Assembly: GCA_945865635.1 (NCBI GenBank)
Contig: CAMBEP010000006.1
Coordinates: 1 to 64,000, forward strand
Source: Candidatus Kuenenia stuttgartensis
GTDB lineage: Bacteria > Planctomycetota > Planctomycetia > Isosphaerales > Isosphaeraceae
Length of the DNA stretch: 64,000 bases
Reading direction: 5' to 3'
Of this stretch, positions 1 to 64,000 are shown in pieces; position 1 is the first letter of the stretch; each line of letters opens with the position of its first letter. A model generated the notes under the pieces. That model was not told where the DNA came from. It worked only from the letters and a program-made list of their open reading frames with translations, and searched no databases. Both the position numbers and the translations under genes were made by a program.

Positions 1-426
1 GAAGCCTTGCAGGCGGTCGGTCCGCAAGGCGGACGCCGACTGGCCATGATGGCCGATTCGGGCAACCTGGCAAGAATCGGCCAAGTGCCGGAAGTCATGA
101 ACGTCATCGCTCGTTATGGCGACCCCGCGATGGATTTCATCTGGCGAAATAAGGGCCCACTCGCCGTTGGAACGACCTTGACGGCGTTTTTGGCCGAGCC
201 AAAGGCGTTTATTGATGGTACAACAAAGCTCGCCGGCACCGTTGGCTCAAGCCTGGTCCAGCCAGTCGTTCAGGAAACCGCCAAAGCGTTTTCCTGGGTC
301 ATCAGTGCGATCTTTCTTCTGTTAATTATCACAGTGGGTGGTGTGGGTTATTTGGCCTGCCTTCACCCACGCACAGCTGCGGTCATGGTCAAAGCCGCCA
401 TCCATAAAGTGTTGAAACGTGTCTGA
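1..426 (+). CDS. 3' end of an unknown membrane protein (start lies before the window)
   Basis: The frame is open from the first base and ends in TGA at 424-426, so this is the C-terminal part (about 141 residues) of a gene that begins upstream. The TTG at position 7 has no clear ribosome binding site and is unlikely to be the start. The visible part has a mostly soluble region followed by one strong hydrophobic segment around residues 96-116 (WVISAIFLLLIITVGGVGYL) and a short basic tail. I do not recognise a family. A hairpin follows the stop closely. Confidence that it is coding is moderate, from the long open frame and the plausible membrane segment. Confidence 0.6.
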   Translation, partial: EALQAVGPQGGRRLAMMADSGNLARIGQVPEVMNVIARYGDPAMDFIWRNKGPLAVGTTLTAFLAEPKAFIDGTTKLAGTVGSSLVQPVVQETAKAFSWVISAIFLLLIITVGGVGYLACLHPRTAAVMVKAAIHKVLKRV

Positions 427-441
427 GTCTCTCAGCGATGC

Positions 442-468
442 GGGAACGGTCATTTCTTGGCCGTTCCC
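442..468 (+). terminator. Hairpin after the first gene, possible terminator
   Basis: GGGAACGG (442-449) pairs perfectly with CCGTTCCC (461-468) around an 11-base loop, 16 bases after the stop of the partial gene. No T-run follows, so if it ends transcription it does so weakly or with Rho. Confidence 0.35.
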
Positions 469-597
469 AAACCTTCCGTTTGGATTGCCTCACACGGATT
501 TTCCATTGCAGAAGTGTCCGAAAAAATTGCACCACGTCCAGTCGTTAACCGAAGTTGCTCATTCAGCGGTTTGCTCGCCGCGAGCCGGAGGTAGGAG

Positions 598-828
598 ATG
601 GAAGAAATCCAGCCTAATTACCTCGAAAATTACATGGGTCTTGGCACTCAAGAGATCACCAGGCTTGTTTTGAGCCTCTTGATTGAGGAAACCATCAAGC
701 AACAGCTTACGCCATTCCGCCAAGTTTCTGGATCAAAAGATCAAGTCACGCCTTTACAATCCAATTGCAACTCTCTGAAACCACAGAAAAGAGGCTCAGG
801 CTCAACGATATTCCCCGTGCATCTGTAA
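598..828 (+). CDS. Doubtful small ORF in a gene-poor stretch
   Basis: This is the only frame in 427-943 with a fair ribosome binding site: GGAGG about 10 bases before the ATG, and AGGAG directly before it. It would encode 76 residues with a hydrophobic-amphipathic patch near residues 20-35 and a polar tail rich in Gln, Ser and Lys. I recognise no family. It lies next to the integrase, so a small element-encoded protein is conceivable, but codon use does not look convincing. The rest of 427-943 shows nothing I can assign beyond the hairpin at 442-468. Confidence 0.2.
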   Translation: MEEIQPNYLENYMGLGTQEITRLVLSLLIEETIKQQLTPFRQVSGSKDQVTPLQSNCNSLKPQKRGSGSTIFPVHL

Positions 829-943
829 ATGCTGGCTTCTGACATATCTTCTTTTACAAAAATCTGGTTGTCCATTCGTCTTCCTGCAACATTCGTTTTC
901 AGCCTCCCTTTTACTTAATCCCGACGACGTTGCCCAGCGTCAC

Positions 944-2251
944 TCACGTTCCCAGAATTTCGCCCCTGAGCCATTCCAAAGCCTGAAAAAATTCGGCATC
1001 GCTTGCAACAACGTAATGTTTATCCGCGATGGACTTGGGCGAGTCGGCCAGAAAATGGTTCGCATAGAATTTGAACTGAGGGTGCTGGCCCAGCATTGTG
1101 GCCGAAGTCTTCCTGAGATGCTTCATCCCAAGGCGGATCTTCAACAGCCCCATCTTTCGTGCAAGCCGGGTCCACGCCGATTGAATCGCGTCGTATCGGC
1201 GCATTTTCCCCTCCTCCAGCCAGAATCGCACCAGCGGGTTGCCTTCGTCGGTCTGCAGCACCAGATCACCGGTCGCCTTGTGCCGGTTCAGCAGGTTAAG
1301 GGTTTCGGGCCAGAGTTTGTAAGTCACCACCGGTCCATTCCGCTCCCGCGTCTTGCTCCGGGCCCGGGTCAGTGTCCCTTGCTTCCAGTTCACCTTCCCC
1401 GCCTTCAGCTCAGCAATGTCGTTCTGATACATGCCACAATTGAGCATCAGTAGCAGGTAGAGCTTCGTCCGCTCCAAGCTTTCGCCAGCCGTCAGGAGCA
1501 GGCTTCGCACCTCCTCAACGCTGAAAATCTCGATCTTCGTTGGTGCCGAATGATTGAATCGAAACCGCCGGGAGCGAATGTTGCCGGGCAGCGGGATCAG
1601 TTTCATCTCCGCCATGCGACTGACAAATTGCTTGGTCGTCATCATCATTGTGTGGGCGTAGGCAGGCGAGTAAGCTTTCGCCAGAACCTTCTGGGATAGG
1701 AAGTTGAAAAATCCTTCGAGTTTCGACTCGTTGATTATGTCGATCGCTGACTGTTGTCCGATCCAGTCTGCGAATGGCCGGATGTTTCGACAGTAAGCGT
1801 CGAACCGACCTTCACTCATTTGCCCTGACTGGCAAGCAGAGCGCAAAAGGTTCGTCCAGGCCTCCACCTGGGCTGCCACAGTGCGATCCGTCGGTGTCGC
1901 CTTCACAGTCGTTTCGACCATCGCTTCAGCCTGGCCTTTGAGCTTCTGGTATTGCCCTTCACCCACCAGCGAATCGACCAGCTTTTGCCGACTCGCTTCG
2001 TCAATCTGGCTCCAGTTCTGGACCATCTCCCAGACCTTAAAAGCGTTGGCCTTCAGGTCGGCTTCCGTTGGCGGGGCGGTCTCAATTTCTTGAATCCTGG
2101 ATTCCCACCAGTCATTCGCGGCAGCCCCGCTCCCCTCTTTCGTTTCGGGGCAGCCGAGCTGGCGGCAGGAAATGGTGTAGATCTTGCCCTTGTACTTTTT
2201 GAACCATCGCCTGGTCGATGATTGCCAGGTCATTTTGTATTTGCGAGCCAC
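944..2251 (-). CDS. Tyrosine recombinase/integrase, planctomycete type, non-canonical catalytic residues
   Basis: A 435-residue site-specific recombinase. The N-terminus (about residues 7-50) is a basic segment with a WW pair, like the arm-binding region of planctomycete integrases. A SAM-like core-binding domain follows (about 125-225), then the catalytic domain (about 240-425). The nucleophile region is clear: H412-Y413 followed by V. Box II reads K377-H-L-R380, so Arg II is kept but the usual first His is Lys. The box I Arg, normally in G-L-R, is Tyr275 in GMYQND. The gene reads away from tRNA-Ser(GGA), lies on the side of the tRNA 3' end, and has CTGTTAACC repeats just upstream of its start. 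This is the arrangement of an integrative element inserted at a tRNA gene. Recombinase family is secure; activity is uncertain. Confidence 0.9.
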   Translation of the reverse strand: MARKYKMTWQSSTRRWFKKYKGKIYTISCRQLGCPETKEGSGAAANDWWESRIQEIETAPPTEADLKANAFKVWEMVQNWSQIDEASRQKLVDSLVGEGQYQKLKGQAEAMVETTVKATPTDRTVAAQVEAWTNLLRSACQSGQMSEGRFDAYCRNIRPFADWIGQQSAIDIINESKLEGFFNFLSQKVLAKAYSPAYAHTMMMTTKQFVSRMAEMKLIPLPGNIRSRRFRFNHSAPTKIEIFSVEEVRSLLLTAGESLERTKLYLLLMLNCGMYQNDIAELKAGKVNWKQGTLTRARSKTRERNGPVVTYKLWPETLNLLNRHKATGDLVLQTDEGNPLVRFWLEEGKMRRYDAIQSAWTRLARKMGLLKIRLGMKHLRKTSATMLGQHPQFKFYANHFLADSPKSIADKHYVVASDAEFFQALEWLRGEILGT

Positions 2252-2263
2252 AGCAGCGTTCCT

Positions 2264-2377
2264 CTGTTAACCGCAGATGCCGTACTCTCATCATACGTTC
2301 ACGGAGGTTAGGAAAAAAGATTTCTGTTAACCATTCTGTTAACCGCCGGTCAGGAAATTGGTACGGACGGTTAACAG
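2264..2377. repeat. Four CTGTTAACC(G) repeats between integrase and tRNA-Ser
   Basis: Direct copies lie at 2264-2273 (CTGTTAACCG), 2324-2332 (CTGTTAACC) and 2336-2345 (CTGTTAACCG). An exact inverted copy (CGGTTAACAG) lies at 2368-2377. The core GTTAAC is itself palindromic. They fill the gap upstream of the integrase start and before the tRNA terminator. Likely roles are arm-type integrase sites, an excisionase site or an operator; this is inference from position. Confidence 0.75.
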
Positions 2378-2382
2378 GACAC

Positions 2383-2416
2383 AAAAAAAAGGTTCACGCA
2401 TCAATTTGCGTAAACC
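2383..2416 (-). terminator. Intrinsic terminator of tRNA-Ser
   Basis: On the minus strand a 10-base-pair stem with one mismatch (2407-2416 with 2391-2400, loop 2401-2406) is followed directly by eight T residues (A-run 2383-2390 on the plus strand). It lies 23 bases past the tRNA 3' end. This is a textbook intrinsic terminator. Confidence 0.85.
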
Positions 2417-2439
2417 CTTTACTTCTTATACTTTACAGC

Positions 2440-2525
2440 GGAGAGGGAGGGATTCGAACCCTCGGTACAATTTCTTATACACAGCATTTCCAGTGCTGCA
2501 CCTTCGGCCGCTCGGTCACCTCTCC
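2440..2525 (-). tRNA. tRNA-Ser (anticodon GGA)
   Basis: An 86-nt type II tRNA. The acceptor stem GGAGAGG (2519-2525) pairs with CCTCTCC (2440-2446). The D-arm holds CCGAGCGGCC, the anticodon loop is CTGGAAA with anticodon GGA (reads UCC/UCU), there is a long variable arm, and the T-arm holds GGTTCGAATCC. The 3' CCA is not encoded. A promoter and a strong terminator flank it. Its 3' end is a plausible integration site for the adjacent integrase. Confidence 0.97.
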
Positions 2526-2534
2526 GGCGATATT

Positions 2535-2563
2535 ATTAAACCATGTTGCCCTGATTAATTCAA
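2535..2563 (-). promoter_or_regulatory. Promoter of tRNA-Ser
   Basis: On the minus strand, TTGAAT (2558-2563) and TTTAAT (2535-2540) are spaced by 17 bases and end 9 bases before the tRNA 5' end. This fits a sigma-70-type promoter for a tRNA gene. Confidence 0.6.
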
Positions 2564-2606
2564 GGTAAAGTTCGAATGAATCGAGAGAGAAGTTGGTTCA
2601 GTGGGC

Positions 2607-3011
2607 TCAATTGGCTTTTTTTGTGGTGGATTTCGACTTGGCGGCGGCTTTTGCCTTGCTTTCGACGCGCAGTTTGTTGAGGGATGCACGTTGTGGGGCA
2701 GTCAGGACCGCTTCGCTCTCGGTCATCGCGGCAGCGCGCTCCGAAGCCAGTTCGGCTTCGAGCTGGTCGAGCTTCCTGGCGTGCTTCTCTCTGATGGAAT
2801 AGAGCTTTTCACGCTGATCTGGGCTCAGGTCAACCTGGGCAAAATACTGAGGCACGCGGCGGAATTCAGCGGACGCTTTCGCTGCAGCGGCGGATTTGCT
2901 CTTGGCGTCAGCTCCGGCAGTCGGCTTGGTGGCCTGGGCCTTAACGGAAGTTCCTGCAGTGACTGACAACGCCAGGACGAACAGGAGTGAACGTATTAAT
3001 ACGAATCGCAT
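2607..3011 (-). CDS. Small secreted Spy/CpxP-like protein
   Basis: A 134-residue protein with a classical signal peptide (basic start, hydrophobic core, cut probably after SVKA). Next comes an Ala/Lys-rich linker, then a predicted helical hairpin containing LSPDQREKLYSIREKH, similar to the LTxxQ region of Spy/CpxP-type periplasmic proteins. The tail is very rich in Ala, Lys and Ser. An upstream GTG at 3023 would add four residues; neither start has a clear ribosome binding site, and I chose the ATG because the signal peptide then begins normally. Role: probably a periplasmic chaperone-like or metal/stress-related protein, by weak family resemblance only. Confidence 0.7.
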   Translation of the reverse strand: MRFVLIRSLLFVLALSVTAGTSVKAQATKPTAGADAKSKSAAAAKASAEFRRVPQYFAQVDLSPDQREKLYSIREKHARKLDQLEAELASERAAAMTESEAVLTAPQRASLNKLRVESKAKAAAKSKSTTKKAN

Positions 3012-3301
3012 TGGAACAACCACTTTCTAGGGGATCAGATTCGTTGCTCAACGGACTGTCGGGCAACCGGTTTGGAAAGCTTGGCTAAGGTTCAGCCCCA
3101 GGCCATGCACGTCTCATGATGGAGGGGCGCCATGAGTTTGTCAAGATTGCAAGCGATCATAAGTTATCACTCAATTGCGAGTTATACGGATTGTCCGGAA
3201 CAGGATTGTTTTTTCAAGGATATTTACGCCACCATCACCAACAGATTATGATACACCACGGTTTACGTTCAGCCAATTTGGACTTTCTGGAGATTCTTTC
3301 G

Positions 3302-4093
3302 ATGTCAACGGATGCTGGTTCGCAATCGACCGAGACTAAAATTCTGGTTCCCGAAACGCACCATCACGCTCAGCGGGTCGTGCTTTTCCAATACCCGAAA
3401 GTCGTTTTCCTGTTGCCTTCCTTAATCACAGCCTTGATTTGTGGAATCATCATGGCGGTTTTGGGGATCGATCTTTCGGTTCCAGACAAGTCGGTCGCCG
3501 CTTCCGGAACGTCGGCCTTTTTGACGACTCAGAATCTGGTAGGGGTTGTTTTTCTGGCGATTCTTGCGATCAATCTGGTAGCCATGTCGGTAGATTTTCC
3601 ACGTTATTCGGCACTTGCGCTGGTGTTTGGCGGAACCACCGTTGCTTTGGTCTTCCTGATTGTAAACGATAAGTTTGGGCTTATTGAGCCCTTGAAACGA
3701 ATTGTCAGCGAAGTCTATATCGTCGCCAACTCGACGTTCTACTTCCTCTTCGCGGCCATTTTATTGGTCATCTATCTGATTGTCTACACGACCCGATGGA
3801 TGGATTATTGGGAAATCCGCCCGAATGAGATCATTCACAACCATGGACCACTCAGCGATCAGATTCGCTACCCGACCTTTGGCCTGAAGTTCGACAAGGA
3901 AATTCCTGACATTCTTGAATACATGCTGCTTGGTTCAGGCCGCCTGGTTTTCAAGGTGCCCAACGAGAACCGCTCGATTGTTCTTGAAAATGTGCTCTGG
4001 ATTGATCACAAAGAACAGCAGCTTCAGCAAGTGCTGAGCGAGATGGCTGTTCGTATTGATGTGGATGAAAAAAGCAAGTCTTCCAAAAGTTGA
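3302..4093 (+). CDS. Four-TM membrane protein with cytoplasmic C-terminal domain, unknown function
   Basis: The start chosen is the ATG at 3302, which has GGAG nine bases upstream; the frame is open further 5' but that part looks non-coding. The 263-residue product has four hydrophobic segments: FLLPSLITALICGIIMAVLG, NLVGVVFLAILAINLVAMSV, YSALALVFGGTTVALVFLIV and FYFLFAAILLVIYLIVYTT. A soluble domain of about 100 residues follows, with a sheet-like pattern (WEIRPNEIIHNHG... RLVFKVPNENRSIVLENV) resembling small PH-like membrane-associated domains. Two runs of His occur, near the N-terminus (THHHAQ) and elsewhere. I do not recognise a named family. The C-terminal layout recalls the shorter protein at 8520-9035. 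Confidence 0.75.
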   Translation: MSTDAGSQSTETKILVPETHHHAQRVVLFQYPKVVFLLPSLITALICGIIMAVLGIDLSVPDKSVAASGTSAFLTTQNLVGVVFLAILAINLVAMSVDFPRYSALALVFGGTTVALVFLIVNDKFGLIEPLKRIVSEVYIVANSTFYFLFAAILLVIYLIVYTTRWMDYWEIRPNEIIHNHGPLSDQIRYPTFGLKFDKEIPDILEYMLLGSGRLVFKVPNENRSIVLENVLWIDHKEQQLQQVLSEMAVRIDVDEKSKSSKS

Positions 4094-4163
4094 TCCGGGA
4101 AGTTGTTCCGAAGCTCTGCTGATTCAGGGTTCCATCCGGGTGCGTGCCATTGCTGCACCCGGC

Positions 4164-5069
4164 CTAATCGGTTTCGAAGCTCAGCCGGTGAGTTTTCTGG
4201 CTTGCCGGCTTGATGGTCAGATCGTGATTCGGGTTGAAAATTTCATGGCTCAGATCCTGACGGGTTGATGCATTGATCAGGTCTGGGCTGGAAGTGGTTT
4301 TGGGTCCAGATGGATAGGATGCCAAGTGGAGGAGCTCATCCCGAACGAGGGTCATGAGCACCTCTTCGATGTTTTTGAGACGCCTGGCCACTTCCGAACC
4401 ATCGAGCGTTCTATGGTCGTAAATGATTTTGATGGAGACTGTTCCATCCGGGCTGATCGGCCCGAAATTGAAAGTGCATGTCAGAGGCGAGATTGGGTGT
4501 AGGCTCTCAGCACCCAGAGCGCCATAGGAAGTGATTCCGAAGGTTCCCATTCGTTTGGCGCGTTTGATGCCTGAGAAGTTCAGGCTTGACCACCAGAGGA
4601 TGCGTCGGAGGAGAGTTGGCAGGCGGCCGATCGAAAGGGCTCGTCGATACATTCCCAAGCTGAGGATTGGTAGCTCTTTGTAGCGCTTGAGGGAGTCTTG
4701 GATTTCAACCAGGGTCTGCTTTTCGGGGGCTCTGAAGTGTGCAAAGAAGAGGCATGGCTCATTTTCGAACTGGCGTTCAATGGCAACTGAACAGATGCTG
4801 ATCGGGTGATCATAAAACCGGGTCCAGGGGTAGCGGATCAAGCTTCTTCGAAGTTGCGGGTAATCTTCGGCGACAACGGCGAAGGCTTTCATAAAAATTG
4901 CGAACCAGGAAATTCGGGGGTCGGTCAGGCGTCGGATTGAGTCTAGGTCTTTTAGGTTGATCGTCCTCTGCACCGGTATGGACGGCACTTGGCGAGCCTC
5001 GTGCATCAAGTCCATAATGATCCGGCGCGAAGCAGAAACGGGAGTGTATATGCCACGATCGTCGTGCAT
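4164..5069 (-). CDS. Stand-alone 2-oxoacid dehydrogenase acyltransferase (E2) catalytic domain
   Basis: A 301-residue protein of the chloramphenicol acetyltransferase/E2 catalytic fold. The diagnostic C-terminal motif DHRTLDG matches the E2 active-site motif DHRxxDG with catalytic His and Asp, and is preceded by GTFGITSYGALG, equivalent to the GTFTISNLG strand of E2 enzymes. Neither a lipoyl domain nor a peripheral-subunit-binding domain is present, and no E1 or E3 gene is nearby. It is therefore probably not a normal pyruvate dehydrogenase subunit but an acyltransferase that uses another carrier. The ATG at 5069 has AGGTG five bases upstream; a TTG at 5105 would extend it by 12 residues. Divergent from comB. 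Confidence 0.8.
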   Translation of the reverse strand: MHDDRGIYTPVSASRRIIMDLMHEARQVPSIPVQRTINLKDLDSIRRLTDPRISWFAIFMKAFAVVAEDYPQLRRSLIRYPWTRFYDHPISICSVAIERQFENEPCLFFAHFRAPEKQTLVEIQDSLKRYKELPILSLGMYRRALSIGRLPTLLRRILWWSSLNFSGIKRAKRMGTFGITSYGALGAESLHPISPLTCTFNFGPISPDGTVSIKIIYDHRTLDGSEVARRLKNIEEVLMTLVRDELLHLASYPSGPKTTSSPDLINASTRQDLSHEIFNPNHDLTIKPASQKTHRLSFETD

Positions 5070-5169
5070 CCGAGCACCTGTCGCCTTGTTCTCTATAGCG
5101 GGCAATCCCCACTTAACGGAACTGTTTTCGTCATATCTGTACCAAAAACTGCAAAAAAGAACAGCCGAA

Positions 5170-5199
5170 TTGAGAAAGTCGATGAAGCATTCTTATGTT
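5170..5199 (+). promoter_or_regulatory. Candidate promoter for comB
   Basis: TTGAGA (5170-5175), an 18-base spacer and TATGTT (5194-5199), about 60 bases before the comB start, in the divergent gap between the E2-like gene and comB. Confidence 0.4.
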
Positions 5200-5257
5200 A
5201 TGTTGTGGCCGGTATGAGCGCGAGTTGCATAATCTTACTGAGGTGTCATCCCAAGTC

Positions 5258-6013
5258 ATGATCTACACGCACTTTTTGCCACCTGTTGCGGGCACATTGA
5301 GATCGCCCTCGATCGCAGTGGTAGCGGATATTTTGAGAGCGACTTCGGTGATGTCAGCGGCTCTATATTCGGGAGTCAGCGAGATATTGCCGTGTTTGGA
5401 GGTTGAGGAAGCCAGGTTGCTGGCGGCTTCGATGCCTGATGCCCTGCTCTGTGGAGAGCGTCAGGGGATCAAGCCCGAGGGGTTTGACCTTGGGAATTCG
5501 CCGGGTGATTACACGCCGGCGATCTGCCAAGGTCGGAGGCTGGTCATGACCACGACCAACGGCACTCGTGCATTGATGGCATGTTCCTCATCAAAAAGGC
5601 TTTACACGCTTTCATTCAGTAATATTCGGGCGATATTTCAGGCACTTGCCGGTACGGATCAGCCGATACATTTGGTGGGATCGGGTACGGATGGGCAGAT
5701 TAGTTGGGAGGATTCCCTTGCCTGTGGCATGCTAGCCCATGCTTTATTGGATGCAGGCCATGAGCCGGGGGACGATTCGACGCAGATTATTTTGTCGCTT
5801 TATGAGGCGGAGCTTGGATGGATGGGCATAGGGCAGAGCGGATATCAGCCGCGACTTGTGGAGATTCTGAAACGAGGCCGGGGTGGTAAGCGGGTTTGTG
5901 AAATTGGACTGGAAAAGGACATAGTTGAGGTCGCCCGGCTCAACGACTTTGATATACTAACTCAAGTCGTAGCCAGCCCATGGCGGATCATTCAGGCGAA
6001 TCCCGTGATTTAA
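5258..6013 (+). CDS. comB: 2-phosphosulfolactate phosphatase family protein (ComB-like)
   Basis: A 251-residue ComB-family enzyme, a Mg-dependent phosphatase that in coenzyme M synthesis turns 2-phosphosulfolactate into sulfolactate. Family hallmarks are visible in order: VVADILRATSVM near residue 23, GERQGIKPEGFDLGNSP near 66-82, TTTNGTRAL near 98, and the late GSGTDGQISWEDSLACGML segment. I chose the ATG at 5258 because the motif spacing then matches the family start; the open frame runs 21 codons further upstream with no support. Planctomycetes do not make methane, so the physiological substrate may be another phosphorylated sulfonate. A candidate promoter lies at 5170-5199. Confidence 0.9.
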   Translation: MIYTHFLPPVAGTLRSPSIAVVADILRATSVMSAALYSGVSEILPCLEVEEARLLAASMPDALLCGERQGIKPEGFDLGNSPGDYTPAICQGRRLVMTTTNGTRALMACSSSKRLYTLSFSNIRAIFQALAGTDQPIHLVGSGTDGQISWEDSLACGMLAHALLDAGHEPGDDSTQIILSLYEAELGWMGIGQSGYQPRLVEILKRGRGGKRVCEIGLEKDIVEVARLNDFDILTQVVASPWRIIQANPVI

Positions 6014-6116
6014 GGTCTGAATTCTCGTCGTTGGTGTGATAGACTGAACTGATTGATTGAGCCATGTTTCGGATTGGCTCAGAAAGTCTTGCTTTTTCAA
6101 GAGGATACCATCGGTT

Positions 6117-7664
6117 ATGAGTTCGCTTGATATGGAAAAGTTGGTGTCGCTGTGCAAGCGCCGAGGGTTTATCTTTCCGTCGAGCGAAATCTATGGCGGT
6201 ATTGGTGGATTTTGGGATTACGGCCCTCTTGGTGTGGAGCTCAAGCGGAACATCAAAGACGCTTGGTGGCATGATATGATTCGCACGCGTGATGACATGG
6301 TCGGGCTGGATTGCTCGATCATCATGAATCCGCGAGTCTGGGAGGCGTCTGGTCACGTGGGCGGTTTTTCGGATCCGCTTGTGGATTGCAAGAAGACCAA
6401 GGAGCGTTATCGCGCGGACCAGCTTTGGGTTTTCGTCTATCGATTCAACGCCAAGGATTCATCTGAAGCGGTGATCGAGTTCTGGTGGGGCAGTTTGGGT
6501 GGCGGGCCCGATGAGGCGCGTCCCGCGGCCGAGGCGCGGGCCACCAAAGTGGCCAAGAAGCTTGGTGCGCCAGTGGATAGCTCGGTGGTTGGTTATATGC
6601 AGGTTGCGCCTGAGGACCGTTTGAAGGTGATTGGCCCATCGGTTGAAGAGTCTGGCACTTTGACAGAGCCGCGATCGTTCAACCTGATGTTCAAGACCTA
6701 TGTCGGCGCGCTTGAAAGCGATTCGAATGTGGCGTATTTGCGTCCGGAAACAGCTCAGGGCATTTTTGCGAACTTCAAGAATGTGTGCGACACAGGTCGT
6801 GTCAAGCTGCCATTCGGTATTGCACAGATCGGCAAGAGTTTCCGCAATGAAATCAATCCCCGGAACTTCACGTTCCGCTCGCGTGAATTCGAGCAGATGG
6901 AGATTGAGTTCTTCTGCAAGCCGGAAGAGGCCAAAGAGTGGTATGCCTATTGGCGCAAGACACGGTTTGACTGGTACGTCAGTCTCGGGCTTGAATCGGA
7001 CAAGCTCCGCCTGCGCGACCACGACCCAGATGAGCTTGCGTTTTATTCGACGGCCACAGCCGATATTGAATATGCATTCCCATTCGGGGTGAGCGAACTG
7101 GAAGGCATTGCGCACCGGGGCGATTATGACCTGACGCAGCACATGAAGTTTAGCGGCAAGGATTTGACCTACTTTGACGAAGAGGCCAAGAGTCGGTTCA
7201 CGCCGCATGTGATCGAGCCATCAGCCGGTGCCGACCGCGCCACCCTGGCCTTCCTGTGCGAAGCCTATACGGAAGACACGGTGGAGTCTGACACTCGGAC
7301 AGTCCTGAAGTTTCACCCGCGTCTGGCCCCGATCAAGACGGCTGTTTTCCCGCTCGTCAAGCGTGATGGGATGCCTGAGAAGGCTGCGTCGATCCATCGC
7401 CAGTTGCGCGAGAAATTTGCTTCGTTCTACGACGAGAAAGGTGCTGTTGGGCGCCGATATCGCCGTCAGGATGAAGCCGGTACACCATTCTGTATCACTG
7501 TGGATGGCCAGACCTTGACCGACGACACGGTGACCATTCGCGATCGCGACAGCCTTCGTCAATGGAGGGTCCCGTCGGCCAATATCGACACCATCATTGG
7601 CGACATGATTTCCGGTAAGCTTCATCCCCCTCAAGGCGAAGTGGCAACAGGTTCCGAATCATGA
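6117..7664 (+). CDS. glyQS: Glycyl-tRNA synthetase (single-chain, dimeric class II type)
   Basis: A 515-residue enzyme that charges tRNA-Gly with glycine in the cytoplasm. It is the eukaryote-like alpha2 type, not the alpha2-beta2 type. Visible are the N-terminal KLVSLCKRRGFIFPSSEIYGG region, motif 1 context EASGHVGGFSDPLVDCK, motif 2 with FRNEINPRNF and EFEQMEIEFF, motif 3 region EPSAGADRATLAFL, and a C-terminal anticodon-binding domain beginning near KFHPRLAPIKTAVFPL. The ATG at 6117 follows GAGGAT by about 13 bases and gives the family's usual start. The stop overlaps the next gene by ATGA, so the two are translationally coupled. Confidence 0.97.
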   Translation: MSSLDMEKLVSLCKRRGFIFPSSEIYGGIGGFWDYGPLGVELKRNIKDAWWHDMIRTRDDMVGLDCSIIMNPRVWEASGHVGGFSDPLVDCKKTKERYRADQLWVFVYRFNAKDSSEAVIEFWWGSLGGGPDEARPAAEARATKVAKKLGAPVDSSVVGYMQVAPEDRLKVIGPSVEESGTLTEPRSFNLMFKTYVGALESDSNVAYLRPETAQGIFANFKNVCDTGRVKLPFGIAQIGKSFRNEINPRNFTFRSREFEQMEIEFFCKPEEAKEWYAYWRKTRFDWYVSLGLESDKLRLRDHDPDELAFYSTATADIEYAFPFGVSELEGIAHRGDYDLTQHMKFSGKDLTYFDEEAKSRFTPHVIEPSAGADRATLAFLCEAYTEDTVESDTRTVLKFHPRLAPIKTAVFPLVKRDGMPEKAASIHRQLREKFASFYDEKGAVGRRYRRQDEAGTPFCITVDGQTLTDDTVTIRDRDSLRQWRVPSANIDTIIGDMISGKLHPPQGEVATGSES

Positions 7665-8527
7665 TTTCCTGTCTGAGCCTGGTCACCCTCTGCGAAACCG
7701 AAACAGCCAAAGCGATTGAAGCCTGCGCCAGGGCTGGTTTTTCGCATGTGGAATTTTGGTGGCCCAGGCTCAAGACGGAATTGCAAGCCGGTGCGTTAGA
7801 TCAGATCCTGGAGGCACTTGAGGAGCACAAGGTGAAGCCCGCCGGTGTGGCGGGCCTTGGCCTTGAGCTGGCGGGTTCCGATGCGCTTTGGCGTGAATCG
7901 CTGGCCCGTGCCATCGATGCCTTGCTGGCAATGTCGGCTCTGAAAATCCCGATGGTCACTTTCACACCGGGGATTTGTCATGACCCGCCTCATGAGGCCC
8001 TTTATTCGACGGCCATTGAGCGTCTGGGTGATCTGGCGGAAATTGCCAAGGGGCAGGATTTGGAACTGGCCCTGGAAATTCGGTCTGACTCGCGCTGGCT
8101 GACATCGATCGATACGGCTGCTGCGATCATTTCGCAGGTTGACAACCCCAGAGTCGGGCTCTGTCTGGACTTGTTTCATTATTATCTCGGTCCGAGCAAA
8201 CAAGAGGATCTAAACGCGATTGTGGTTGGGCTTTTGAAGTCGGTCCAGTTTTCGGACCTGATTGGAACGCCGCGCGAACTGGCGCGAGATTCGGACAGAA
8301 TTTTGCCGGGAGAGGGCGATTTCGAGCTCTCGGCGATTGTCGCCAGGCTTCAGAAGTACAACTATGATGGGCTAGTGACGGTCGAAGTGCCAAACCCGCA
8401 TCTCTGGCCAATTGCCTCGGATCGTGTTGCCGATATGGCAAATCAGTCGATCAGCCGGATCTGGCCGGAATTGCTGAACCAAGAACTTGAATTGCCCGAT
8501 CAGGAACCAGACACCGATCATGCTTGA
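7661..8527 (+). CDS. Sugar phosphate isomerase/epimerase (xylose isomerase-like TIM barrel)
   Basis: A 288-residue protein of the AP-endonuclease-2/xylose-isomerase-like superfamily, a metal-dependent TIM barrel acting on sugars or related compounds. The pattern of barrel strands is visible: MISCLSLVTLCE, FSHVEFWW, IPMVTFTPG, LELALEIRS, VGLCLDLFHYYLG, VQFSDLIGTP with R, and LVTVEVPNPH. The metal ligands are probably Glu and Asp in LEIRS, LCLDLFH and VTVEV. It has no export signal. It overlaps glyQS by four bases and the next gene by eight, so the three form one operon. The substrate cannot be told from the sequence. Confidence 0.85.
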   Translation: MISCLSLVTLCETETAKAIEACARAGFSHVEFWWPRLKTELQAGALDQILEALEEHKVKPAGVAGLGLELAGSDALWRESLARAIDALLAMSALKIPMVTFTPGICHDPPHEALYSTAIERLGDLAEIAKGQDLELALEIRSDSRWLTSIDTAAAIISQVDNPRVGLCLDLFHYYLGPSKQEDLNAIVVGLLKSVQFSDLIGTPRELARDSDRILPGEGDFELSAIVARLQKYNYDGLVTVEVPNPHLWPIASDRVADMANQSISRIWPELLNQELELPDQEPDTDHA

Positions 8528-9035
8528 ATCCGCCTTAAAACCCGCTGTTGTCCTTTATCGTGAAGAGCAATACTTTACGCCGTGGGTTTATGGCTTGTTC
8601 GGCATCATTGGTTTCCGGATCCTGTTCCCAGACTTCGGGCCTGAAGGCCACTTCAAAGACCTTCATTTCAATACCGATCCGAAAGGGTATATTGTCTTTT
8701 TGGTGATGATTTTGATCATGGCCTGCTTTCTCCGCATGGTGACAGAGGTCTCACCGACCGGTCTGTGTGTCAGCTTCGGCTGGCTTCCGATCTATCGCAT
8801 GAATATCCCGATCAGCCAGATTCAGGCCATCGAAACCTCGACTTATCGGCCCCTGCGAGATTGCCTGGGCTGGGGTATCAGGCGGAACTGGCAAGGCCAG
8901 GTGGTGCTTTCAGCGCGAGGGAGCCAGGGAGTGAAGATCACCCGAACGGATGGATCGGTTGTGATTGTCGGATCCCAAAAATCCGATCAACTTGCGACGG
9001 CCATCGAAGACACCCGCCGCACGATGATGATCTGA
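8520..9035 (+). CDS. Two-TM protein with bacterial PH-like domain
   Basis: A 171-residue membrane protein. Two hydrophobic segments (WVYGLFGIIGFRILFP and YIVFLVMILIMACFL) are followed by a soluble beta-rich domain: VTEVSPTGLCVSFGW, MNIPISQIQAIETSTYRPLRDCLGWGIR, and KITRTDGSVVIVGSQ ending in a helix. This is the pattern of small bacterial PH-like domains that follow two TM helices. The ATG at 8520 overlaps the end of the upstream isomerase gene. An alternative start at 8487 lies deep inside that gene and lacks support. Function unknown. Confidence 0.75.
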   Translation: MLESALKPAVVLYREEQYFTPWVYGLFGIIGFRILFPDFGPEGHFKDLHFNTDPKGYIVFLVMILIMACFLRMVTEVSPTGLCVSFGWLPIYRMNIPISQIQAIETSTYRPLRDCLGWGIRRNWQGQVVLSARGSQGVKITRTDGSVVIVGSQKSDQLATAIEDTRRTMMI

Positions 9036-9066
9036 TGGTCGTTACCATGATTCGTTGGATTCACGG

Positions 9067-10347
9067 TTAGACCCTGCGATAGTAAGACTCCTCGGAAACC
9101 TGATATTTGACAACCATCTCCGGCGTCTTGACCGGCATTTGTTTCTGATGGAGCGAATCGACCCCGCCAATGACCATGCCTGATGTCAGAAGGGTTCGTT
9201 CCACAGGATAAAGTGGCCTGTTTTCGATCACCATGGTTTCAATATGGCGCACCAATGGGCTGAAGAAGTCGGCTGTTGTGGCGCTGTGCGATGGCATGGG
9301 CAGATACATCTGGCAGGAGATGATCTCTCCATTGTCCGACCTCATTCCGGCATAGTTGAAGTCCTGAATGCTTGCCAGGAAGAGAGTGGTCTTGAATCCA
9401 TCGTTGTGGTCGATGAAATAGGCCGTCATTTCGGGGAATTTGGCCTTGGCCCATTCGGCAGTGACAGCGTCGCTGGGGTAGCCTGTATCGACCGGCAGAT
9501 TGTGGCTCCGGTTGAGTGCTGCCACCATCAGTTTGCGGGTCGTTTCCTGCTCGGGTTTCATAAGTTTTTCCCACATTCCGGCACCACGCAGGGCATGCAC
9601 CTGGCGGATTCCGACCTCGCCTCCCAGTCGCCGTTCGGACATGCACTGGGCGGTCTCCAGGCCGTGGAAGTCGTAGCTGTCCACACCGCCGTATCCGACA
9701 CAGACGCTTTCGGAGAGCGGTGTGTTGTGTGGCATGTCAATCTGGGGAAATCGCCAGGTGACCGGAAGAGAGGATCCAGCCAGGAACGGGAAGTTCAGGC
9801 GTTTTGAGTCTCTAACCATCTCGCTGGATCGAGCCCAGGTGGTCGAGAGATGCTTGTCATTGAAAATCGGTACACCGCGGCCGTTGTCGTCAAAAACCTT
9901 GACCGCCTGCTTGAAAAATTCATAACGCGGGTAGAGTGTCTGGCCTTTCTCATTGCGTTTGTACTGGCCATGTTCTGCGATGATCACCACCCCATCAACC
10001 GCCAGCTTTGAGCCGCCCTGGGTCAAGGCCTCCGCAATTGTGGGATAGGCTTTGAGCTTGTGGCGTGCGATACGTTGCCTGGCGAGGTCTCCGTTTGGGA
10101 ACTGGTCGACGTAGATGGATGCCACATCGACTCTTGGCATTTCCCAGCGGCCTGCCCAACTGTAGCCTAGAGTCATTCTGTCGAGAAAATGCTGTGCATG
10201 GGAATGGGTTCGGAATTCTGTTCCGATAAAAGCGACTTTTTTGCGTGGAGCTTCGGTTTTGGCGACGGTCTTTGCCGTAAATGCCAATGATAAAGTCGAT
10301 GCGGCAAGAAATTGACGACGATCAATGTCTGGTTTTATGAATTCCAT
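9067..10347 (-). CDS. Tat-exported protein of unknown function
   Basis: A 426-residue protein with a Tat-type signal (DRRQFLAASTLSLAFTAKT) at residues 9-27. The mature part begins KKVAFIGTEFRTHSHAQHFLDRM and has alternating beta and alpha segments, with VDGVVIIAEHG and VPIFNDKHLS, which suggests a nucleotide-binding-like alpha/beta fold. The N-terminal VAFIGT could be read as an oxidoreductase-like start but lacks the full GxGxxG. I cannot assign an enzyme. It is convergent with the isomerase operon and divergent from the metallopeptidase gene at 10593. Confidence 0.75.
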   Translation of the reverse strand: MEFIKPDIDRRQFLAASTLSLAFTAKTVAKTEAPRKKVAFIGTEFRTHSHAQHFLDRMTLGYSWAGRWEMPRVDVASIYVDQFPNGDLARQRIARHKLKAYPTIAEALTQGGSKLAVDGVVIIAEHGQYKRNEKGQTLYPRYEFFKQAVKVFDDNGRGVPIFNDKHLSTTWARSSEMVRDSKRLNFPFLAGSSLPVTWRFPQIDMPHNTPLSESVCVGYGGVDSYDFHGLETAQCMSERRLGGEVGIRQVHALRGAGMWEKLMKPEQETTRKLMVAALNRSHNLPVDTGYPSDAVTAEWAKAKFPEMTAYFIDHNDGFKTTLFLASIQDFNYAGMRSDNGEIISCQMYLPMPSHSATTADFFSPLVRHIETMVIENRPLYPVERTLLTSGMVIGGVDSLHQKQMPVKTPEMVVKYQVSEESYYRRV

Positions 10348-10592
10348 GGGACGTTAGGCTCCGATACGAGAGGTGGGCGATTCGTTTTGGTAGGACTGGC
10401 CAAGCTGTCAATCAAGGCCAGTGAAAGAGGACGTGGAATTGAATTCTCGCAAGCCCCGTGCGGGAAAGCAAGTCATTGCGAACCCGATTCCGTTGAGCGT
10501 AAAATTGGGATGCGAATCGATGGGGAATCGGCGGACTTGCCGAGACTTACCCCCGACACACAAAACGCACTTTTTATACAAGGGCCGCTCGC

Positions 10593-12293
10593 ATGATGGA
10601 TCGTACCAGGCGTGAATTTCTGTGGCAGGCCAGCGCTGCGGGTGCAAGTGCTGCGAGTTCGATTTCAACCCTTTTCGGGGCCGAGCCGATGGACACTGCA
10701 AAATCGCTGATCGCAGATCACGAAAGTCGGATCAGGCCGATCGAGATCACGACCGGAGAAGCTTGGTGGACAGCCAATGTGACTGGCAAAGACTCCGATT
10801 TTGCCGCCAAGGAGAAGGCCCAGAATCTGCTGGATGGAGCCCTTGCCGACCCGGTCAGGTTTGCCAGGATCAAAGCTGTCCGCGCGGCTGGGGTGGCTGA
10901 TAAAAGCGAGAATCGCCAGGTTGAGCTGCTTTATTTACAGTCGCTCGAAAAGCAGGTCGACCCGAAATTGCTTGCCAGCATGGCTGCCAAAGCAAATCAG
11001 ATTGAAAAGGCGTTTAATGTTTATCGAGCCAAGGTGGCTGGTAAAGTGCTTGCGGACAGCAAGGTGCGAGAATTACTGAAAGAGTCCAAAAACAGCGCAG
11101 AACGAAAAGCCGTCTGGGAGGCCAGCAAAGGGGTTGGGTTGGCTGTGGAATCGGACCTGAAGGAATTGGTCCGCTTGCGCAACGAATCGGCGCGGAATCT
11201 TGGGTTTTCTGATTATCATGTGATGATGCTGGCTCTCAACGAGCAGAAGCAGAGTGATGTTGTGAGCTTGTTTGATGAGCTTGATACGCTCACGCGCAAG
11301 CCATTTGAGGCTTTGAAATCGACAATCGACACCGCTCTGGCCAAACAGTCGGGCATATCGATTGATGAACTCAGGCCCTGGCACTATCACGACCCATTCT
11401 TTCAGGAGACGCCCGCCGTTTTTGATGCCGACCTGGATGCGCCTTATGTCAAAGCCGATATCCTCAAGCTTTGTCGCGAATTTTATGCCGGAATTGGGCT
11501 CCCGATCGACGATGTGATTGCCCGCAGCGACCTTTATGAAAAGCCCGGAAAGAGCCCCCATGCGTTTTGTATCGATGTCAATCGCAAAGGCGATGTGCGT
11601 GTACTGGCCAATATCGTCAACAACGAATACTGGATGGGCACCATGCTCCACGAGCTTGGCCATGCTGTATATTCAAGCCGCAACATTCCGCAGTCGGTGC
11701 CCTACATACTGAGGGGCGAAGCCCACATCCTGGCGACCGAGGGCGTGGCCATGCAATTTGAGCAATTCAGCAAGGACGCCGACTGGCTGGCGGCCATGGG
11801 CGTAAAAGTCGACAACCCGAAAGCCTATGACGAAGCGGGCTCAAAGGCCAAACGTGGCCACCTCCTGATCTTCTCCAGGTGGTGTCAGGTCATGCTTCGG
11901 TTTGAAAAAGCGATGTATGCTGACCCCGGCCAGGATCTCAACAAGTTGTGGTGGGATCTGGTCGAGAAATATCAGGGCCTGAAACGGCCGGAAGGTCGCA
12001 ATGCGCCGGATTATGGATCAAAGATCCACATTGTCAGCTCACCCGCCTATTACCATAACTATATGATGGGCCAGCTTTTTGCGTCGCAGGTGCATCATGC
12101 CATCTGTCGCGAGGTTCTGGGCGGTGTTGCGCCAGATAAGGCCAGCTATGTGGGCAACAAGGGCGTGGGGCAATTCATGATCGACAAGGTTTTTGCCCCA
12201 GGCCGCAGCCTGAGCTGGAAGGATCTGACCAGGTTTGCGACCGGTGAAGGTCTTTCTGCCAAGGCGTTTGCGTCAGATTTTCAGGGCGATTGA
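10593..12293 (+). CDS. Exported M2-family (ACE-like) zinc metallopeptidase
   Basis: A 566-residue peptidase of the ACE/M2-like gluzincin group. A Tat-like signal (TRRREFL-type: R-T-R-R-E-F-L followed by an Ala-rich hydrophobic stretch) occupies residues 4-25. The zinc site is H353-E-L-G-H357, and the third ligand is probably E383 in ATEGVAM, 26 residues further on, close to the spacing in ACE. Other M2-like segments are LVRLRNESARNLGFSDYHVM near 190 and SPAYYHNYMMGQLFASQ near 485. It would trim peptides outside the cytoplasm. The start is one of two adjacent ATGs (10593, 10596). Convergent with the next gene. Confidence 0.88.
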   Translation: MMDRTRREFLWQASAAGASAASSISTLFGAEPMDTAKSLIADHESRIRPIEITTGEAWWTANVTGKDSDFAAKEKAQNLLDGALADPVRFARIKAVRAAGVADKSENRQVELLYLQSLEKQVDPKLLASMAAKANQIEKAFNVYRAKVAGKVLADSKVRELLKESKNSAERKAVWEASKGVGLAVESDLKELVRLRNESARNLGFSDYHVMMLALNEQKQSDVVSLFDELDTLTRKPFEALKSTIDTALAKQSGISIDELRPWHYHDPFFQETPAVFDADLDAPYVKADILKLCREFYAGIGLPIDDVIARSDLYEKPGKSPHAFCIDVNRKGDVRVLANIVNNEYWMGTMLHELGHAVYSSRNIPQSVPYILRGEAHILATEGVAMQFEQFSKDADWLAAMGVKVDNPKAYDEAGSKAKRGHLLIFSRWCQVMLRFEKAMYADPGQDLNKLWWDLVEKYQGLKRPEGRNAPDYGSKIHIVSSPAYYHNYMMGQLFASQVHHAICREVLGGVAPDKASYVGNKGVGQFMIDKVFAPGRSLSWKDLTRFATGEGLSAKAFASDFQGD

Positions 12294-12374
12294 GTGGGTT
12301 TCAGGGAGTTGCCGGTTGGTTTGACTCAACTTTTGCGAATCCTGAAGCAGGCCAGGCATTTGCGCAGAGAAAAA

Positions 12375-14363
12375 TTACAAGGGCGACTTAAGTTCGGGGA
12401 GTGGGACCTGCATTTTCAGGTCAGGGTCGTTTTCGGGGTCATCAGGATTAACATGGCCGAGGGGATTGATTGGTGATGTTCCCTCGGCAGATCTTGGCGG
12501 ATTGGCCGCTGCCTCGGCCAGCTTCTTGAGGTGATCGAACCAAGGGGCTGCTTTCGTCGGTGTCAGGCTCAAGCCGCCGGCTCCGTCAGATTCAATTTGA
12601 CCCAAGACTTTCGGCTCAAATCGTAAGAGTTCTGTCAAAATCAGAAGAGCTTGTTCCGAGTCCCCTTGAGCAATTTGTTCTTGGGCGATCAAGGCAATCA
12701 AGCGGGCCCGATCGGTCTCGGTCAGTGACGATATCCCGATCATTTCCAAGGCTTTGAGTGCCTCGGCATGATGATTTGTAAGAATCAAAAACAACGCCGC
12801 TGCCTCAATTTGCCAGCCCGTCAGTTTTTCGAGATCCTTCAGGCTGACACGTTTTGGATCCATTCCAAGACTTCTCAGGCCGATATTTGCGACGCGTCTG
12901 AGCCTGAGGCTTGCGGGCGAATCCCCCTGCCCTTGCTCGATTTCTGGAATGAGCGAAAAGCGTGGTCTGGTTCGCGATTCAGCCAGTTTTTCAGGCGAGG
13001 GCATTTCGTTGTAAATAATTCGAGCAATGTTGGTTACGAGTAGATGACCCCAAACCTGGCGGGCGGCATCATCGGGTGTGAAGGGGTGAATTTGTTCCGA
13101 GATCAGTTCACAGAGGCCTGCTGGTAGTTGGGCCGATTCGAGCGGGAAGGTCTGATGCCCGAATCGAAGGGCAAGCTGGTCGTTCAGGGAGAGTGCAAGG
13201 CTTGAGACTTCCGTATGTAAATCAATTGGTGGGAAGCGTTTGTAGGTGGCCGCCGTTTTAGGCTGGAACCAGATGATCTCCACGGGTCGTGGTGAGATTG
13301 CTGGCGAGTAGAGTAGGAGTTCCTCGTCGGGATCCAGGGTGAATGAGATTCCCGAGAGTCGTTCTGCGGGGAGTACGGGAGTGGCGACAAGTGCGCTGTA
13401 GCGGGTTGCCTTGAGAGTTTTGAGTTCGATTCGGGCGAGTTCAGGCCAATCGGATCCGCTTGGTACACTGAGGGCTTCAGGAGGTTTTTGATGGCGAGCG
13501 ATATAAAGGGCCTGCCCGTCGGCGGAAAAAACGGGGGCGGAGTCGGGCAAGACATTTTGGAGACGAGTGGTGTGCACAGCCTCGTTGATTTTGGTGAGGA
13601 TCAGATCGGCGTTTTTGGCCGGCCAGATTTCGGAACGAAGCCATGCGACCCATTCACCGGTGGGATTGATTTTGGCGAGATGCCCGCCTGGGAATCGTGC
13701 TGCGATTTCTTGGGTGTCGGCACGAAAGAGTAGGAGTTCATCGCGCAGTGGGTCTGCAAAAATCAACAATCGATCAGGCCCGGCCTGCAACTGGTTGAGA
13801 ATGGAGCGGGCCATGGTTCCGATTGGTTTTGGTTGCCATCCGGGGGAGAGTTTTGATTCCCAAATGACGACATCGCCGGGGTTTGTGGTGGGATTTCCTA
13901 AAGAACTGACTTGGTGGATGCGCCAAGTGAGGGAGTTGTCAGGCGAAGTTTCGGCGGCAGCGTAGTAGAGGAATCGGCCGTCCAGGGACCATGCAGGGTC
14001 GCTCAAGAAAAGGGTAGAGCTGGCCAGTTTGTGCCAGAAGTTGAGGTCGGATCGTCCGATCCAGATGGTTTGAATCGATTTTGCGGTTTGATTGGGAGGG
14101 GTGGATTGAGGTTCGAGGAATCGAGCGGGATTGAAAAGCCATCCTGGCTCAAAAACCGGTAATGGTTGGGAAGAATTTTCCTGACGATAGGCGAACCATA
14201 GTCCGTCTGGTGTCCATCGGATTTCGGCGTGTAGCGAATTTTGGGCAAATACAAGAAATATGCAAATCAATTGGTACCGAAGTAGTCGAAAACTTAGGAT
14301 AGAAGCAGATTGCTGGCTTTTCTGGGCCAGAAATAGTTGGTCTGTTCGGAATCGATCTGACAT
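12375..14363 (-). CDS. Secreted beta-propeller-like (PD40/TolB-type) protein with helical C-terminus
   Basis: A 662-residue protein with a hydrophobic export segment (LICIFLVFAQNSLHA) about residues 32-46. Repeated PD40/WD40-like signatures follow: IRWTPDGLWFAYRQ, DPAWSLDGRFLYYAA, INPTGEWVAWLRS, PVFSADGQALYIARH and FTLDPDEELLLYSPA. These are typical of TolB-like beta-propellers. The last third is helical, with Leu/Ala-rich repeats resembling TPR units (HAEALKALEMIGI, IAQGDSEQALLILTELLRFEP). Probably a periplasmic protein-protein interaction scaffold. It faces the fatty-acid-like cluster across a 215-bp divergent gap. Confidence 0.75.
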   Translation of the reverse strand: MSDRFRTDQLFLAQKSQQSASILSFRLLRYQLICIFLVFAQNSLHAEIRWTPDGLWFAYRQENSSQPLPVFEPGWLFNPARFLEPQSTPPNQTAKSIQTIWIGRSDLNFWHKLASSTLFLSDPAWSLDGRFLYYAAAETSPDNSLTWRIHQVSSLGNPTTNPGDVVIWESKLSPGWQPKPIGTMARSILNQLQAGPDRLLIFADPLRDELLLFRADTQEIAARFPGGHLAKINPTGEWVAWLRSEIWPAKNADLILTKINEAVHTTRLQNVLPDSAPVFSADGQALYIARHQKPPEALSVPSGSDWPELARIELKTLKATRYSALVATPVLPAERLSGISFTLDPDEELLLYSPAISPRPVEIIWFQPKTAATYKRFPPIDLHTEVSSLALSLNDQLALRFGHQTFPLESAQLPAGLCELISEQIHPFTPDDAARQVWGHLLVTNIARIIYNEMPSPEKLAESRTRPRFSLIPEIEQGQGDSPASLRLRRVANIGLRSLGMDPKRVSLKDLEKLTGWQIEAAALFLILTNHHAEALKALEMIGISSLTETDRARLIALIAQEQIAQGDSEQALLILTELLRFEPKVLGQIESDGAGGLSLTPTKAAPWFDHLKKLAEAAANPPRSAEGTSPINPLGHVNPDDPENDPDLKMQVPLPELKSPL

Positions 14364-14484
14364 CCGTGCAGCTCCTTCGGTTCATCGGTCAATCGGCTTC
14401 AAAGTGGTTCAGTTCATGTCTTTGCGAGCCGTTCTGTCCTTCAGGTGGCGAAATCGTCCCGGAATGGGTTCAGAAGGAAAAGGT

Positions 14485-14514
14485 CTGACATGAAGTAATC
14501 CCATCATGTATATT
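14485..14514 (+). promoter_or_regulatory. Candidate promoter of the ketosynthase/dehydratase cluster
   Basis: CTGACA (14485-14490), an 18-base spacer and TATATT (14509-14514), 64 bases before the first dehydratase start, in the divergent gap. A good match to sigma-70-type boxes, by eye. Confidence 0.5.
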
Positions 14515-14578
14515 GGATCAGACGTGCGTTGAAGGCCAGACCAATCAGGTCGAATTTTGCCCCTATTGAGTCCAGACG

Positions 14579-15100
14579 ATGCGATTTGTACTGATAGATC
14601 GAATTCAGGAAATCGTTCCTGGCCAGAGCCTTACGGCGGTGAAGAATCTTTCGCTGGCTGAAGAATATTTGGCGGACCATTTTCCGGGATTTCCGGTGAT
14701 GCCAGGTGTGTTGATGCTTGAGGCGATGACACAGTCGGCAGCTTGGCTGGTTCGGGCGACGGAAGACTTCAAGCACAGCGTGATACTTTTGAAGTCTGCC
14801 AAGATGATCAAGTATGGGAGTTTTGTGGAGCCTGGGCGTCAGCTTTCGGTGCATGTGGAGTTGGCAGGCCCGGTGACCGATCCGCTCAATATCCCGATGA
14901 AGGGTAAGGGCGTGATTGATGGTCAGGTGATGGTTCAGGGCAAATTCAGCCTGATATGTACGAATCTTCGAGACCGCGACCCACAACTGGCATCGACCGA
15001 TGCGGCGCTGGTAGAGCATCTGAGGGAGCTATACTCAACCCTTGTCATGGGTTCAGTGGCATCCAAGGCGCGTGACAAAGCCGCAGCGGAAGCGATTTGA
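14579..15100 (+). CDS. FabZ-like 3-hydroxyacyl-ACP dehydratase, first of two
   Basis: A 173-residue hotdog-fold protein. FabZ removes water from 3-hydroxyacyl-ACP to give enoyl-ACP. The catalytic pair is intact: H34 in ADHFPGFPVMPG and E48 in MLEAMTQ, with FabZ spacing. The beginning MRFVLIDRIQEI matches the FabZ start (xLLVDRVLEL). It is about 25 residues longer than usual FabZ, with an Ala/Lys-rich C-terminal tail (SVASKARDKAAAEAI). It opens a six-gene cluster and is a clear paralogue of the protein at 15863-16363, with H34 and E48 at the same positions in both. Separate retention of two copies suggests different chain substrates or a heteromer. Confidence 0.92.
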   Translation: MRFVLIDRIQEIVPGQSLTAVKNLSLAEEYLADHFPGFPVMPGVLMLEAMTQSAAWLVRATEDFKHSVILLKSAKMIKYGSFVEPGRQLSVHVELAGPVTDPLNIPMKGKGVIDGQVMVQGKFSLICTNLRDRDPQLASTDAALVEHLRELYSTLVMGSVASKARDKAAAEAI

Positions 15101-15237
15101 TGACTCATCCAAGCCACTTTGCGAAGAATTGTGAAAGCTGAGCTTGCATAAAATTGGCTTCGCTATCATATTTTGTGGAATCGGCAAATTTTCGCCGCAG
15201 TGTCGAATATCATGATATGATATTTGGAACCGTATGT

Positions 15238-15290
15238 GACAGAGGTTGGCCGAGCGGTTGGGCTTCATGGTGGGGCTTGAGCCCCGGCAG
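15238..15290 (+). other. tRNA-Ser/Leu-like 5' fragment in the ACP leader
   Basis: The stretch holds an acceptor-like ACAGAGG, then GGCCGAGCGGTTGGGC, which is like the D-arm of type II tRNAs and shares CCGAGCGG with the real tRNA-Ser at 2440-2525. After this it leaves the tRNA pattern and forms a GGGGC-TTGA-GCCCC hairpin (15272-15285). It has no T-arm or 3' acceptor. It may be a degenerate tRNA fragment or chance. It lies in the untranslated gap before the acyl carrier protein gene. A perfect 12-bp palindrome (ATATCATGATAT) lies just upstream at 15207-15218. Confidence 0.2.
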
Positions 15291-15321
15291 TTCAGGATTA
15301 CTCAAACTTGAGAGGTGCGTA

Positions 15322-15711
15322 ATGGCGACACAGGAAGAAATCTTCAAGAAAGTTCAATCCACATTGGTTGATGCCCTTGGTGTCGACGAAGAGCAAGTGG
15401 AGCCGGGCGCAACCCTGCAAGGCGATCTTGAGGCAGAATCGATCGACTTTTTGGACATCGTGTTTCGCTTGGAGCGAAATTTTGGGATCACGATTCCACG
15501 TGGCGAACTTTTTCCTGAGAATCTGACGAGCGACCCGAGTTTGATCTCGGACGGCATGCTGACACCAAAGGGTATTGAAGAATTGGCTGAGCGCATGCCT
15601 TATGCGGACATGACAGAATTCGCGAAGAATCCTGAAGTGGATCGTATCGGCGATTTGTACACAGTGGACATGCTGGTTCGGTATGTCGCGAGCAAGCTTG
15701 CTTCGAAGTGA
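15322..15711 (+). CDS. Acyl carrier protein with an internal insertion
   Basis: A 129-residue carrier protein; usual ACPs have about 80 residues. The phosphopantetheine site is S40 in EAESIDFLDIVFRLE, with Glu-Ser-Ile in place of the common Asp-Ser-Leu. Helix I (EEIFKKVQSTLVDALGV) and helix II (SIDFLDIVFRLERNF) look normal. The helix III equivalent (IGDLYTVDMLVRYVASKL) comes only after about 45 extra residues that include ENLTSDPSLISDGMLTPKGI and LAERMPYADM. The ATG at 15322 follows GAGAGGTG; the frame is open further upstream but through the tRNA-like segment, so I reject that. It would carry the growing acyl chain for the flanking dehydratases and ketosynthases. Confidence 0.93.
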   Translation: MATQEEIFKKVQSTLVDALGVDEEQVEPGATLQGDLEAESIDFLDIVFRLERNFGITIPRGELFPENLTSDPSLISDGMLTPKGIEELAERMPYADMTEFAKNPEVDRIGDLYTVDMLVRYVASKLASK

Positions 15712-15862
15712 TTTCTGGCCCCAGGTGCCGGGAGTTTTGAAGCGGGCAAATGCAATGACAGGCTCGACTTGAGGGTTGAGAGGAAATGCTGTCTGATTAC
15801 GAGGCGGGGTGTCTCTCAGATCCCGCCTGTACCAATGAAAAAAAACGTGGAGAACTCGGGGC

Positions 15863-16363
15863 ATGCGTTGGATCTGGATCGACAAATTCCTCGAATTCCG
15901 AAGTGGGGATTTCGCACGGGCTGTCAAAAACCTGACGCTTGCTGAAGAGCATCTTCACGATCATTATCCTGGTTTCCCAGTGATGCCTGCCTCTCTGATA
16001 ATTGAGGGGATGGCGCAGACGGGCGGGATTTTAGTGGGCGAGGCCAAGAACTTTGAAGAGAAGGTGGTTCTTGCCAAGATTCCGAAAGCGGAATTTTATG
16101 GAGTTGCCTGTGCTGGCGACCAACTGATTTATGATGTCAAGGTGCTTGATCTTCGTGCTGAAGGCGCGGTGGTTGCATGCAAGGCGTTTGTAAACGGGCT
16201 GGAAACGTTGCTTGCAGATGTCGAGATTGTGTTTGCACATCTGGATAACTCCCGTGCCAATCAACTTTTTGGTCCTAAGAATTTTGTCTTTACCCGACAA
16301 CTTCTTGGTGTGCTTGACCTGGCCAAGGCCCAGCAGGCTTCACTGGCTGAACCCGCGAACTGA
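15863..16363 (+). CDS. FabZ-like 3-hydroxyacyl-ACP dehydratase, second of two
   Basis: A 166-residue hotdog dehydratase paralogous to the protein at 14579-15100. H34 (HDHYPGFPVMPA) and E48 (IIEGMAQTGG) are kept at identical positions, and VKNLTLAEEHL matches VKNLSLAEEYL in the first copy. Differences are the Trp-rich start (MRWIWIDKFLEF) and the shorter tail (about residues 135-166). The start at 15863 follows a GGAG 11-12 bases upstream. It sits between the carrier protein and the ketosynthase-like gene in the same orientation. Confidence 0.9.
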   Translation: MRWIWIDKFLEFRSGDFARAVKNLTLAEEHLHDHYPGFPVMPASLIIEGMAQTGGILVGEAKNFEEKVVLAKIPKAEFYGVACAGDQLIYDVKVLDLRAEGAVVACKAFVNGLETLLADVEIVFAHLDNSRANQLFGPKNFVFTRQLLGVLDLAKAQQASLAEPAN

Positions 16364-16465
16364 ACCGAGTGTCTTAAGGCCCGGCCCGACTTGACTTTTG
16401 GTGCATACCAGGCGGTATGTTTAACAGAAGTCAGTTTACACGCCGCATTGGGAATTTGATTTGGC

Positions 16466-17785
16466 ATGAATGCGACCGCTTCACGAGTTGTCATTACGGG
16501 CTTGGGTGTGAGTTGCCCGATGGCCACGGGGCAAGCGGAATTGACCACGGCTTTACGTGAGGGACGAAGCGGCATAGCTCAAATCGAGAGCTTTCCGGTG
16601 CCCGCCCTTGTGACTCCGGCTGTTGGTGAAATTCGTGGCTTTGACCCCAAGAATTACGTCATTCCGCGCCTCAAGAAGACGCTTGCCAAGAGCCTGAAGT
16701 ATATGGCTCGTGATATCCAGTTGGCTGTTGCCATGGCTCAGGTTGCGCTTCAGGACGCTGGTCTTGCCGATGGTGGAGTGGATCCGACCCGGATCGGCCT
16801 CGACCTTGGTGCTGGGATCATTTCTACAGATCTCCAAGAGCTTTCGCCAGCGATCGAGCGATCTTACGACAAAGGCGACAAGTTTCATTACCGGATTTGG
16901 GGTCAGGAAGGCATCAAGCTGGTGCAGCCAATTTGGCTCCTGAAATATTTGCCCAACATGCTTGCCTGCCACATTTCGATTCTTTCGGATTGTCAAGGGC
17001 CATCCAACACAATTACGGAAGGCGATGCGTCCTCCGGTCTGGCGATTGGTGAGGCATTTCGTATTCTCCAGCGAAATCGTGCGGATGTCATGATTTCAGG
17101 CGGTGCAGATTCGAAGATTCACCCGCTGAGCTACGTTCGTGCCTATTTATTGGGTTTGATTACGAAGTGGCGGGGTGATACGACACAGGCCTCCAGGCCG
17201 TTTGACAGCCAGTCGACAGGTCTTGTGCTGGGCGAAGGTTCGGGCATTGTGATCATGGAGCGGTTATTGCATGCGGAATCTCGTAGTGCACGGATTTATG
17301 GCGAGGTGATTGGAATCGGCTCTGGCTCCGATGCCAGAATGATTGGCGATGAGCTGACCGGGCTCGGGGTGGAGATCGCCCTTCGAACCGCACTTGTTGA
17401 TGCTGGATTGACTGCTGAAGACAAGTCGATCAGCCACATTCATGCACACGGAATTGGCGTGCCCATGCTTGACAGGGCGGAAGCCTCTGCCATTGGCAAG
17501 GTTTTTGTCAATCGGCCCGGCATTCGTGTGACCAGTATCAAGGGTGGTACAGGCAACATGGGTGCTGGCAACGGTGGAGTCGAGGTGATTGCCAACCTGC
17601 TTGCCATGCGGGATGGATTTATCCCTCCGACAATTCATTGTGATTCGCCCGTTTCGGAATACGGCTTGAATCTCGTCAGAGAACTGAATGTACCTGTCGA
17701 GGGCGACATTTTCATCAGCCTGAATCTGACCCGATATGGTCAGGCGTCGTGCGTGATCGTTCGGGCCTGGCCTAAGGCGAGTTAA
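16466..17785 (+). CDS. Ketosynthase-like protein without Cys nucleophile (KS-beta/chain-length-factor-like)
   Basis: A 439-residue FabF-fold protein. The start (ASRVVITGLGVSCPMATG) and the late GGADSKIHPLSY, SRPFDSQSTGLVLGEGSGIVIME segments are typical of KAS II. The active site is altered. The position of the Cys in the ACAT-type nucleophile motif is D187 (TEGDASSGLAIGEA); the first His is kept (H328 in HAHGIG); the second His, normally KSMTGH, is N364 (KGGTGN). It therefore cannot run normal decarboxylative condensation. The known precedent is KS-beta/CLF of type II polyketide synthases, where Cys is replaced (by Gln) and the protein pairs with an active KS. The active KS gene follows directly at 17913. 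Its pairing here is inferred. Confidence 0.93.
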   Translation: MNATASRVVITGLGVSCPMATGQAELTTALREGRSGIAQIESFPVPALVTPAVGEIRGFDPKNYVIPRLKKTLAKSLKYMARDIQLAVAMAQVALQDAGLADGGVDPTRIGLDLGAGIISTDLQELSPAIERSYDKGDKFHYRIWGQEGIKLVQPIWLLKYLPNMLACHISILSDCQGPSNTITEGDASSGLAIGEAFRILQRNRADVMISGGADSKIHPLSYVRAYLLGLITKWRGDTTQASRPFDSQSTGLVLGEGSGIVIMERLLHAESRSARIYGEVIGIGSGSDARMIGDELTGLGVEIALRTALVDAGLTAEDKSISHIHAHGIGVPMLDRAEASAIGKVFVNRPGIRVTSIKGGTGNMGAGNGGVEVIANLLAMRDGFIPPTIHCDSPVSEYGLNLVRELNVPVEGDIFISLNLTRYGQASCVIVRAWPKAS

Positions 17786-17912
17786 CGCAATCTGTTCCGA
17801 TGTAGGACTTTTCAACGATTTTTGCAAGCAACTGCTGGATTGGCACCTGACAGAAGCGGTCGTACGCTTGATCAGAACCTGCTAAGTGCCATCCTGACGA
17901 GGTGAATTGAAC

Positions 17913-19202
17913 ATGCGTCGAAGAGTCGTGGTGACAGGCATGGGTATGGTCACTCCCATTGGCAAAGATGTTGAGCAGACATGGAAAGCGCTTCAAGAGG
18001 GGCGTAGCGGGGTTGGCCCGATCACGCTTTTTGAAGCCGATACTTTCCCGACCAGAATTGCGGCCGAGATACATAATTTCGAGCTGAGTGATTATCTTGA
18101 GAACGCAAGCGATTGGCCGGTTTTATCGCGGAATTCGATTTTTGCAGTGGCCGCAGGTCAGATGGCCATGAACGATGCTGGGCTGTCATCGACCGACATG
18201 CCCTTGGACCGATCCCGGATAGGGGTTTATCTTGGTGCAGGTGAGGGCCAGCAGGACTTCCCCCATTTCTGTGCATCCGTGCACAGCGGCACGGTGGATG
18301 ACCAGGTTCAAAAGGACAGGTTTATTCACAACGGAGTGAATATTCTAGAGGCTTGGGCTGAATCCGAGCAGGACCCGGGCACACCGACAGCACATGTGGC
18401 CGCCATGGCCAATGCGCAAGGCCCAAATTACACGTGTCTTACAGCTTGTGCGGCAAGTTCCCAGGCCATTGGTGAGGCACTGGAGCAGATACGTCGCGGC
18501 GACGCCGACATCATTCTCTCAGGCGGAACGCACAGCATGATCCACCCGTTTGGTGTGACGGGATTTATTCTTTTGACGGCCCTTTCGACAAGCAATGCAG
18601 AGCCTCAAAAGGCGAGTCGGCCGTTTGATCGGGATCGCAACGGATTCATTCTGGGGGAAGGTGCGGGGGTTGTGGTGCTTGAAGAACTTGAGCACGCCAA
18701 AGCTCGTGGAGCAAGGATTTATGGCGAATTGATCGGTTATGGTTCCACAGCGGATGCCTTCCGGATCACGGACAGCCATGACGAAGGCCGGGGAGCGATT
18801 GCGTGCTTGAAAGAGGCGTTGGCCGATGCCGGAATTTCGCCCGAAGCGATTCAGTACATCAATGCACACGGCACGAGCACGGAAGTCAACGACAAGATTG
18901 AAACGCTTGCCATCAAAAAGGCTTTGGGCGAAGCGGCTTACAAGATTCCGATATCGAGTACAAAAAGCATGATGGGCCATCTGATTGCGGCCGCTGGGGC
19001 GGTCGAGGCGATCATTTGCCTTTTGGCGATTCGCGACGGGATCATGCCGCCAACGATCAACCTTGATTCTCCGTCTGATGATTGCGATCTGGATTATATT
19101 CCGCATGTGGCTCGCAAGGGGAGAGTGGATGTCGCCCTGTCCAACAGTTTCGGCTTTGGTGGTCAGAATGTGAGTCTGATTCTCAGACGCTATGAGGAAT
19201 GA
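17913..19202 (+). CDS. Active 3-oxoacyl-ACP synthase, KAS II/KS-alpha-like
   Basis: A 429-residue beta-ketoacyl-ACP synthase. The Cys-His-His triad is complete: C179 in CLTACAASSQAIGEA, H319 in NAHGTSTEVND and H356 in KSMMGHLIAAAGAVE. The ATG at 17913 follows GAGGTGA with good spacing; a TTG two codons upstream is less likely. The nucleophile motif with CAASSQAIGE resembles KS-alpha enzymes of type II systems as well as FabF. It would condense malonyl-ACP with the growing chain and probably forms a dimer with the Cys-less protein encoded just upstream (127-bp gap). Confidence 0.95.
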   Translation: MRRRVVVTGMGMVTPIGKDVEQTWKALQEGRSGVGPITLFEADTFPTRIAAEIHNFELSDYLENASDWPVLSRNSIFAVAAGQMAMNDAGLSSTDMPLDRSRIGVYLGAGEGQQDFPHFCASVHSGTVDDQVQKDRFIHNGVNILEAWAESEQDPGTPTAHVAAMANAQGPNYTCLTACAASSQAIGEALEQIRRGDADIILSGGTHSMIHPFGVTGFILLTALSTSNAEPQKASRPFDRDRNGFILGEGAGVVVLEELEHAKARGARIYGELIGYGSTADAFRITDSHDEGRGAIACLKEALADAGISPEAIQYINAHGTSTEVNDKIETLAIKKALGEAAYKIPISSTKSMMGHLIAAAGAVEAIICLLAIRDGIMPPTINLDSPSDDCDLDYIPHVARKGRVDVALSNSFGFGGQNVSLILRRYEE

Positions 19203-19300
19203 TTTCCCCAGTCGAGATCCGCAAGCAGAGCAACGCAATCCGTCTTGGAACGTATCATGAGCCTCTTGTCCCACACCTGTTGTAATCGGAGAATTCCAAG

Positions 19301-20344
19301 GTGGATTTAAAGCTGTTTGCCGAGATCCTGCTTGGCCTGCTCCTGATGGCCGTTCTTTTTGGAGTTTGGTGCGACCAGCGCTATAGTCGTCGTATCCTTT
19401 TGCCTAAAATCTCTGAGAAGCCAATGTTTATGGCTTTACGAGTGACACCGTGTGAAGATGGGGAGTCTGTCAAGTTCAGCACACGCGATGGCAAACTGCT
19501 GCGAGGCGTTTATGTACGAACAACGGCTCCAAAACGAGCAGGCATCCTGATTTTCAGTCATGAATTTCTGGCGGATCGATGGAGTTTTCAGGTTTACGCA
19601 GAAGGTGTTCGGGAAGCGGGATTTGACATCTTCAGCTTCGACTTTCGCAATCATGGAGAGAGCGACGAAGACCCGACCCACCCAAGCTTGCAGTGGCTGA
19701 CGGACCGGGAATATATGGATCTTGAGGCGGCTCTGGATTATGTTCGCAGTCGCCCGGATCATGACGAAACCGGAGTGGCCCTGTTCGGAGTCAGTCGTGG
19801 CGGGTGTGTCTCTCTGGCCATGGCCGCGAAGCGAACGGATGTATGGGGTGTGATCACGGACAGTGCATTCCCAACGGTTGGCACGCTCGTACCCTACATG
19901 ATTCGTTTTGCCACCCTTTATGTGAAAATGGGCACGATTGTCGAGAAGTTTCCGAGCTTTGTTTTTCGGTTTATCGGGTACAGGGGGATCTCCAAGGCCG
20001 AGAAAAAGTACGGCTGCCGATTCCTCCACCTGGAATCGCTGGTGGGTAAGATTTCGCCACGGCCTTGGCTGGCAATTCATGGTCAGTCTGACAATTACAT
20101 CACAACGGATGTGGCAGAAAGGCTTTTTAATTTGGCTGGTCAGCCCAAAGAGATGTGGGTGGTTTCCAAAGCCAAGCACAACCGATCGCAGCAAATCGAG
20201 CCGGAGGAATATCGGCGTCGGATTACCGAATTTCTTTGCTCAAATGCCCCATCGCGACAGGCTTCGATGACGGATTCAAATTATAAGCGAATGACTCAGC
20301 CTGAGAGTTCCGGCGACCGACTGATACAGACTGCAAATTCATGA
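19301..20344 (+). CDS. Membrane-anchored alpha/beta hydrolase, last gene of the cluster
   Basis: A 347-residue serine hydrolase. One N-terminal TM segment (LFAEILLGLLLMAVLFGVW, residues 4-22) anchors it. The hydrolase domain shows the nucleophile elbow GVSRGG with S165, the oxyanion-side region FSHEFLADRW, FDFRNHGES, the acid in IHGQSDNYI, and the His in SKAKHNRS near residue 290. The start is GTG at 19301 with GGAG nine bases upstream. It is 98 bp after the ketosynthase, same strand. It may release or hydrolyse the acyl product at the membrane, but this is inference; the hydrolase family is broad. Confidence 0.88.
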   Translation: MDLKLFAEILLGLLLMAVLFGVWCDQRYSRRILLPKISEKPMFMALRVTPCEDGESVKFSTRDGKLLRGVYVRTTAPKRAGILIFSHEFLADRWSFQVYAEGVREAGFDIFSFDFRNHGESDEDPTHPSLQWLTDREYMDLEAALDYVRSRPDHDETGVALFGVSRGGCVSLAMAAKRTDVWGVITDSAFPTVGTLVPYMIRFATLYVKMGTIVEKFPSFVFRFIGYRGISKAEKKYGCRFLHLESLVGKISPRPWLAIHGQSDNYITTDVAERLFNLAGQPKEMWVVSKAKHNRSQQIEPEEYRRRITEFLCSNAPSRQASMTDSNYKRMTQPESSGDRLIQTANS

Positions 20345-20358
20345 TTCTTTTAGAATCA
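20342..20358 (+). terminator. Hairpin at the end of the six-gene cluster
   Basis: TGATTCT (20342-20348, including the stop codon) pairs perfectly with AGAATCA (20352-20358) around TTT. No T-run follows, so this is a weak terminator candidate or a 3' mRNA stabiliser. Confidence 0.35.
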
Positions 20359-20461
20359 CTTAACGCAGTCAATCCGTTCTTAACTCTATTTTAGCATGAG
20401 AGATGAGACAGCCTGGGGTGGTCTAAAGCCATGGCATACCATCAATCTCACCCTGATTTGG

Positions 20462-20491
20462 TTGATGGATTCCCCATCAAGGCTCTATAAT
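20462..20491 (+). promoter_or_regulatory. Promoter of purF
   Basis: TTGATG (20462-20467), an 18-base spacer and a perfect TATAAT (20486-20491). It lies in the 311-bp gap before purF and implies a leader of about 160 bases. Apart from this promoter, the leader hairpin and the cluster-end hairpin I see nothing in the gap. Confidence 0.7.
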
Positions 20492-20571
20492 TTGGACCTG
20501 AGCCTTTCGTGAAAATCGTATGAAGCGATATTTGCAATCTGGCCGAGGTAAAACGGTGCCGCTCTTGTTCG

Positions 20572-20612
20572 GAGACCAGTGCGAAGCCATGTTACCCGGA
20601 TGGCCTGGTCTC
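20572..20612 (+). promoter_or_regulatory. Stable leader hairpin upstream of purF
   Basis: GAGACCAG (20572-20579) pairs with CTGGTCTC (20605-20612). Above a six-base bulge, GCCAT (20586-20590) pairs with ATGGC (20600-20604) around a nine-base loop. Three T follow. It lies 44 bases before the start codon and could act as an attenuator or as an mRNA structure; it does not match a purine riboswitch that I know. Confidence 0.45.
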
Positions 20613-20655
20613 TTTGATTGGATCCAGTGTCCCGGCGTGGAGTCATCCGACGATC

Positions 20656-22284
20656 ATGGCTGAATTACATCATGAATGCGGTATTGCAGCGGTTTATCTC
20701 AGACCATCTGAGACTCAATTCCCTCGCTTGCCGTTCGGAATCCATAATCCCGATCAAGTGGCCCGCATGGTCCCCCGCATGCTTCTTGACATGCAAAACC
20801 GAGGCCAGCTTGCGGCCGGCATGACGAGTTACAGCCCTGGCAGGTCGTCGATTCTGGCCACTCACAAAGACCTCGGTACAGTGGCAGAGGCGTTTCGGCT
20901 CAATGCGAAGCCGGAATTTGAGGCTCTGATGAGCCATTTGGGTGGTCCCGCAGCGATCGGCCATGTGCGTTATGCAACGTGTGGCACGGACGACCGGGAT
21001 GCGGCCCAGCCCTTCGAGCGTGATCATGGCCGCAAGTTCAAGTGGTTTTCGTTCGCGTTCAATGGTCAGTTGACCAATTATGCCCAGCTCAAGCAAGACA
21101 TGCTGAAAAGTGGCGATTATCACCTCAAGCGTGATCTGGATACGGAGATCATCCTCCATTCCATCAGCCACGAGTTGCAATCGGTCGAAGCACCGATCGA
21201 CTGGGTCAGAGTTTTTCGGAACCTCGCCCAGAAGTTTGACGGAGCTTATAATATCGTACTGATGACGGCCTCAGGCGAGATGATCGTTGCACGAGACCCG
21301 CTTGGTATTCGTCCGCTCTGCTTTGCCGAGGATGGTCCTCTGTTCGCCGCTGCCAGCGAAAGTGTTCCTCTGGCGAATCTTGGATTTCACCGGATTCGCT
21401 CTCTGGAGCCGGGTCAGATGGCGATTATTTCACCGGATGGGATCCGGTTTGAACGCTTTGCGGAATCCACCCGCCACGCCCACTGCTTTTTTGAATGGAT
21501 CTATTTCGCGAATGTGGCAAGCACACTCGATGAACGGTCGGTCTATCTCAGTCGAGCCATGCTTGGCCGGGAGTTGGCCCGCCTGGAAGATGTGACCCTT
21601 GATTCCGATACAATCGTTGTGCCAGTTCCCGATACAGCCAAGGCGGCAGCCGATGCCATGGCTTACACGCTTGGAGTTCCTTCGGTGGAAGGGCTGATGC
21701 GGAATCGATATTTGGGAAGGACATTCATCGAAGGCAATGCGGACCGAGCCTCAAAAGCCCGCCTGAAATACACCCCCCTGCCCGAGGTCCTGTCGGGCAA
21801 GCGTGTTCTTCTGGTAGAGGATTCGATCGTCCGATCCACCACCATGCGTGCCTTGGTCCACGAGATCAGGAACCGCGGCGGGGCTCGTGAAATTCACTTG
21901 CGTATTGCGTGCCCGCCGATTATTGCGCCCTGCTATTATGGAATCGACATGTCCCAGCGTGCCGAACTTTTTGCACCCAAGTTTCTTGATGAGAACCAGG
22001 GGCTCCTGACCGCCGAAGTTCAGGCCCAGATGGCGGCCGATCTCGGAGCAGACTCACTTCGATATTTACCCGTCGAGGCGTTGGCACGATCCGTTGGTCT
22101 TCCTCCCGAACGATTGTGTCAGGCCTGTGTGACAGGCGATTACCCAACACCTGCTGGCCAAAAGCTTTATCAGATTGATCTGGCGCAGGATCTGAAATCA
22201 AAAAGTCTTCCAGTACCGGGCTGTGGCGCACTCAGTGGTGGTGAGCTTGTCAGTTCAGGCATGACAAGACGGGCTTACGAATAA
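20656..22284 (+). CDS. purF: Amidophosphoribosyltransferase, Fe-S type
   Basis: A 542-residue glutamine-PRPP amidotransferase, the first committed step of purine synthesis (PRPP plus glutamine to phosphoribosylamine). From the ATG at 20656 the sequence starts [15 protein letters not shown]. Cys8 would be the N-terminal nucleophile after removal of a seven-residue propeptide, as in the Bacillus-type enzyme. The glutaminase domain covers about 1-250. The PRPP motif [15 protein letters not shown] lies near residue 385. Cysteines in [19 protein letters not shown] and [11 protein letters not shown] fit the four ligands of the [4Fe-4S] cluster of Bacillus-type PurF. The segment [13 protein letters not shown] differs from the usual LQHRGQESAGI, so a paralogue with a related role is possible. 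Confidence 0.9.
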
Positions 22285-22401
22285 ATCGATCGACTGGTCC
22301 ATAAACCCTTTGTAGCTTTCGGTATCAGGAAGTGCAACGGGTTTTTCGGTTTTGAATAAATTGGTTTGAAACGGATCCCGATCCTTAAAAAACAGATGAT
22401 G

Positions 22402-22431
22402 TTGGACTTGACAACCAGCCGATCATATAAT
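22402..22431 (+). promoter_or_regulatory. Promoter of the gene at 22540
   Basis: TTGGAC (22402-22407), an 18-base spacer and a perfect TATAAT (22426-22431), about 110 bases before the start codon. Confidence 0.65.
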
Positions 22432-22539
22432 GAAACCGGATGATGAGTGCAGATCCGATTGAGAGCCCTTTTGCCGTGCCAGGGCTTTCGATATTGGCAG
22501 TCGTAAAGACTTGCAGCAGAGGCGGCGGGGAGAATTTCG

Positions 22540-23388
22540 ATGATGCTCCGAACGTTGCTCAGTCGATTCACGGTCAGTTCTCAAAAACAATGGCGAGTTT
22601 TTGGCCTGGTCTTGCTGATCATGCCATACGGGCTAGCAATGGCCCAAAATACGTATAATCCTTACGAGCCTTACAATAATCAATATCGGGATTATGCGCG
22701 ACCCGGCGGGTTGAATCCATTCAATGCCATGCCGTCAAATCGGTCTCAGAACAGCAATTTTGAAAGCGAGATGGACCGCATGCTGGGCGGTCGCGAGACG
22801 CAATCAGGCAAGTCGCGAGATTCGGATCGTTATTATAACGCCTATCGCAAATACGATGATCAGTTCAAGCGGCTCTACAAGCCCAACCAGGATGTGGACA
22901 AGCTTTACAACGAGCGCAAGACATCGCGGGAATCTGTCTATTTCAAGGCTCTTCGGGAGAAAGACCCAAAGAAAAAATCAGAAATGATGCGGGCCTATCA
23001 GCGTGGTGAGGATAAGTCGGATTTGAAAGACGATCAGAAGCCGAACGATCGGACATCTAGCAAAGCCAAGTCGAAGTCGGGCAGTTCGGCAACCAAGGGG
23101 GGCCCACCCAGCAGGCGGTCTCCGTCAACATCCTCGAGTCGTTCATCCGCTTCAGGTCGCGGCGGACTTCTGTCACCCCGAGACGAGCCTGAGGAAGATT
23201 CTGACCCGGTCAGACCGGACTCCTTGACAGATCGCAGCGGAAGACTCTCGGAAGAGTTGCGTCCGACTGCTCCGCCTCGTGGCTTTGGCTCCTTGCGAAG
23301 CCGCGAAGAGCTGAAGAAATCAGGCTCGACAACGAAGCCTTCGACCAGCGATTCCAGATTGCCCGGCTTGCCTGGCCTGCGTCCTTAA
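22540..23388 (+). CDS. Secreted low-complexity basic protein, unknown function
   Basis: A 282-residue protein with a signal peptide or anchor (VFGLVLLIMPYGLAMA, about residues 20-35). Next come an Asn/Tyr/Pro-rich stretch (NTYNPYEPYNNQYRDY), a charged helical middle, and a Ser/Lys/Arg/Pro-rich, probably disordered C-terminal half. The ATG follows GGGGAGAA with good spacing. I recognise no domain. Such proteins are common in planctomycete genomes and may belong to the cell envelope. It has its own promoter and is separated from the nuo operon by a strong hairpin terminator. Confidence 0.7.
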   Translation: MMLRTLLSRFTVSSQKQWRVFGLVLLIMPYGLAMAQNTYNPYEPYNNQYRDYARPGGLNPFNAMPSNRSQNSNFESEMDRMLGGRETQSGKSRDSDRYYNAYRKYDDQFKRLYKPNQDVDKLYNERKTSRESVYFKALREKDPKKKSEMMRAYQRGEDKSDLKDDQKPNDRTSSKAKSKSGSSATKGGPPSRRSPSTSSSRSSASGRGGLLSPRDEPEEDSDPVRPDSLTDRSGRLSEELRPTAPPRGFGSLRSREELKKSGSTTKPSTSDSRLPGLPGLRP

Positions 23389-23471
23389 ACATGAGACGAA
23401 AAGAGTTTGATCTTTCCCACTCTAGACTCTTGTTTTCAGAGTGGACTTTAGTAAACTAGTACTACGTCAAG

Positions 23472-23498
23472 ACGAATCCCGCCATGGGATTCGTTTTT
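23472..23498 (+). terminator. Strong intrinsic terminator between 22540 gene and nuoA
   Basis: ACGAATCCC (23472-23480) pairs perfectly with GGGATTCGT (23486-23494) around GCCAT, followed by TTTTCTTCT. An A-rich left flank lets the stem extend. It lies 54 bases before nuoA. A weak promoter candidate upstream (TTGTTT 23430-23435, TAAACT 23452-23457) would place it in the nuo leader instead. Confidence 0.75.
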
Positions 23499-23552
23499 CT
23501 TCTGACAGGGATTGTGAATCGCTTCACAAGCCTAAGGGAAACCGAAAAGCTT

Positions 23553-24011
23553 ATGCTGAGTACAATTGACCCACTTTTGATCTTCCTGACGGTGGCCATC
23601 ATTACAGGCACCAGCATCATCGTATTGAGTCAGTTCATCGGCCCCCGCAAGAACACGGCCGTGAAGTTGATGCCATACGAGTCGGGCATGGATCCGATTG
23701 GCGATGCCCGCCAGCGATTCGACGTTCGCTACTATCTCTTGGCGATCGCGTTTCTCCTGTTCGACGTCGAACTGCTTTATCTTTATCCTTGGGCGGTGAC
23801 ACACTGGCGGATCGGGTCAGAGGCCGCTCAGGCCACGACCGGTACGATGGCCGATGTAGCAAATGCCTCGCCGCTGGTAGCGACCTACGCATCGGTTGGT
23901 CTTCCTCCAGCATTTCGCGGACTGGTCTTTGCGGAAATCATGGTCTTTGTCGCCGTCCTTGTGGCGGCCTATGCCTATGCCTGGCGAAAAGGGGTCTTCC
24001 AATGGCGGTAA
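23553..24011 (+). CDS. nuoA: NADH-quinone oxidoreductase subunit A
   Basis: A 152-residue membrane subunit of complex I with three TM helices: [39 protein letters not shown] and [19 protein letters not shown]. The family signature is present: [33 protein letters not shown], with the conserved Glu-Ser-Gly and Asp-Val-Glu. The loop between TM2 and TM3 is about 30 residues longer than usual. The ATG at 23553 gives the normal family start. First gene of a complete nuoA-N operon; its last four codons overlap nuoB. Confidence 0.95.
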
Positions 24012-24685
24012 CGCAAAAACCGTTCGAATTGCCTGGTAAGTCTGGCAAGTCCAGCAGTGGGGTCTTTGCTCCTGAGGGAACGATCATCACATCGCTTGAT
24101 GCCGTAGTAAACTGGTGCCGCAAGAATAGCCTCTGGCCTATGCCATTTGCGACGGCTTGTTGCGGCATTGAGCTGATGGCCGTTGGATCAAGCCGGTTCG
24201 ACATAGCCCGGTTTGGGGCCGAAGTCATGCGATTTAGCCCCCGACAATGCGACTTGATGATCGTCGCAGGGCGAGTTGTCATGAAAATGATGCCAGTACT
24301 CCAGCGCATCTGGCTCCAGATGCCCGAGCCCAAATATGCGATCAGCATGGGGGCATGTGCCTCATCCGGCGGTATTTTTGATACATATGCCGTTGTTCAG
24401 GGTGTAGATCGTTTCATACCGATCGACGTCTACATTCCTGGTTGCCCGCCTCGTCCGGAATCGATCTTGCGAGCGGTCATGGACATGCAGTCCAAGGTCC
24501 AGAAGGGTGGCAGCACTCTTGGGACTCAGGGCTTGCCTGAGCTTCGCCAGATGGAAGAGCAGTTGATCCAGATCCGGGCCCGCAATACTCTGCCTGGCAT
24601 TGCGACGGAGCGATCGGATGAATCCCGGTTTGGCTACAGATTGCCTGGCGGCGAATCCCTTGTGGGTAGGTCTGAAACGCTTTGA
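24002..24685 (+). CDS. nuoB: NADH-quinone oxidoreductase subunit B (N2 cluster)
   Basis: A 227-residue subunit that binds the terminal [4Fe-4S] cluster N2, which passes electrons to quinone. The four ligands are visible: C53 and C54 in [13 protein letters not shown]119 in MGACASSGG and C148 in [10 protein letters not shown]. The family segment [21 protein letters not shown] is intact. A C-terminal tail of about 50 residues after the conserved core ([12 protein letters not shown] onward) is an extension. The start overlaps the end of nuoA by ten bases, so the two are translationally coupled. Confidence 0.97.
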
Positions 24686-24729
24686 CGATTACTGGCTAGA
24701 GACACTGAGGTAGGTAATAGACACTCAAA

Positions 24730-25263
24730 ATGACGACCACAAAATCATCCAGACCAACACCTGACGCGACCCTGGCCCGCATTCGCAAGCGTTGCGGCGA
24801 AGGCTTTTTCAGTGTCTCGTCCCACCTCGACAATCTCCGGCTTCATGTTCCGCCTGAGAAGCTGGTCGAGCTGACCACACGTCTGCGTGATGAGTTTGGC
24901 TTTCACCTGACAGAGCTTGGCGGGGCTGATTATCTGGGCTATCCGGGCCGATCGTCGGCAAGTCATCGATTTGAAGTGCATTATGTACTTTTGAATTATG
25001 AGACTGCGGAACGCCTGATTTTGAAGACGGGTGTGAGCGACCCGGACCCGGTTCTTCCGACTTTGGTTCCAGTTTGGGCCGGCGCGGACTGGCTTGAGCG
25101 GGAAGTGTTTGACATGTATGGGATAGTGTTTCAGGGGCATCCCGACCTGAGACGCATCTTGATGCCTGAAGATTTTCGATCGTTCCCACTTCGCAAGGAC
25201 TATCCTTTGCGTGGTCGGGGTGAGCGTCACAATTTCGAGCGGGTCACACGCGAGGATTCCTGA
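24730..25263 (+). CDS. nuoC: NADH-quinone oxidoreductase subunit C
   Basis: A 177-residue peripheral arm subunit (30-kDa type). The signature is clear: [10 protein letters not shown] near residue 78, then [34 protein letters not shown] and PLRKDYPL near the end. nuoC and nuoD are separate genes, not fused as in E. coli. The start is the ATG after AGGTAATAGACACTCAAA, with AGG some 15 bases upstream. Confidence 0.96.
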
Positions 25264-25331
25264 TTCTCAGCGTGTTCTGGCGGCCTCTTATCACAAGTCA
25301 TTGCCCAGGTATTGCAGGATACAACGTCACC

Positions 25332-26552
25332 ATGCCAGTCAATTTGCTCGACGAGCCCGACATTCAGGCTGAAAATCGAGATTATCACTGGACACTCAAT
25401 TTCGGTCCGCAGCACCCTGCCACGCACACCACGTTGCGACTGTTGCTGGAACTCGAAGGCGAAACCATCCTCAATGCCATCCCTGATATTGGATACCTGC
25501 ATTCAGGTTTCGAGAAGCTGGGCGAACACCTGAACCTGAACCAGTATGTGACGGTTGTCGACCGCAAGAACTATATCAGCCCACCGATGAATGAGGTGGC
25601 CTGGCATAATGCGGTTGAGAAGCTTCTTGAGATTGAGATTACGCCACGTTGTAAATACATCCGTGTGATGATTGGCGAGCTGGCCCGAATTTCTGATCAC
25701 CTTCTGTGCACAGGCGCTGCGGCTCTTGACCTTGGTGCGTTTACAGCATTTCTTTACGCATTCAATCTGCGTGAAATGATTTATGACATTTATGAAGAGA
25801 TGTCAGGTTATCGTTTCCATCCGGGTTACACGCGGACTGGTGGAGTCATGTTTGACTTTACGGAGCGTGTGACTGGGCGGATCGAGAAATTTCTGGTGAC
25901 ATTGCCAAAAATTTTGGCAGACATGGAAAAGCTTCTTTTTCGGAACAAAATTTTCCTTGAGCGGATGCGTGGGGTCGGAGTTTTGACCAAGGCCGATGCG
26001 ATTGCCTATTGTGCTTCAGGGCCGATTGCCCGCGCCAGTGGTGTGACGTACGACCTTCGTAAGGACGAGCCCTATCTGGCCTATGCGGATTTTGATTTCA
26101 GCGTTCCATATGCGACCGAGGGCGACTGCTACGCCCGGTTTCATGTTCGTATGGAAGAGATGGTTCAATCGGCCCGAATCCTGCGTCAGGCGCTCGACAA
26201 ATTCCCAGGCGGGCCGGTCAATGTACCGATTGCCGAGAAGTTCCCCATGCCTGACAAGGGAACGACTTACGGGAGCATGGAAGGATTGATCCAGCATTTT
26301 GAGCTGGTCATGCCAAACCGTGGTTTCCAGACATCGGTCAACGAGGTTTATGCGGCAGTGGAAGGCCCCAGTGGCGAGCTTGGCTACTACCTGATCTGCG
26401 ATGGCACCCAAGTGGCCTGGCGGACACGTACTCGGCCGCCGGCCTTCATCCACTTCCAGCTTTTTCCGCACCTGATCAGGAATCACATGATTTCGGATAT
26501 TGTTGCGGTACTTGGTTCGCTCAATATCATCGCCGCCGAACTGGATCGTTGA
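25332..26552 (+). CDS. nuoD: NADH-quinone oxidoreductase subunit D
   Basis: A 406-residue 49-kDa-type subunit, related to the large subunit of NiFe hydrogenases, which forms the quinone pocket with NuoB. Features are FGPQHPATHTTLRL near residue 25 with the quinone-site His, DIGYLHSGFEKLGEHL, IRVMIGELARISDHLL, GVLTKADAIAYCASGPIARASGV and the ending SDIVAVLGSLNIIAAELDR. The ATG at 25332 is chosen over an earlier ATG at 25272 because the longer N-terminus does not look coding and the family starts here. Confidence 0.97.
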   Translation: MPVNLLDEPDIQAENRDYHWTLNFGPQHPATHTTLRLLLELEGETILNAIPDIGYLHSGFEKLGEHLNLNQYVTVVDRKNYISPPMNEVAWHNAVEKLLEIEITPRCKYIRVMIGELARISDHLLCTGAAALDLGAFTAFLYAFNLREMIYDIYEEMSGYRFHPGYTRTGGVMFDFTERVTGRIEKFLVTLPKILADMEKLLFRNKIFLERMRGVGVLTKADAIAYCASGPIARASGVTYDLRKDEPYLAYADFDFSVPYATEGDCYARFHVRMEEMVQSARILRQALDKFPGGPVNVPIAEKFPMPDKGTTYGSMEGLIQHFELVMPNRGFQTSVNEVYAAVEGPSGELGYYLICDGTQVAWRTRTRPPAFIHFQLFPHLIRNHMISDIVAVLGSLNIIAAELDR

Positions 26553-26578
26553 GATTAATCGGGACACATTCAAGAATC

Positions 26579-27109
26579 ATGGCTACGACCAGCACCACAC
26601 TTGACAGCCCCCGGATGTTGCCTGAAGCGATTCGGCAAAAGATCGAGGCTTACATACCGCGATATCCGAGCAAGCAGGCTGTGACTCTGCCTGCGCTTCA
26701 TATAGTACATTCCTATTTGCGTTGTGTGCCGTATCAGGCGATGAAAGAGATTGCTGAAATGCTTGATCTTTCACCTGCTGAGGTGGCGGACACGATGAGC
26801 TTTTACGGGTTCTTCCCACAGGCACCTCTGGGCGATGTACGAGTCTGGGTTTGCCGATCGATTTCCTGCATGCTTCGGGGTGGTGATGAGCTATTGGTGC
26901 ATGCATGTAAAAGTCTTGCGATCGAGCCTGGCCAGACGACAGCCGATGGCAAGTTGACCGTCGAATTTGCGGAATGTCTGGGCATATGCGATCATGCACC
27001 GGCGGCTTTGGCTGACGATGGCCGCGTGTTTGGACCTCTGGATGAACCGGGGATTCTCAGCATGATGGCCGAATTGAAAAAAGGTCCGGTTCCACCGGAA
27101 TCGCTTTGA
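26579..27109 (+). CDS. nuoE: NADH-quinone oxidoreductase subunit E (24 kDa, [2Fe-2S] N1a)
   Basis: A 176-residue subunit of the NADH-dehydrogenase module. The [2Fe-2S] ligands are C92 and C97 (VCRSISCML) and C133 and C137 (ECLGICDHAP), with a thioredoxin-like fold between. The N-terminal helical bundle includes LPALHIVHSYLRCVPYQAMKEIAEMLDL and MSFYGFF. The ATG at 26579 is chosen; an ATG at 26549 overlaps the end of nuoD. Confidence 0.96.
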   Translation: MATTSTTLDSPRMLPEAIRQKIEAYIPRYPSKQAVTLPALHIVHSYLRCVPYQAMKEIAEMLDLSPAEVADTMSFYGFFPQAPLGDVRVWVCRSISCMLRGGDELLVHACKSLAIEPGQTTADGKLTVEFAECLGICDHAPAALADDGRVFGPLDEPGILSMMAELKKGPVPPESL

Positions 27110-27182
27110 GTCGATTTGAATGGAGTCTGATTGAGACTCATGGAACAGTCTGAAATCAAAGATCTGTTTTGAACATGATGGA

Positions 27183-28580
27183 GTGAGTGACACAGTGGCC
27201 GCCTTCGAACCCGTACTCAGCCGAAACTGGAACAACCCGGACATTTTGTCTGTCAAGACATATGAGTCCAAGGGTGGCTATGTGGGGTCGCGTAAGGCCC
27301 TTACCACGATGTCTCCCGACAATGTGGTGGATCTGGTCAAGGCCTCTGAACTGAGAGGCCGTGGTGGGGCCGGTTTCCCGACCGGCTTGAAGTGGTCCTT
27401 CCTTCCGAAGGATCGCAAAGAAACATTCATGTGCATCAACGGCGACGAAAGTGAACCTGCCACGTTCAACAATCGTTACCTTGTGGAAAAGGACCCGCAT
27501 CAGTTTATCGAAGGAATCCTGATTGGCTGCTACGCCACAAAAGCCAATACAGCTTATGTTTATCTTCGATTTGAATACATCAAGGCGATTCAGATTCTGG
27601 AAAAGGCCATTGCCGAGGCCCGCGTGGCGGGCCACTTGGGCAAGAACATTTATGGTTCAGGTTTTGACCTTGAAATCTGGTGTCATCGTGGAGCTGGGGC
27701 TTACATTTGCGGTGAAGAGACGGGCTTGATTGAGTCGCTTGAAGGCAAGCGTGGTTGGCCTCGGATCAAGCCTCCGTTCCCAGCGATTGAGGGTGCGTTT
27801 CGGAAGCCGACGGTAGTGAACAATATTGAAACGCTTGCATGTGTACCACACATTATTGAGCGTGGCGCGGATTGGTTTAAGTCCATGGGCACACCTAAAA
27901 GCTATGGCCCGAAGCTTTACACGATCTCAGGCCAGGTGAACAGGCAGGTCTGTGTTGAGCTGCCGTTGGGCGTGACGACCAATGAGTTGCTTGAGGATCA
28001 TGGTGGAGGAGTCTGGAAGGGTCGCAAGGCCAAGGCCGCAGTTCCGGGCGGGATCAGTATGGGGCTCCTAAAGAAGGAGGAGTTCGATATTCCTCTGGAT
28101 TTTGAGGAGATTCGCAAGACGGGTTGTCTCGGGCTGGGCACGGCTGCGGTGACGATCATGGACGACCAGACCCGTATCATAGACTATCTCTATAATACGA
28201 CCCGGTTTTTTGCTCACGAATCGTGCGGCCAATGTACTCCTTGCCGTGAAGGGACGGGCTGGCTGTATAAAACTGTGAGCCGGATCCGCAACGGTGGTGG
28301 TCGGACTGAAGATCTGGATCTGATGTCACACCTAGCCAATAATATGGGGATTACGCCGGGGACAACCATTTGTGGTTTGGCCGACGGTGCAGCCTGGCCG
28401 ATCAAGAACGCACTAGCCAAGTATCGGGAAGAGCTTGAGGATTTCATCAAGCACAACCAAAACCCGGCCTACAAGATCACGGCGGGGCAAGATGCAATTT
28501 CCAGGGGCAAGTCGCCTTTGGCTAGCAATACATCGATGTTTGTTCCTGGAATTGGCCTTGCCAAATCCTTGACCAACTGA
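27183..28580 (+). CDS. nuoF: NADH-quinone oxidoreductase subunit F (FMN, NADH, N3)
   Basis: A 465-residue flavoprotein that oxidises NADH. The NADH/FMN site is visible in LRGRGGAGFPTGLKWSF and NGDESEPATFNNR, and in GAYICGEETGLIESLEGKRG. The [4Fe-4S] N3 ligands are in ESCGQCTPCREGTGW (Cys-x2-Cys-x2-Cys) and TICGLADG. The start is uncertain: GTG at 27183, or a second GTG at 27195, which is 12 bases after a GGAG and so may be the true start. The C-terminal tail after FIKHNQNP is about 40 residues. Confidence 0.96.
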   Translation: MSDTVAAFEPVLSRNWNNPDILSVKTYESKGGYVGSRKALTTMSPDNVVDLVKASELRGRGGAGFPTGLKWSFLPKDRKETFMCINGDESEPATFNNRYLVEKDPHQFIEGILIGCYATKANTAYVYLRFEYIKAIQILEKAIAEARVAGHLGKNIYGSGFDLEIWCHRGAGAYICGEETGLIESLEGKRGWPRIKPPFPAIEGAFRKPTVVNNIETLACVPHIIERGADWFKSMGTPKSYGPKLYTISGQVNRQVCVELPLGVTTNELLEDHGGGVWKGRKAKAAVPGGISMGLLKKEEFDIPLDFEEIRKTGCLGLGTAAVTIMDDQTRIIDYLYNTTRFFAHESCGQCTPCREGTGWLYKTVSRIRNGGGRTEDLDLMSHLANNMGITPGTTICGLADGAAWPIKNALAKYREELEDFIKHNQNPAYKITAGQDAISRGKSPLASNTSMFVPGIGLAKSLTN

Positions 28581-28632
28581 CGCAGTTTTTCACGAAACAA
28601 AGCCTAGTTCACCTGAAACGACGGAATTCCAG

Positions 28633-30357
28633 ATGGCGACCATCATCATCGACGGCCAGAACTATGATTTGCCTGAAGGGGCCAAGTTCAACGCCATTCA
28701 GGCTGCCCGGCACTTTGGAATTGAAATTCCATACTATTGCTGGCACCCGGCTTTATCGGTTGTTGCCAACTGCCGCATGTGCGAGATCGAGGTTGGCAGC
28801 AAGGACGCTTCCGGCGAGATCAAGATGCTGCCCCGGCTCACGCCCGGCTGTCAGACACCGGTTCGCGATGGAACGGTTCTCGTGACCGACAGCGTCAAGG
28901 TTCTGGAACATCGCAAAAACATCATGGAACTACTACTGATCAACCACCCTCTGGATTGTCCAGTGTGTGATCAGGCGGGTGAGTGTGGTCTACAGGATTA
29001 CAGCTATTCTCACGGCCGGGCCGAGCACAGATTCGTTGAAGAGCGTAATGTTAAGCCTCGCAAAGAGGTTTCCGACCTGATTGTACTCAACACGGATCGC
29101 TGCATCATGTGCACGCGGTGCGTGCGGTTTACCCGCGAAATCACGGGCACAGCGGAACTTCAGGTGATGCGTCGAGGGGACCACGGCGAAATCGCGATCT
29201 TCCCGGATCATCCTCTGGATAACCCACTGGCTGGCAATGTGGTTGATCTCTGCCCTGTTGGTGCTCTGCTGGACAAAGACTTTCTGCACAATCAGCGGGT
29301 CTGGTTCCTCTCCAAGCACGACACGATCTGCACCGGTTGCTCGACAGGCTGTAACATCAGCTCCGAAGAAAACGCCGGCAAGGTCTGGCGACATAAGCCT
29401 CGTCACAATCCTTATGTGAATGATTACTGGATCTGTGATGAAGGCCGTTATGGCTACAAGTCGGCCAATGCGCCTGACCTCCTTGCAGGAAGCTATATTT
29501 TGGATGGAGGCGATCATCATGGTGCAACAAGTGATCGATTCTTCAAGCGGCTCAACGAGGATCTGACACACCGGATTCTCGACAAGCAATCTGTTCTGGC
29601 GATATTCTCACCATTTCTGAGTGTTGAAGAAGCCTTTAGTGCAGCCTCCTGGGTCAAGCACCTGACAAATCGTAACACAATGGCTCTTGGACCGGTGTCC
29701 GTGCTTGGTCAGGACCAGACGTATTCACCGGACAAACTGACAGGCCGGTCCGGAGACACGTCGTTCCTGGTTCCTCGCCCTTTTACGATCTCAGCCGAAA
29801 AATCGCCTAACAAGGCGGGAGTCAGCTTTGTAATCAATCATTTTCAAGGCTCAAATGTTGTGAGCTTTGAGGATGCCCTAAAACTGGTTCCATCGAATCC
29901 AATTGTGATCGTTTTTGGTGGATCACCAAATTCGGACTGGATCACTCCAGAGCAGTCGGCTGAGATTCGGAAAGCCGAGCGAGTGATTCTGTTTGACACG
30001 ACAATCAACGTGCTTGCCGACGCTGCAGACTATGTTGCCGGTATGGCCACATTTGCTGAGAAGGCAGGAAGTTATGTCAATCGCGATAACCGCTTGCAGC
30101 ACTTTGATGCGGCTTTGCCCCTGCGGGATGGAGTCTGGACATTGCTGGACATTCTTGCCATTCTGAGAGGTGTTGGGCGATCGCCGATCGAGTCGCGAAC
30201 AATTCTTGCGGAAGCCGCGGAAAAGATTTTGGCCCTGGCGAAAGCTGTTGGCGGCCAAGTACCGGAATTTGGCTTGAATCTGACGGGTCAGGATGCATTG
30301 ATACCAGATGCGGGTTTCCAGGACGACTGGACCATGGCCAGCCTGGCCAAGGCCTGA
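28633..30357 (+). CDS. nuoG: NADH-quinone oxidoreductase subunit G (75 kDa type), short form
   Basis: A 574-residue subunit carrying several Fe-S clusters. The N-terminal [2Fe-2S] domain has YYCWHPALSVVANCRMC; next come the His-Cys [4Fe-4S] region (CPVCDQAGECGLQDY) and CIMCTRCVRFTREI with the later DLCPVGAL. The extra N7 cluster ligands are present: C233, C236, C240 and C268 (CTGCSTGC ... WICDEG). The molybdopterin-like C-terminal domain is much shortened compared with E. coli NuoG (over 900 residues) and is low in conservation. I see no frameshift remnant in the 109 bases that follow, so the short form looks natural. Confidence 0.95.
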   Translation: MATIIIDGQNYDLPEGAKFNAIQAARHFGIEIPYYCWHPALSVVANCRMCEIEVGSKDASGEIKMLPRLTPGCQTPVRDGTVLVTDSVKVLEHRKNIMELLLINHPLDCPVCDQAGECGLQDYSYSHGRAEHRFVEERNVKPRKEVSDLIVLNTDRCIMCTRCVRFTREITGTAELQVMRRGDHGEIAIFPDHPLDNPLAGNVVDLCPVGALLDKDFLHNQRVWFLSKHDTICTGCSTGCNISSEENAGKVWRHKPRHNPYVNDYWICDEGRYGYKSANAPDLLAGSYILDGGDHHGATSDRFFKRLNEDLTHRILDKQSVLAIFSPFLSVEEAFSAASWVKHLTNRNTMALGPVSVLGQDQTYSPDKLTGRSGDTSFLVPRPFTISAEKSPNKAGVSFVINHFQGSNVVSFEDALKLVPSNPIVIVFGGSPNSDWITPEQSAEIRKAERVILFDTTINVLADAADYVAGMATFAEKAGSYVNRDNRLQHFDAALPLRDGVWTLLDILAILRGVGRSPIESRTILAEAAEKILALAKAVGGQVPEFGLNLTGQDALIPDAGFQDDWTMASLAKA

Positions 30358-30466
30358 GTATCGGTCAAAGATATATCAAAGCCGACACTCAATCTATTGC
30401 ATAAGCCACTACGGTAACAACACTTTTCGTCACAGATCAACACGGACGCTCGGAAGAAACTGAATC

Positions 30467-31507
30467 ATGCTGGAAATTCTCGGACTCCTGATCAAGATCA
30501 GCCTTGTGGTAGGCATTACCCAGGGTGCGGTCGCTTACCTGATTCTGGTTGAGCGTAAGATAGCCGCTTTTGCCCAGGACCGCATTGGGCCGAACCGGGT
30601 TGGTCCTTTGGGCTTGCTCCAGCCGATTGTGGATGGTGTCAAGATGTTCTTGAAAGAGGACGTTACGCCGGGCTATGTGAACAAGCCAATATTCATATTG
30701 GCACCATTCCTGACGATCGTCACGGCGATGATTGGCTTTGCCGTGGTACCGTTTGGTCCAGTTGGCCCGAATGGGCCAGTTTTGATGGATGGACCAATCC
30801 AGTTCCAGATTGCGCCCGGCATAGATATTGGGATCCTTTATATCTTTGCAGTGGGTAGTCTTGCAGTCTACGGTATCATTCTGGCGGGCTATGCATCGAA
30901 CAATAAGTACTCGTTTTTGGGTGGTCTTCGATCGAGTGCACAGTTGATCAGTTATGAAATTCCGATGGGGATGTCGATTCTTGGGATGGTCTTGCTGGTC
31001 GGTTCGCTGGATTTGAATGCGATTGTAGAGTGGCAGGACAAGCATCACGTTTGGGGCATCGTGGTTCAGCCCTTGGGCTTCTTCATTTTTCTGATCTGTG
31101 CCTTCGCGGAAACAAACCGTCTCCCGTTTGACTTGCCCGAGTCAGAACAGGAGTTGGTCGGCGGCTTCCATACGGAATATTCGTCGATGAAGTTTGGGAT
31201 GTTTTTCCTGGGCGAATATCTTCATGTGATCACGGTGAGTTATCTGGTTGTGATTCTCTTTCTAGGTGGTTGGGATGTTCCGTTTCTGACGGATTCGAGT
31301 CAGACAGGTTGGCTGTTTGCCTTGATCAAGATCTCTGCCCTGCTCGGTAAGGTCTTGCTGATGATCGTTTTTGTGATGTGGATTCGCTGGACCCTTCCCC
31401 GATTTCGGTACGACCGCCTGATGGAGCTTGCCTGGAAGCGGATGATCCCGCTGGCCATTGCCAATATGGTTGTTACGGCGACAGTTCTTCAGTTGGTCAG
31501 AGGCTGA
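30467..31507 (+). CDS. nuoH: NADH-quinone oxidoreductase subunit H
   Basis: A 346-residue membrane subunit with about eight TM helices that joins the peripheral arm to the membrane arm and forms part of the quinone tunnel. Signatures are VERKIAAFAQDRIGPNRVGP near residue 28, GLLQPIVDGVKMFLKED, and AETNRLPFDLPESEQELVGGFHTEYSSMKFGMFFLGEY near 215-250. The final helix ends RWTLPRFRYDRLMELAWKRMIPLAI. A 109-bp gap separates it from nuoG. Confidence 0.97.
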   Translation: MLEILGLLIKISLVVGITQGAVAYLILVERKIAAFAQDRIGPNRVGPLGLLQPIVDGVKMFLKEDVTPGYVNKPIFILAPFLTIVTAMIGFAVVPFGPVGPNGPVLMDGPIQFQIAPGIDIGILYIFAVGSLAVYGIILAGYASNNKYSFLGGLRSSAQLISYEIPMGMSILGMVLLVGSLDLNAIVEWQDKHHVWGIVVQPLGFFIFLICAFAETNRLPFDLPESEQELVGGFHTEYSSMKFGMFFLGEYLHVITVSYLVVILFLGGWDVPFLTDSSQTGWLFALIKISALLGKVLLMIVFVMWIRWTLPRFRYDRLMELAWKRMIPLAIANMVVTATVLQLVRG

Positions 31508-31584
31508 TTCCTGACCTGGTCTGAGAAGACTTGACCCTGCAAAAAGAACAATTCAGAGAACAATTCACGGAGCTTTCCCCGACG

Positions 31585-32199
31585 ATGCGTAGCGACGACC
31601 CGAGCCTGAAGCGTCTGAAACCGCCCAAGCTGACTCTTTTTGAGCAAAGCTATCTGCCCCAGATTCTGGGCGGGTTGTTTGTCACGGGCCGTCACATTGT
31701 CAATGCGGCCGTGGGTACAGGCTCTCTGACGATGGAATATCCTGAGGTGCAGCACCAGCCCTCCGCGAATTATCGTGGAGTTCATCGTTTGAACAAAGAT
31801 GAGCAGGGCCGGGTCAAGTGTGTGGCGTGCATGCTCTGCGCCACGGCCTGCCCTGTACACTGTATTGATATTGTCGGTGCGACTGCTCCGGAATCGTGGA
31901 CTGACCGCGAGAAATACTGTCAGAGCTTTGTGATTGACGAGCTCCGTTGTATTTATTGCGGAATGTGCGAAGAGGCATGCCCAGTGGATGCCATTGAGCT
32001 GACCAGTTTCTATGACTTGACGGGTTTGAGTCGTGAAGAGATGATTTTCGACAAAACCAAGCTTTTGTCGGTGTACGACCTGACGAAGACGGCCGAGCCG
32101 ATGAAGTCAGGGATTGTGGCGCCGGAATCAAGCCACACGAATGAACTCTACACGACCCCAACGATGGGGCCAGTGATTGAGCGTCAGCAGCTTGTCTGA
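31585..32199 (+). CDS. nuoI: NADH-quinone oxidoreductase subunit I (two [4Fe-4S])
   Basis: A 204-residue ferredoxin-like subunit with clusters N6a and N6b: CVACMLCATACPVHC and CIYCGMCEEACPVDA, each Cys-x2-Cys-x2-Cys-x3-Cys. The amphipathic N-terminus (QILGGLFVTGRHIVNA) is typical. I chose the ATG at 31585, which has GGAG 12 bases upstream. A TTG at 31531 would add 18 residues. The C-terminal tail after YDLTK is about 40 residues longer than the minimum. Confidence 0.96.
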   Translation: MRSDDPSLKRLKPPKLTLFEQSYLPQILGGLFVTGRHIVNAAVGTGSLTMEYPEVQHQPSANYRGVHRLNKDEQGRVKCVACMLCATACPVHCIDIVGATAPESWTDREKYCQSFVIDELRCIYCGMCEEACPVDAIELTSFYDLTGLSREEMIFDKTKLLSVYDLTKTAEPMKSGIVAPESSHTNELYTTPTMGPVIERQQLV

Positions 32200-32266
32200 C
32201 GACTGGAAAATCTCATGTTGCAAATCACACCTGATCGAAAAAAAATGACAGCGGGGACGCCCAGCC

Positions 32267-33127
32267 GTGTTTGAAATCCAGCCCTTGCAACTCACACAAT
32301 GCCTTCTCACCTGTCTTTTTGGTGGTTTAGGCACGTACATGATGATGCCTCACCGGCGTTATTTCGCCAATCCGGGCCTGGTTTTTGCGATTGGCCTTGG
32401 GCTTGTGGTGTTGGCAGCGAGCCACTTGTTGATGCTTGGAGGGTCGCCCGTGCCGATCGTTTCCAAGGTCTTTTTCAATATTTTTGCGATTTTCAGTGTG
32501 GTGGCATCCGCATTGATGATTACTGCCCGGGATCCGGTCCATTCGGCCCTCTGGTTTGCCGTGGTAGTGCTTTCCACATCGGGTCTGTTCTTGCTTGCCG
32601 GTGCTGGGTTTCTGGCGGCTGGAACGGTAATCGTCTACGCCGGTGCAATCATAGTAACGTTTTTGTTTGTGATCATGTTGGCTCAAAGCGAGGGGAAAGC
32701 GGTTTATGACCGGCTTGCCCGTCAGCCTGCACAAGCCAGTCTCACAGGCTTCATCCTGATTTGGTGTCTGTTGATCGTGATCCTGACCAACCCTGGCAAT
32801 AACTTTGAGTCCAATCAATCGTCGGAACCGGTCGAGGTTTCAACACGTTTGACGCCTGCCAAGGATCTTGTGAGAATGCGGAAGTTCCCGGTGAATCATC
32901 CGGTTTCCAGGGTCATGAATCAAAACTTGACGACAGAGCTGGCCTTGCCTGAGACATTCGATGCGACACTTCCCCCGGGAGTTCCCCAGCCGCATGTGGC
33001 GGGGCTTGGTGCTGCGATGTATACAACCCACTTGATCTCATCGGAACTGGTTGGAGCGATTCTGTTCGTTGCTCTGGCGGGTGCCGTGGTGATTGCAACC
33101 CCTCGTGTGGGCGGCAAACCCGCCTGA
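32267..33127 (+). CDS. nuoJ: NADH-quinone oxidoreductase subunit J
   Basis: A 286-residue membrane subunit, longer than the usual 165-200. The core is clear: VFFNIFAIFSVVASALMITARDPVHSALWFAVVVLSTSGLFLLAGAGFLAAGTVIVYAGAIIVTFLFVIML, with the conserved pi-bulge region. An extra TM helix lies before it (residues 30-55), and after a soluble loop of about 70 residues a last TM helix (TTHLISSELVGAILFVALAGAVVIA). Start GTG at 32267. Positioned between nuoI and nuoK. Confidence 0.93.
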   Translation: MFEIQPLQLTQCLLTCLFGGLGTYMMMPHRRYFANPGLVFAIGLGLVVLAASHLLMLGGSPVPIVSKVFFNIFAIFSVVASALMITARDPVHSALWFAVVVLSTSGLFLLAGAGFLAAGTVIVYAGAIIVTFLFVIMLAQSEGKAVYDRLARQPAQASLTGFILIWCLLIVILTNPGNNFESNQSSEPVEVSTRLTPAKDLVRMRKFPVNHPVSRVMNQNLTTELALPETFDATLPPGVPQPHVAGLGAAMYTTHLISSELVGAILFVALAGAVVIATPRVGGKPA

Positions 33128-33192
33128 TTTTCCTTGACGTCTGAAAGTTCAGCAACAGGACCGAGCGACACATTCCCGGACCATTCAAGACT

Positions 33193-33657
33193 ATGCCCAA
33201 TACCATCTTCACATTCAGCGACCTGACAGCCTACCTTGCAATCGGAGCCGCCCTGTTCGGGTTGGGCACGATTGGCTTTCTGTCGCGGCGCAACCTGATC
33301 GTCATGTTCCTTTCCGCCGAACTGATGCTTCAGGGGGTGGGCCTGACACTCGTGGGTTTTGGTCGGTTTCATGGCAACTGGAATGGCCAGATCCTGACGA
33401 TCATCATTCTTACTGTGGCCGCCTGCGAGGCCGCCCTATCGCTGGCACTTGTCGTGCAGCTTTTCAACAGGTCCAAATCGCTGGATGTGAGCATCTGGCG
33501 CGAGATCCGCGAGGCAGGGCTTCCAGTTCTTGCCGAGCTTGATCAGGACATTGAACCGTTCCTGGCCGGTCCAGGTTCCGAATCATATCCGCATCTGTCT
33601 CCGTCCGGTCGCGAGCCGGAAGTCTCCGTGGTCGCGTCCGGTCATCGGGCCAATTGA
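33193..33657 (+). CDS. nuoK: NADH-quinone oxidoreductase subunit K with C-terminal extension
   Basis: A 154-residue subunit; usual NuoK has about 100. The three TM helices and the two conserved membrane Glu are present: FLSAELMLQGVGLTLVGF and LTVAACEAALSLALVV. After the third helix a soluble tail of about 55 residues follows, acidic and Pro/Ser-rich (DQDIEPFLAG, SPSGREPEVS), which has no match in the core family. ATG at 33193. Confidence 0.94.
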   Translation: MPNTIFTFSDLTAYLAIGAALFGLGTIGFLSRRNLIVMFLSAELMLQGVGLTLVGFGRFHGNWNGQILTIIILTVAACEAALSLALVVQLFNRSKSLDVSIWREIREAGLPVLAELDQDIEPFLAGPGSESYPHLSPSGREPEVSVVASGHRAN

Positions 33658-33675
33658 GGACATAAACAGGTCACC

Positions 33676-35658
33676 ATGACACATAACGCCTGGCTCGTTC
33701 CTGCCTTACCACTTGTTGCCAGCCTTTTGACGGCCCTATTCGGCCACCGTCTGGGCAAAAATGCGCATTGGCCTGTCGTTGCCGGCATCGGCTCAGCGTT
33801 TCTGGTTTCATTGGGAGTTCTTTTTGGGATGGAACATCCTGAGAAGTTTCTTCTTATGGATTGGATTCATGTTGGCTCGCTCCAGATTCCCCTGGAATTT
33901 GGGGTGGATGGGCTGACAGCGATGATGCTTCCGATGGTCACATTCATTGCCACTCTGGTCGCACTTTTTGCGGCCGGTTACATGGCAGGTGACCCTGGCT
34001 ACACGCGATTTTTCTCTGTGGTTGGCCTGTTCGTATTCTCGATGACAGGGCTTGTCCTCTCAAACAACTACATCCTGACCTACGGCTTCTGGGAATGTGT
34101 GGGTGCATGCAGTTATCTGCTCATTGGTTTCTGGCATGAGAAGCCATCGGCTGCAGCCGCGGCCAAAAAGGCGTTTCTGGTCAACAGGGTGGGCGACCTG
34201 GGTTTTGCCATCGGCCTGTTTTGGCTCTGGACGATCATTCCTGACGGCAATCTCTCGTATGACAATGTTTTTGGGATGCTCAAGAGTCTCAATGAGACGG
34301 ATCGACTGGGGATTGGCCTTCTATTCTTCTGGGCTGCGACTGCAAAGTCTGCACAGATGCCACTTTATGTCTGGTTGCCTGATGCCATGGAAGGTCCGAC
34401 ACCGGTATCGGCCCTGATTCACGCTGCAACGATGGTCACAGCCGGTGTTTATCTCATCGCTAGATCGACACCACTTCTGGTAGGCATTGATTCCATGGCG
34501 CCGATTGTTGCGTCGATTGGCTGCCTTACGGCTGTGATGGCGGGTTTTTATGCACTGACTCAAACCGACCTCAAGCGAGTGCTGGCCTATTCCACAATCA
34601 GCCAGATCGGTTTCATGTTCATGGGCATTGGCAGTGGTGTAGGGTCCGTGGTGCAGTTTGCTGTTGTGGCAGGCATGTTCCATCTTTTCACGCATGCTTT
34701 CTTCAAGGCCCTGCTCTTTTTGGGTTCGGGGAGTGTGATGCACGCGATGGGGCATGTGATTGACATGCGGCGGTTTGGTGGTTTACGGCACCGGATGCCT
34801 ATTACTTGCTGGACATTTCTGGTGGGGTCACTGGCCTTGGCCGGCCTGCCACCGCTTTCAGGGTTCTGGAGCAAGGACGAAGTTCTGGCCGCTCTTTCCC
34901 AGGCCTCCCATGCTTCTGAGGCCAGCGGCAATCATGGAGTTGCTTCGCTCTATTCGATGATTTACTGGGTCGCCATATTCACGGCTGGCATGACGGCTTT
35001 CTACACATTCCGCGCCTTCTTCAAAACCTTCTTTGGCCCTGAGAAGCTGCCGAGCCCGACAGACCCGGAAGCCGCACACGACGATCACCATCATCATGGT
35101 GATGATCCTTACTTCGGCAAGGAGTCGCCATTTGTGATGACTCTTCCGCTTCAGATACTGGCCTTCTGCGCAGTCTTTGCAGGTATGGTTTTTGCGGAGC
35201 CGACCACAGGCTGGTTTGCCCATCTGGTCGAGCATTCGGTTGGATTTACCGAGCTGCCTCATCCGGAATCGCATGGTTTTGACTGGGTCACAGCCATACT
35301 TGGCACCTCCTCAGGCCTGATTGGTCTTGGTCTTGCTTATATGATGTATGGCAAGCCGTCTGACCTTCCTTCGAGGCTTGCCAAAACGTTCAGGCCAGTT
35401 TACGAAGCGTCCCTGAACAAGCTTTGGGTTGACCAGATTTACCATGCCATGTTTGTGGCACCGATTCTGGCCTTGGCCCAGGTGTGTCGATATTTCGATA
35501 CTTATGGTGTGGATGGCCTTGTGCGATCCGTCGCGCTGATTCCCCGGAATATTGCAACCGGCCTTTTGCTTCGGTTCCAGAATGGCGTGATACAGGCTTA
35601 TGCCGGTGTGGCGGCTCTGGCCATCGTCGGACTCCTTTTCATTCTGGTTTTCACCTGA
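33676..35658 (+). CDS. nuoL: NADH-quinone oxidoreductase subunit L (proton pump)
   Basis: A 660-residue antiporter-like proton-pumping subunit. Signatures are GVDGLTAMMLPMVTFIATLVALFA, YGFWECVGACSYLLIGFWHEKPSAAAAAKKAFLVNRVGDLGFAIG with conserved Glu and Lys, and PTPVSALIHAATMVTAGVYLIAR. The C-terminal part holds the lateral amphipathic helix region and a final TM helix (AGVAALAIVGLLFILVF). A short His-rich cytoplasmic or periplasmic loop, AHDDHHHHGDDPY, lies near residue 467 (35071-35110). Confidence 0.97.
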   Translation: MTHNAWLVPALPLVASLLTALFGHRLGKNAHWPVVAGIGSAFLVSLGVLFGMEHPEKFLLMDWIHVGSLQIPLEFGVDGLTAMMLPMVTFIATLVALFAAGYMAGDPGYTRFFSVVGLFVFSMTGLVLSNNYILTYGFWECVGACSYLLIGFWHEKPSAAAAAKKAFLVNRVGDLGFAIGLFWLWTIIPDGNLSYDNVFGMLKSLNETDRLGIGLLFFWAATAKSAQMPLYVWLPDAMEGPTPVSALIHAATMVTAGVYLIARSTPLLVGIDSMAPIVASIGCLTAVMAGFYALTQTDLKRVLAYSTISQIGFMFMGIGSGVGSVVQFAVVAGMFHLFTHAFFKALLFLGSGSVMHAMGHVIDMRRFGGLRHRMPITCWTFLVGSLALAGLPPLSGFWSKDEVLAALSQASHASEASGNHGVASLYSMIYWVAIFTAGMTAFYTFRAFFKTFFGPEKLPSPTDPEAAHDDHHHHGDDPYFGKESPFVMTLPLQILAFCAVFAGMVFAEPTTGWFAHLVEHSVGFTELPHPESHGFDWVTAILGTSSGLIGLGLAYMMYGKPSDLPSRLAKTFRPVYEASLNKLWVDQIYHAMFVAPILALAQVCRYFDTYGVDGLVRSVALIPRNIATGLLLRFQNGVIQAYAGVAALAIVGLLFILVFT

Positions 35659-35770
35659 GACCAGTTTTGAAGCAGTTGTGTATCGCTTGGCGGCAGTCAT
35701 GAACCAGATCCTGATACTCCATGCAGACAAACGTTTCATACAAAAAAGACGGGAACGGACCTAAACGACA

Positions 35771-37471
35771 ATGCCCTCACTGCTCATCCTGACCATTCTG
35801 CTGCCGCTTGTGGGCGCAATCGTTCTCTTCGCCGGTCAGGCGAAGTTGGACCGGGGCACTGCCCGAAATATTGCACTTGGTGTCGTACTGGCCACGTTAG
35901 TGGTCGGCCTTCCACTGGTGTTCCAGTTTGATCAATCGGTTTCGGGGCCTCAATTTGCCTTTGGCAAGGCGGGGGCTTGGGGATTGCCCTGGATCGGTAC
36001 ACCCGATATTCGTCTCGCCTTCGGGCTCGACGGCATCAGCATTGGCTTGTTTGTGCTGACCAATCTGCTGATGGTTTCGGCGGTGTGCGCTTCATGGGAA
36101 TCGATTCAGGAGCGTGTGGCCCTGCACTATGCGCTGCTTCTCTTCCTGCACAGTGGCCTGCTTGGGCTATTTGCCAGCCTTGACATCGTGCTTTTCTATA
36201 TCTTTTTTGAGTTTACCTTGATTCCTCTCTTCTTTCTGGTGGGGATTTTTGGTGGGCCTGATCGGCGCAGGGCTTCCGTGACTCTCTTCATATACACCGT
36301 GGTGGGCGGCATGCTGACATTGATGGGACTGATCCTTCTGGTCAGCCTTCACGCCCAATATGGTCCATTGCACAAGCTCAGCTTTTCGATTCCGGATATC
36401 ACGGAAGGCCTTCGGCAAATGCGATGGGAGCCTTGGGCTTCAGAATCATTGCTGGGCTGGCAGACATTGATCTTTATCTTGCTATTTGCAGGCTTTGCAA
36501 TCAAGGTTCCGCTCTTCCCGTTCCATTCCTGGCTGCCCTTGGCGCACGTTGAGGCTCCTACGGCAGGTTCGATTCTTCTGGCAGGGGTTCTTCTGAAAGT
36601 GGGCGGCTACGGGATTATCCGGTTCAATCTAGGCATGACCCCAGTTGGTGCCAAGGTCTTGTTTCCACTGTTGGCGATTCTGGCCGTCACAGGCGCGATT
36701 TATGGTGCCCTCGCGGCACTGGCTCAAAAAGACATCAAGCGTCTGGTTGCGTATAGTTCCGTAAGTCACATGGGGATCATCTGTCTTGGCCTGTTTGCCC
36801 TGAATGCGACAGGGATTGCAGGCGGAACGATTCAGATGATCAATCATGGACTGACAACAGGCGCCTTGTTTGCATGTGTCGGGGTGATTTACGAGCGATA
36901 CCACACCCGGGACATGTCGGCGCTGGGTGGTCTATGGAACCGGATGCCGAAACTGGCCTTCTTCCTGATGGTGGCTGCACTTGGTTCGATTGCGTTGCCG
37001 GGCCTGAACGGTTTTGTGGGCGAATTTCCAATTTTGATTGGGATGTATGCCACGTCTCCGGTCGCTGGTATTCTGGCTGGCACATCGATGATTCTTGGTG
37101 CGTTCTACACACTTTGGATGGTTCAGCGAGTCCTGTTTGGGCCACTTCGGGAACCCGGCCACGGTCACCATGTGGATCATGAGCATGTCGGATCGGTTGA
37201 GGCTCATTCAGGTCATGGCCACGACGATCATGGTCATCATGCAGAGCATTCCATTCAGATTGATCCACTGGGCTGGCACGAGGTGCTAGGGATTGCCCCC
37301 TTGATTCTCTTCATATTCGTGATTGGTCTTCGGCCAGGACCGTTTGTGGATCCGATCAACCCAGCGGTTGAGAAGATCGCTGCGGGCATGGTGGATGTCC
37401 GCTCGAAGCCTTTGTCCGCGAATGCCAAAACGCCGGCTGCCAAAGCATCTGCCAAACCGGCTGCTCACTGA
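35771..37471 (+). CDS. nuoM: NADH-quinone oxidoreductase subunit M (proton pump)
   Basis: A 566-residue antiporter-like subunit with about 14 TM helices. Signatures are FGLDGISIGLFVLTNLLM, FYIFFEFTLIPLFFLVGIFGG with the conserved Glu, FAGFAIKVPLFPFHSWLPLAHVEAPTAGSILLAGVLLKVGGYG and AQKDIKRLVAYSSVSHMG. A His-rich loop of about 30 residues (GHGHHVDHEHVGSVEAHSGH and on) lies before the last helix at 37155-37250. The tail ends in an Ala/Lys-rich stretch. Confidence 0.97.
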   Translation: MPSLLILTILLPLVGAIVLFAGQAKLDRGTARNIALGVVLATLVVGLPLVFQFDQSVSGPQFAFGKAGAWGLPWIGTPDIRLAFGLDGISIGLFVLTNLLMVSAVCASWESIQERVALHYALLLFLHSGLLGLFASLDIVLFYIFFEFTLIPLFFLVGIFGGPDRRRASVTLFIYTVVGGMLTLMGLILLVSLHAQYGPLHKLSFSIPDITEGLRQMRWEPWASESLLGWQTLIFILLFAGFAIKVPLFPFHSWLPLAHVEAPTAGSILLAGVLLKVGGYGIIRFNLGMTPVGAKVLFPLLAILAVTGAIYGALAALAQKDIKRLVAYSSVSHMGIICLGLFALNATGIAGGTIQMINHGLTTGALFACVGVIYERYHTRDMSALGGLWNRMPKLAFFLMVAALGSIALPGLNGFVGEFPILIGMYATSPVAGILAGTSMILGAFYTLWMVQRVLFGPLREPGHGHHVDHEHVGSVEAHSGHGHDDHGHHAEHSIQIDPLGWHEVLGIAPLILFIFVIGLRPGPFVDPINPAVEKIAAGMVDVRSKPLSANAKTPAAKASAKPAAH

Positions 37472-37547
37472 TTCAGTGATCGAGTCCGTCGCCTTTCAAC
37501 TTCCCAAGACACGAAACACGTCAGTTCTTTCTGAGACTCAATGACCC

Positions 37548-39170
37548 ATGCTGACCACAGACGCCTACCAATCAACCGTAAGTTCGCTGGCTGCAATGGC
37601 GCCGGAACTGGTACTTCTGTGTGCGGCCATAGCCATAATGACGGCTGGTGCCTTTCTCAAGAGAAGTTGTACATTTTGGGCTCGAATCGCATTGGGTGGC
37701 CTGGTCGTTTCGGCCTTGGCCTGGTCACTCACCTTTAATACGGTGACTGACGAGATCTCCTCGGTGTTCATCAACGACGGATTCTCCGTGAATGTGCGGA
37801 TTGCCCTGCTGATCATGTCTGTGATCGTTCTTGGGCTTTTGCACGATCAGGTGGATGACTCACGGGCTCCTGAGTATTTCGGCTCGTTCCTGTTTCTTCA
37901 GGCGGGCGTGATGATTGTAGCGGGTTCCAATGATCTGATTGTGCTGTTTCTCGGCCTGGAACTGGTCAGCATGCCGACCTACCTTCTGCTTTATCTCTCA
38001 AGACGAAATGCGACCACGCTTGAGGCCGCGACGAAATATTTCTTCTTGAGTGTGTTCGCATCGGCGTTTTTTCTATATGGCGTAGCGTTCCTCTACGGCC
38101 AGCTTGGAATCACTCAGATCAAGAGCATCGCGGTGGTTTTTCATTCGGGGCTGGCCAATGTTCCGGACAACAAATTTGCGTTGGTGGCGGCATTCATGAT
38201 TTTTGTGGGCTTGTCCTACCGTATTACGGCTGTGCCGATGCACTTTTATGCCCCTGACGTTTATGAAGCCAGCCCTTATGGCACGACCGCGATTTTGTCA
38301 TGGTTTCCGAAAGCGGTCGGATTCCTGGCTTTGGCCCGAGTGATTTCGCCTGTTTATGGCCATCTTTTCAGCAATGGCATCAACGACTTTATCAATGATC
38401 GCCTGCTGTTGGTCTTTTCACTGGTGGCCGCCGCCACACTTTTGGTTGGCAATACGATGGCGCTTCTTCAGACCAACTTGCGTCGCCTTCTGGCATATTC
38501 GTCGATCGCTCATAGCGGATTCCTGCTTCTGGGCTTTGTAGCATCGATCCGCCAGGAAGGGCCGGTGGGCACAGCCGTGGCGGAGCCTCTCCTGGGCACA
38601 TTCGGAATTCTCTACTATCTGGTTGCTTATGGGTTTATGACACTCGGAGCGATTGGTGTCCTGATCTCTCTAAATCGAGGCGATCGGCCTGTTGAAACGA
38701 TTGACGACCTTGCTGGACTTGCCAAAAACCGCCCTGTCGAGGCTTTTCTGCTGGCCATATTCTTTTTCAGTCTTGCCGGTATTCCTCCTCTGGTTGGATT
38801 TTGGGGCAAATTCTATGTCTTCTCTGCCCTTTTGAGTGTCGCAAGTCGCGAATCCGACAAAATGCTGACGTATCTGGCAATCTTTGCGGCCGTCAATGCT
38901 GCAGTTGGCGTTTTCTATTATCTGCGAGTGGTTGTCACGATGTATCTCAAGACATCTGAGGAAGAGGTTCGTGGCTCATCGATTGCCGCAACCCCTTGGG
39001 CACTGAGGGCTTCAATTGTAAGCTGTACGTTTGGAACGATTGTTGTCGGACTGTTTCCGGCCACGATTTCGTTGCCAGCCCGGCGAGCTGCGGTTTCTTC
39101 ATTGAAGCTTGATGTAGAGCGGCCGGATTTGTACAAGTCCATTCCGAAGACCGTTTCAAATGCCAGATAA
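37548..39170 (+). CDS. nuoN: NADH-quinone oxidoreductase subunit N (proton pump)
   Basis: A 540-residue antiporter-like subunit and the last gene of the operon. Signatures are LVSMPTYLLLYLSRRNATTLEAATKYFFLSVFASAFFLYG, AVPMHFYAPDVYEASPYGTTAILSWFPKAVGFLAL and LQTNLRRLLAYSSIAHSGFLLLG, with SLAGIPPLVGFWGKFYVF near residue 408. The start at 37548 follows CCC without a strong ribosome binding site. A hairpin follows the stop. Confidence 0.97.
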   Translation: MLTTDAYQSTVSSLAAMAPELVLLCAAIAIMTAGAFLKRSCTFWARIALGGLVVSALAWSLTFNTVTDEISSVFINDGFSVNVRIALLIMSVIVLGLLHDQVDDSRAPEYFGSFLFLQAGVMIVAGSNDLIVLFLGLELVSMPTYLLLYLSRRNATTLEAATKYFFLSVFASAFFLYGVAFLYGQLGITQIKSIAVVFHSGLANVPDNKFALVAAFMIFVGLSYRITAVPMHFYAPDVYEASPYGTTAILSWFPKAVGFLALARVISPVYGHLFSNGINDFINDRLLLVFSLVAAATLLVGNTMALLQTNLRRLLAYSSIAHSGFLLLGFVASIRQEGPVGTAVAEPLLGTFGILYYLVAYGFMTLGAIGVLISLNRGDRPVETIDDLAGLAKNRPVEAFLLAIFFFSLAGIPPLVGFWGKFYVFSALLSVASRESDKMLTYLAIFAAVNAAVGVFYYLRVVVTMYLKTSEEEVRGSSIAATPWALRASIVSCTFGTIVVGLFPATISLPARRAAVSSLKLDVERPDLYKSIPKTVSNAR

Positions 39171-39196
39171 TACAGGTCATAGAGGCCTTTTTGCTA

Positions 39197-39237
39197 AAAG
39201 ATCGCAATTTCTTCTGTAGGGAGAGAATGCGATCTTT
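39197..39237 (+). terminator. Hairpin after nuoN, probable end of the nuo operon
   Basis: AAAGATCGCA (39197-39206) pairs perfectly with TGCGATCTTT (39228-39237), with a partial inner stem in the 21-base loop. Only short T runs follow, so termination may be partial. The rest of the 276-bp gap before proB holds a possible -10 box (TATATT near 39362) and nothing else I can assign. Confidence 0.55.
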
Positions 39238-39446
39238 ATGCGAAGTTGTCGATGAGATTTGGTTCTGAGCGGATTCCAAGGTTTGAAAAGTCTTGCTTTC
39301 GGATTGTCAATTTCGTGGGGATGGATCGAATAATCTAGCATTTCAAGACTTTCGAGAATTGTTATATTACACGGGAGTGAGATTCAGCGGCTTGCTTCAA
39401 GTTCTCTCGCCGCGAGTCTGTTGCTGGTTCAAGGAAGACTCTCTCA

Positions 39447-40592
39447 ATGTCCAACGACTTGGTCCGTGCCGAGGTCATTCATTCATCGCGAACGTGGGTC
39501 GTCAAAGTCGGCTCCAATGTTTTGGCTGCCGCAGACGGGACTCTGGATCATGATCGGGTGAGGCATCTGGCCGACGAAATTGTCGCCATCCAAAGCACTG
39601 GCCGCCGCGTGGCTTTGGTGAGCTCAGGGGCCGTCGGGGCTGGTATGGGGCAACTGGGCCTGAAAAAGCGACCTCAGGATCTGCCATCGATTCAAGCCGC
39701 GGCCGCAGTGGGCCAGACATATCTTATGCGTGCTTATGAAGATGCGTTTAAAACGCATGGCTATCATGCGGCACAGATTCTTTTGACTCACTCTGACTTC
39801 GACAGCCGTGTGCGCTACCTGAACATGCGTAATACAATCCATGCCCTTTTTCGCTTTCAGGCCGTTCCCATCATCAATGAAAACGACACTGTCAGTGTCG
39901 ATGAAATCAAGTTTGGCGATAACGACCAGCTTGCCGCCATGGTTGCGAATTTGATTCAGGCAGAGTTGCTGGTCATTCTTTCGAGCGTGGATGGTCTTTG
40001 CCGCCCCCTGCCCGACGGTCAAGGATTCGGCGAACCACTATCGCTTATTGCCCGTCTCGACGAAGAAGCCCTTGGCCTTGTTACAGATAGCCGGTCCAGC
40101 CTCGGCACAGGTGGCATGGGCAGCAAGCTGGCCTCGGCCCGACTGGTGACCCATTCAGGTGGCTCTGTGATCATTGCCAGTGGCAAGCGGCCGAAGCCAT
40201 TGTCAACGATTCTTGAGGGTTCTGAGGTTGGGACATTGATTCTGGCGGAAGGCCAGACCCGTGCCGCTCGTCTGCGCTGGATCGGTCTGACGGCCCGCCC
40301 CAAAGGTGCGATTCAAGTGGATGACGGAGCTAGAGCCGCACTCGTTAATAACGGCGGAAGTCTATTGGCAATAGGGGTTATGGGAATTACGGGCGACTTT
40401 GAAAAAGGCGATGTTGTTGCGATTACAAACGCACAAGGCGAGGAGTTTGCGCGTGGGCTGGTCAATTACACGTCAGACGACACCCGTCGAGTCAAAGGTC
40501 TGAGAACAGAGCAATTACGAAAAGCCTTGGAATCAACCGTCGTCTACGACGAAGTGGTGCATCGCGATAATCTCATGATTTTGCCGCAATAA
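39447..40592 (+). CDS. proB: Glutamate 5-kinase
   Basis: A 381-residue enzyme for the first step of proline synthesis: glutamate plus ATP to glutamyl 5-phosphate. The amino-acid-kinase domain spans about 1-260: VVKVGSNVLAA, LVSSGAVGAGMGQLGL, IPIINENDTV-type VPIINENDTVSVDEIKFGDNDQLAAMVA, and GTGGMGSKLASARL. A C-terminal PUA domain follows (about 280-370, KGAIQVDDGARAAL onward). No proA is nearby in the window. Its last 20 bases overlap the 3' end of the convergent hydrolase gene. Confidence 0.96.
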   Translation: MSNDLVRAEVIHSSRTWVVKVGSNVLAAADGTLDHDRVRHLADEIVAIQSTGRRVALVSSGAVGAGMGQLGLKKRPQDLPSIQAAAAVGQTYLMRAYEDAFKTHGYHAAQILLTHSDFDSRVRYLNMRNTIHALFRFQAVPIINENDTVSVDEIKFGDNDQLAAMVANLIQAELLVILSSVDGLCRPLPDGQGFGEPLSLIARLDEEALGLVTDSRSSLGTGGMGSKLASARLVTHSGGSVIIASGKRPKPLSTILEGSEVGTLILAEGQTRAARLRWIGLTARPKGAIQVDDGARAALVNNGGSLLAIGVMGITGDFEKGDVVAITNAQGEEFARGLVNYTSDDTRRVKGLRTEQLRKALESTVVYDEVVHRDNLMILPQ

Positions 40593-41538
40593 TTGGCCTT
40601 TTAACTAGAGGAAGACCCGATTGGCCCGATTGGCCAGACTCATCGATCAGAGACTCTGATTTCCAATCGGCTGGAAAATGGCAAGTTTCCATGACCCAAA
40701 GTGCTAAATCCATGGCATATTGGTCAGCCACCGGACCGTTTTCAAATTCCAACGTGTGATGTGAATCTGGATAGGTGATTATCTTTTTTGTCGGGGCCTG
40801 AGATCTCTCTACATAAGCCCTTATCTTGTTGTTGTTTACGATTCGATCATGTTCTGCTAATTGTAAGAGGACTTGTCGTTTCAAGCGTTTGCCGGCTCTG
40901 CGTAATTGCAGATCCATGCTGCGACTGACGATAAAAAAACGTGCTGTAGCTTGGTGTAACATCTTTGCGTCAGTAGCAATAAAATTCTGGCGAACCTGAT
41001 TTGAAGTGAATAAGGCCGGGTCTGAGAGCGGAATGTCGAATTGCTTTCTGGGCATGATCAGAGCCGACAAGGCAATGGCGATCTGGGTAAGCCGTGGCGG
41101 CCGAACCTTGGCGAAAAGGCCGGGTGCAACCAAAGCCAGCCCACTGTAAGCGGACGGTCGCTTGGCGGCGGCGATGACTGCCAGCTTGCCACCCCAACTG
41201 ATTCCGGCCAGGACGGGTGCCAATAGGCCATTGTCCCATCCGCAGGCAGAGAGGGTTTCGTCAAGGTCGCAAATCAATCTGCGTGAAGAGCTTGCATGGC
41301 CGCGATCGAGTTGGTTGGCCCCTGAGCCACGGCGATCAGGCATCAGGACTTCAACTCCCTGTTTTGCAAGGGTTTCGCCCAGATGCTCATACCAGCCGGC
41401 ATGCGACTGTATTCCATGCAGGAGAAGGACTCGCCCCGTGGTATTTTTCACGAGGGGATCAGGTCGCCAGTGGTGGCATGCGATTTCATAGCCGTCGCTG
41501 GCCACGATACAGAACGATTCCTTGATGAATTCAATCAT
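40573..41538 (-). CDS. Alpha/beta hydrolase (monoacylglycerol lipase/serine aminopeptidase-like)
   Basis: A 321-residue cytoplasmic hydrolase of the hydrolase_4/lysophospholipase-like group. Features are RVLLLHGIQSHAGWYEHLGETLAKQG near residue 38 (oxyanion HG), LMPDRRGSGANQ, the nucleophile elbow GISWGG near residue 114, the acid in LQLAEHDRIVNN and the His in YPDSHHTLEFE. It is the last gene of the minus-strand operon starting at 44444, overlapping the epimerase gene by eight bases, and it overlaps proB tail to tail. The substrate is not predictable. Confidence 0.88.
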   Translation of the reverse strand: MIEFIKESFCIVASDGYEIACHHWRPDPLVKNTTGRVLLLHGIQSHAGWYEHLGETLAKQGVEVLMPDRRGSGANQLDRGHASSSRRLICDLDETLSACGWDNGLLAPVLAGISWGGKLAVIAAAKRPSAYSGLALVAPGLFAKVRPPRLTQIAIALSALIMPRKQFDIPLSDPALFTSNQVRQNFIATDAKMLHQATARFFIVSRSMDLQLRRAGKRLKRQVLLQLAEHDRIVNNNKIRAYVERSQAPTKKIITYPDSHHTLEFENGPVADQYAMDLALWVMETCHFPADWKSESLIDESGQSGQSGLPLVKRPIIAAKS

Positions 41539-42715
41539 TCTGCAAGACCTCTCGACTGATGGTCATCGCATCAAGTTTGTTTGAATCGATAGAGATGCCA
41601 AGTCCAGGGCCGCTCAGGGGTTTGGCGCGTCCGCCATAACCAAATGTGATATCAGGCGTTCCGAAATGTGTGGCAAGTACGTGGCGGTCATACGATCCTT
41701 CCAGGAAGACGAGATCCCGGACACGCGATGCAAACGCCCGTCCCGCGGCCGAGAGGATGGGAGACTCGCCTGGATGGCACCCAAGGCCGTATTTTCGACC
41801 CGACTGGGCGGCTTTTGCGGCGAGTCGAAGGCTTGGGAGAATGCCTCCACATTTGGAGAGCCGAAGGTTGAAGATTTCGCCGAATCCGCCCTGGATGGCC
41901 GACTCGGCATCGACCAATCCACAGAGGGATTCATCAAGGATCACGGGATAAGGGGTCCGAAATCGCGGCTCGCCAAGTTGTGCAACGACTTCGTGTGCGA
42001 CCGGTTGCTCATAGGCTGAGGGGTGAGCGAAGGATAGGGTGTCCGACCAGAAGCCGAATTCGGTGGGTGTCCATGCCTCATTGGCATCGATCCGGATATT
42101 GCAGTGCTTGCCCAGCCTTCGGCGAATTCGCTTGAGCCTGGCGGCATCGTCCTGACCTGCCACACCGGCCTTGACCTTGACCTGATGAAAGCCCCAGATT
42201 CGCATTTTTGTGGCAGAAATCTTTTCCTTGAATGGGGTTTCGGCCGTGATTGCGCCTGAATATCTGACCCGTTCCGGAGGGCCTTGATTTACCTGTCCGG
42301 CTACGGGGCTTAGGCCAATGGCATCGCCAAGGGGTTGTCCAAAATGGCGGCTGAAGGCGTCCAGGATCGCAATTTCCGCTGCGCACCGGGCGGCATTGGC
42401 TTGAATTTTTCGAGTGTCGTCGGGCCCGGTTTCGGGGGCCCAGGTGTCAAGGCGATTGACTAGTTCTGCGTAAGTTGAAGGCGAGCCGGCAATTTCAGCC
42501 AGATTCCAGGACCGGAGACATGCCATGGCGGATTCGATTGTCTCGCCGGTCACATAGTGGCGTGGAACACCTTCGCCGAATCCCGTCTGGCCGCTCTCCA
42601 GGTGAACGACGACAATCACACTGTCGCTGGTGGCCCGGTCGTGCGAAGCGTGTTTGATTTTTTTCTTGAGAGTCATCCGGACGTGACGAATTTCGACTTT
42701 GACAACGCGTGCCAC
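41531..42715 (-). CDS. Enolase-superfamily enzyme, dipeptide-epimerase/muconate-lactonizing type
   Basis: A 394-residue member of the mandelate racemase/muconate lactonizing group. The capping domain covers about 1-130 (ESGQTGFGEGVPRHYVTGETI) and the barrel follows. Catalytic residues are visible: K180-V-K182 in HQVKVKAG, metal ligands Asp in RIDANEAW and Glu in ILDESLCG, and a second catalytic Lys in RLSKCGG. This two-lysine pattern is that of the MLE/dipeptide epimerase subgroup. Start GTG at 42715. The neighbouring hydrolase would fit a peptide or lactone-related pathway, but the substrate is unknown. Third gene of the operon. Confidence 0.87.
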   Translation of the reverse strand: MARVVKVEIRHVRMTLKKKIKHASHDRATSDSVIVVVHLESGQTGFGEGVPRHYVTGETIESAMACLRSWNLAEIAGSPSTYAELVNRLDTWAPETGPDDTRKIQANAARCAAEIAILDAFSRHFGQPLGDAIGLSPVAGQVNQGPPERVRYSGAITAETPFKEKISATKMRIWGFHQVKVKAGVAGQDDAARLKRIRRRLGKHCNIRIDANEAWTPTEFGFWSDTLSFAHPSAYEQPVAHEVVAQLGEPRFRTPYPVILDESLCGLVDAESAIQGGFGEIFNLRLSKCGGILPSLRLAAKAAQSGRKYGLGCHPGESPILSAAGRAFASRVRDLVFLEGSYDRHVLATHFGTPDITFGYGGRAKPLSGPGLGISIDSNKLDAMTISREVLQND

Positions 42716-42738
42716 GTGCAGATCCTCGATTTGGAAAT

Positions 42739-44064
42739 CTATGTAAGCGTTTTTCCAGAAAGCAGTAACAGTGATCCTGCCACAAAAACTGCAAAATCCA
42801 GAGCCATCATGAAAAGGTAGCTCACAAAGCTGGTTCGGGAAAGTCGTGTGCTAAAGAAACCTGCAAATCCGATCATCAGGATCATTACGAGCAGACCCCC
42901 GGCAATGAATCCAAGCACCAGGCCGACCCCGACCCACGGGTGGCCGGCCGAGAAGCCCAGGAGCAATAAGCCGACCGCCTCCCAGCACGGGACGAGACCT
43001 GCAGTCAAACCTACCCCGAAACCGCTTAGGAATCGAGGTGTCTCCGTGATTTCATCAGTCAGGCCAGTGGGCTGTGTGGGCGGCCATTTTTTATGGATCG
43101 CCTGACCGAGCCGATACGCTGCGGGACCTGCGATCATTAGACCTGCCAACTGCCTGAGGCCGAGGTTGAAGTTTGTCAGAAAGTTTGGGCTCATCAGCGA
43201 TGCAGCGGCTGCCAGTAAAAGGATTACGGAGAAATGGCTCAGGACCCAACCAGCAAGCATCGCCAGATGATGAAGTAGGCCTGAGGGGCGCCGGGCTGCG
43301 GTGGCCACTACCCATGTTTTTCCATGGCCGGGCTGAATGGTGTGCCAGAGGCCAAGTAAAAACGAGGCCCAGAAGAAGGATCGCTGCTGAGGCCGATCGC
43401 TCGGCAAGTTCGCCTTCTGAGCGAGAAATTTCGCTTCTGATTCGACGGGTGATTGATTCCAGACGACTTCTCCTGCCCATTCACGCGTTTGTTTCAAGGC
43501 TTTGTCGTCGAGCATCCAGGCCGGTTGATAAGGCTGGCTTGTCGCTTTTTCAGGATATTTTGCAGCGCTGTCGAGATGAACCTGATGGCTTGCAGCGACC
43601 CCGATTCTGCTGAGCCCATCGCTTGTTCCAAAATTGGTGTCGCGGAGTCGATAAAGCCCGCTGGTAGAGAGCGCCTGGGTGAACTCGAATTGGTAGATGG
43701 TGTGCTGTTCGCGCGTCCGTTTGATGGCCCTTACGGTCCATGGCTTATCGGAATCTGCCGGGATTGGTCCTGTGAGCAGAAGCCCATTCGCCAGTTTTGG
43801 AGCCACCAGATTGCCATACGCCTCTAGCCATTGGTCCGGGTCCGCCGGCAGAGGGCCAGGGCGAAGCCGTTTCAAGTCGGCTGCAATCGTGGTGTCATCG
43901 AGCTCCAAATGATAAAAAAGATTGAGCTGACCCGGCTCAAACTGGAGCTGTAAGGTGCGATCCACTCTTTGTTTGGGTATGTCGTGGGCAACTGCACCAG
44001 AATACCAGCCGGCAATGAGGCCCAGGGCTGGTATCAGGATGAGTCGCAGGGGTGCGGTTATCAA
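42739..44064 (-). CDS. NicO-type nickel/cobalt transporter-like membrane protein with large periplasmic N-domain
   Basis: A 441-residue protein. A signal-like TM helix (LILIPALGLIAGWYSGAVA) leads into a soluble N-terminal domain of about 200 residues with beta character (TLQLQFEPGQLNLFYHLELDD). Then come about six TM helices, with the NicO signature GLWHTIQPGHGKTWVVA near residue 245 and GFGVGLTAGLVPCWEAVGLLLLGFS near 365. NicO proteins move nickel or cobalt. The start is TTG at 44064, overlapping the stop of the receiver gene in TATTGATAA, so it is probably translated by coupling. Confidence 0.8.
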   Translation of the reverse strand: MITAPLRLILIPALGLIAGWYSGAVAHDIPKQRVDRTLQLQFEPGQLNLFYHLELDDTTIAADLKRLRPGPLPADPDQWLEAYGNLVAPKLANGLLLTGPIPADSDKPWTVRAIKRTREQHTIYQFEFTQALSTSGLYRLRDTNFGTSDGLSRIGVAASHQVHLDSAAKYPEKATSQPYQPAWMLDDKALKQTREWAGEVVWNQSPVESEAKFLAQKANLPSDRPQQRSFFWASFLLGLWHTIQPGHGKTWVVATAARRPSGLLHHLAMLAGWVLSHFSVILLLAAAASLMSPNFLTNFNLGLRQLAGLMIAGPAAYRLGQAIHKKWPPTQPTGLTDEITETPRFLSGFGVGLTAGLVPCWEAVGLLLLGFSAGHPWVGVGLVLGFIAGGLLVMILMIGFAGFFSTRLSRTSFVSYLFMMALDFAVFVAGSLLLLSGKTLT

Positions 44065-44444
44065 TAGAATTTTTCAAGGATGCGGTTGACTGCCTTGATG
44101 GCAAGCGGTTCGTCGATCGGCTTGCCCAGAACACAGTGAACGCGAGCCTTGAGGGCTCTTTGCAAGAGACGGTCAGTGTGGTCGGCGGTGATCAGGATGG
44201 TTGGGATCCAGAGGCCGCGAACCTGTCTGGCCAGTTCGACTGTTTCAAGCCCTGTGAGCCTGGGCAGATGCATCTCAAAAACAGCGACGTGGATTTCGTA
44301 CCGGGAGGCAAGATTCAAGGCCTCCTCGCCACTGTCGGCCAGAAGCGTACGGAAACCGGCCGGCTCGAAAACCTCTCGTAGAGATTCACGTGACCTGTGA
44401 TCTACATCCGTGATCAGAATTGTTTTTCGCCCAAAACTCGTCAT
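44061..44444 (-). CDS. Single receiver domain with Glu at the phospho-acceptor site
   Basis: A 127-residue stand-alone receiver (CheY-like) domain with no output domain. The acidic pocket is D13 and D15 (LITDVDHRSRE), and the conserved Thr (T86 in LITAD) and Lys (K108 in LGKPID) are present. The phospho-acceptor Asp is replaced by E57 (VAVFEMHLPRLTG), so it cannot be phosphorylated in the usual way and may mimic the active form. It heads the four-gene operon and overlaps the NicO gene. No histidine kinase is adjacent. Confidence 0.9.
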   Translation of the reverse strand: MTSFGRKTILITDVDHRSRESLREVFEPAGFRTLLADSGEEALNLASRYEIHVAVFEMHLPRLTGLETVELARQVRGLWIPTILITADHTDRLLQRALKARVHCVLGKPIDEPLAIKAVNRILEKFY

Positions 44445-44679
44445 GGTGGTCTTCGACCAGAAATCTGATTTTTATCGCTTCGGCTGGTGATCCATCTACT
44501 ATAGAATGCATACTTGCAAGATTTGCGCCAAGTTCGATTTTTTCAGAATCTTTGTCGTAGTTTACCAACCAACTCGAATTTTCTTGTCATTACCCGTCGG
44601 ATTGTTGGATTTAATGCTTATAAAAAACCACACTCTGCCTAAAATTGTGCGTATGGGACTGCCAAAGTGGCTGTCAAAA

Positions 44680-46230
44680 TCAGCGTTTCGTGCTTGTATC
44701 CGTTGTGTTGCCTTTGGCAATCTTGCTGAAGAGACTGGCCTGGCCCCAACGCGAGTTTGGATCAAAAGCATTTGCCGTTAGAAGTTCTGACCTGTTGAGC
44801 TCATATTTTCTAAACTCATAATGCTCCAGCAAAAGGCCTGTTTTGTCGGTTGCATGAATGGTCAGGGGCAAGCCTGAGGCAGGGTCCATGTCTACCACCC
44901 AAGTCTCGCCAGCAATGTTGAGGTGCGTGACTCGATCGACTTGCCCAACAACAGGTTCGACAACGGATGTCACATCGAGACGTCCAGCATCCGGTCGATT
45001 TTGCTTGTGCATGACAAGGGTTTCATTCAGACGCTCAACCACCGAATCCGCGCCCGCCTGAGTGATGGGGTGACGGCTCTTGGAGCGCACCAGGGGGCTC
45101 TCGGGCGACATGGTCAGGCGTGGAATCAATCCCTTGGGCATGCGGATCTGAATCATTCCGTTGGTTTCGACTGGCGAGAAAATCACTTCCCGGCCAGCCT
45201 CTTTACCCTGGCTCCAGAGCATGTGAATCGCCAAGGGCTCGCGTCGCTTATTGAGCTGAAACGAGTCGGGAGGCAGAATTTTGCCGTTGAGTTGCTCCTG
45301 AAGCGAAACCTGGACGCTATACGTTTTTGTCTGGCTTAAGGTCAGGCTGGTTCGGGAGAGAATTCTGTCGAGCTTGGCCACCGCTTCATTTGGCTTGATG
45401 GAGGTGGAGCCATTGGTGGCCGATGGAGCATTTGGCGGCGAAGGAGCATCGGGTGGCTTGTTGAATCCAGCATTTGACGGAATGCTGAGAGTTGGCCTCA
45501 GTTTCTCTTCTGCTGGAGCGGGCATTGGCCCGGCATCGTCGCCCGGTTGGGAGAGGGTCAGTGTGGAGTTGTTCGACGATCCATTTGTCGCGACCCTTGG
45601 TGTACCTGTGGAAGCGAATGGCGAAGAATTGCCCGAAGCCCTTGGGGCAGTGGCAGGCGGCAATGGCAATGTGTCGGCTGGGGGCAGATTTGGCAAATTG
45701 ATGGATGGAGCGGGAATGCCTGGCGGGTTTACGGGGGGCGGAGGCGCGATTGTTGAGGCCGGCGATGCTGCCGGAGGTGCTGCCGGTTTAGCGGGTTGAA
45801 TCGTTGCAGGGCCGGGCACACCAGGCTTGGGCATGGGTGTCGTGGCAGATCGTGGCGCCTCAATCATTGGCGGAGGGTCGATTGTCTGGCTTGATTCCGG
45901 AGCCTGATATGTCGGGGCGGCCACTGTGCCACCACCACTGCCAGAATTGGGCGAGGAATAGGCCTGACTGGCGGGCTGGCTCATGGGAGCCGTTTTATAG
46001 AGGGTTTGACCCGGATAAGGTTCGGCCATTTGGGGACTGACACTTGCAAAGCCAGGCTGAGCCATGACTGGTGAGCTGGAATAAGTCCCGAATGCGGGTT
46101 GGTTGTGATGATGCTTGTGCAGCTTGTGATGAAGCTTGGCACAGCCTGGACTTGCGACCAGGCCGCAAACGACAGAGCCCACCCAGAAGCCTCGGGCCAT
46201 ATTTCTCGCCCGCTTTAAAAATCGACTCAC
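44680..46230 (-). CDS. DUF1571 protein with lipoprotein-like start and Pro/Ser-rich linker
   Basis: A 516-residue envelope protein. Its N-terminus is basic, then hydrophobic, ending VASPGCAK, a near-lipobox with Cys30, so it may be lipid-anchored. A His-rich patch (KLHHKLHKHHHN) follows. Residues 45-280 are a low-complexity linker rich in Pro, Ala, Ser and Asn. The C-terminal DUF1571 domain (about 285-500) shows GKEAGREVIFSP, SRHPITQAGADSVVERLNET and ANAFDPNSRWG. The family is known from planctomycetes and its role is unknown. GH3 is upstream on the same strand with a 142-bp gap. The 235 bases between this gene and the receiver gene hold nothing I can assign. Confidence 0.88.
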   Translation of the reverse strand: MSRFLKRARNMARGFWVGSVVCGLVASPGCAKLHHKLHKHHHNQPAFGTYSSSPVMAQPGFASVSPQMAEPYPGQTLYKTAPMSQPASQAYSSPNSGSGGGTVAAPTYQAPESSQTIDPPPMIEAPRSATTPMPKPGVPGPATIQPAKPAAPPAASPASTIAPPPPVNPPGIPAPSINLPNLPPADTLPLPPATAPRASGNSSPFASTGTPRVATNGSSNNSTLTLSQPGDDAGPMPAPAEEKLRPTLSIPSNAGFNKPPDAPSPPNAPSATNGSTSIKPNEAVAKLDRILSRTSLTLSQTKTYSVQVSLQEQLNGKILPPDSFQLNKRREPLAIHMLWSQGKEAGREVIFSPVETNGMIQIRMPKGLIPRLTMSPESPLVRSKSRHPITQAGADSVVERLNETLVMHKQNRPDAGRLDVTSVVEPVVGQVDRVTHLNIAGETWVVDMDPASGLPLTIHATDKTGLLLEHYEFRKYELNRSELLTANAFDPNSRWGQASLFSKIAKGNTTDTSTKR

Positions 46231-46372
46231 AGGAGATTCCCTTCAATCGGCCTGATCGCCCTTCAACCCAGCCTATCCTCTTTGGTTCGGGCGATAATGA
46301 CCTCGGTCGTCATCCTGATGACCGAAGACGCACGTTAGTGTGCGGATTTTTAGAATACCCGCAAGGTCAATT

Positions 46373-48097
46373 CTAACCGTTAATCGGGTCGAGCAATTCG
46401 AAGTGCTCTATCGAATGGAGATCGGGTAGAAGACACGGTTGCTTATATTGTTCGACCGTACCGCCGCTTCGGCTGAGTCGATAACCCTTATATTTTGCCC
46501 ATGCCCCGTCGGGTATTCGGATTACGCGGGTTGGAGCAAGCCGGAATGTCTCCAGCCGATTGGTAAATTCGTCGTTGAGGAGCCCGAGTTGGGAGTCGAC
46601 CTCTCGTGCCAGAGCCTCAGCAAGTCGCTCGGGGTTATCGCCGGCCAGATCAGACTTTTCCACCAATAAAACATACTTTGGCGGCTCACCCCAAACCGGC
46701 AGCATCAGAAACGACCTGAGTTGGAGCCCGAGTTGCTTCTGGGCTGAATTGACTGCTGAGACCACTTGATATTCAGAGAGCTTCTCGCCCGTCATGCTGC
46801 TGAAGTGGGCCCCCTTATTGAGGAATTCCAGGAGTGGAGCCCTGCCCTCAAAGCCTTTGCAGCGAACCATGTCGTGAATGTTGTAGCGATACAGCCCGCC
46901 TGGCGTGGTGAGCAGGATGAAGTAATCGCAGCCTTCCTTAAGCTCGTGTGGCAGTAGAGTTTCGGGTGAGGTTTTGTCGATCTGGTCGGCGGGTACGAAT
47001 TCAAAGATGTTATGTCGGATATCGAGCACACCGGCGGCTGTGGAGTCTGAGATTGGGATCGTCATTCTTCCTTCGGAAGCGATCAGGCCAACGTCGCGCA
47101 CGGGGACATCGCCGAAATATTCTGGATAAGCGTTCAGGTAGCTCCCCATGGTCCCGCCAGTCCAATTGGCCAGAAGGCATAAATTGGGCCAGTAATTTTT
47201 GGGGAGCAATCGACCGGTCTGCTCGACGGCCTGTTCCATGCGTTTGGCGGCGGCTTTGTGCTTGATTCGCCAGCGCCAGCGGAATGATTCGAGGATATCA
47301 TTGGGTATTTCCCATTTCGGGTCGATGGTGCCTTGGGCGATGTCTCGGATGAGTGTCTCTTTTTCGCGATCACCGAGCCGCACTATCGAAAGAATGGTCG
47401 ACGGATTTGCGGCAATCAGGCATCCCAGGTCGCGGTAGGCGGACATCCGCAGTGCGACATAATATTTTGCCTCGATGGACTTGATTCGTGCGGCTTCGGC
47501 AGGCAGGCAGTAAGTGATGCGCACCAATGGGCTTTGCATGGAGGAGGTCAGGCCGGTGATGGCTCCGCAGGGCACCCCGGATGGAGTGTAGCTTTCCCGC
47601 CAGTCGCTCGCCATTTGAAGGATGGGGCGCATGCCCCACTTGAGCATTTGGTTGTGGTCCGAGAAGGCCTTGATACCCCAGATCAGCCAGCCTTCGCGAT
47701 AATTCTGAACGCTTTGCTCAGTGACAGGAATGGTTTTGGGCGTTTTGGTCGTTCCCGATGTCATTGCAAACATCAGAATCTTTGTATCAGGCCCAAACAG
47801 GGCCTCAGTCCTGCCTTCCCGAACCTGGGCGATGTAAGGCTCGAAATCGTCGTACTGGCCGATCGGGACCCTTCGCCGGTAATCGTCATACGACTTGATC
47901 TCGGCAAACCCGAAGTCCCTGCCAAACTGGCTCGATTGATTGCGTCGAATCTGCTCCAGAAGCATTTGCTCCTGAACTTCGGGGCACTGGCGGGTCTTGA
48001 CCAGAAAGTCGTCGAAGAGCCTCTGGGCACGATGGATCAGTGGCAGGCCTGCAACCTTGCGAATAATGTCGTATGTAAACTTGGCTGCACCCATCAT
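46373..48097 (-). CDS. GH3-family acyl-adenylate/amino-acid conjugating enzyme
   Basis: A 574-residue cytoplasmic member of the GH3 family, known from plants for joining amino acids to auxin or jasmonate through acyl-adenylates; bacterial members are mostly uncharacterised. The three ATP-binding motifs are visible: MFAMTSGTTKTPKTIPVT near residue 108, the VGLIASEGRMTIPISD region near 345, and LLTTPGGLYRYNIHDMVRCKGF near 400. The C-terminal lid domain follows (YRLSRSGGTVEQYKQP near the end). It would activate a carboxylic acid of unknown identity. Confidence 0.92.
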   Translation of the reverse strand: MMGAAKFTYDIIRKVAGLPLIHRAQRLFDDFLVKTRQCPEVQEQMLLEQIRRNQSSQFGRDFGFAEIKSYDDYRRRVPIGQYDDFEPYIAQVREGRTEALFGPDTKILMFAMTSGTTKTPKTIPVTEQSVQNYREGWLIWGIKAFSDHNQMLKWGMRPILQMASDWRESYTPSGVPCGAITGLTSSMQSPLVRITYCLPAEAARIKSIEAKYYVALRMSAYRDLGCLIAANPSTILSIVRLGDREKETLIRDIAQGTIDPKWEIPNDILESFRWRWRIKHKAAAKRMEQAVEQTGRLLPKNYWPNLCLLANWTGGTMGSYLNAYPEYFGDVPVRDVGLIASEGRMTIPISDSTAAGVLDIRHNIFEFVPADQIDKTSPETLLPHELKEGCDYFILLTTPGGLYRYNIHDMVRCKGFEGRAPLLEFLNKGAHFSSMTGEKLSEYQVVSAVNSAQKQLGLQLRSFLMLPVWGEPPKYVLLVEKSDLAGDNPERLAEALAREVDSQLGLLNDEFTNRLETFRLAPTRVIRIPDGAWAKYKGYRLSRSGGTVEQYKQPCLLPDLHSIEHFELLDPING

Positions 48098-48300
48098 TGT
48101 TCCATCCGCCTTGCTTCAGGCCTTCTCCGTATGTTGGAATTACAGATCTGGCCTGATCTTAATCGATTCTGTCGGTTGGGCGTTTAAGGTCACCTTAGTA
48201 TCACGTGTAGAACCCTGATGGTCAAATCGGCGATCCGTACTGTCGCCAATTCGCCTGAAAAAAAGTCGGTTGTCTGGAATGAATGACTGGCCCGGGCTTG

Positions 48301-49464
48301 TCAGGCGCCTTCCCAATGGGCCAGAAGGTGAAAAAATCGCTCGCTGGCGTCGACCACTTCCGACATTTCGATCCATTCATCTTCCGTATGAGCCTGCGCA
48401 ATATTCCCAGGCCCGAAAACCACGCACGGCAACCCCCTCTGGGCCAGTGGGCCAGCGTCGGTTCCATAAGGCACTCCACCGATGGGCGGCTTCTGGCCGT
48501 TAGGAGCAATCAGGCCGTTTTGCAATTTCTCAAGGAAGGCGGTCGCACTGCCACTGCCCAGAGCCGGCATCCTGACCCAAGGCTCGCCGAACTCAATCTT
48601 CTCAAAATCGTTGGGAGAGAGCTTCTCCTTGAGATATTCCCGAACGGCATCCATGGCCGCTTCCACCGACTCGCCGGGAATGAGCCGCCGATCGATTTCA
48701 ATCGAACAACTGTCGGGCACAATATTCACAGACTGGCCGCCGGTGATTCTGCCCACCGACAAGCTGGGTGGGCCAAGGAGTTCGTCGGGGGTTGATCCTG
48801 CCAGGTGGCACGCATGTTCGCCAAGCAGCGATAAGACCCGGCCCATGCGATAGATGGCATTGTCGCCCAGGTGTGGGGTCGAACTGTGGCAAGCCCGGCC
48901 CGAGGCCATGATCTTCCACCGGACGGCCCCCTTGTGGCTCACCACCAATTGCATCTGGGTCGGCTCGGCAACAATCCCGAGATCGCACTGATGATCCATC
49001 ACGGACAGGGCGCTTGATCCCGTATGGGTGTATTCCTCATCCACTGTAAAGGCCATCAGCACATTGCAGGAATGGGCCGGCCGCTCTTGCACCAGCTTTT
49101 CGAATGCTGTCAGCATGGCTGCTACGCCGCTCTTGACATCGCAAGAACCGCGGCCATACATCCGGCCTCCATCAATGCGTGGCTCAAATGGAGGAATATT
49201 CATCGTCTCGACGGGAACGGTGTCCTGGTGGGCGTCCAGCAAAATCCGAGTGCCTGAGGACGGGGCCTCATACCAGGCCAATAAATTGTCGCGCCCAGGG
49301 CTGACTTCCATGCGCTGGTACTTTACGCCCAGCTTGCGCAGACGATCTTCCAGATAATCCGTCACACGATGTTCCAGATGGATCCCGGAATCGATTGCCT
49401 GGCCCATGGGGTTTACACTCGCCAGAGAGATCAGGTCACCGAGCGTTTTCAGAGCAGAATGCAT
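48301..49464 (-). CDS. M20-family metallopeptidase/deacylase (ArgE/DapE-like)
   Basis: A 387-residue enzyme with all M20 zinc ligands: His in LLDAHQDTVPV, Asp in GRGSCDVKSG, Glu pair in VDEEYTHTGS, acidic residue in GIVAEPT and the late His in IAQAHTEDEW. The dimerisation domain lies in the middle (about 180-285, MASGRACHSSTPH to YLKEKL). It would cleave an N-acyl or peptide bond. The ATG at 49464 follows AGGA. LmbE lies upstream on the same strand (73-bp gap), which might suggest a deacylation pathway. Confidence 0.92.
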   Translation of the reverse strand: MHSALKTLGDLISLASVNPMGQAIDSGIHLEHRVTDYLEDRLRKLGVKYQRMEVSPGRDNLLAWYEAPSSGTRILLDAHQDTVPVETMNIPPFEPRIDGGRMYGRGSCDVKSGVAAMLTAFEKLVQERPAHSCNVLMAFTVDEEYTHTGSSALSVMDHQCDLGIVAEPTQMQLVVSHKGAVRWKIMASGRACHSSTPHLGDNAIYRMGRVLSLLGEHACHLAGSTPDELLGPPSLSVGRITGGQSVNIVPDSCSIEIDRRLIPGESVEAAMDAVREYLKEKLSPNDFEKIEFGEPWVRMPALGSGSATAFLEKLQNGLIAPNGQKPPIGGVPYGTDAGPLAQRGLPCVVFGPGNIAQAHTEDEWIEMSEVVDASERFFHLLAHWEGA

Positions 49465-49537
49465 GTTGTGCGGTTCCTGGGATTTTTGATCGTTGGTGAA
49501 GTTTTCAGGATATTAGGATATGAACTGTCGAAGTCGC

Positions 49538-50380
49538 TCAATAAGGACTGTTTGGGATCATGGGAAAGAGCCTGAGGAGTCCGGCCTTGTCTGGCTCAGT
49601 TCCATACTGGCTGATCTCAAAGGCCTCGGCCAGTTGGATTTTGTCGGCCATGTCGCGGCCATAAATCCGCTTGATGGAGGGCTCTAGTGCCGGCCTGATA
49701 TTGGTCGCCAGGTCTGTCATCCATTGATTCAAAAACTTGCGTCTCTGCTCTTTATTGAAGGGCAATGCCGGCTTGCCCATGTTGTGGGGCAACCATTCGA
49801 AGAATTGGCTTTCGTGGGCTTCAAGCATGGCCAGTTTGCGATCCCAGACGGGTGAAATATCCACCACAACAGTCGGCTCAAAAGGGCATGGACGAGTAAA
49901 TTTGTCGAACAGAGCCCCAAAAACCGGCATTTTAGTCAGATAGGGCACATCCGGGCAAATCGCAGGCACTGTGAGCAGATATGCAGCATCGATCACCGCC
50001 TGGCCCAGATTACGGTGGTCAGGGTGATAATCCTGCGGCCTGTGCGAAAGGACCAAGTCGGGCTTGAACGATCGAATCATGCGGATCAGGCGTTCCCGCA
50101 GGGCTTCAGTGTTCCAGAGCCGGCCATCCCGCTCATCGCCCACTTCATGTTCCGCCCCGATGACGCTGGCCGCATTCGCCGCTTCAAGCTTGCGGCGCTC
50201 AATCAGTTTTGGCCCGAAAACTTTGTGGTGCCCTGCCTCGCCATTGGTCACCGAGACCATACGTACCACATGCCCAAACGACCTGTACAAGGCCGCCAAG
50301 CCACCTGCGGCATATTCCGCATCATCCGGATGGGCACCCAAAATCAGCAATCGCAGCGGTTCTGAGGATTCAGACATCAT
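49538..50380 (-). CDS. LmbE/PIG-L-family N-acetylglucosaminyl deacetylase
   Basis: A 280-residue zinc deacetylase. The metal site is LILGAHPDDAEYAAGGLAAL near residue 12, with SHRPQDYHPDHRNLGQAVIDAAYL near 110 carrying the third His. The family removes acetyl groups from GlcNAc-type sugars, for example in bacillithiol, mycothiol or glycolipid synthesis; the length and motif layout resemble BshB1-like members, but no other bacillithiol gene is visible here. Divergent from cysE across a 177-bp gap. Confidence 0.92.
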   Translation of the reverse strand: MMSESSEPLRLLILGAHPDDAEYAAGGLAALYRSFGHVVRMVSVTNGEAGHHKVFGPKLIERRKLEAANAASVIGAEHEVGDERDGRLWNTEALRERLIRMIRSFKPDLVLSHRPQDYHPDHRNLGQAVIDAAYLLTVPAICPDVPYLTKMPVFGALFDKFTRPCPFEPTVVVDISPVWDRKLAMLEAHESQFFEWLPHNMGKPALPFNKEQRRKFLNQWMTDLATNIRPALEPSIKRIYGRDMADKIQLAEAFEISQYGTEPDKAGLLRLFPMIPNSPY

Positions 50381-50557
50381 AGTGGAAATCCAAAGTCTCG
50401 TGTCATTCCTGAGGAGTCAGGAGGTTGATTCCAACGTATTGATTAGCGCACAATAAACCCCACAAGTTGGCTCGTCAAGTTCCTCCAGCGTTTTGGTTGA
50501 CGCAACTCCGGCAAGCCACCCGAATCCGATACCCCGATTGCTCGCCTGCGATCAACC

Positions 50558-51490
50558 ATGAATCAACGCCACAACGCCCTCATAAAAGCCATCCTTGACA
50601 CTTACGACGACTCTGCCTATCAAGGCATTCATCACCTTGGCCAGTGCTCTCTGCCTAGCTATCGGGATGTGGTCGAGATTGTCAAAGACCTCTACGAACT
50701 CGCTTATCCCGGCTATGGGCGGCATCAGAAGCTGAATCAGGATAACGCCCTTTATCACGTCGGCCATCTGGTGGACGAACTCGATAACCGGCTGAAAACC
50801 CAAATCCTCAGAGCCATTCGCAATAATGAAGACTGCTGCGAAGAAGCGGCCGCGAAACAAGCCGCTGGAATGTCGCTCGCCTTCCTCGAAAAAATCCCAC
50901 AAGTTCGAGAACATCTCGCAACCGATGTCCAAGCCGCATTCGATGGCGACCCCGCCGCGAAAAACTTCAGCGAAATCGTCTTCTGCTATCCCGGCCTGGC
51001 CGCTGTGACCCTGTTTCGCTTCGCCCATGAAATGCACTTGCTTGGCGTTCCACTCATCCCCCGCATGATCACCGAATATGCCCATTCCAAAACCGGTATC
51101 GACATACACCCAGGCGCCGTCATCGGCCGGCGATTTTTTATCGATCATGGCACAGGTGTCGTCATTGGTGAAACCACCAAGATTGGCGACGATGTCAAAA
51201 TCTATCAGGGTGTCACCCTGGGCGCACTCAGCTTCGCTCGCGATGAATCCACAGGCGACCTCGTCCGCGATTCAAAACGACACCCAACCATCGAAAATAA
51301 TGTCGTAATTTATGCCAATGCCACCATCCTGGGCGGGAAAACCCGCATCGGTCACCACGCCGTAATCGGCTCATCGGCATGGATCACGCGCAGTGTTGCC
51401 CCATACATCACAGTGACCATCGAAAATCCAAGATTGCGATATCGCGACGGTTCGCCCGTCGAAGAACAGCAAATCGACTGGCAGATTTGA
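50558..51490 (+). CDS. cysE: Serine O-acetyltransferase
   Basis: A 310-residue enzyme that acetylates L-serine for cysteine synthesis. The N-terminal helical domain (1-190) is of the longer EpsC-like type. The C-terminal left-handed beta-helix shows hexapeptide repeats: TGIDIHPGAVIGRRFFIDHGTGVVIGETTKIGDDVKIYQGVTLGA, then ATILGGKTRIGHHAVIGSSAWIT. The catalytic His-Asp pair is in IDIHPGA/IDHGTG. The DNA ends of the helical domain and the ATG at 50558 fit the family, though the ribosome binding site is weak. Confidence 0.94.
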   Translation: MNQRHNALIKAILDTYDDSAYQGIHHLGQCSLPSYRDVVEIVKDLYELAYPGYGRHQKLNQDNALYHVGHLVDELDNRLKTQILRAIRNNEDCCEEAAAKQAAGMSLAFLEKIPQVREHLATDVQAAFDGDPAAKNFSEIVFCYPGLAAVTLFRFAHEMHLLGVPLIPRMITEYAHSKTGIDIHPGAVIGRRFFIDHGTGVVIGETTKIGDDVKIYQGVTLGALSFARDESTGDLVRDSKRHPTIENNVVIYANATILGGKTRIGHHAVIGSSAWITRSVAPYITVTIENPRLRYRDGSPVEEQQIDWQI

Positions 51491-51548
51491 AATCCCGCAT
51501 CACTTCAATCCATGGCAGCCAAAATCGAACTGTACGAGACCAAATAAA

Positions 51549-52598
51549 ATGCCACTGACTCAGCCCCAAATCGACCCAGCCTTTGTATTTGACCTCTATC
51601 GAGGCCGTCTTTCGACAGAAATTCTCTGTGCAGTCGCCTGCCGGACCAGATTCTTTCAAGAGCTGGGCGCTTCGGGCTTATCCGCAGATGCCATCCAGGA
51701 ACGCCTGGGCTGGTCGCCTCGCGCCATTTCTGTAGTCACAACCGCACTTCGGGCCATGCAATTTCTCACAAAATCAGATAACGGCCTGTTTCAATCCACA
51801 CAAGCCGCTCGTTTATTCCTGAATTCAGAGAGCGAATTCGCTTTGACCGGATACTTGGGGCTCTCAGCCCAAAGCCCAACTGTCACAGCCTTTCTGGAAG
51901 CCATTCAGCGCCCTGCGCCATCCGCAACCACAGAACAGGGAACCGCATTTACCTTTCGGTCGGACAAGCCAAGCGCCATGGACGACCCAGACTTTGCCCG
52001 CTTCCTGACCATGTCGCTCGCAGGCCGAGGCCGCTGCGTTGCCCCTGTCGTGGCCGAAGTGGCAACACCAAATACAAATGACTCCACGCTTCTGGATATC
52101 GGCGGAGGCTCTGGCTTTTATTCCATCGCTTATCTCTTGGCCTACCCACAATTGAAAGCCGTGGTTTGGGATCGGCCTGAAGTCCTGAAAGTGGCCCATG
52201 AAAATGCAATCGCCCATGGAGTCGCCGATCGCCTGCAATGTATCGGAGGCGACATGTTCACAGACCCATTCCCGATTCAGGCCGACATGCTTCTGGTCTC
52301 AAACATTCTTCACGACTGGGATACCCCCGAAATTCATCACCTGCTCAGGCACTGGCATAACCAGAGCCCAACCGGGGCCCGCCTGATCCTGCACGACGTC
52401 TATTTAAATGACAACCTGGACGGCCCACTCCCCATTGCCCTCTATTCCGCCGATTTGTTCTATCTGACTGAAGGTCGTGCCTATAGTCGTGCCGAATACC
52501 TGCAATTCTTTCAGGAATCAGGCTGGTTTACAGATCCTGGCCAGAAAATTCGACCTACATCAGCACACTGTGGCATTTTGGATACTGTCAAGTTATAA
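51549..52598 (+). CDS. SAM-dependent O-methyltransferase (acetylserotonin-type)
   Basis: A 349-residue enzyme with the two-part plan of plant-type O-methyltransferases. An N-terminal winged-helix dimerisation domain (1-110, LSADAIQERLGWSPRAISVVTTALRAM) precedes the Rossmann domain with LLDIGGGSGFYSIAYL near residue 180, VWDRPEVLKVAHENA, GGDMFTDPFPIQADMLLVSNILHDW and the late LHDVYLND. The catalytic His-Asp context (NILHDWD) is present. It would methylate a hydroxyl group on a small molecule. It follows cysE by 58 bp on the same strand. Confidence 0.92.
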   Translation: MPLTQPQIDPAFVFDLYRGRLSTEILCAVACRTRFFQELGASGLSADAIQERLGWSPRAISVVTTALRAMQFLTKSDNGLFQSTQAARLFLNSESEFALTGYLGLSAQSPTVTAFLEAIQRPAPSATTEQGTAFTFRSDKPSAMDDPDFARFLTMSLAGRGRCVAPVVAEVATPNTNDSTLLDIGGGSGFYSIAYLLAYPQLKAVVWDRPEVLKVAHENAIAHGVADRLQCIGGDMFTDPFPIQADMLLVSNILHDWDTPEIHHLLRHWHNQSPTGARLILHDVYLNDNLDGPLPIALYSADLFYLTEGRAYSRAEYLQFFQESGWFTDPGQKIRPTSAHCGILDTVKL

Positions 52599-52669
52599 TC
52601 TACCCAGAACGGATCGTCGGTAGCCAGTTATAAACTCATTCTACAGCAACCACGGAAGGCAGGCTGATC

Positions 52670-53281
52670 ATGCAGGCGGATATCAAAAAGACACGAAAAC
52701 CCCGTCAGCCCAAGGTTATGCCTATACTGACCGGGCGTTTTGCGGCCATCGATTTCGAAACTGCCGATTACAGCCGTAACAGCGCTTGTGCCGTTTCAGT
52801 TTTTGTGGTCGAGAATGAGACGATTGTTGATCGCTTCACGAGCCTGATCCGCCCACCCTTCAGGCAATTCAGCTTCACCTATATCCACGGCATTACATGG
52901 AATGACGTCAAATCCAAACCAACATTCGGTGAAATCTGGCCCGACATTGCAATGCGCATTGAAAATGTCGATTTTCTCGCAGCACATAATGCATCGTTTG
53001 ACAGGTCTGTACTCAACGCATGCTGCGAAATGACAGCGAATGAACCAGCCAAGAGCCCATTCCTCTGTACTGTCAAACTTGCAAGGGCAACATGGAATAT
53101 TGTTCCCACCAAACTTTCCGATGTCGCTGGCCATCTGCAAATCCCGCTCCAGCATCACGATGCTGAATCCGATGCACACGCCTGCGCCCAAATCCTGCTC
53201 AAAGCCCGCGAAAAAGGCCTACTCTATGAAGATATTTACCTGAAATACACGCTCAAGCCGCCTAAAGCCAAGTCTTTTTAA
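52670..53281 (+). CDS. DEDDh exonuclease (DNA polymerase III epsilon-like)
   Basis: A 203-residue 3'-5' exonuclease domain protein. The motifs are AAIDFETADYSR (Exo I, Asp and Glu), LAAHNASFDRSVL (Exo II) and LQHHDAESDAHACAQILL (Exo III with His and Asp). The loop YIHGITWNDV is typical of the epsilon-like group. A basic N-terminal tail (KKTRKPRQPK) may bind nucleic acid. Start ATG at 52670. Confidence 0.92.
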   Translation: MQADIKKTRKPRQPKVMPILTGRFAAIDFETADYSRNSACAVSVFVVENETIVDRFTSLIRPPFRQFSFTYIHGITWNDVKSKPTFGEIWPDIAMRIENVDFLAAHNASFDRSVLNACCEMTANEPAKSPFLCTVKLARATWNIVPTKLSDVAGHLQIPLQHHDAESDAHACAQILLKAREKGLLYEDIYLKYTLKPPKAKSF

Positions 53282-53344
53282 TGTGTTGAACTTGTTCTGG
53301 TCCTAGACTTTGAGCGGCCATAAACCGCACATTTTTCTACCGAT

Positions 53345-53398
53345 GCCGGTGGCTCCACAAGCGTGTAGCCGGTGGTTTAGCGAAGCGACACCACCGGT
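53345..53398. repeat. REP-like inverted repeat
   Basis: GCCGGTGGT (53368-53376) pairs with ACCACCGGT (53390-53398) around a 13-base loop, and a third arm copy, GCCGGTGGC, lies at 53345-53353. It sits in the 255-bp gap between two converging genes, where it could also serve as a bidirectional terminator. It looks like a repetitive extragenic palindrome. Confidence 0.6.
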
Positions 53399-53536
53399 CA
53401 GCGAAAGACAAATACCCATTTTTTTTCATGATTTTAACGCACCATGATAAGGTCCCACCCTTGGCAATGTGTCATTTGTTATCGCGTAGATTAACCATAT
53501 CCAGATTAAACTATCGGACAGAGACTTGATGGTAAA

Positions 53537-55033
53537 TCAACGGGAATGAAATGATGAGCCATTCTCAGGCACCGAAGGCAATCCAAATCGGCTGGCTCGA
53601 ATTAGCAAAACAAGCCATAAACTCATGCCAGTCAGAAATGTGGGCAAGCCAGCCCATTCCTCAACCCAGGCATAAGGGCGGCCGGTTCCAATAATACCAC
53701 CCACGGCATTGTCGAATAGGTCGAAGCCGATGATCCAGAGCAAATAGGTTGTGAGCACAAACTGTAAAATCCTGTCGGTTTTGATCTGGTCGGCATTCTG
53801 GGCAAACCAGTAGGGCAGAATCAGAAACAAGACCATTTGATATTGCAAAAAACCGACTCGATAAAAAATCAGGGTCGTTAAAATCGATAGAAACACCATA
53901 TGGCTGACTTCTGTCCAGCGCACGAGATTTAATGCAAAAACGATCGTCAGCATCACAAGCATGACCGGCAAAGCCCAGGAATCAAGATCGACTGGTTCGC
54001 TACTAAAGATTTTCAATGGGGAATGGATTCCACGCAGGTATCGCCAAACGGATATCAGACTTGAGCCCCGCTCCGATGCAAAAAGCAATGGCCGAAATGT
54101 TGAAAATCCCCATATCCAACATGCAATCGCCATCCCCGAAATGATCATGAAAATCGCTGTAAGAAAGGTTCGTACTCTCAAGTCTCTGCGTAAAGGGCCT
54201 CTAACGACCAAAAATGGAATCGCCACGGCCGGCAGAAACTTTAAAAGAAAACCTGCACCGATAAGTGCGCCTGCTTGAATCTGTTTCTGGCTGAGATGAA
54301 AATGCAAGGCGGCCACGATCAGGACCGCCATCAGTACATCAAAGTGGCCATAAAATGCAATCTCAAGCCAGATCCCAGGGTTGAAAAGCCAGCCAATCAA
54401 TAATCTTTGGGGCCACCCCCGAAGACCTGCCTCGCTTTCATAAATATCGAGAATCCAAACACAAAACAGCAAATATACCAGTGCAAAACAGATTTTGGGC
54501 AACATCGGGTTGATCGCGGCAGGAATGGCAAATAGGTTGAAAAGCGGTCCATAAGCATTGAGGATGATCCCTGACTCAGGCTGAATCCACCAGGGATTAT
54601 TTCCACGGATAATTTCATTCCAGATTTGAATGTGTGCGACATAATCCTGGCGGGGTCCAAATAATACAGTTAGGCCTAGAAATAGACCCCCTGCGATGAT
54701 CATCAAGAATTTGATCGGATTTGATAATCGGCTTCGCTGGATCAGGTAAATCAAAACGAGATGAGCAACCCCGGCGAAAACGACTGCGAATTCTAGATCC
54801 GTCCAAAGCCCCATATAATAGTCTAGCGGTTTCTTGCTGGCCCGGCCTGCGAAAAATCGATTCAGTGGCTCAGGCCCAAGCCCTTCATAAGCATTTGAAA
54901 TCAAGGAGGGAACGAGGGTTTCAGCCAAAACCACCCAGAGGCAAAGTCCTGAAAGATTCAGGGCCATGGCAATCCGGAAACGGTTTTCTATCACTTTTCG
55001 CACGATTGACTGCATTCTGGATTTCATTTCCAT
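53537..55033 (-). CDS. Polyprenyl-phosphate-dependent mannosyltransferase-like membrane glycosyltransferase (GT87-like)
   Basis: A 498-residue integral membrane protein with about ten or eleven TM helices. The GT-C-type features are a first periplasmic loop with acidic DYVAHIQIWNEIIRGNNPWWIQPESGIILNAYGPLFN, then GWLFNPGIWLEIAFYGHFDVLMAVLIVAALH and FLLKFLPAVAIPFLVV. This pattern matches DUF2029/GT87 mannosyltransferases, which use polyprenyl-phosphate sugars at the outer face of the membrane. No other glycosylation gene is adjacent. Confidence 0.8.
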   Translation of the reverse strand: MEMKSRMQSIVRKVIENRFRIAMALNLSGLCLWVVLAETLVPSLISNAYEGLGPEPLNRFFAGRASKKPLDYYMGLWTDLEFAVVFAGVAHLVLIYLIQRSRLSNPIKFLMIIAGGLFLGLTVLFGPRQDYVAHIQIWNEIIRGNNPWWIQPESGIILNAYGPLFNLFAIPAAINPMLPKICFALVYLLFCVWILDIYESEAGLRGWPQRLLIGWLFNPGIWLEIAFYGHFDVLMAVLIVAALHFHLSQKQIQAGALIGAGFLLKFLPAVAIPFLVVRGPLRRDLRVRTFLTAIFMIISGMAIACWIWGFSTFRPLLFASERGSSLISVWRYLRGIHSPLKIFSSEPVDLDSWALPVMLVMLTIVFALNLVRWTEVSHMVFLSILTTLIFYRVGFLQYQMVLFLILPYWFAQNADQIKTDRILQFVLTTYLLWIIGFDLFDNAVGGIIGTGRPYAWVEEWAGLPTFLTGMSLWLVLLIRASRFGLPSVPENGSSFHSR

Positions 55034-55234
55034 CCGCTCTGGATTTCACAGGAAAACTCAATGATTCGGGATTAAATCAGGCCTTGCGGTTGCACAATCA
55101 GTGCTTGCGACTGCCTCATCTTTCTCAGGTGTCGGAAGTGCAATTGGATGGCTGCGAAATAGCCGCTTAGATCATTTAGATAAAACCCTTGCCTGCCCGA
55201 CTCGCGACTGCGTTGAAATGAGAGTTTCCCGGAT

Positions 55235-56677
55235 TTAAGCCAAAATCGGTTTCACCACATTTCCAAATACATCTGTCAGGCGATAGTCGCGGCCACCAAA
55301 GCGATAGGTCAGGCGGGTGTGATCCACCCCCATTGCGTGCAGAATTGTGGCATGCAGGTCGTGCATGGTGACGACATCGGAGACGGCCCGATAGCCGAAT
55401 TCGTCGGTCGCCCCATAAGCCATGCCACCCTTGACGGCCCCGCCGGCGAGCCAGCAGGAGAAGCCTTGCGGGTTGTGGTCGCGACCGTCTGTGCCTTGGC
55501 CGAATGGGGTTCTGCCAAATTCACTGCTGCAAACCAGCAGCGTGTCCTGCCAAAGCCCGCGTGATTTCAGGTCGTGAATCAGAGCGCCAATCGGCTGATC
55601 AACCGATCGGGCGCATCGGCCGTGCTCCTCACGCATGCTGCCGTGTGAATCCCACGGCGACACAAATCGCAAGCCATTGACCATTGTCAGTTCCACAAAC
55701 CTCACGCCACGCTCGATCAAACGCCGCGCAATCAAGGCCTCTTTGGCATATCGGGCCATGATGGGGTCGGCTGAATCCACGCCATAGAGAGCTTTGGTTG
55801 CAGCCGATTCCGTGGCCACATCGGCGGCCTCGGGCACGGCCGATTGCATATTTGCAGCCAATTCCATCGTCCGCACTGCCGACTCCACAGCCTGGCCTTC
55901 GTCGCCCAGCCGATGACGAAATTCATGGTCGGCCGAGCGGATAAAATCCAATGACATTCGCTGTTTTGCAGACGAATGCGCAGGCGTGATGTTCTCAACA
56001 ATCGGCCCCTGGCCACCCACATGAAAAAAGGCCCCTGTGTGCTCGGCAGGCAAAAAGCCGCTGGCATAGCAGCCCACCCCGCCCAGCGGAATCATCCCGC
56101 CATTGAGCACCACAAAGCCAGGCAAATTGCTGTTCTCAGTGCCAAGCCCATAACTGGCCCAGGCCCCCACGCTTGGGCGGCCCTGAACGCCGCTGCCGGT
56201 GTGCACAAAGTAACACGCCTGAGCATGCTCCGGAAATTCACTTGTCAGGGATCGAATCACGCAGAGGTCATCGGCATGACGCGCAAGGTGCGGAAAAAGG
56301 TCGCTGATGGGCAGGCCCGACTGGCCTCTCGGCCTGAAGGGCCAGAGCGAGGGGAGGATTTTGCCGATCTGGTCGAACTGGGTGGCGTCGATCCGCATGG
56401 GGAACGGCTTGCCAGCGTCGGTCGCCAGCCGCGGCTTAGGGTCGAAGGTGTCCACCTGCGACATCCCTCCATCCATAAAAAGAAAAATCACATGCTTGGC
56501 ACGCGGCTTGAAATGAGGCTCGGCCAAGGCTCCTGAAGTCTCAGCAGAGGCCTTGCCGCCGCCTGTCGGGCTGGCCAGCAGGCCAGCCATCGCCAATTGA
56601 CCAAACCCGGCGGCGTGGCGGGCCAGCCACTGACGGCGAGAGAGCAGATGATGATATGGAATGGATGGGTTTTGCAT
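55235..56677 (-). CDS. DUF1501 protein, first copy (Tat-exported)
   Basis: A 480-residue protein of the DUF1501 family (alkaline-phosphatase/sulfatase-like fold). A Tat-like signal is at residues 13-38 (LSRRQWLARHAAGFGQLAMA). The domain begins KHVIFLFMDGGMSQVDTFDPKP and later shows GPVFDLTMVNGLRF-type RFVELTMVNGLRF, CSSEFGRTPF, and the ending MHDLHATILHAMGVDH with HxH-like residues. It lies 28 bp downstream of the PSD1 gene in the same operon. Function unknown; family partners are always PSD1 proteins in planctomycetes. Confidence 0.93.
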   Translation of the reverse strand: MQNPSIPYHHLLSRRQWLARHAAGFGQLAMAGLLASPTGGGKASAETSGALAEPHFKPRAKHVIFLFMDGGMSQVDTFDPKPRLATDAGKPFPMRIDATQFDQIGKILPSLWPFRPRGQSGLPISDLFPHLARHADDLCVIRSLTSEFPEHAQACYFVHTGSGVQGRPSVGAWASYGLGTENSNLPGFVVLNGGMIPLGGVGCYASGFLPAEHTGAFFHVGGQGPIVENITPAHSSAKQRMSLDFIRSADHEFRHRLGDEGQAVESAVRTMELAANMQSAVPEAADVATESAATKALYGVDSADPIMARYAKEALIARRLIERGVRFVELTMVNGLRFVSPWDSHGSMREEHGRCARSVDQPIGALIHDLKSRGLWQDTLLVCSSEFGRTPFGQGTDGRDHNPQGFSCWLAGGAVKGGMAYGATDEFGYRAVSDVVTMHDLHATILHAMGVDHTRLTYRFGGRDYRLTDVFGNVVKPILA

Positions 56678-56705
56678 TTAGATTTGACCTTTCAGGATTT
56701 TCAGC

Positions 56706-59700
56706 TTAATCCAGGTACAAGAATTCTTTGGTTTCAAAGAGGGCCTGAGCGAGGTCGGACCACTGATTGCCGGCCTTCAGGTAAGACTTTGCTCGCTGGA
56801 TTTCATTTTCTGTTGGCAATCGACCAAGAATGCGTCTGTAAATCGATTTCATCTTCGCCGTCTCATCCATTGTTGCATTTGCTGCAAATAGCTGGCCAAG
56901 CCGCTCGGCTTCACCCTTGACAAACGGGTCGTTCATCAATGCCAAGGCCTGGGCTGGCTGATTACTCACATTGCGCTTGCCCACAGTCAGGGTCGGCCGG
57001 GGGCGGTCGAAAATTTCGAGGAATTCGACTGGAAAATTCTTTCTGACATTTAAATACAAACTGCGTCGGCCCATGCCGTCCACAGGGCCTGAAATAGGCT
57101 TCTTGTCGTCGGTCAGGCCGGGCGGTTGGGGGGTTGGCAGAGGCAGCCCATAAAGCGTGCGGTCAAGCCTGCCCGAGGCAGTCAGAATGGCATCACGCAG
57201 GCTTTCGGCATCAAGACGCTTGAGCGAGGCATGAGATAGAAGCCGATTGGTGGGGTCAACCTGATGGGCCTGCTTCGAGCCCAGGCTTTGCTGACGATAG
57301 GCCTGGCTGGTCAGAAGCAGACGTGTCATTTTCTTGATCGACCAGTCATCGCTTTGAAATTGCAATGCAAGCCAGTCCAGCAGTTCCGGGTGCGATGGCG
57401 GTTCGCCCATATGGCCGACATTATCCACCGTCGAAAACAGGCCCTGACCGAAATACCACGACCAGATTCGATTGGCGATCACCCGGGAAACGAGCGGGTT
57501 GCCAGGTTCAGTGAGCGATTCAGCCAATTGCAATCGCGATGGACTTGGATTTAATCCAGACGTATTTTTGGGCCCGAATAGTTGCAATGCCCCAGGCGGT
57601 GTGGCTGGGCCTAGGTGCTTGTGGTCGCCCCGAATAAAGACTTGCTGGGTCAATTCCGATTTTGCATTTTCAGAAACTCCCACAGATCTGGGACTCAAAT
57701 CAATCTTTTCTTCGGCAGCCCGAAAGGCCTGAATTGCTTGTGAAAGCTGCGAACCGGCCGTGGTCGAATTGGGCAGCAACTGATGATCGATCAAGTCTTG
57801 CAATAATGCGGCTTGTGTGTCCGTCAGTTGGTCGAATTCAAAGGCAAGCACCGCTTCATGTATCGATCTGGCAAGTTGAAATGCAATCGCAGCGGGGCTG
57901 AGTTCACCAATCCATGCAGGGGCCGTAAGTGCTGCCGAATCCTCATTCACTTTCTCGTTATTTTCATGATGCACGACATATTTCATACCAACGCCTGATC
58001 TGCCGTCACGCGGCAATTGATTGAGGTCGCGAATGACGGTGGTTGATGGCATTTCATCGCGCGTGACCAACTCCAGATAGGCCTGCTGGCCCTTCCAGAT
58101 ATCGCGCACCGGCAGTCTCAGCCATGTCAGTCGCGGGCTATTCAGGATGGGGGTCACGCCTCCAAATAAAATGTCAACTCCCTGAAAATTGTCGACCACC
58201 AGCCGCAGCCGTGCATTGGATGTGCCTGAAACCAGCACGGAAAAGGTGCCGCCGGTCAGTTTGAATTCGGGTGAACGAAGTGTGGTGCCAAGCTTGTCGG
58301 AAATGGAGTCGGAATAAAACCCTGAAGGCCGGATGGCTTCCATGACTTGCTCGGGCTTGGATCCAAGCCGAAACGAGCCAGCCTTGGAAAATTCCGGGGT
58401 GAATGTCGTATTTAATGTCCAGCCCTTGGGAAATCGGCCCGGGTTTGAGAAATCAGCCAGAAGTGTTTGCTTGTTGCCAGGCTTTTTCCAGCTTGCCAAG
58501 CCTTGTTCAGCCAGGGCCTGAACGGCTTTTGTCCAAGTGGTTTTTAGGTCTGTTTTGGTTGTCATCGCCTGATGGGCCATGGCTATGGGATAGGCCCACT
58601 TTTGGGGCGATGCGGCAGCGGCCTGGAAGAACTTTGCCAGATTGGGGTCCAATGGCTTACCAGGTACAAATGCATCCGCAATGGTGCGGCTTAATTTTGC
58701 AAGTGCATCGGCCCAACTGACATCTATCTGCGTTTTCAAGAGATGTTTCTTGGCATCAGCTAGAAGAACTTTCGGCTTGATTGCATTTGGGTCGGCCAGG
58801 CTGTGCACTGTGGCACGCGCTGTACGAAATGTTCCATAAAGCTTATAAAAATCGTCGGTACCAATCGGGTCGAATTTGTGGTCGTGGCAGCGGGCGCAGG
58901 CGATGGTCAGGCCCAGAAAGGTTTTGCCGAAGGTGTCCACCTGGTTGTCGATAACCGAGACTTCTTCATTCTTGACATCCACCGGTGAATGATAATATTC
59001 CACAAACCGCATCCACGACGTGCCCACGGGCGACTGGGCCAGCCCCGTGGCCGGATCGCGGCGGGCCGGATGCATTAAGTCGCCGGCCAGATGCTCTTGC
59101 AGTAATTGATTGTAGGGCAGGTCCTGGTTGAAGGCTCGGATGAGATAGTCGCGAAAGGCCCAGGAATAAGGAATCAGGGCGTCCTGTTCGGATCCAACCG
59201 TCTCCGTATAATGTGTCAGGTCCATCCACCGACGTGCCATGCGCTCGCCATAATGTGGCGAATTTAAAAGCCTATCAACCAGATTCGTATAAGCTTCTGG
59301 GGATTTGTCGTTTAAAAACGATTCAATTTCCAGTTCTGTGGGGGGCAGGCCCAGCAGGTCGAAATATAATCGCCTGAGAAGCGTTTCCCGATCGGCTTCG
59401 GCTGAGAGTTGCAACGGATTCGATTTGAGCCTGTCTGAAATAAATTTATCCACAGGGTTTTGATAATGAGATTCCGGCGGCTGGGCTTTTTGAATCGGTT
59501 GAAACGACCACCAGTCCAAGCGTTTTTTGAAAGTTTCCTGCCAGCCCGACTGGACCAGATTTTGCGAAGGCTGGCTGGAAATGGCTCGTGGGTCGTGGGC
59601 ACCGTCCAGAATCCAGGTCTTGAAGTCATTGATCACCGAATCTGCCAGTTTTCCTTTGGGCGGCATGTTTTCGGTGTCGCCCTGATAGCGGATTGCCAGA

Positions 59701-59999
59701 AAGAGCGGCGATTCTTCGGGCTTGCCCGCCACCACTACGGCCCCGCCATCGCCGCCCTTGGCCAGGCCAGCTTTGGTGTCAAGCTGAAGGCCGCCCTTGA
59801 TGAATTTTGAAGTACTGGAGTGGCATTCAAAACAATTGTTGACGAGCACAGGGCGAATTTTTGATTCAAAAAAAGTGGTCTTTTGGTCTTGGGCATAATT
59901 TGGTTGCTGCGTCCACAAGAGCAGTGTGAAATTTGCCATGGCAAAGCGGCACAAAGCGGATGATGGCCAAGATTTGTACACGCGGAAAAGTTTCTTCAT
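56706..59999 (-). CDS. PSCyt1/DUF1549/DUF1553 cytochrome-type protein, large copy
   Basis: A 1097-residue secreted protein. After an export segment (residues 16-36) comes a PSCyt1 domain with the heme motif C56-F-E-C-H60, then the DUF1549 domain (about 190-400) with a second CxxCH (CARCHDHKFDPIG) near residue 367. A long insert follows (about 500-750) that has a carbohydrate-binding-like beta-rich part (FRLGSKPEQVM, RLRLVVDNFQGVDIL). The DUF1553 domain with NRIWSWYFGQGLFSTVDNVGHMGEPPSHPELLDWLA, PRPTLTVGKRNVSNQPAQALALMNDPF closes the protein. Start is the ATG at 59999, 27 codons inside a longer open frame, where the signal peptide begins normally. Confidence 0.93.
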   Translation of the reverse strand: MKKLFRVYKSWPSSALCRFAMANFTLLLWTQQPNYAQDQKTTFFESKIRPVLVNNCFECHSSTSKFIKGGLQLDTKAGLAKGGDGGAVVVAGKPEESPLFLAIRYQGDTENMPPKGKLADSVINDFKTWILDGAHDPRAISSQPSQNLVQSGWQETFKKRLDWWSFQPIQKAQPPESHYQNPVDKFISDRLKSNPLQLSAEADRETLLRRLYFDLLGLPPTELEIESFLNDKSPEAYTNLVDRLLNSPHYGERMARRWMDLTHYTETVGSEQDALIPYSWAFRDYLIRAFNQDLPYNQLLQEHLAGDLMHPARRDPATGLAQSPVGTSWMRFVEYYHSPVDVKNEEVSVIDNQVDTFGKTFLGLTIACARCHDHKFDPIGTDDFYKLYGTFRTARATVHSLADPNAIKPKVLLADAKKHLLKTQIDVSWADALAKLSRTIADAFVPGKPLDPNLAKFFQAAAASPQKWAYPIAMAHQAMTTKTDLKTTWTKAVQALAEQGLASWKKPGNKQTLLADFSNPGRFPKGWTLNTTFTPEFSKAGSFRLGSKPEQVMEAIRPSGFYSDSISDKLGTTLRSPEFKLTGGTFSVLVSGTSNARLRLVVDNFQGVDILFGGVTPILNSPRLTWLRLPVRDIWKGQQAYLELVTRDEMPSTTVIRDLNQLPRDGRSGVGMKYVVHHENNEKVNEDSAALTAPAWIGELSPAAIAFQLARSIHEAVLAFEFDQLTDTQAALLQDLIDHQLLPNSTTAGSQLSQAIQAFRAAEEKIDLSPRSVGVSENAKSELTQQVFIRGDHKHLGPATPPGALQLFGPKNTSGLNPSPSRLQLAESLTEPGNPLVSRVIANRIWSWYFGQGLFSTVDNVGHMGEPPSHPELLDWLALQFQSDDWSIKKMTRLLLTSQAYRQQSLGSKQAHQVDPTNRLLSHASLKRLDAESLRDAILTASGRLDRTLYGLPLPTPQPPGLTDDKKPISGPVDGMGRRSLYLNVRKNFPVEFLEIFDRPRPTLTVGKRNVSNQPAQALALMNDPFVKGEAERLGQLFAANATMDETAKMKSIYRRILGRLPTENEIQRAKSYLKAGNQWSDLAQALFETKEFLYLD

Positions 60000-60271
60000 G
60001 ATCGGTGGCAGTCCCGGGTTGGCAACGCCGTTTGGGTAGGTTAAGATTATAAGATAACGCAATCCTGCCTTGACTGCCATGGATGACAGGTTTGAATCCT
60101 AAACGGGTCGTCCTATTCAAAGCACCTGTAAGCTCAAGAATGTCTCAATGCACATGCTTTTCAGAAGAACCGATCTTGGTAATCAGTGTCCTTTGAAAAA
60201 AAAGGTTGATTCCTCCGAGGTTTGGACGATTACCTGAAAGGTTTTTTGCTGATGAGGAGAACCATGCGACC

Positions 60272-62197
60272 ATGATTAACCGCTTTTCTCGCCTATTTGC
60301 CTTAAGTGTTTGCCTGCTCATGCCATCGGTCGTGATGGCCGACGATGCCCCTGCCAAAGTGGCTGAGGTGGATTTCACCCATGATATGGTGCCCATTCTT
60401 CGTGCCCGCTGCGGCAAGTGCCATACAAATGGAGTGGCCAAAGGCGATTTTGCGATGGACACCAAGGCTTCGTTCTTGAAAAGCGACGCCATTTCGGCTG
60501 GCAAAGCCGCTGAAAGCGAACTGATCGAGCGGATCAAGTCAAACGAAAAAGAGTTCAAAATGCCCCCGGAAGGGCCGCGACTCTCAGCCAAAGAGGTTGC
60601 CACCCTGACAAGCTGGATCAACCAGGGCGTGCCCTGGGAGCCGAGCTTCAGCTTTCGCCAATCGACCTATGAGCCGCCCCTGAAGCCCCGCAAGGTGACT
60701 TTACCAGTGGCTCAGGCTGGTTTTGAGCATCCGATTGACAGAATCGTCAAATCGTATTGGGATCAAAACAAGCTGAGCCCGCCGCCGGTGGTCGATGATC
60801 TCGCATTTGTTCGCAGGGTTTACATGGATTTGGTCGGGCTTTTGCCACCATCGGTTGAAGTGGAACGGTTTCAATCGGATTCCGACCCCAACAAGCGGGC
60901 CCTTCTGGTGCGACGCCTGCTCGACGACCGCCCGGCTTATGCCGACCACTGGCTTTCGTTCTGGAACGACCTTCTGAGAAACGACTATAAAGGCACCGGC
61001 TTTATTGACGGCGGCCGCCGCCCGATCAGCAGGTGGCTTTATCAATCTCTTTTGGATAACAAGCCTTACGACACGTTTGTGCACGAGCTGATCAGCCCGA
61101 CCAAAGAGAGCGATGGCTTTGTTTATGGCATTCAGTGGCGTGGCCGGGTCAATGCCAGCCAGGTGCGGGAATTGCAATTCGCCCAGAATGTGGGCCAGGT
61201 CTTTTTCGGCGCCAACTTGAAATGTGCCAGTTGCCACGACAGTTTTGTGGATCAATGGAAGCTCGACGACGCTTATGGGCTGGCCGCGATTGTTGCCGAC
61301 AAACCACTGGAAATCAATCGCTGCGATAACCCGACAGGCCGCATGGCCCAAGCCCGATTTCTCTTCCCAGAACTGGGCTCGATCGACCCTAAAGCCAGCA
61401 AAGAAGAGCGGTTGCGGCAGACGGCCGACTTGGTGGTGCATCCGGACAACGGCCGATTCCGACGCACAATCGTGAACCGAATCTGGCTGAAAATGTTTGG
61501 CCATGGATTGGTCCACCCGGTGGACGCCATGGGCACACCACCCTGGAGTGCCGATCTGCTCGACTATCTGGCCAACTATTTAGTGGACCAGCGGCATGAT
61601 CTGAAAGCCCTGACGGCCCACATTGCCACCAGTCGGGCCTATCAGTCTGCGTGCAGCCCGCATTCGGAAAATGTGGCGGTTGAGGATTACAAGTTCATTG
61701 GCCCTGAGCTAAAACGCCTTACAGCAGAGCAGTTTATAGACGCCCTCTGGACAATCACCGGCACTTCGCCCGAAAAGCCTGTGGCGCCGGTCACTCAGGT
61801 TTCAGTCGCGCAGGATTCGCCGACAAAAGGCCCCAAAGTGCGGGCCTCACTCATGGACTGCGATGCCCTTCAGCGGAGCCTGGGCCGGCCCAATCGCGAG
61901 CAGGTCGTGACCCAGCGAGGCGAATTGCTCACCACCCTGCAGGCCCTGGATCTGGCCAACGGTCAGCGTGTCTCGGATCTCCTGAAAACCGGGGCCGCAA
62001 AAATCCTGGCCGACCATAAGGGTCAGCCGATAGAGAAAATCATAGACAAACTTTTTGAGGGTGCCCTTTCCAGGTTGCCCAAGCCGGCAGAGCGTGGCAC
62101 CGCCCGCGAGATCCTGACCGACAAGCCAACCCCCGACACCGTGGCCGACCTGATCTGGGTAGTGGTCATGCTGCCTGAATTCCAACTGGTTCGATGA
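60272..62197 (+). CDS. PSCyt1/DUF1549/DUF1553 cytochrome-type protein, small copy
   Basis: A 641-residue paralogue of the protein at 56706-59999. A signal peptide (residues 5-23, FSRLFALSVCLLMPSVVMA) precedes the PSCyt1 heme motif C47-G-K-C-H51. DUF1549 has C318-A-S-C-H322 in the middle, and DUF1553 ends the protein with GHGLVHPVDAMGTPPWSADLLDYLANYLVD and LATALDLANGQ-type motifs. It lacks the large beta-rich insert of the divergent copy. The ATG at 60272 follows GAGGAG; an earlier ATG at 60264 stops at once. Located across a 272-bp divergent gap; DUF1501 follows. Confidence 0.93.
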   Translation: MINRFSRLFALSVCLLMPSVVMADDAPAKVAEVDFTHDMVPILRARCGKCHTNGVAKGDFAMDTKASFLKSDAISAGKAAESELIERIKSNEKEFKMPPEGPRLSAKEVATLTSWINQGVPWEPSFSFRQSTYEPPLKPRKVTLPVAQAGFEHPIDRIVKSYWDQNKLSPPPVVDDLAFVRRVYMDLVGLLPPSVEVERFQSDSDPNKRALLVRRLLDDRPAYADHWLSFWNDLLRNDYKGTGFIDGGRRPISRWLYQSLLDNKPYDTFVHELISPTKESDGFVYGIQWRGRVNASQVRELQFAQNVGQVFFGANLKCASCHDSFVDQWKLDDAYGLAAIVADKPLEINRCDNPTGRMAQARFLFPELGSIDPKASKEERLRQTADLVVHPDNGRFRRTIVNRIWLKMFGHGLVHPVDAMGTPPWSADLLDYLANYLVDQRHDLKALTAHIATSRAYQSACSPHSENVAVEDYKFIGPELKRLTAEQFIDALWTITGTSPEKPVAPVTQVSVAQDSPTKGPKVRASLMDCDALQRSLGRPNREQVVTQRGELLTTLQALDLANGQRVSDLLKTGAAKILADHKGQPIEKIIDKLFEGALSRLPKPAERGTAREILTDKPTPDTVADLIWVVVMLPEFQLVR

Positions 62198-62224
62198 ATT
62201 CCTGATATAATGATATGAAACAAG

Positions 62225-62249
62225 CATTTCTGACGAACAAGCAGAAATG
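62225..62249 (+). promoter_or_regulatory. Intercistronic hairpin
   Basis: CATTTCTG (62225-62232) pairs perfectly with CAGAAATG (62242-62249) around a nine-base loop in the 92-bp gap between the small PSD1 gene and DUF1501. No T-run follows; it might adjust relative output of the two genes. Confidence 0.35.
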
Positions 62250-62289
62250 GCCTCCAAAATCGATGATATTTGAGAGAGGAGATGGATCC

Positions 62290-63753
62290 ATGAGCTTATT
62301 TGAACAAGAGATTGAGCGACTTCTGTCGCGCCGAGGATTGCTTAAAACGGCTTCGGCGGCTTCGTTGGCAGCCATGCTGGGTACGGGTTCGCCAAGTCTG
62401 ATGGCTGCGCCTGACAAAATCAAGCCGCTCAAGCCGACGGCTGATTCGGTCATTCTGCTGTGGATGGGCGGTGGCATGGCTTCGCCTGACACGTTTGACC
62501 CGAAGCGTTATGAGCCGTTTTCCATTGGCTTGCCGGCCAACAAGATTTTATCGACCTTCCCGGCAATAAATACGGCGGTTGACAACATCAAAATTACAAA
62601 GGGTTTGGAGAATGTGGCCTCGGTCATGGACAAAGCCAGCCTGATCCGTTCCCACGTCGTGGCCGATCTCGGCAATATTCTGCACTCGCGGCACCAGTAT
62701 CACTGGCACACTGGCTACATTCCGCCACAAACCGTTGCTGCTCCCCATATTGGGAGCTGGATTTCGCGCCTTCTGGGGCCGATCAATCCCGCCATTCCAG
62801 CCTTCATCAACATCGGCCAGCGGCTTGAGGGCAATGGCGAGCAGGAAGAGCTCAAAGCCTTTACCACAGCAGGCTTTCTGGGCAGTGAATATGGCCCTTT
62901 CAACCTGCCGTTCCCGGCAGATGCCGTCTCGGCCGTGCAGCCGCCCAAGGGGATGTCCTCACAGCGTTATGAGTCGCGTCAGCGTGCCTTAAAGGCGATG
63001 ATTAAAGAGAGCCCCCTGGGCGACGTGGCCAGCGACTACCACCAGCAGTCGATGCTGCGATCGATCGACAATGCCCACCGGCTTCTCAGCTCCAAGGACC
63101 GCGACGCCTTTGACCTGACCAAAGAGCCAAAGGCCTCGTATGATGCCTATAATACGGGCCACTTTGGCCAGGGCTGCCTGCTGGCCCGCCGGCTGGTGGA
63201 ATCCGGGGCCCGATTTATTGAAGTGACCACGGAATACATTCCGTTTTATCACTGGGACACGCATGAAAACGGCCATGAAACCTATGCCCGGATGAAGAAC
63301 GAAATTGACCGGCCGATTGCCCAGCTTGTCAAGGACCTGGATGCCAAGGGCCTTTTGGACAGGACTTTGATCGTTTTGGCCAGCGAATTCAGCCGCGACA
63401 TGATGATTGAAGGCGTGCCGGGCAGCACGGCCAAGGATCAGTCGCGGGTCGGGACGGAGAAGATGGAAAAAATGGCCCAATATGGCCTGCACCGCCACTT
63501 CACGGGCTCAGGCTCGGTTTTGATGTTCGGCGGCGGCATGAAGCGTGGCTACCTGCACGGCGAGACGGCGCCTGAACGCCCGCTGGTCACGATCAAAGAC
63601 CCCGTTTCAATCTCGGACCTGCACGCGACCATCTTTACGGCGATGGGCATTTCGCCAGCCACGATGTTCGAAACCGAAAAACGGCCGTTTTATGTGACGG
63701 TCGATGGTAAGGGCAAGGCAGTGAAGGATTTGTTCGCCAAGTCGCCTGCATGA
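62290..63753 (+). CDS. DUF1501 protein, second copy (Tat-exported)
   Basis: A 487-residue DUF1501 protein. A Tat-type signal follows MSLFEQEIERLL (SRRGLLKTASAASLAAMLG). The domain begins SVILLWMGGGMASPDTFDPKRY, continues with RFIEVTTEYIPFYHWDTHENGH, LASEFSRDMM, and ends ISDLHATIFTAMGI. The ATG at 62290 follows AGGAG with good spacing; an earlier ATG at 62215 lies upstream of the hairpin and has no support. It pairs with the PSD1 gene before it as in the divergent copy. Two amino-acid swaps in the first motif (WMGGGMASPD versus FMDGGMSQVD in the other copy) touch a likely metal ligand: the first Asp is Gly here. Confidence 0.92.
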   Translation: MSLFEQEIERLLSRRGLLKTASAASLAAMLGTGSPSLMAAPDKIKPLKPTADSVILLWMGGGMASPDTFDPKRYEPFSIGLPANKILSTFPAINTAVDNIKITKGLENVASVMDKASLIRSHVVADLGNILHSRHQYHWHTGYIPPQTVAAPHIGSWISRLLGPINPAIPAFINIGQRLEGNGEQEELKAFTTAGFLGSEYGPFNLPFPADAVSAVQPPKGMSSQRYESRQRALKAMIKESPLGDVASDYHQQSMLRSIDNAHRLLSSKDRDAFDLTKEPKASYDAYNTGHFGQGCLLARRLVESGARFIEVTTEYIPFYHWDTHENGHETYARMKNEIDRPIAQLVKDLDAKGLLDRTLIVLASEFSRDMMIEGVPGSTAKDQSRVGTEKMEKMAQYGLHRHFTGSGSVLMFGGGMKRGYLHGETAPERPLVTIKDPVSISDLHATIFTAMGISPATMFETEKRPFYVTVDGKGKAVKDLFAKSPA

Positions 63754-63772
63754 GACTCGATTGCAGATCCGT

Positions 63773-63805
63773 TGCCTAAGAAGCATTCCAAATGCTTCTT
63801 AGGCA
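63773..63805 (+). terminator. Perfect 15-bp hairpin after the DUF1501 gene
   Basis: TGCCTAAGAAGCATT (63773-63787) pairs perfectly with AATGCTTCTTAGGCA (63791-63805) around CCA. It lies 20 bases after the stop. T residues are few downstream (TATGTTTG), but such a stable stem is a probable terminator. Confidence 0.65.
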
Positions 63806-63933
63806 TATGTTTGTAATCGTGACTTCATGCAACAGGCTTGCTGAACTTCATAGCCCGAAACCACTGATAAGCCATCAAGCTTGATGGTTCAATTCATAGA
63901 GACTCAAAAGTTTGGAATTGGAATCATTGTTCT

Positions 63934-64000
63934 ATGGCTGAACTACAGATTGTCTATGTACTTACAAACCCTGCCATGCCAAGCCTGGTGAAGATCGGTC
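63934..64000 (+). CDS. 5' end of a probable T5orf172/GIY-YIG family gene (cut by window edge)
   Basis: The ATG at 63934 opens a frame to the window end that reads MAELQIVYVLTNPAMPSLVK and continues IG. This matches the start of T5orf172-type GIY-YIG nuclease-fold domains, which begin with YVLTNPxMPGLVKIGKT. Only 22 residues are visible, so the assignment is from the first beta-hairpin alone. The ribosome binding site is weak. No further features between the hairpin and this start. Confidence 0.65.
   Translation, partial: MAELQIVYVLTNPAMPSLVKIG

Follow-up and report, generated by a model that had tools for sequence, protein, structure and literature searches.

A planctomycete acyl carrier protein with a probably folded insert between helices II and III, encoded between two FabZ-like genes

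The acyl carrier protein (ACP) encoded at 15322 of the window, by which we mean the whole 64,000-nucleotide stretch of DNA that was analysed, carries, between its helices II and III, an insert of about 46 residues, which according to structure models most likely folds into a small lobe and is not a tail. We propose, with a probability of about 0.55, that this ACP serves as a carrier dedicated to a second type II elongation module, which runs in parallel to ordinary fatty acid synthesis, and that the insert selects the enzymes of that module. Because the ACP gene is in every genome of the class sample and lies nearly always between two dehydratase genes, it points to a second lipid-building system rather than to a one-off oddity. 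The features of the gene row are given in Table 1.

Table 1. The insert-bearing ACP and its neighbours in the window
Feature	Coordinates	Strand	Basis
FabZ1, 3-hydroxyacyl-ACP dehydratase-like, 173 aa, DHFPGFPVMPGV motif	14579..15100	+	PF07977 64.6 bits
Insert-bearing acyl carrier protein, 129 aa, S40 in ESID	15322..15711	+	PF00550, AlphaFold model, 51 orthologues
Insert, about residues 66-111	15517..15654	+	Alignment with primary ACP, model, insert-alone prediction
FabZ2, second dehydratase-like, 166 aa, DHYPGFPVMPAS motif	15863..16363	+	PF07977 52.6 bits
Chain-length-factor (CLF)-like KS without catalytic Cys	16466..17785	+	PF00109/PF02801; EGDASS (Asp), GN with Asn at the second His
Ketosynthase (KS), intact Cys-His-His	17907..19202	+	TACAASS, NAHGTST, GH; FabF model 502.8 bits, cut-off 493.75
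Alpha/beta hydrolase, hydrophobic N terminus	19301..20344	+	PF00561 45.1 bits

The carrier protein and its insert

The translated window has an ATG at 15322 that opens a frame of 129 residues, and S40 in AESIDFLDI as well as the segments ISDGMLTPKGI, LAERMPYADM and TVDMLVRYV, on which the earlier note had drawn, are all present in it. That this gene is a prediction artefact was ruled out because the frame is conserved in 51 orthologues. The protein is an ACP by fold and by Pfam, and phosphopantetheinylation of S40 would be expected from its sequence. The PF00550 match (35.2 bits, cut-off 20.8) is confined to residues 10-64 because the extra residues come next. The scores with the housekeeping AcpP models are below threshold, being 43.7 bits against a cut-off of 70.45 for TIGR00517 and 60.5 bits against a cut-off of 66 for the best PRK00982 model, and so is the score of 37.0 bits against a cut-off of 83 with NF005079 (PRK06508), which we take to be the AcpXL model.

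The four-helix core and the serine at the start of helix II are shared with housekeeping AcpP, whereas the extra block between helices II and III is not. This block had been put at about 45 residues, and both its size and its place were borne out: aligned with the genome's own 82-residue ACP it spans about 46 residues (66-111), and in the model the equivalent of helix III is at 106-112 and helix IV is at 115-128. However, TVDMLVRYV, which had been named as the helix III signature, is helix IV in the four-helix numbering. It is in the model helix 115-128 and aligns with TTVGQAIDYI of the 82-residue ACP, and helix IV has been described, in the same numbering, as beginning with a conserved Thr (PMC7949117).

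AlphaFold2 was run on 21 aligned sequences, namely, the window ACP and 20 relatives, and the full-length model had a mean pLDDT of 86.9 and a pTM of 0.80. It has helices at 4-19, 40-54, 82-91, 106-112, and 115-128 and short strands at 75-76 and 79-80, with S40 at the start of helix 40-54. The insert is thus laid out in the model as a loop, a hairpin (75-80), a helix (82-91), and a second loop that leads into the equivalent of helix III. The four-helix core superposes on solved ACPs. With Thermus ACP 1x3o the superposition gave a Z of 15.6, a value that is commonly high for helical bundles although for 1x3o the sequence matches as well, at 1.3 Å for 80/80 residues over model residues 2-127, which leaves about 46 unaligned. 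When residues 58-113 were predicted alone the same hairpin and helices were obtained at lower confidence (pLDDT 74.7, pTM 0.53), with residues 4-11 of the fragment below a pLDDT of 50. The alternative that the extra residues are a simple C-terminal tail was checked by structure prediction, which put a hairpin and a helix between helices II and III instead, and it is because the full-length and the insert-alone models give the same elements that we read the insert as a folded lobe. None of 15 Foldseek matches to the insert-only model was meaningful (best E 5.4), which does not prove that the fold is new, and in a PDB profile search with the insert-bearing ACP the best matches were limited to the core.

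Three PP-binding matches were found in the window's genome (5.37 Mb, 134 contigs). Apart from the insert-bearing ACP, these are the 82-residue primary ACP, which adjoins fabG- and fabF-like genes (the names being read from sequence), and a third protein that adjoins a KS. By alignment the insert is absent from both, so that the refuting case set by the earlier note, an insert common to primary ACPs of the same group, does not refute its claim. On a different contig (C49) the genome carries one more FabZ-like gene, and it also has a canonical FabF-like gene and six clear KS matches plus a weak seventh. Since canonical ACP, FabZ, and FabF are encoded separately, the FabZ-ACP-FabZ row is additional to the housekeeping synthase. 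Two further observations concern the lipid genes of these organisms. The third carrier, on contig C11, is flanked on one side by a Cys-bearing KS and on the other by a 366-residue protein that by eye resembles a lipid A type acyltransferase, and the region looks like a further lipid cluster. In many planctomycete genomes without the long ACP, FabZ2 matches are found only in frames of about 440-480 residues, which are probably LpxC-FabZ fusions; LpxC of the window's genome is unfused (344-residue frame; C6:84697-85512).

The gene row and its conservation

Neither a ketoreductase nor an enoyl reductase was seen in the window's row, and no radical SAM or methyltransferase gene was noticed in it. 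In scans for promoters and terminators, neither promoter-like sites (8, with 5.1 expected) nor terminator-like sites (5, with 6.7 expected) clearly exceeded chance. An RNA gene in the gap before the ACP, which has a tRNA-like look, was rejected: ARAGORN reported only a tRNA-Ser at 2438-2525 and Rfam gave nothing at 14200-20700. Upstream of FabZ1 and divergent from it is a gene for a PD40/beta-propeller-like protein (12375-14363, minus strand) that is found in most close relatives but changes quickly, its identity falling from 68% to 22%.

The neighbourhood was compared in 29 stretches of 3.9-15.5 kb, two of them on short contigs, from 29 other genomes of a phylum sample. FabZ-like genes are on both sides of the ACP gene in 29/29, a count that, like the other neighbour and co-occurrence counts given here, is inflated by shared ancestry and describes linkage, not independent trials. 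Upstream it is FabZ1 in 28 and a FabZ2-like match in the 29th; downstream it is FabZ2 in all 29. FabG lies between FabZ1 and the ACP gene in 13/29 but not in the window. At least one KS-like gene is downstream in 17/29 whereas 12/29 have no adjacent KS. The hydrolase follows the KS in close relatives only, and elsewhere it is weakly matched (26-31% in 3/29).

Named contigs, when scanned, yielded 22 loci with 66-91% identity; the titles of several read Isosphaeraceae, Singulisphaera, Aquisphaera, or Paludisphaera. FabZ2 and the CLF-like gene are in 22/22, and FabZ1 and the KS are each in 19/22. As for the missing genes, two loci begin near the ACP and a third has 4.7 kb upstream without FabZ1, while the three stretches without the KS end before it. 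In two of the loci (L034 and L035), on MAG contigs titled 'Candidatus Kuenenia stuttgartiensis', the proteins of the row are 88-99% identical (the ACP 90-91%) and the same PD40 gene lies upstream; these contigs look like misassigned close relatives of the window's organism.

The phylum sample comprised 199 genomes. Matches to the ACP at E<=1e-3 were found in 119/199, many of them through the ACP core only, and near full-length matches (E<=7.4e-34) in 31/199, namely, 12/12 of the same class, with the window's own genome included, and 19/187 others. In a sample of the class itself the ACP was matched at E<=1e-20 in 79/79 genomes from 50 genera, and nearly all of these matches cover the insert, one (G230) ending at residue 87. 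The insert is therefore no peculiarity of this one carrier.

All 51 orthologues carry the insert and are 126-135 residues long, and 50/51 keep the motif [LIVF]TxxGxxx[LM]xxx[LMV]P. E39-S40-I41-D42 is invariant in 51/51, and thus ESID in place of DSLD is a family trait. In these orthologues the top residue of a column has a mean frequency of 0.60 for the insert, compared with 0.64 for helix I and 0.90 for helix II, and the insert is the least conserved of the six segments compared (0.64-0.90 elsewhere). In 10 pairs pN/pS in the insert was 0.19-0.32, a rough estimate with pS at 0.54-0.85 and synonymous sites near saturation. Judged from these sequences, the insert is under constraint.

The KS pair and comparison with known systems

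The earlier note had spoken of a neighbouring KS pair. An intact KS does adjoin, but the active-site columns show that its partner is a CLF-like KS in which Cys is changed to Asp; from these residues the two probably pair as a heterodimer. In the phylum sample a CLF-like match at E<=1e-60, a cut-off that we chose, was found in 28/31 genomes with the ACP and in 0/168 without it. The 14 CLF-like genes that were fetched from positions away from the ACP row, in 14 genomes, are all without Cys (14/14), and of the 30 genomes with the ACP that were looked at, 23 have a Cys-less partner. At that cut-off no CLF-like match was found in three genomes of one genus, which retain the insert. That the insert needs a Cys-less KS partner was rejected because in four genomes, all of one family, both KS next to the ACP have the Cys and the insert is likewise retained. 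In relatives the CLF-like gene often stands alone, well away from the ACP row, and some genomes have two copies of it, as does G105; in such remote genes Cys is replaced mostly by Glu or Asp.

These results divide the claim that the insert is specific for the neighbouring KS pair. What stands is that the insert is predicted to be folded, follows the recognition helix, is not in the other carriers of the genome, and belongs to an ACP that travels with a CLF-like KS. As stated, however, the claim is too narrow, since the invariant neighbours are the two FabZ, with KS-like genes nearby in 17/29 relatives and the CLF-like gene elsewhere in 14 genomes.

The row resembles the highly reducing type II PKS, as in ishigamide Iga10/Iga11 and aryl polyene ApeO-ApeC, which have a discrete ACP, an intact KS with a Cys-less partner, and dehydratases. 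Such KS-CLF/dehydratase polyene systems have been described (PMC7949117, PMC8358021). By active-site residues the window has the KS and the Cys-less CLF, and of the ketoreductase and dehydratases it has the two FabZ, FabG being in the row of the 13 relatives mentioned above. Unlike those systems the window's row is without a ketoreductase, and the ACP gene is universal in the class sample and not part of a scattered secondary-metabolite cluster. By analogy, the ACP resembles a carrier of a highly reducing type II PKS, a resemblance that is short of established membership. The NCBIfam model of AmcB, the related cispentacin ACP, has a length of 80.

In anammox planctomycetes, FASII clusters place a specialised ACP next to divergent FabF genes that lack the catalytic Cys (PMC2649909, PMC9821293). 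The ladderane AmxACP3 (7auf) superposes on the core with a Z of 12.6 over 79 residues, but its 94-residue chain is without such an insert; it has been described as a short ACP with a 3-10 helix III and a Phe-Phe motif (PMC9821293). Cys-less FabF paralogues were noted in 2009 in Rhodopirellula baltica and Kuenenia in section 9 of PMC2649909, a section that does not mention an ACP insert. The literature search, which left most subscription journals outside, found no paper describing such an insert. AcpXL of rhizobia, which serves very long chain acyls of lipid A, is likewise a specialised second ACP, and its gene neighbourhood has a dehydratase and a KS pair, but the profile match to 2kw2 is limited to the core.

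Related inserts were found outside the phylum, within a plasmid collection to which this finding is confined. tblastn against it returned 33 records, and the 8 that cover at least 80% of the query are all from Streptomyces; 16 Streptomyces records were counted in the collection. Five Streptomyces regions were read (NZ_CP108982 and NZ_CP108708 among the clusters), in which ACPs of 133-139 residues lie beside FabD, a KS, a Cys-less KS, and a third large KS; three of the five have a KR and two dehydratases and the other two list no dehydratase. The long ACP with a related insert and the KS with a Cys-less KS are as in the window, whereas the FabD of their own, the further large KS, and the KSIII-like and tailoring genes are not. 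These regions, on linear plasmids (L092-L096), look like type II PKS clusters, with the large KS at about 790 residues. When inserts only were compared, hhalign gave a moderate probability of 63.6 (E 6.7e-5) between planctomycetes and Streptomyces, and 93.5 (2.3e-7) between the orthologues and more distant planctomycete ACPs; 0/200 column-shuffled alignments reached either score. The insert is either older than the separation of the planctomycete and Streptomyces systems or has been shared between the phyla. In phages, four records matched, with the ACP core only.

Proposed role of the insert-bearing carrier

In the module that we propose, phosphopantetheine would be transferred to S40 and the KS/CLF-like pair (17907 and 16466) would condense malonyl units on the ACP, as its active sites suggest. 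A ketoreductase, which is encoded in the row of 13/29 relatives and not in that of the window, would act in trans, and FabZ1 and FabZ2, going by family and motif, would dehydrate. The product would most likely be an acyl chain, unsaturated or of the polyene type, that goes into a class-wide lipid; this is suggested because the row is without an enoyl reductase and is like the KS-CLF/dehydratase polyene systems. The alpha/beta hydrolase is a possible release or lipid enzyme. The insert would form a second, small lobe alongside helices II and III, and its likeliest job may be to favour the module's own enzymes, FabZ pair and KS/CLF alike, over the housekeeping ones; perhaps it also covers the bound chain. 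We prefer partner selection within the module to chain covering, its main rival, although our data cannot tell one from the other. Any claim that the insert has a single named partner is weakened because the insert is kept where the KS pair is of another type or lies elsewhere, is the least conserved segment, and occurs in the two Streptomyces clusters that list no dehydratase.

An explanation that we think unlikely but that has real merit is that the insert is a lid or an enlarged cavity wall sheltering an unusually long or reactive acyl chain, and that partners are chosen by helix II. In the model the insert borders the helix II-III cleft, in which the chain is bound in another ACP (PMC7949117), and it is retained when the KS partner changes type. 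On the other hand, it is acidic (net charge -7 over 61-105) and not strongly hydrophobic. It is distinctly improbable that the insert binds a third protein or the membrane, for example, by docking the carrier to an acyltransferase, and is unconnected with the elongation enzymes. Its conservation even where the KS genes are elsewhere would fit such docking, as would a hydrolase with a hydrophobic N terminus after the KS, but this hydrolase is confined to close relatives or weakly matched, and the linkage of every other gene to the ACP is less constant than that of FabZ1 and FabZ2. Lastly, if the ACP were simply the housekeeping type of the class and its insert a neutral polymorphism in length, this would explain why the ACP is universal in the class sample, but such a reading is strongly disfavoured by the canonical ACP beside fabG/fabF and the separate FabZ in the same genome, by the constraint on the insert, and by the related insert in another phylum.

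The reading of a dedicated carrier that selects its own module's enzymes bears on a wider question. Free-standing ACPs are very uniform, and a conserved, probably folded, and removable lobe of 46 residues after the recognition helix would give a direct handle on what sets the choice of enzymes among several ACPs in one cell. The presence of the ACP gene in every genome of the class sample also points to a core lipid pathway that has gone unrecognised in these bacteria, whose cell envelopes are known to be odd. Tentatively, and at somewhat less than even odds, we suggest that all Planctomycetia may run a core PKS-like second fatty acid synthase on this extra-lobe carrier and make with it an undescribed membrane or envelope lipid, and that the lobe may be an ancient partner-recognition or chain-covering module that is also used in Streptomyces natural-product clusters and would define an ACP subfamily across phyla.
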